NCBI GenBank assembly: GCA_021161465.1
Contig: JAGHAM010000010.1
Span: forward strand, 1 to 17,462
DNA from: Candidatus Iainarchaeum sp.
GTDB taxonomy: Archaea; B1Sed10-29; WALL01; JAGHAM01
Length of the DNA stretch: 17,462 nucleotides
Direction: 5' to 3'
Positions within the stretch are counted from its first letter, which is position 1. Every line of letters starts with the position of its first letter. Of the stretch, positions 1-17,462 are shown one piece after another. The notes beneath the pieces are model-generated. The model was given only the letters and a program-made list of their open reading frames with translations. It had not been told where the DNA came from and made no database searches. The position numbers and the translations under genes are program-made.

Positions 1-47
1 ATTCATAAATGTTACTTTTATTTTTATCAGAAACCCCTGTTAAGTAT

Positions 48-232
48 CTTCTTTTTCAGAAAAAAGAAGCGAAAAAGCGGTGGGGCAACCTCTCAAGATA
101 TTATAAAATAAATTGTGGTGTCCCACCATCGAGTTTTTGGTTACTTCTTCGCCGCTATCGCTCCTTACACTATATTAGCAATTTAGCGGAAAATCCCTGC
201 GGAATTTTCCCGATTTCCTACGCTTTGCTTCT
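48..232. repeat. Gene-free region with nested inverted repeats
   Basis: Bases 1-324 contain no gene I can support; an open frame at 9-275 has no family resemblance and no start signals. Several inverted repeats are visible. Bases 48-56 and 61-69 form a perfect 9-bp hairpin with a 4-base loop. Bases 65-79 pair with 221-232 (12 pairs, with one 3-base bulge), though this competes with the first hairpin. Bases 79-84 pair with 122-127 around a 37-base AT-rich loop. Bases 188-196 pair with 201-210 (one bulge, loop CTGC). Together 65-232 could fold as a branched RNA or be a small non-coding repeat element. No known RNA family is recognised and the strand is undetermined. Confidence 0.4.
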
Positions 233-294
233 GAAACTTCTCTTAATTGGATATATTATGCCAATAATGAGTTAACAGGATGGAAAAGTCAAAA

Positions 295-304
295 CTTAAA
301 TAAT
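295..304 (+). promoter_or_regulatory. TATA-like box for the 325 gene
   Basis: CTTAAATAAT is centred about 26 bases before the ATG at 325, the normal archaeal TATA-to-start distance. No Shine-Dalgarno match precedes that ATG, so the transcript is probably leaderless. Nearly the same string sits in the same place before the glycoprotein gene at 4766. Assigned by position and sequence only. Confidence 0.45.
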
Positions 305-324
305 GGTTTGTTCAAAACAATTAC

Positions 325-1074
325 ATGCTGAAATTCATCGGAGATGCAATTGAAACTTACGTTGAATCAGCAAGGCTTATCCTAATTTTGGGTTTCATAG
401 TCTTTGCAGTTTTGCTGTTCCCTACCACATTTTTCAGTTATGTTGTTGCAGGTGCAGGGTTTGTGAGATATTCAAATATACTTACGGGCTCTTTAGACTT
501 GCCTTATGCAATTCTTCTTGCGTTCCTGTCGCTTTTCAGCCTGGTGTGTCTGGCTTTTCTGTCGGTAGGGGCCACTATGGCAGTTAAGTTTAGAAGGTCC
601 CTCGATGATATGGAATTTTCCAAGTTTGTAGCTAGGTTCCCAAAATATGTAACAAGGCTTACCGTGTGGTGGATTGTTTTGGGTGCGGTAACGTTTGCAG
701 TTGCCTTCTCCCTGAATGCGATAAATGCACCTTCATGGACTTCCGCACTTACCATGCTCCTAATCTGGGCCTTTTTCATATTCATCCCTCAGTCGCTTGT
801 GCTTCATGAGAAGGGGTTCAGGGCGGCTTTAAGGGATAGTGCAAAGTACTGCTTGAAAAAGCCGCTTGCAGTTCTTGTTTATTACATTGTAACTTGCATA
901 CTCTTGTTTGCTCTTGTTCTGGTGGATGTTTTGTTTGGTCAGTTTTTCCTTTCATGGGTTGCTGCGATAATCAACTCGGCAATTCTTTTCATTTTTGTGA
1001 TTCCCTTCCTTGAGATTTTGAAGACAAACTTGTTTGTCACAAGATATAAGCTGCTCCTGGCAGGGTTGAAGTGA
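325..1074 (+). CDS. Six-helix integral membrane protein of unknown function
   Basis: A 249-residue hydrophobic protein with about six predicted membrane helices, near residues 18-46, 61-88, 111-133, 138-160, 181-203 and 208-231. A basic loop lies at about 87-110 and a second amphipathic loop (HEKGFRAALRDSAKYCLKK) at 161-179. The loop-then-helix pattern resembles the broad group of archaeal polytopic proteins related to the membrane part of glycerophosphodiester phosphodiesterase or DUF4013-like proteins, but I cannot assign a family with confidence. The ATG at 325 follows a TATA-like box and is probably leaderless. Its TGA stop overlaps the possible starts of pyrG, so the two are almost certainly co-transcribed and may be translationally coupled. 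No catalytic motif is visible; a role in membrane or envelope physiology is only a guess. Confidence 0.75.
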   Translation: MLKFIGDAIETYVESARLILILGFIVFAVLLFPTTFFSYVVAGAGFVRYSNILTGSLDLPYAILLAFLSLFSLVCLAFLSVGATMAVKFRRSLDDMEFSKFVARFPKYVTRLTVWWIVLGAVTFAVAFSLNAINAPSWTSALTMLLIWAFFIFIPQSLVLHEKGFRAALRDSAKYCLKKPLAVLVYYIVTCILLFALVLVDVLFGQFFLSWVAAIINSAILFIFVIPFLEILKTNLFVTRYKLLLAGLK

Positions 1075-1079
1075 TGGAT

Positions 1080-2669
1080 ATGAGGTTTATAGTAGTTACT
1101 GGGGGTGTACTAAGTGGTCTTGGCAAGGGCATAGTAACATCCTCTCTTGGTAAAATACTTCAATCCAGAGGGTACAAGGTGGCACCGATAAAGTTTGATG
1201 GTTACCTAAATGTTGATGCTGGAACCATGAACCCATTCAGGCATGGTGAGGTTTTTGTCCTTGCTGATGGCACAGAGTGCGACATGGATTTAGGCAATTA
1301 CGAGAGGTTCCTTGGAGTAACCATGAATTACTATAACAATCCCACTGGTGGAAAAATATTCAAGCTGGTGCTTGATAAGGAGAGGAGGGGAGAATACCTT
1401 GGAGTTGATGTTCAATTTATCCCCCATGTAACCGGCGAAATCCGTGAGTGGGTCAAGAAGGTTGGCAGGGACTCAAAGGCTGATTTTGTGCTTATAGAAG
1501 TTGGTGGAACTGTAGGGGATATAGAGAATTCATATTTTATTGAAGCTATGAGACAGCTTAAGCTTGAGGACCCAATGAAGACAATGTTTGTTCATGTGAC
1601 TCTTGTTCCAGAGCTTAAAGTTGTTGGAGAACAAAAAACAAAACCAACGCAGCAATCAGTTAGGGCGTTGCAGGGGATAGGAGTGCAGCCCGATTTTATA
1701 GTTTGCAGGTGCGATGAGCCGTTAGGGAAGACACCAAGGAAGAAGATAGCACTCTTCTGTAATGTCCCTGAGGGCCATGTGATATCAGACCACGACTGTA
1801 AGTCAATCTACGAGGTTCCTTTTGTTCTTGAGAAGGAGCACTTTGGTGATATGGTGCTAAAGGCGTTTGGTCTCAAAGCAAAGGGGAAGGACCTTAAGGA
1901 GTGGAGAGGATTGGTCCACAACATACTCAACCCAAAGAAGGAAGTAACCATAGGTATTACTGGCAAATATACAGCACTGCACGACTCTTATGTTTCTATA
2001 GTTGAAGCTTTAACCCACGCAGGCGCGCATGAGGAAACTAAAGTAAAATTGAAGTGGATTGAAACCACAAGTTTGAAAGACCCGGCTAAAGCTTTGAAGG
2101 GTATCGATGGCATAATTGTTCCAGGTGGGTTTGGTTCCAGAGGGGCTGAGGGAAAAATAAACTGTATAAAGTATGCAAGAGAGAACAACATACCTTTCCT
2201 TGGCCTTTGCTTTGGCTTCCAGCTGGCTGTGGTGGAATTCGCAAGGAATGTTTGCGGTATGAAGGGAGCTAATTCATCTGAGATAGACCCAAAGACACGT
2301 TACCCTGTTATAGACTACCTTCCGGAGCAGTTTGAAGTGGAGGGCCTTGGTGGAACTATGAGGCTTGGCGCGCACAGGATAACACTTAAAAAGGGGAGCC
2401 AGGTAAGCAAAATCTATGGCGGAAAAACGAAGATAGTTGAAAGGTTTAGGCACAGGTATGAGTGCAATCCAAAGTATGTTAAAACACTTGAAAAACATGG
2501 TCTTGTGTTCTCGGGAACTAATTCAAGAGGGGATATAATGCAGTTCCTGGAATTGCCTGACCACCTATTCTTCATAGCAACACAAGCACATCCAGAGTTC
2601 CAGTCGCGGCTTGAAAGGCCATCACCACCGTTCCATGAATTCTTGAAAGCAGCGTCCAGAAAACATTAA
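1080..2669 (+). CDS. pyrG: CTP synthase (glutamine-hydrolysing)
   Basis: Makes CTP from UTP, ATP and glutamine in the cytoplasm, the last step of pyrimidine nucleotide synthesis. Numbering from ATG 1080 (529 residues, normal family length), the N-terminal synthetase domain covers about 1-265. It has the P-loop GVLSGLGKG at 9-17, the GTMNPFRHGEVF block, IEVGGTVGDIE, and the EQKTKPTQ UTP-binding stretch. The class I glutaminase domain covers about 290-525, with oxyanion GGFG, nucleophile Cys377 in GLCFGFQ, and His504/Glu506 in AHPEF. Possible starts are GTG 1071, ATG 1074 and ATG 1080. I prefer 1080 because the family begins almost exactly at MRFIVVTGG and GTGAT lies four bases upstream. Oddities: the nearly invariant DPY is DGY and SSLGKG is SGLGKG, so this is a divergent but apparently intact copy. 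Confidence 0.96.
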   Translation: MRFIVVTGGVLSGLGKGIVTSSLGKILQSRGYKVAPIKFDGYLNVDAGTMNPFRHGEVFVLADGTECDMDLGNYERFLGVTMNYYNNPTGGKIFKLVLDKERRGEYLGVDVQFIPHVTGEIREWVKKVGRDSKADFVLIEVGGTVGDIENSYFIEAMRQLKLEDPMKTMFVHVTLVPELKVVGEQKTKPTQQSVRALQGIGVQPDFIVCRCDEPLGKTPRKKIALFCNVPEGHVISDHDCKSIYEVPFVLEKEHFGDMVLKAFGLKAKGKDLKEWRGLVHNILNPKKEVTIGITGKYTALHDSYVSIVEALTHAGAHEETKVKLKWIETTSLKDPAKALKGIDGIIVPGGFGSRGAEGKINCIKYARENNIPFLGLCFGFQLAVVEFARNVCGMKGANSSEIDPKTRYPVIDYLPEQFEVEGLGGTMRLGAHRITLKKGSQVSKIYGGKTKIVERFRHRYECNPKYVKTLEKHGLVFSGTNSRGDIMQFLELPDHLFFIATQAHPEFQSRLERPSPPFHEFLKAASRKH

Positions 2670-2694
2670 TAATGAGCACATGACTAAACTCTCT

Positions 2695-2700
2695 GAGGTT
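2695..2700 (+). promoter_or_regulatory. Ribosome binding site that sets the topA start
   Basis: GAGGTT lies just before the ATG at 2704 and matches the archaeal anti-Shine-Dalgarno sequence. The in-frame upstream ATG at 2680 has no comparable site. The protein read from 2704 also starts right at the Toprim fold, which supports the shorter form. Confidence 0.55.
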
Positions 2701-2703
2701 TTC

Positions 2704-4740
2704 ATGAGATTGATAATTGCTGAGAAGCAGATAGCGGCTAGGAGGATAGCTGGAATTCTATCAAAGGGTACAGCCAAAGTCGTGAAAGAGGGCAAGGTAC
2801 AGGTCTATACTATTGATGGGGATACTCTTGTCCTTCCGCTCCGTGGCCATATACTTAATGTTGACTACCCACGGGAGTATAACAACTGGGTGTCCACTAA
2901 CTTACATTCTCTGGTTTATGCCCCACTTGAATACAAAACAAGCGAGCCTTCTGTGGTTAGGGTTTTGAGGAAATACGCACCAAAGGCAGATGAGATTGTG
3001 GTGAGCACTGATTTCGATACCGAAGGGGAGTCGATAGGCCGTGAGGCTGTGAAGGTAATCTCAGGAAAAAACAAACACATATCAGTCAAGCGGGTGAGAT
3101 TCAGTGCGATAACACAAGAGGATGTCCTAAAGGCCTTTGAGGAGCTGCATGAGCTTGATGACAATCTTGCTGACTCAGCAGACGCCAGGAGGGAGATAGA
3201 CCTCATATGGGGGGCGGTGCTTACCCGTTTTGTTTCCTTGTCATCTGGCAGGCTTGGCTCCAGGTTCTTATCTGTTGGAAGGGTTCAAACACCGACGCTC
3301 GCGCTCATCGTTAACTTGGAGAAGGAACGAATGGCATTCAAGCCAAAGCCTTTCTGGGTTTTAACAGGAATATTCTTCAAGGAGTTTGAATTCAAGGCTT
3401 TGCATGAAGAGGGAAAGTTCTGGGATGGTGAGAAAGCCAAAAGTGTCTTCGATAAGGTAAAGAATGAGAAGAAAGGGACCATACTCAGCGTGACTTCAAG
3501 GAAGAAGAAAGCCAATCCCCCGATACCCTTCAACACCACTGGGTTTTTAAGGGCAGCTGCGAACATGGGATTCTCACCTGCAAGGGCCATGGCAGTTGCT
3601 GAAACACTTTATATGCGTGGTTTTATATCGTATCCTAGGACGGACAACACTGTTTATCCTTCTTCTATAAGCCTTAAGGAACTTTTGAAAAAGTTTTTGG
3701 CTCACCCAGAGTTTGGGGGGTATGCCAAATCAATCTTGGCACAGCCAAAAATATCTCCCACGCGGGGGTCAAAGATGACTAAGGACCACCCGCCAATAAT
3801 GCCTGTGGAGCCAGTTGCCAATGGAAAGCTATCGCCACAGGACTGGAGGATTTATTCACTGATAGTTAGGAGATTCTTCGCTACACTGATGCCCCCATGT
3901 GAACTTGAGACTATGAATGTGAAGATAAAGGTGAAGGGTGAAACCTTCGTGGCAAATGGCCAGCTGATTTCAAAACCCGGATGGCTGGGTGCATATCCTT
4001 ACTCAAAGTTTAAGGAAACACGGTTGCCGAGGCTTAACGAGGGTGAAGAAATAGAAGCAAGGAATTTTGTTCTGGACGCGAAGGAAACACAGCCCCCCAC
4101 CAGATATACACCTTCATCACTGCTTAAGGAGATGGAAGCGCTGAATCTTGGGACCAAGAGCACACGACCTGAAATCATAAGAAAGCTGCAGCAAAGGCAG
4201 TATATACGTGGCAGCCGTTCCTACGAGCCAACACATATAGGTATCGCACTTATTGAGGCACTTGAGGAGCATGCATCGGAGATAACCAAGCCAGATATGA
4301 CAGCGAAGCTTGAAACAGAAATGGAACTAATACAGGGAGGAAAGAAAGCCAAGAGCATTGTAGTTGATGATTCGAGGAATATGCTCGGGTCTGTTCTGGA
4401 GAAACTATCTGCCAACCATGATGGAATAGGGAGTTCACTTAGGGAGGCGGCAGGTAGGACGGAGACGTTTGGAAAGTGCGAGTGTGGCGGCGAGCTTAGG
4501 CTGATAGTGTCAAAGAAGACACGTAAACGTTTCGTTGGTTGTTCTAACTACAGTAAGGGCTGTAGAGTCTCCTACCCGCTCCCACAGCATGGTACTATCA
4601 CACCAACAAACAAAATCTGCCCTGTCTGCGGCGCGCCAATCATAAAAGTCCGATATAAGAGGACCTATGAAATGTGCCTGAACCCCCATTGTGAAACCAA
4701 AAAGGACTGGGGCAAGAAAAAACCCAAAAAGCTTAAATAA
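2704..4740 (+). CDS. topA: DNA topoisomerase I (type IA)
   Basis: Relaxes negatively supercoiled DNA by cutting and rejoining one strand through a tyrosine 5'-phosphate link. With the start at 2704 it has 678 residues. The Toprim domain opens at once (LIIAEKQIAARRI, with the catalytic Glu) and carries the metal-binding motif TDFDTEGES with Asp103, Asp105 and Glu107. The catalytic Tyr310 sits in GFISYPRTDNT. The C-terminus has two four-cysteine zinc fingers: Cys592/594/613/620 and Cys639/642/658/663. It lacks a helicase domain, so it is not reverse gyrase. An alternative ATG at 2680 adds eight residues with no family match. It lies 34 bases after pyrG on the same strand and is probably part of the same transcript. 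Confidence 0.96.
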   Translation: MRLIIAEKQIAARRIAGILSKGTAKVVKEGKVQVYTIDGDTLVLPLRGHILNVDYPREYNNWVSTNLHSLVYAPLEYKTSEPSVVRVLRKYAPKADEIVVSTDFDTEGESIGREAVKVISGKNKHISVKRVRFSAITQEDVLKAFEELHELDDNLADSADARREIDLIWGAVLTRFVSLSSGRLGSRFLSVGRVQTPTLALIVNLEKERMAFKPKPFWVLTGIFFKEFEFKALHEEGKFWDGEKAKSVFDKVKNEKKGTILSVTSRKKKANPPIPFNTTGFLRAAANMGFSPARAMAVAETLYMRGFISYPRTDNTVYPSSISLKELLKKFLAHPEFGGYAKSILAQPKISPTRGSKMTKDHPPIMPVEPVANGKLSPQDWRIYSLIVRRFFATLMPPCELETMNVKIKVKGETFVANGQLISKPGWLGAYPYSKFKETRLPRLNEGEEIEARNFVLDAKETQPPTRYTPSSLLKEMEALNLGTKSTRPEIIRKLQQRQYIRGSRSYEPTHIGIALIEALEEHASEITKPDMTAKLETEMELIQGGKKAKSIVVDDSRNMLGSVLEKLSANHDGIGSSLREAAGRTETFGKCECGGELRLIVSKKTRKRFVGCSNYSKGCRVSYPLPQHGTITPTNKICPVCGAPIIKVRYKRTYEMCLNPHCETKKDWGKKKPKKLK

Positions 4741-4742
4741 AT
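4731..4742 (+). promoter_or_regulatory. TATA-like box for the surface glycoprotein gene
   Basis: GCTTAAATAAAT spans the end of topA and is centred about 29 bases before the ATG at 4766. There is no Shine-Dalgarno match in between, so a leaderless transcript starting at or next to the ATG fits. This suggests the glycoprotein gene is separately expressed although topA ends only 25 bases away. Confidence 0.42.
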
Positions 4743-4765
4743 AGCAATGCAAAAATAGCAGCACA

Positions 4766-6748
4766 ATGAAACGTTATTACATTTCTATTTGTATTTTACT
4801 GCTCTCACAGCTAGCATTATCCATTGGATTGACTGTGCAAACACCGCAAAATATCAGCTACAACACAAGTTCTCTTACATTCCAGGTGGATGCTGATGAG
4901 AACCTGACTTCTATGGAGTATGTGTTGGATAACGGAACAGCGGTTGAGATGAATTCAACGGATAACCTCACTTGGGAGGCGAACGTTAATCTTGGTGAAG
5001 GTAGCCATACAGTTGTCTTTGAGGCAAATGCAACTAACGAAAGCGTAAATGAAACTGTTTCATTCACAGTTGATTTGACAAGCCCAGCTGTTGTTTTGCT
5101 GTCGCCTGGTGAGAACACTACAGCCAACGGAAGCGCAACCCTAGCTTACAAGGTAATTGATGCCTATCCCAAAGCCTGTTACCTCTACGTTAACTCAAGC
5201 CTGATAGATGAGAACAACTCCCCACAAAATAACTCAAACTACACAGTGACCTATGCTGTGAATGCTACTGGCGTCTACTACTGGAATGTAACATGCACCG
5301 ATGATGCTAACAATTCAAATGTGTCTGAAACTAGAAGCTTTAACGGCGTTAGTTCCCCGTCAGATGATGCTCCTACCGTGAAGATAAATTATCCATTAAA
5401 CAAAGCTTACCAGGAGGTTTCTGAGCTGCGATTTAACGTCACCGATGACAATGCATCTTTGCTCAGCTGCTCATATAAGATAGATTCCAGAGGCTGGGTT
5501 AATGTTAGCGCCTCAAATGACACAGAAATTACAGTGTATCCTTCAGCAGTTGACGATGAGGGGCAGCACACTTTGCTGGTGAACTGTTCTGATGGCGCGC
5601 TGGTAGGTTCAAGCAGTGTTTCTTTCTCTGTTGACACAACACCTCCTTCTGATTTGAGCATAACCATAAACGATGGCGATTCAACTACTACATCACGTGA
5701 GGTGACTATAACTCTAAATGCAAAAGGTGCATCACAGTGCGCGTTCAGCAACGACAGCTCGTCATGGACTGACTGGTCTTCTGTGTCACTTGGTGATAAG
5801 TCCTATGTGCTTCCACCTGGCGATGGCGTCAAGACCATATACTATAAATGCAGGGACAACACAGAGCCACCTAATGTTTCTCCTACAGTTTCAGATTCAA
5901 TAACGCTAAAACTTTGCGGTAATGGCATAATCGATGAGGGGGAAGTTTGTGATGGGTTGAACGTAACTTATGGATATTACTGCTCCTCTGATTGTAAGCA
6001 TAAATATTACAGGGAGCAATCTTACTCTACCCCACAAGGCGACGAAGCAAATGGCGCTGATCAGCCAGAGCAACCAGAGAAATACAATATAACTATGAAT
6101 GCAACTGTGTCATCGGATAAAACAGTTCTAGGCGGCATGTTTAACAATTCTGAAAGAGTTCTCAATTACTCTGATGGGATATGCCATTACATCCATTTCG
6201 AAGTGCAACTGAATGGCTCGTCTGGAGGGGCAATGCTCACGTTTTTGGGGTCATATACAGGTAGTGATAACCTAAGCAATTTGGTCATAATATTGAAGGT
6301 TCCAAAAAGTTTTGCGGCCAGCTCGGATGACATAAGCGTTTCAACGGATGGCACGGTTACCGTTTTGGAGAAGGACCCAGCCTATGCAATACAATTTTCC
6401 AACATCACCAAAGACTCATCTTTCAGCGTAATTTTTGATGTGAATGATGGTGTAAACCTAACAGATGTCAAGGAGGACTTGGATAGCCCAGAGGTGCTGG
6501 CTGAGCCAGCCATTGCAACACAGGACAAACAGGAGAATGTGGCCTTGCCAGGTGAAGTTACCAACAACACATCAGGAAACATTGAGAAGAGGGCAACACT
6601 GCCAGCTACGGGATTGGTTCTGATTGGTGGTGTGGCTGTTACCGTGGTGGCACTCTCTCTAGTTATGATTGTTGCCATAATTGCTGTTTACTTCTATGTG
6701 AAAAAGCGAGGCAGGGGCCTCAAACTTGGTCCACGGGTTCGTTTGTGA
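4766..6748 (+). CDS. Membrane-anchored, probably glycosylated surface protein with LPATG-like C-terminal tail
   Basis: A 660-residue exported protein. Residues 1-20 form a signal peptide (basic start, hydrophobic core, ALS). Residues about 22-382 look like four beta-sandwich (Ig/cadherin-like) repeats, each ending near a paired-Cys or Ser-Phe-Ser-Val strand, as in archaeal adhesins and S-layer-type proteins. A cysteine-rich segment at 384-410 starts CGNGIIDEGEVCDG, a motif of DUF4215-like secreted proteins. Residues about 438-570 resemble the domain that often precedes the anchor in archaeal surface proteins (KVPKSFA... DPAYAIQFSNI). More than thirty N-x-S/T sequons suggest dense N-glycosylation. 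The end is LPATG at 612-616, a hydrophobic helix at 617-644, and a basic tail KKRGRG. It converges with the ABC permease with one base between the stops. Ligand and exact role are unknown. Confidence 0.85.
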   Translation: MKRYYISICILLLSQLALSIGLTVQTPQNISYNTSSLTFQVDADENLTSMEYVLDNGTAVEMNSTDNLTWEANVNLGEGSHTVVFEANATNESVNETVSFTVDLTSPAVVLLSPGENTTANGSATLAYKVIDAYPKACYLYVNSSLIDENNSPQNNSNYTVTYAVNATGVYYWNVTCTDDANNSNVSETRSFNGVSSPSDDAPTVKINYPLNKAYQEVSELRFNVTDDNASLLSCSYKIDSRGWVNVSASNDTEITVYPSAVDDEGQHTLLVNCSDGALVGSSSVSFSVDTTPPSDLSITINDGDSTTTSREVTITLNAKGASQCAFSNDSSSWTDWSSVSLGDKSYVLPPGDGVKTIYYKCRDNTEPPNVSPTVSDSITLKLCGNGIIDEGEVCDGLNVTYGYYCSSDCKHKYYREQSYSTPQGDEANGADQPEQPEKYNITMNATVSSDKTVLGGMFNNSERVLNYSDGICHYIHFEVQLNGSSGGAMLTFLGSYTGSDNLSNLVIILKVPKSFAASSDDISVSTDGTVTVLEKDPAYAIQFSNITKDSSFSVIFDVNDGVNLTDVKEDLDSPEVLAEPAIATQDKQENVALPGEVTNNTSGNIEKRATLPATGLVLIGGVAVTVVALSLVMIVAIIAVYFYVKKRGRGLKLGPRVRL

Positions 6749-6749
6749 T

Positions 6750-8696
6750 TTATGCTTTCTTCAGGAGCCATGTTGATAAAACCAAACCCACTACAACCCA
6801 GACAGATAGGTAGCTGAATGAAAGAAGGATAGTGACTAGATTGTTTAGGCTGATATGATACATTGCGAAAGTATTGAGTGCATTCACTGCTTGGGTTAGC
6901 GGGCTTAATGTACCCATCAATCTAACGACCGGCGTCATGAATTCTAGTGGGAAGAACACTCCAGTCAAGAACATAAGTGGTATACATATGACAAGTGAGG
7001 CCAGAATTGCCGTGTTCTCTGATTTCGACAACAGGGCATTCACCATGCCCACTAACGAGAACACTATTGTCATAGTTGTTATAATCAGTATGGCGGGTAA
7101 CATATTGATGTTTATCATGACACCAAATAACAGCACAGATATGGAAATCAGGAACAACGTCTGAACAAGGACAACGAACCAGGTCACGATAATCTTACTT
7201 GCGATTATTGATATAGGCCTGGTTGGACTTGTCAATATCCTCCTTAGTGTGCCCCTCTCTTTCTCCTTGATTAAAGTTGAAGCGGAGAAAAGTATTGCCA
7301 CAAGCATTGCAACTATGGATATTATAGTCGGGAAGAAGGCGTCGATATACCTAAAATTTGGGAATAACAATTTGAATTTTGTGCTTAGTGGTGTTATCAC
7401 GTCTTCTGGTTTCTTACCTACCAGGCTTAGCAAGTGTTTCCTTGATGCCTCAGCGTCAGACATTAGTGAATCTATATTTGAGCTCATTCCAGTTATGGTT
7501 TTTCTTGATTTACTCAGGCTTTCCTGCGCGCTGTTTCTGGTTTCCGTTAGCTCTTTAAGCATATTTTCTGTTTCTTCAAGCTCGGCTGATGTTTGGTCTA
7601 TTTCTGATGTGTCACTTAGTTGCGCCTTTAAATTGGTGAGTTTGTTTCTGGCACTTGATAATGTCACTCTTGCTGATGAGATTTCAGACTGTAGCTCTGA
7701 GATGTCTGCCCGGTGTGTGTTTATATCTGAAATTATATTGTCCAGGTCATTTAGTATGCTCCCAACATTGCCACAAAGTGAGACCCATCTTTGGACTATG
7801 AATTCTCCAGAGCCTTGGAATTCCGGGTCGTTGGCGTGGTCGCAGTAGCCATTGGTATAAGCGTTTTGCAGGTCTTCCCTGGTTTGGATTAAGTCGTTTT
7901 GAGTATTGACTAAGTCCGTATCAGCTTTTGAAAGTGTGCTGCTTGCAGAATTTAGGTTTGAGTTTAGGTCGTCTATGTCACTTATGTAGTCGTCTACTTC
8001 ACTTTGGTATTCGGACATTCTAGCTTTTAACTGGGACACTCTTGCTTTATCGTTTTGTATGTTGGAGTTCAACTTATCTACATCAATTTTCTGCAAGCCT
8101 GAGTTAATGTTATCCATGTCGCTTAGAAGCGCATTCATCTCATGTTTGCTTTCATCAAGCCTCCCTTCAAGGTTTTCAAGGTTTTGGCTCATATTGTTTA
8201 GGCTGTCCCACACTTTTGATATAAACTGCCCGCCAAGGTTCTTGCTGAGCCTCGCTGTCATACCATCTATGATAGAAGTTGTCACGAATGAAACTTGGGG
8301 TATACCATTATTGACATATACATCAATATCCTGGTGTTCGCCATTAGTTACACTTTCTTGGAACCCTTTTGGTATGACTACCTCTGCTGTTATCCCACCT
8401 TCCTCAAGCGATTTTCTAAATTCGTTTTTGCACCTGGGGTCCCCGATGGCCACTTTTACAACATCAAAGTTCTCGTTTATTGAGCTTGAAATGCTACTTG
8501 ACAGGTTGCTACCATCCAAATCGCATATGCCTACCTTAACTGCTGACAGTTGTTGTTTGTCCCAGCTGGTTAATGGGGCGAATATCAACCCTATGAGGAA
8601 CATCATGATTATCGGCCCAGCTGTGATTAGAAAAACCGTCTTAGGATTTCTCACTATAATCCTTAAGTCTTTTAGTATGAGGTTGAAGAGGTTCAT
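6750..8696 (-). CDS. ABC-2 type exporter permease with large extracellular coiled-coil domain
   Basis: The membrane subunit of an ABC exporter, paired with the ATPase upstream. The chosen ATG (8696) overlaps the ATPase stop as ATGA and follows GAGGAG; a GTG at 8705 would add three residues. Numbered from that GTG, one helix lies at about 22-44, then a roughly 410-residue outer region, then five helices between about 457 and 648. The classic ABC-2 cytoplasmic motif EKERGTLRRILTSP follows the second helix. The outer region holds two long heptad-rich stretches (about 165-285 and 315-425) joined by a loop bounded by Cys288 and Cys311, probably an antiparallel coiled-coil hairpin. This layout is like YhgE/Pip (phage infection protein) permeases, larger than simple DrrB-type ones. 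The substrate cannot be read from sequence; lipids, drugs or a surface polymer or protein are possible. Confidence 0.88.
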   Translation of the reverse strand: MNLFNLILKDLRIIVRNPKTVFLITAGPIIMMFLIGLIFAPLTSWDKQQLSAVKVGICDLDGSNLSSSISSSINENFDVVKVAIGDPRCKNEFRKSLEEGGITAEVVIPKGFQESVTNGEHQDIDVYVNNGIPQVSFVTTSIIDGMTARLSKNLGGQFISKVWDSLNNMSQNLENLEGRLDESKHEMNALLSDMDNINSGLQKIDVDKLNSNIQNDKARVSQLKARMSEYQSEVDDYISDIDDLNSNLNSASSTLSKADTDLVNTQNDLIQTREDLQNAYTNGYCDHANDPEFQGSGEFIVQRWVSLCGNVGSILNDLDNIISDINTHRADISELQSEISSARVTLSSARNKLTNLKAQLSDTSEIDQTSAELEETENMLKELTETRNSAQESLSKSRKTITGMSSNIDSLMSDAEASRKHLLSLVGKKPEDVITPLSTKFKLLFPNFRYIDAFFPTIISIVAMLVAILFSASTLIKEKERGTLRRILTSPTRPISIIASKIIVTWFVVLVQTLFLISISVLLFGVMININMLPAILIITTMTIVFSLVGMVNALLSKSENTAILASLVICIPLMFLTGVFFPLEFMTPVVRLMGTLSPLTQAVNALNTFAMYHISLNNLVTILLSFSYLSVWVVVGLVLSTWLLKKA

Positions 8697-9664
8697 TTTT
8701 TCCACTCCTCAACTTTTGGAATCCCACTAAGTTTTTTGTTACTTTTTTTGATTTCTGCGGTTCCACCTGTTAATATCACAAAAGCATCCTCCAACGTGGC
8801 TTTTCTAACATTCACATTTGTAAGTTCCTCACCTATCTTTTGTGAGTATTTTATTATTTTTGGCAAGATGGCTTCAGCTTCGAAAGTTTTGATACGCAAG
8901 GTCTTGTACACAATGTCTACACTAGTTACATCTGGAATTATCTCTGAGAATTTCAGGAGCGCGTCGAGTTGGCCTGATTTGGTTTCAATTTCTATTACAT
9001 CTTCTCCAGCAGAATCTCTTAATTCATCAGGAGAGCCGATAGCTGCAACAACACCTTTGGTAATTATCGCAACCCGGTCGCAAAGCATATCTGCTTCGTC
9101 CATGTAATGTGTGGTTATTATAATGGTTACCCCTCTGTTATGTATATCTCTAATTATTTTCCATACAAGGCGCCTGGATTCTGGGTCGAGTCCAACAGTC
9201 GGTTCATCCATAATTAAAAGCTTTGGCTCGTGCATTATAGAGCAGCCAATGTTGAGCCTTTTCCTCATGCCGCCAGACAGGGTTTTGGTTAGGGCGTTTT
9301 TCTTGTTCTTAAGCCCAAGCATGGTTATTAACTGATTTGATACCTTGTTTAGTTTGTCTTTTGAGACGCCATACAAGCTTCCAAAAAACATAAGATTTTC
9401 TTTTACTGTTAGTTCATTGTAAAGGCTGTCATCTTGCGGGACTATCCCAATTAGTTTTCTATCAACAGGTTTGCCAAACAGGGAGACAGTTCCCCCATTG
9501 CTCTTTACTGTTCCTGGGATTATCTTGATTAAAGTGCTTTTTCCCGCCCCGTTTGGACCAAGCAAACCAAACAATTCTCCCTCGTGCACAGAAAAGGATA
9601 CTCCATTGAGGGCATGCAATTTGCCGTAGTCTTTTCTTAAGTCCTTTACCACCAGTGCTTCCAT
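8693..9664 (-). CDS. ABC transporter ATP-binding protein (DrrA/CcmA-like)
   Basis: The cytoplasmic ATPase that powers the permease encoded directly downstream. From ATG 9664 it has 323 residues and a complete nucleotide-binding domain: Walker A GPNGAGKST at 36-44, Q-loop VPQDD with Gln77, signature LSGGMRKR at 129-136, Walker B LLIMDE ending at Asp153/Glu154, D-loop GLD, and His186 in THYMDEAD. The extra C-terminal part after about residue 215 is the DUF4162-like regulatory region common in drug and lipid exporters. A TTG one codon upstream is a less likely start. The stop overlaps the permease ATG by four bases, so the pair is a two-gene operon with probable translational coupling. It is divergent from DUF211. 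Confidence 0.93.
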   Translation of the reverse strand: MEALVVKDLRKDYGKLHALNGVSFSVHEGELFGLLGPNGAGKSTLIKIIPGTVKSNGGTVSLFGKPVDRKLIGIVPQDDSLYNELTVKENLMFFGSLYGVSKDKLNKVSNQLITMLGLKNKKNALTKTLSGGMRKRLNIGCSIMHEPKLLIMDEPTVGLDPESRRLVWKIIRDIHNRGVTIIITTHYMDEADMLCDRVAIITKGVVAAIGSPDELRDSAGEDVIEIETKSGQLDALLKFSEIIPDVTSVDIVYKTLRIKTFEAEAILPKIIKYSQKIGEELTNVNVRKATLEDAFVILTGGTAEIKKSNKKLSGIPKVEEWKK

Positions 9665-9670
9665 CAATCA

Positions 9671-9697
9671 AGATTATATACTACTTCAATAAAAGAG
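9671..9697. promoter_or_regulatory. Overlapping divergent promoters, ABC ATPase and DUF211
   Basis: Reading +, TTATATACT at 9673-9681 is placed to start a transcript near 9702, giving a leader of about 10-16 bases before the DUF211 start. Reading -, TTTTATTG at about 9694-9687 is centred about 27 bases before the ATPase ATG at 9664, consistent with a leaderless transcript. The two boxes lie side by side, so the promoters would compete for the same DNA. Inferred from spacing only. Confidence 0.4.
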
Positions 9698-9711
9698 TTA
9701 CTAACCAAGTG

Positions 9712-10002
9712 ATGGAAATGAACATAAAGAAGATTGTTATTGATGTGCTAAAGCCGCATGAGCCAAACATAATAGAATACTCAAAGGCTTTGAGCGAGTT
9801 GAACGGGGTTGATGGTGTCACCATCCGTTCTGTTGAGATAGATGAGAAGACAGAGAGTATTGAGATGAGCTTGGAAGGCGGCAACATAGACTTTGAAGAG
9901 GTTAAGAAAGTCGTGGAGTCTCTTGGAGGGTCTATACACTCTGTAGACCTGGTTTCGGCAGGGGTCAAGATTGTAGAGCCAGACAACATAAATGAGGGAT
10001 AA
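9712..10002 (+). CDS. DUF211 family protein
   Basis: A small soluble archaeal protein, 96 residues from ATG 9712 or 94 from ATG 9718. The family pattern is clear: KIVIDVLKPHEPNIIEYSKALSEL at the start, then GVDGV, a beta-alpha segment around DFEEVKKVVESLGG, and a closing IHSVDLVSAG strand. The alternation of strands and helices fits a ferredoxin-like fold. Members are widespread in archaea and have no firmly established function. The upstream in-frame ATG at 9655 would overlap the divergent ATPase gene and adds residues absent from the family, so I reject it. GTGATGG before ATG 9718 can act as a ribosome binding site. It is the first gene of a tight operon, and its end overlaps or abuts the VIT1-like gene. 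Confidence 0.88.
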   Translation: MEMNIKKIVIDVLKPHEPNIIEYSKALSELNGVDGVTIRSVEIDEKTESIEMSLEGGNIDFEEVKKVVESLGGSIHSVDLVSAGVKIVEPDNINEG

Positions 10003-10525
10003 CTTGATAGATAATTTTGTTCGTGGTTTGGTCGATGGCTCACTGTCAACGCTTGGCGTTGTTATAGGCGCGTCCACCGGTTCTGTCCAGATTATACTGG
10101 CTGCTGGTCTCGGTGGAACAGTGGCCAATGGAATTTCAAATATACTTGGTGCCTTCTCGGCTGAAAAAGCCGTAGCCTACGAGGAACTGAATGGAATAGA
10201 GAAAGCGATGGTCAAGAAAAACCTGAAAGGTTCCATCCTACAGAGGACGGTTGAAGGTGAGGTTGTAAAGGCAGGATTTGTAGATGGCGGGGCTACTATA
10301 GTTGGTGGGCTGATTCCTGTGATGCCATTCATTCTCCTGCCGTCGCAAGTGGCCTTGCCAGTATCTATAGCTTTGGTGCTGGTCCTTTTGTTCTTCCTTG
10401 GCGTTTATTTAGGTAAAGTCTCGAAGGAGAACCTTATCTTTTCTGGGACGAAGATGGTCATATACTCCATCGTCATAGCTGTTTTGGCTTATGCAATCCA
10501 GGCAGTCATAATCCCAACTACGTGA
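9992..10525 (+). CDS. VIT1/CCC1-like (TIGR00267-type) transporter, probable iron/manganese
   Basis: A 177-residue membrane protein of the VIT1/CCC1 superfamily, whose characterised members move Fe2+ or Mn2+. The first helix has the family motif FVRGLVDGSLSTLGVVIGAS. Five helices are predicted at about 15-35, 36-56, 100-118, 120-142 and 150-173. The stretch between helices 2 and 3 (57-97) has fewer acidic residues than the metal-binding domain of plant VIT1, as is usual in the short archaeal branch, so metal transport is inferred from family only. ATG 9992 overlaps the DUF211 end by 11 bases. TTG 10004, after GAGGGAT, is an alternative start that removes the overlap. The stop overlaps the GTG that opens the NFACT-R frame. 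Confidence 0.83.
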   Translation: MRDNLIDNFVRGLVDGSLSTLGVVIGASTGSVQIILAAGLGGTVANGISNILGAFSAEKAVAYEELNGIEKAMVKKNLKGSILQRTVEGEVVKAGFVDGGATIVGGLIPVMPFILLPSQVALPVSIALVLVLLFFLGVYLGKVSKENLIFSGTKMVIYSIVIAVLAYAIQAVIIPTT

Positions 10526-11373
10526 CTGGAATAAAGCATTTTAACTCTGCCGTTCAGAATGTATTCATGGAGCTTGAGCTTGACTTAACCAAAAGCGTGA
10601 CAGAGAATGCTAACTACTTCTATCAGCTTTCAAAGAAGTCCAAGAAGAAACTTGAGGGCTTGAAAAAAGCAATAGAGGAAACGAAGCGCGAGCTTGCGAG
10701 GAGAGAGGCCCTGGAGGAAAAGCCAAAGAAGCTTAGGAAGAAGCGCGAGCGCGACTGGTACGAGAAATACCACTGGTTCTTCACCTCAGATGGGTTCCTA
10801 GTTATAGCTGGGAGGGATGTGAAAACCAATACCGAGATTGTGAGGAAACACATGCAGAAAGGGGACCTATACTTCCACGCCGACATACACGGCGCGCCTT
10901 CTACGATAATAAAAGCAGAGGGAAAGGAGATTCCAGAGAGGAGTAAGCGTGAGGCTGCCGCGTTTGCAGGAGCGTTCTCAAAAGCGTTCTCAGCTGGGCT
11001 GCCTGTTGTTGATGTTTATGCTGTTAGGCCAGAGCAGGTCAAGACAGCTGCAAAGCCAGGAGAATTCTTGCCTAAGGGAGCTTTCGTCATAGAGGGCAAG
11101 CGGGAATGGTTCAAAAAGTCCTCGACAGTTGTGGCTGTCAGTTTCGACAAGGAAAAGAACAGGGTAGTGGCAGGACCCCCAGAAGCCATAGCAGGAAAGA
11201 GGCTCCTAGTTGGTCCGGGTGGGGTTCCGAAAGGAGAGCTCGCCAGAAAAGTGAAACATGAACTAGAGCAGCTTTACAAGACCGATATCGATGTTAATGA
11301 GGTCCTTCAGTTGCTACCATCTGGAGATGGACAGATACTAAAACTTTCAGAAAGGGAGGCGAAGGGCAGATGA
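10522..11373 (+). CDS. NFACT-R domain protein lacking NFACT-N (Rqc2/NEMF/RqcH-related)
   Basis: Contains the C-terminal half of Rqc2/NEMF/RqcH proteins, which bind the large ribosomal subunit and act on stalled nascent chains. Numbered from GTG 10522, residues 16-80 are a charged helical region (ELDLTKSVTENANYFYQ, then Lys/Glu-rich coiled coil). Residues about 82-200 form NFACT-R: YHWFFTSDGFLVIAGRD at 83-99 and DLYFHADIHGAPSTIIK at 115-131, matching the family. The C-terminal part ends with a short Gly-rich loop and helix. Full archaeal homologues are roughly 600-700 residues with an NFACT-N domain first; here it is absent and the preceding DNA is the VIT1 gene. GTG 10522 overlaps the VIT1 stop, while ATG 10567 would begin directly at the conserved helical region (268 residues). 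It lies inside a four-gene operon. Confidence 0.85.
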   Translation: MTGIKHFNSAVQNVFMELELDLTKSVTENANYFYQLSKKSKKKLEGLKKAIEETKRELARREALEEKPKKLRKKRERDWYEKYHWFFTSDGFLVIAGRDVKTNTEIVRKHMQKGDLYFHADIHGAPSTIIKAEGKEIPERSKREAAAFAGAFSKAFSAGLPVVDVYAVRPEQVKTAAKPGEFLPKGAFVIEGKREWFKKSSTVVAVSFDKEKNRVVAGPPEAIAGKRLLVGPGGVPKGELARKVKHELEQLYKTDIDVNEVLQLLPSGDGQILKLSEREAKGR

Positions 11374-11546
11374 AAAGCTTCTGGACTCTTGTGAGAGAGC
11401 CCAAGTTTGGTTTGTTCCTGGCAATGGCATTTCTCATATCTGGTTATGACTTGGCTTACGGCTCCAAGCTGATTGGTGCAATCTTCCTCGCGTTGATTTT
11501 TGGAAGTATTGCAATCAATCTCTGGATGACCAGGGGAAAGCGGTAG
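11370..11546 (+). CDS. Small two-helix membrane protein (58 residues)
   Basis: An unrecognised small protein that starts MKSFWTLVREPKFG and ends MTRGKR. Two hydrophobic stretches, about residues 14-30 and 34-52, are likely membrane helices, with basic residues at both ends that would place both termini in the cytoplasm. Its ATG overlaps the NFACT-R stop as ATGA, and GGGAGG lies about ten bases before it, so both coupling and a strong ribosome binding site support translation. It closes the DUF211 operon; the next gene is on the other strand with only two bases between. No family is recognised and function is unknown. Confidence 0.7.
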   Translation: MKSFWTLVREPKFGLFLAMAFLISGYDLAYGSKLIGAIFLALIFGSIAINLWMTRGKR

Positions 11547-11548
11547 AG

Positions 11549-11848
11549 TTACCTCCCCATCTTCCTCTCCTGTGCTCTTGAGAACCCTTTTGCCTTTAAT
11601 TCCTCTGGTGATATCTGAGCCATCCAGTAGTTCTCATGCTGGTCAACTATCATGACTTCAACTTTCTTCCCAAGTTTCTCCTTGCCAAATGCCCTGAGGT
11701 ACTGTTGAGTTGGGTCATGGTGCTTGTCAAGGATTATCACAGGTGTATCGAAGGCCCTGATTATATAACCACCATCTCTTCCCTCTTTCAAAATACCACT
11801 CATTTCGTACATGATGTATTTGGGGTATTTTTCTAAATAAATAGCCAT
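11549..11848 (-). CDS. Hypothetical soluble protein (99 residues)
   Basis: From ATG 11848 it begins MAIYLEKYPKYIMYEMSG and ends with a basic tail RAQERKMGR. The composition is that of a soluble alpha/beta protein: alternating strands (GGYIIRAFDTPVIILDK, KKVEVMIVDQ), a conserved-looking HHDPTQQYLRAFG turn, and a helical C-terminus (SPEELKAKGFSRAQE). I do not recognise the family. A longer reading from 11911 would run through the promoter region and into the divergent gene, so I reject it. The start has no clear ribosome binding site; a TATA-like box about 31 bases upstream suggests a nearly leaderless transcript. It converges with the small membrane protein gene. Confidence 0.65.
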   Translation of the reverse strand: MAIYLEKYPKYIMYEMSGILKEGRDGGYIIRAFDTPVIILDKHHDPTQQYLRAFGKEKLGKKVEVMIVDQHENYWMAQISPEELKAKGFSRAQERKMGR

Positions 11849-11873
11849 AACAAAAAACCTAAATACTCCTTTA

Positions 11874-11885
11874 ACTAAATTTATA
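11874..11885. promoter_or_regulatory. Shared near-palindromic TATA region for two divergent genes
   Basis: The perfect 8-base palindrome TAAATTTA at 11876-11883, within a slightly longer AT-rich box, lies between the divergent starts at 11848 (-) and 11902 (+). Its centre is about 31 bases from the first and 22 from the second. A single symmetric box could bind TBP in both directions. Spacing to the + gene is a little short, so a second site cannot be excluded. Confidence 0.38.
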
Positions 11886-11901
11886 CCCTTGGGGGATACA
11901 A

Positions 11902-12465
11902 ATGGATACAAACTTATGGATTACTGAATTGACTAAGCTAAGGAGAGAAAAAGACATATTCTTCGCAACTAGCCCGGAGTCGCCACTGGCTCCCGAGGAA
12001 AGGTCTTATTTCAGGAAGCTTTCATACTTTTCGCCAGACTCAGCATACAGATTTGAATTAACTCTACACGAGCACGAACAAAAAGAGCATATAGAGATAG
12101 AGGACACGGCCGGGCAAATAAGGGATTTTTTGAAGTGGGGCGAGTTTAGATTTGAGATTAACGGCGTTAAGTGTACACTTCAAGCGTATGCCAATGACCC
12201 TGTCCATGAGGGACTTTTTATACCATTCAAGGATGAGACGAATGGTATTGAAACCTATGGAGCGGGGCGGTATCTGGACCTTGGTTATGACAGAGACAGA
12301 ACCACAGATGGGAAGTGGGTTCTTGACTTTAACAAAGCATACAACCCTTGGTGCGCTTATAGCAATGATTATGCTTGTCCTTTTGTGCCACAGGAAAATC
12401 GCTTGGAGGTCTCAATACGGGCAGGCGAAAAAGGATATCGAAAGCCTGAAGCTTTCAAGCGCTAG
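11902..12465 (+). CDS. DUF1684 family protein
   Basis: A 187-residue soluble protein matching DUF1684. Family landmarks are the N-terminal KDIFFATSPESPL at 17-29, the FxxLxYFSPDSAYRF segment at 37-51, a central strand-rich region with GRYLDLGYD at 122-130, and the C-terminal block LDFNKAYNPWCAYSNDYACPFVPQENRL at 141-168 with Cys151 and Cys159, followed by the RAGEK signature. The Asn-Pro and Cys-rich block is the most conserved part of the family. Biochemical function is not established. DUF1684 is common in bacteria and haloarchaea, so horizontal acquisition is possible but unproved. GGGGGAT before the ATG can act as a ribosome binding site. The gene converges with radB, with four bases between the stops. 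Confidence 0.87.
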   Translation: MDTNLWITELTKLRREKDIFFATSPESPLAPEERSYFRKLSYFSPDSAYRFELTLHEHEQKEHIEIEDTAGQIRDFLKWGEFRFEINGVKCTLQAYANDPVHEGLFIPFKDETNGIETYGAGRYLDLGYDRDRTTDGKWVLDFNKAYNPWCAYSNDYACPFVPQENRLEVSIRAGEKGYRKPEAFKR

Positions 12466-12469
12466 CACC

Positions 12470-13117
12470 TTAGATGACGCCTTTTCCAACAATCTTGAAC
12501 TCAACTTCCTTGCCAGATTTCAGAAACTTGTGCTTTATCAGCTTGGCTTTTCTAGGTTCTTTTGTTATTTCTACGATAACCTTTGAACCGTATTTAAGCG
12601 TATCCCCACCTACAGGCTCAACGTGGCCGTTATCCATGTTTGTGTATACCTGGTTTGTTATAAGCACTGCTAGGTCTTTCTTCCTTGCAAGGTTCAGTAA
12701 CTCTCCCACCTGCCTGCCAAGTTCTTGGCTTAGTGGCCTGGGATTCTCCTGGTCCATTTCAAGGCGATAGTGGTAAACTATAGAGTCAACCACCACAAGC
12801 CCTATGTCATCAAGCTCCCACAAGCTTGAGATAATCTTTCCCTGCTCTCCAAAGCTCCCTGGTTCGAAAAGTATTATGCTGCTTAGGATTTTTTCCTTGT
12901 CCTTCCCTACCATCTGTTCAAGCCGCTTTTCTGAGAACCCACTCTCAGGGTCTATAAAGACAGCGCGCTTGCCCATCTTCACGGCGTTTATGCTGGCCTG
13001 TAGCGCTATGTTGGTTTTTCCAGAGCCAGGTGGCCCATATACCTGGGTTATGGTCCTTGCCCTTATTCCACCACCCATTAACTCATCAATACTGCAGTTT
13101 AGAGGAATACAGTTCAT
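12470..13117 (-). CDS. radB: DNA repair and recombination protein RadB
   Basis: A RadA/RecA paralogue found in euryarchaea and relatives, thought to help RadA-driven strand exchange. The protein has 215 residues, typical for RadB, and consists of the RecA core alone without the N-terminal helix-hairpin-helix domain of RadA. It starts IPLNCSIDELMGGGI, carries Walker A GPPGSGKT at 28-35, Walker B LVVVD at 107-111, the LGRQVGELLNLARKKDLAVLITNQVY segment, and a C-terminal basic strand-rich part. The ATG at 13117 matches the family start closely. AAGGG lies a few bases upstream. It is divergent from cdc48 and convergent with DUF1684. Confidence 0.94.
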   Translation of the reverse strand: MNCIPLNCSIDELMGGGIRARTITQVYGPPGSGKTNIALQASINAVKMGKRAVFIDPESGFSEKRLEQMVGKDKEKILSSIILFEPGSFGEQGKIISSLWELDDIGLVVVDSIVYHYRLEMDQENPRPLSQELGRQVGELLNLARKKDLAVLITNQVYTNMDNGHVEPVGGDTLKYGSKVIVEITKEPRKAKLIKHKFLKSGKEVEFKIVGKGVI

Positions 13118-13125
13118 AATACCCT

Positions 13126-15574
<2,449 letters not shown>

Positions 15575-15632
15575 TGCATATCTCTGCCAACCAGCGATAG
15601 CAGACAGATTCTACGGGTAATACAGCGCGCGT

Positions 15633-16208
15633 TTACAGGATTTCAAGAAGTATCATTGCGGGTATTGCCATAGCAACTAGCCACACAGGGACACTCCATT
15701 GCATCACTTTATAGCCATCCAGCGGTGGGATTGGTATCAAGTTGAACGCAGCCAGGAACAAGTTGATGTACGCACCCATTGTTCCTATGTAACCTATGAT
15801 GCTGTTAGGATAGGATAACATCAGGACCAGAAAGCCGATACCAACGATGATGTTCATCAGCGGACCTGCTATGGAGACGTACCCGTTTTCTCTTGTGCTA
15901 AGGACCCTACCACCAATGTAAACGGCTCCAGGGGCTGCAAACACGAACCTACCCCCTGTGAGTATAGCTAAACCAAGTGCTACAGCTAATCCCCAGAACC
16001 ATGCCCGAAATGCAGCCCAACAACCAAGCTTTCTTGCCACATACCTATGGGCAAGCTCGTGGAATATGAATCCTGTGCCCAATGTTAGCAGGACTATTGG
16101 GAATGAAATCATGAACTGGGGTAATCCAATCCATGCTGCATTCATGGAAAATGCAAGGCTAAGCGTAAACCACGATATCAACAAATGCGTTAACTCTGTG
16201 GAGTCCAT
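15633..16208 (-). CDS. Site-2 protease-like M50 family membrane metalloprotease
   Basis: A polytopic zinc protease that cuts substrates within or near the membrane. It has 191 residues with about six hydrophobic segments. The zinc-binding HELAH is at 50-54 inside the second helix. The third zinc ligand region NLIPIPPLDG lies at 156-165 with Asp164 in the penultimate helix region. Both motifs are in the expected order and spacing for the compact archaeal S2P group that lacks PDZ or CBS domains. The ATG at 16208 is preceded by GGTGAAAGG, a good ribosome binding site, and an A-rich TATA-like stretch lies about 42 bases upstream. It converges with cdc48 across a 58-base gap in which I see no gene or hairpin. 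Substrates are unknown; membrane-anchored regulators or signal-peptide remnants are usual in the family. Confidence 0.92.
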   Translation of the reverse strand: MDSTELTHLLISWFTLSLAFSMNAAWIGLPQFMISFPIVLLTLGTGFIFHELAHRYVARKLGCWAAFRAWFWGLAVALGLAILTGGRFVFAAPGAVYIGGRVLSTRENGYVSIAGPLMNIIVGIGFLVLMLSYPNSIIGYIGTMGAYINLFLAAFNLIPIPPLDGYKVMQWSVPVWLVAMAIPAMILLEIL

Positions 16209-16285
16209 TTTCCTTTCACCATTTGTGTGGGTTGTCTTTCACTTTTGTAGTTTTTATTTTTGATAGTTCTTTATCTGGTTTTTGC

Positions 16286-16435
16286 TTATCTATTCCTGAG
16301 CACGTGTTCAACATCTTTACTGTCCCCAAAATCATCTGGTTCTGATGCCCAATGGTTTATGAATACCCCAGTAAAGTTGTGCTCCTTTAGAATGTCAAGC
16401 CCTCTGATTAGTAGCACAGTCAATGCTCTTTTCAT
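16286..16435 (-). CDS. Probable small protein (49 residues), unknown
   Basis: A 49-residue frame starting MKRALTVLLIRGLDILKE and ending DVEHVLRNR. It looks protein-like: an amphipathic helix at about 2-19, a short strand GVFINHW, then an acidic helix. The opposite-strand frame over the same DNA is serine-rich, a composition seen in antisense shadows of real genes elsewhere in this window. AGTATTAAAC at 16470-16461 is a TATA-like box centred about 31 bases before the ATG, suggesting a nearly leaderless transcript. It ends 77 bases before the M50 protease gene on the same strand. No family is recognised; it could be a decayed or spurious frame. Confidence 0.4.
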   Translation of the reverse strand: MKRALTVLLIRGLDILKEHNFTGVFINHWASEPDDFGDSKDVEHVLRNR

Positions 16436-16500
16436 GTTCTCAGCTAAATAACATCCCCTGGTTTAATACTTTTTCCCAATTCTCCTGCCAAACGGAAAAA

Positions 16501-16550
16501 TTAAATACTTTCGCTTCGCAATTAAAACTACATCACTAAATGGGGGGAGG
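16501..16550 (+). promoter_or_regulatory. TATA-like box and ribosome binding site for the pilin-like pair
   Basis: TTAAATAC at 16501-16508 would start transcription near 16530, leaving a leader of about 24 bases that ends in GGGGGGAGG at 16542-16550, a very strong match to the anti-Shine-Dalgarno. It is only three bases from ATG 16554, which is a short spacing. This is one of the clearest promoter-plus-RBS units in the window. Confidence 0.5.
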
Positions 16551-16553
16551 TTG

Positions 16554-16754
16554 ATGGAAATTAAGATAGGACTTGAGAAGTTAGCTAGGGATAGCAAAGC
16601 TCAGGTGTCAGCAGAGCTGATACTTATCATGGCAGCAGTTCTTGCGGTGGCTATCCTGCTTGTGAAACAGCTCCAAGACACGGCAAAGTCTGGCTCGAAG
16701 AAGATAGATGAAAAGGCTGACAAGGTCTTTAAGGAAATAGACAAGATAAAGTAG
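16554..16754 (+). CDS. Small class III signal-peptide (pilin/archaellin-like) protein
   Basis: A 66-residue protein with a class III signal peptide. After a basic leader (residues 1-16) comes AQVSAE, with predicted cleavage before Gln17 and the required Glu at mature position 5 (Glu21), then a hydrophobic helix at 20-38. The remaining mature tail (39-66) is short, highly charged and helical (KKIDEKADKVFKEIDKIK), with no globular head. Known class III proteins form type IV pilus-like filaments after cleavage by an EppA/FlaK-type peptidase. Such a short tail fits a minor or thin-filament subunit. ATG 16554 follows GGGGGGAGG; TTG 16551 is a less likely start. It is followed 13 bases later by a second class III protein, so they form an operon. 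Confidence 0.8.
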   Translation: MEIKIGLEKLARDSKAQVSAELILIMAAVLAVAILLVKQLQDTAKSGSKKIDEKADKVFKEIDKIK

Positions 16755-16767
16755 TTCTGGGGAGAGC

Positions 16768-17148
16768 ATGAGGAATGCGCAGGTTTCATTAGAGTTCATG
16801 CTAGTTATGCTAGCACTGTTTGCCTTCCTGGCAGTGTGGCTTCCAGGCGTGTTGAGGACACGTTCATCAGTGGGTGTGCTGCTTGAGCGCTCTGAGATGG
16901 CGTTGCTGGCCGACAGGATAGCAGGGGCAGCCAACAGTGTCTGTTTGATGGGGCCAGGGAACGAAAAGAGCATCCAGGTGTTTTCACCGTCCAGGGCGCG
17001 TGTGTCTTCTAATGGGACGCATGTCACAGTGGGCAATTTCAGCAGGCGAGTTTATTGCAAAACCAACTCGGAGCTAGTTTTGGACGGGACAAGTTTTGTA
17101 TCTATGAGGAATAAGAACGGCGTAGTCTTGATGGCGCAAATGGCATAG
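16768..17148 (+). CDS. Class III signal-peptide pilin-like protein with small cysteine-containing head
   Basis: A 126-residue protein beginning MRNAQVSLEF: class III processing before Gln5, with Glu9 at mature position 5, then a hydrophobic helix at 9-26. The soluble part (about 30-126) is a helix followed by a beta-rich head. Cys59 and Cys97 could form one disulfide. One N-glycosylation sequon NGT lies at 82-84 and another, NFS, at 90-92. This is the layout of archaeal minor pilins and pilin-like extracellular subunits. GGGGAG sits a few bases before the ATG. It shares a transcript with the upstream small pilin-like protein, so the two may assemble together. No secretion ATPase or platform protein lies in the window. 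Confidence 0.8.
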   Translation: MRNAQVSLEFMLVMLALFAFLAVWLPGVLRTRSSVGVLLERSEMALLADRIAGAANSVCLMGPGNEKSIQVFSPSRARVSSNGTHVTVGNFSRRVYCKTNSELVLDGTSFVSMRNKNGVVLMAQMA

Positions 17149-17177
17149 TGGCTCCAACTCCGTTGCTAGGCTTGCAG

Positions 17178-17462
17178 CTAAAAGGATGTGGACCTACTCT
17201 GTCTTCCGACTTCCAGGGTGATTTCTGCGTAATCTCCATGGTCTGTGACCATCGTCCTGTGGATAGTTGCCAGCACCTCCGGGGTTTCATCTAACAGTGT
17301 TTCGTTTTCTACCACCAGCTTTGCCCTTAAGCCAAGGGCACCCAAAAGCTGCTTTATGTGCGCGGTATCATGTTTCCCAATCGACCCATCTGCAATTGAA
17401 ACCTCCAGGAAATCACTGGCCTGCTTGTAAACCATAACATCACTGAAGTCTTCATAGCTTTG
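17178..17462 (-). CDS. Unknown protein, C-terminal part only (runs off right edge)
   Basis: A - strand frame open from the window edge to a TAG at 17178. At least 94 residues are present, ending GRQSRSTSF. The frame continues upstream of the ATG at 17435 (SYEDFSDV before VYKQASDFLEV), so the true start is probably outside. The visible part alternates strands and helices: a strand DFLEVSIADG, a helix TAHIKQLLGALG, a strand RAKLVVENETLL, a helix TPEVLATIHRTM, and a strand DYAEITLEVG, as in a small alpha/beta domain. No motif or family is recognised. It converges with the second pilin-like gene, with 29 bases between the stops and nothing else visible there. Confidence 0.6.
   Translation of the reverse strand, partial: QSYEDFSDVMVYKQASDFLEVSIADGSIGKHDTAHIKQLLGALGLRAKLVVENETLLDETPEVLATIHRTMVTDHGDYAEITLEVGRQSRSTSF

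Follow-up and report, generated by a model that had tools for sequence, protein, structure and literature searches.

Genes and features of the locus

The window analysed here is a whole archaeal contig (Candidatus Iainarchaeum sp.) of 17,462 nucleotides. It carries a gene assigned to the C-terminal part of an RqcH-family protein, here called the R half, with the neighbours listed below.

2680..4740, + strand: topoisomerase I (TopA); its place upstream of the R half is conserved
10522..10566, + strand: 45 bases 5′ of ATG 10567, read by the GTG frame; probably outside the family protein
10567..11373, + strand: predicted C-terminal subunit (R half) of RqcH, 268 aa (profile matches, alignment, model)
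10567..10596, + strand: strand 2 of the M-domain beta-hairpin (MELELDLTKS), start of the R half (alignment to fused RqcH; model)
10597..10716, + strand: second coiled-coil helix, R-half model residues 11-50 (AlphaFold2 model)
10765..11097, + strand: NFACT-R domain (PF05670; structure match)
11098..11370, + strand: NFACT-C-like C-terminal part, as in Rqc2/NEMF (VIA-align, whole model against 8aaf and 9gy4)
11370..11546, + strand: small hydrophobic protein of 58 aa (MKSFWTLVREPKFGLFLAMAFLISGYDLAYGS...); its start and the R-half stop share ATGA
12470..13117, - strand: RadB, conserved neighbour of the R half
13172..15574, + strand: Cdc48-family AAA ATPase; its place downstream of the R half is conserved

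Profile searches matched NFACT-R_1 (PF05670) to the open reading frame at 10522-11373 (+) with an E-value of 2e-30 and found no NFACT-N domain within or beside this frame, in agreement with an earlier sequence-only reading of the window that had described an NFACT-R protein lacking NFACT-N. The NCBIfam model of archaeal RqcH, RqcH_arch (NF041120), aligned with the window gene over model positions 381-644 of 645 only, that is, over its second half. The elements of the R half follow one another in the order hairpin strand 2, second coiled-coil helix, NFACT-R and NFACT-C. The earlier statement that the coiled coil is retained holds for this second helix; the first helix sits in another gene.

Translation from ATG 10567 gives 268 residues with the N terminus MELELDLTKSVTENA. 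The distance from the start of the R half to the N of the ENA motif is 13 residues in 25 of 27 split relatives and 14 in the other two, with starts in the relatives taken as the nearest suitable start codon and six of them set by hand. The start of the R half cannot shift far, because an in-frame stop lies within ten codons 5′ of the chosen start in 16 of 29 R-half frames (in the relative G029 a contig end is found there instead). Starting at GTG 10522 adds 15 residues without counterpart in the relatives, which begin at the equivalent of ATG 10567; these residues had already been described as unlike the family. Because the relatives' starts align at a fixed distance from the ENA motif, the protein probably lacks these 15 residues. 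Judged by this alignment, ATG 10567 is most likely the true start and GTG 10522 a wrong one.

The AlphaFold2 model of the R half had a mean pLDDT of 92.8, with residues 1-10 extended and unpaired. Compared by VIA-align, the model matched yeast Rqc2 (8aaf) with a Z score of 20.9 over model residues 1-259 and NEMF (9gy4) with a Z score of 22.3. The match to CCDC25 had a Z score of 13.7 and covered the NFACT-R part only (model residues 67-205).

A separate gene for the N-terminal half

The window's own genome (976 kb in 40 contigs, 93% complete) contains an NFACT_N match (PF05833; E 7e-36) at G000:C1:12100-12978(-). The corresponding open reading frame, L034:3107-4132(-), encodes 341 aa and lies on a contig other than the window. 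This N half carries NFACT-N, in which the DR motif for tRNA selection is kept, together with HhH and helix 1 of the coiled coil, and it closes with a beta strand. At the DR site it carries FDRVV; among the aligned N halves 27 of 29 have DR and two have ER. In the AlphaFold2 model of the N half (mean pLDDT 93.2), NFACT-N and HhH form a body, to which a long helix and a C-terminal tail containing short strands are added; VIA-align matched the model to RqcH 7aqc with a Z score of 25.5 and to RqcH 8s1u as far as residue 381.

A genome search for a separate NFACT-N gene had been proposed with the sequence-only reading, and the gene at G000:C1 bears out its suggestion of a split Rqc2 system. Its other suggestion, a reduced system, and its description of the protein as being without its NFACT-N half did not stand: the N half covers RqcH_arch model positions 1-349 of 645 and the window gene 381-644, and jointly the two genes account for nearly all of RqcH. 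Profile searches for both domains found no full-length or fused NFACT gene in the window's own genome; the presence of a full-length one was what the same reading had named as overturning it. A weak NFACT_N match at G000:C14 spans only model positions 163-238. Other genomes have matches to this range as well, in frames of ∼520-580 aa, and such matches may represent a different protein of the HhH type, for example topoisomerase VI B.

Against RqcH_arch the N half scored 222 bits and the R half 305 bits. Each is below the curated equivalog cut-off of 400 bits, and therefore annotation by NF041120 would not call either one RqcH, which may be why split RqcH has gone unnoticed.

The chain is divided within the M-domain hairpin

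RqcH of B. subtilis has, between its two coiled-coil helices, an M domain with a beta-hairpin that contacts uL11 at the stalk base; recruitment of this RqcH needs uL11, and its DR motif selects tRNA-Ala (PMC8373112). In our alignment, fused archaeal RqcH likewise has a strand, a turn and a strand between the helices (for example GTVVVRLQDREVELDIRRSAAENA in G041). In split genomes the N protein ends in hairpin strand 1 (NPKTRKLKIKLD in the window's own genome) and the R protein opens in strand 2 (MELELDL), and in the split genomes aligned with fused archaeal RqcH the cut lies in the turn of the M-domain hairpin. The exceptions, both at the end of the N half, are G010 and G036, which have a short extra tail. 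The alternating hydrophobic pattern of a strand is kept at both cut termini in nearly all genomes. The median length of the junction (M segment) was 61 residues in split and 71 in fused proteins, on average ∼10 residues shorter; because total junction length is this similar, little sequence was lost at the cut.

One fused RqcH of 589 aa (L124, from G050) has only eight junction residues between the coiled-coil helices in the alignment and seems to be an RqcH without the M hairpin.

A probable two-subunit RqcH, and alternative readings

Profile searches of our genome collection found the N half in all 19 genomes of the window's phylum and the R half in 18 of them. In the remaining genome (G017, an assembly 72% complete) no R half was found, profile search included. 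The N half of G005 was not seen with Pfam and was found by profile (E 1.4e-74). The N and R genes were unlinked in the split genomes examined; in a relative, G037, a single contig of 1.24 Mb carries both, with ∼254 kb between N (862-863 kb) and R (1,117 kb). The comparison of domain layout in close relatives, suggested along with the sequence-only reading, revealed a split layout that recurs across the phylum. Searches of three other archaeal genomes that are 95-98% complete (G028, G031 and G053) yielded neither an NFACT-R match nor an NFACT_N match above the cut-off; loss of RqcH is possible in these three.

We conclude that the archaeal RqcH/Rqc2 is very probably split into two subunits here and that the window gene encodes the C-terminal one, a reading to which we give a probability of about 0.88. 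The shortening of the M segment in the split proteins and the lack of linkage between the two genes may be counted against it. The N and R proteins would pair in trans, each giving one helix to an antiparallel coiled coil and one strand to the M hairpin. By analogy with bacterial structures, a split 50S subunit holding a stalled peptidyl-tRNA would receive the rejoined hairpin at its stalk base, on uL11, and the N subunit would select the tRNA. The heterodimer would thus likely perform the ordinary action of RqcH, tailing on the 50S subunit. The C-terminal tail would target the stalled chain to the proteasome, with the product of the neighbouring Cdc48 gene possibly taking part; the window's own genome encodes Pelota and proteasome subunit genes. 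We found no archaeal RqcH biochemistry confirming tailing in the open-licence literature.

One alternative is that the two halves act apart, the R half as a stand-alone binder of RNA or the 50S subunit, like CCDC25 or Jlp2, and the N half as a tRNA binder, tailing having been lost. Stand-alone NFACT-R proteins do exist, CCDC25 resembles the NFACT-R part of the window protein, and the two genes are unlinked. However, the whole R half, with its C-terminal part and coiled-coil helix, fits Rqc2/NEMF far better, the strand pattern persists at both cut termini, and the two genes are retained together with the DR motif kept. We consider separate action quite improbable.

We rejected the reading that a fused rqcH was broken by a contig end or a frameshift, which has next to no probability: contig ends do interrupt the halves in one relative, G029, but in the window's own genome both genes are internal to their contigs, G037 carries both on its single long contig, the cut point is identical across several phyla, and each gene keeps its own conserved neighbours. 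The assembly break at 10522 that the sequence-only reading had allowed for is not there, since the frame is internal to the 17.4-kb contig and the layout recurs in relatives. An RQC function in decay after loss of NFACT-N, which might be expected in the small genome of a DPANN archaeon, is just as remote and was rejected on the N-half gene at G000:C1, a gene present throughout the phylum with its motifs conserved.

Distribution in archaea and number of origins

The two-gene layout extends beyond the window's phylum. In a wider survey of 80 named archaeal loci, the split form was found in Micrarchaeota, Diapherotrites, Woesearchaeota, Nanoarchaeota and two Altiarchaeota records, and the fused form in Euryarchaeota, TACK, Asgard and Aenigmatarchaeota records and one Woesearchaeota record. 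One Aenigmatarchaeota-like genome (G044) is split, with the same cut. In a tree of the R region, the window's clade of 28 rows was all split (SH-aLRT 96), a Woesearchaeota/Nanoarchaeota group of 13 was also split, and G044 grouped with a fused Aenigmatarchaeota record (SH-aLRT 99). Parsimony required 3 to 5 changes between split and fused forms.

A single split clade was rejected with the N and R regions joined (46 log-likelihood units worse, p-AU 0.003), in a test of 32 rows that were partly chosen after the trees had been seen and with long branches in play. The probable history is therefore repeated origin of this cut, or its loss in some lineages through re-fusion.

Gene neighbourhoods of the two halves

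The order TopA - R - RadB - Cdc48 was found in all 18 R-half genomes of the phylum, as far as the contigs reach, and TopA - R - Cdc48 also occurs in G037, G058, two Diapherotrites loci (L133 and L135) and L174. The 58-aa hydrophobic protein has relatives at the R-half locus in at least four other genomes. The N half, whose neighbourhood in the window's own genome is L034:3107-6262, lies beside a rhomboid protease gene in 18 of 18 phylum genomes with an N locus examined and beside a geranylgeranyl-reductase (GGR) gene in 16 of 18. A VIT1-like gene, which the sequence-only reading had placed where NFACT-N would be expected, is near the R half in only three of the genomes examined and has no bearing on the split.

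Cdc48 is described as part of the yeast RQC complex (PMC5989216). The neighbourhood of the R half and Cdc48 could possibly reflect a link between archaeal RQC and Cdc48, with the proviso that a neighbourhood alone shows no interaction.

Elsewhere in the window, the gene at 6750-8705 (-), as read from its sequence, probably encodes an ABC-2-type membrane protein whose membrane parts are separated by a long stretch of coiled coil; an ABC ATPase gene (8693-9667) adjoins it. The frame at 4766-6748 (+) encodes 660 aa, probably a surface protein: it opens with a signal-like segment, matches a bacterial Ig-like domain weakly and has a hydrophobic stretch at its C-terminal end.

Relation to known systems and significance

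RqcH/Rqc2 proteins are ribosome-rescue factors that tail stalled nascent chains and occur in all three domains of life; the eukaryotic members, Rqc2 and NEMF, act with the ubiquitin ligase Ltn1. The split protein shares with fused archaeal RqcH (NF041120) all domains, their order and the DR motif, but is encoded by two unlinked genes instead of forming one chain. B. subtilis RqcH, yeast Rqc2 and human NEMF have the same folds in both halves and the same positions of the M hairpin and the DR motif, yet each is a single polypeptide. The features that define RqcH/Rqc2/NEMF (NFACT-N with DR, HhH, two coiled-coil helices with the M-hairpin strands, and NFACT-R) are found across the two genes, whose products are predicted to pair; what differs is that the genes lie on different contigs and do not make one polypeptide. 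CCDC25/Jlp2-type proteins also have NFACT-R without NFACT-N on the same chain, whereas the window protein adds an Rqc2-type coiled-coil helix, a C-terminal part and a partner gene. Its match to 8aaf over nearly the whole model, together with that partner, sets it apart from proteins consisting of NFACT-R alone.

Division of an informational gene into two has precedents in DPANN archaea, where split reverse gyrase, tRNA synthetases and Dph1/2 are described (PMC6349945); RqcH is not one of the cases that we found named there. In comparison with those genes, the RqcH split is common to several phyla, always at the same place in the structure. We found no earlier report of split or DPANN RqcH in the open-licence literature, although an earlier mention may exist.

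A broader proposal would be that these archaea have an obligate two-subunit Rqc2 whose M hairpin, with one strand from each protein, couples assembly, uL11 docking and tRNA selection, that the cut was made independently in at least two archaeal lineages, and that the neighbourhood of the R half and Cdc48 points to a connection between RQC and Cdc48 in archaea that involves no ubiquitin ligase. We put this forward tentatively, as a combination rather unlikely to hold in all its parts.

A natural two-part RqcH, cut in the hairpin that in bacteria contacts uL11, would show which interface of the protein can form in trans. It would also offer a ready-made separable system, with tRNA selection on one protein and NFACT-R on the other. 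The split explains why automated annotation could show these archaea as lacking RqcH, and the neighbourhood of the R half suggests that the link between Cdc48 and RQC may predate eukaryotes.
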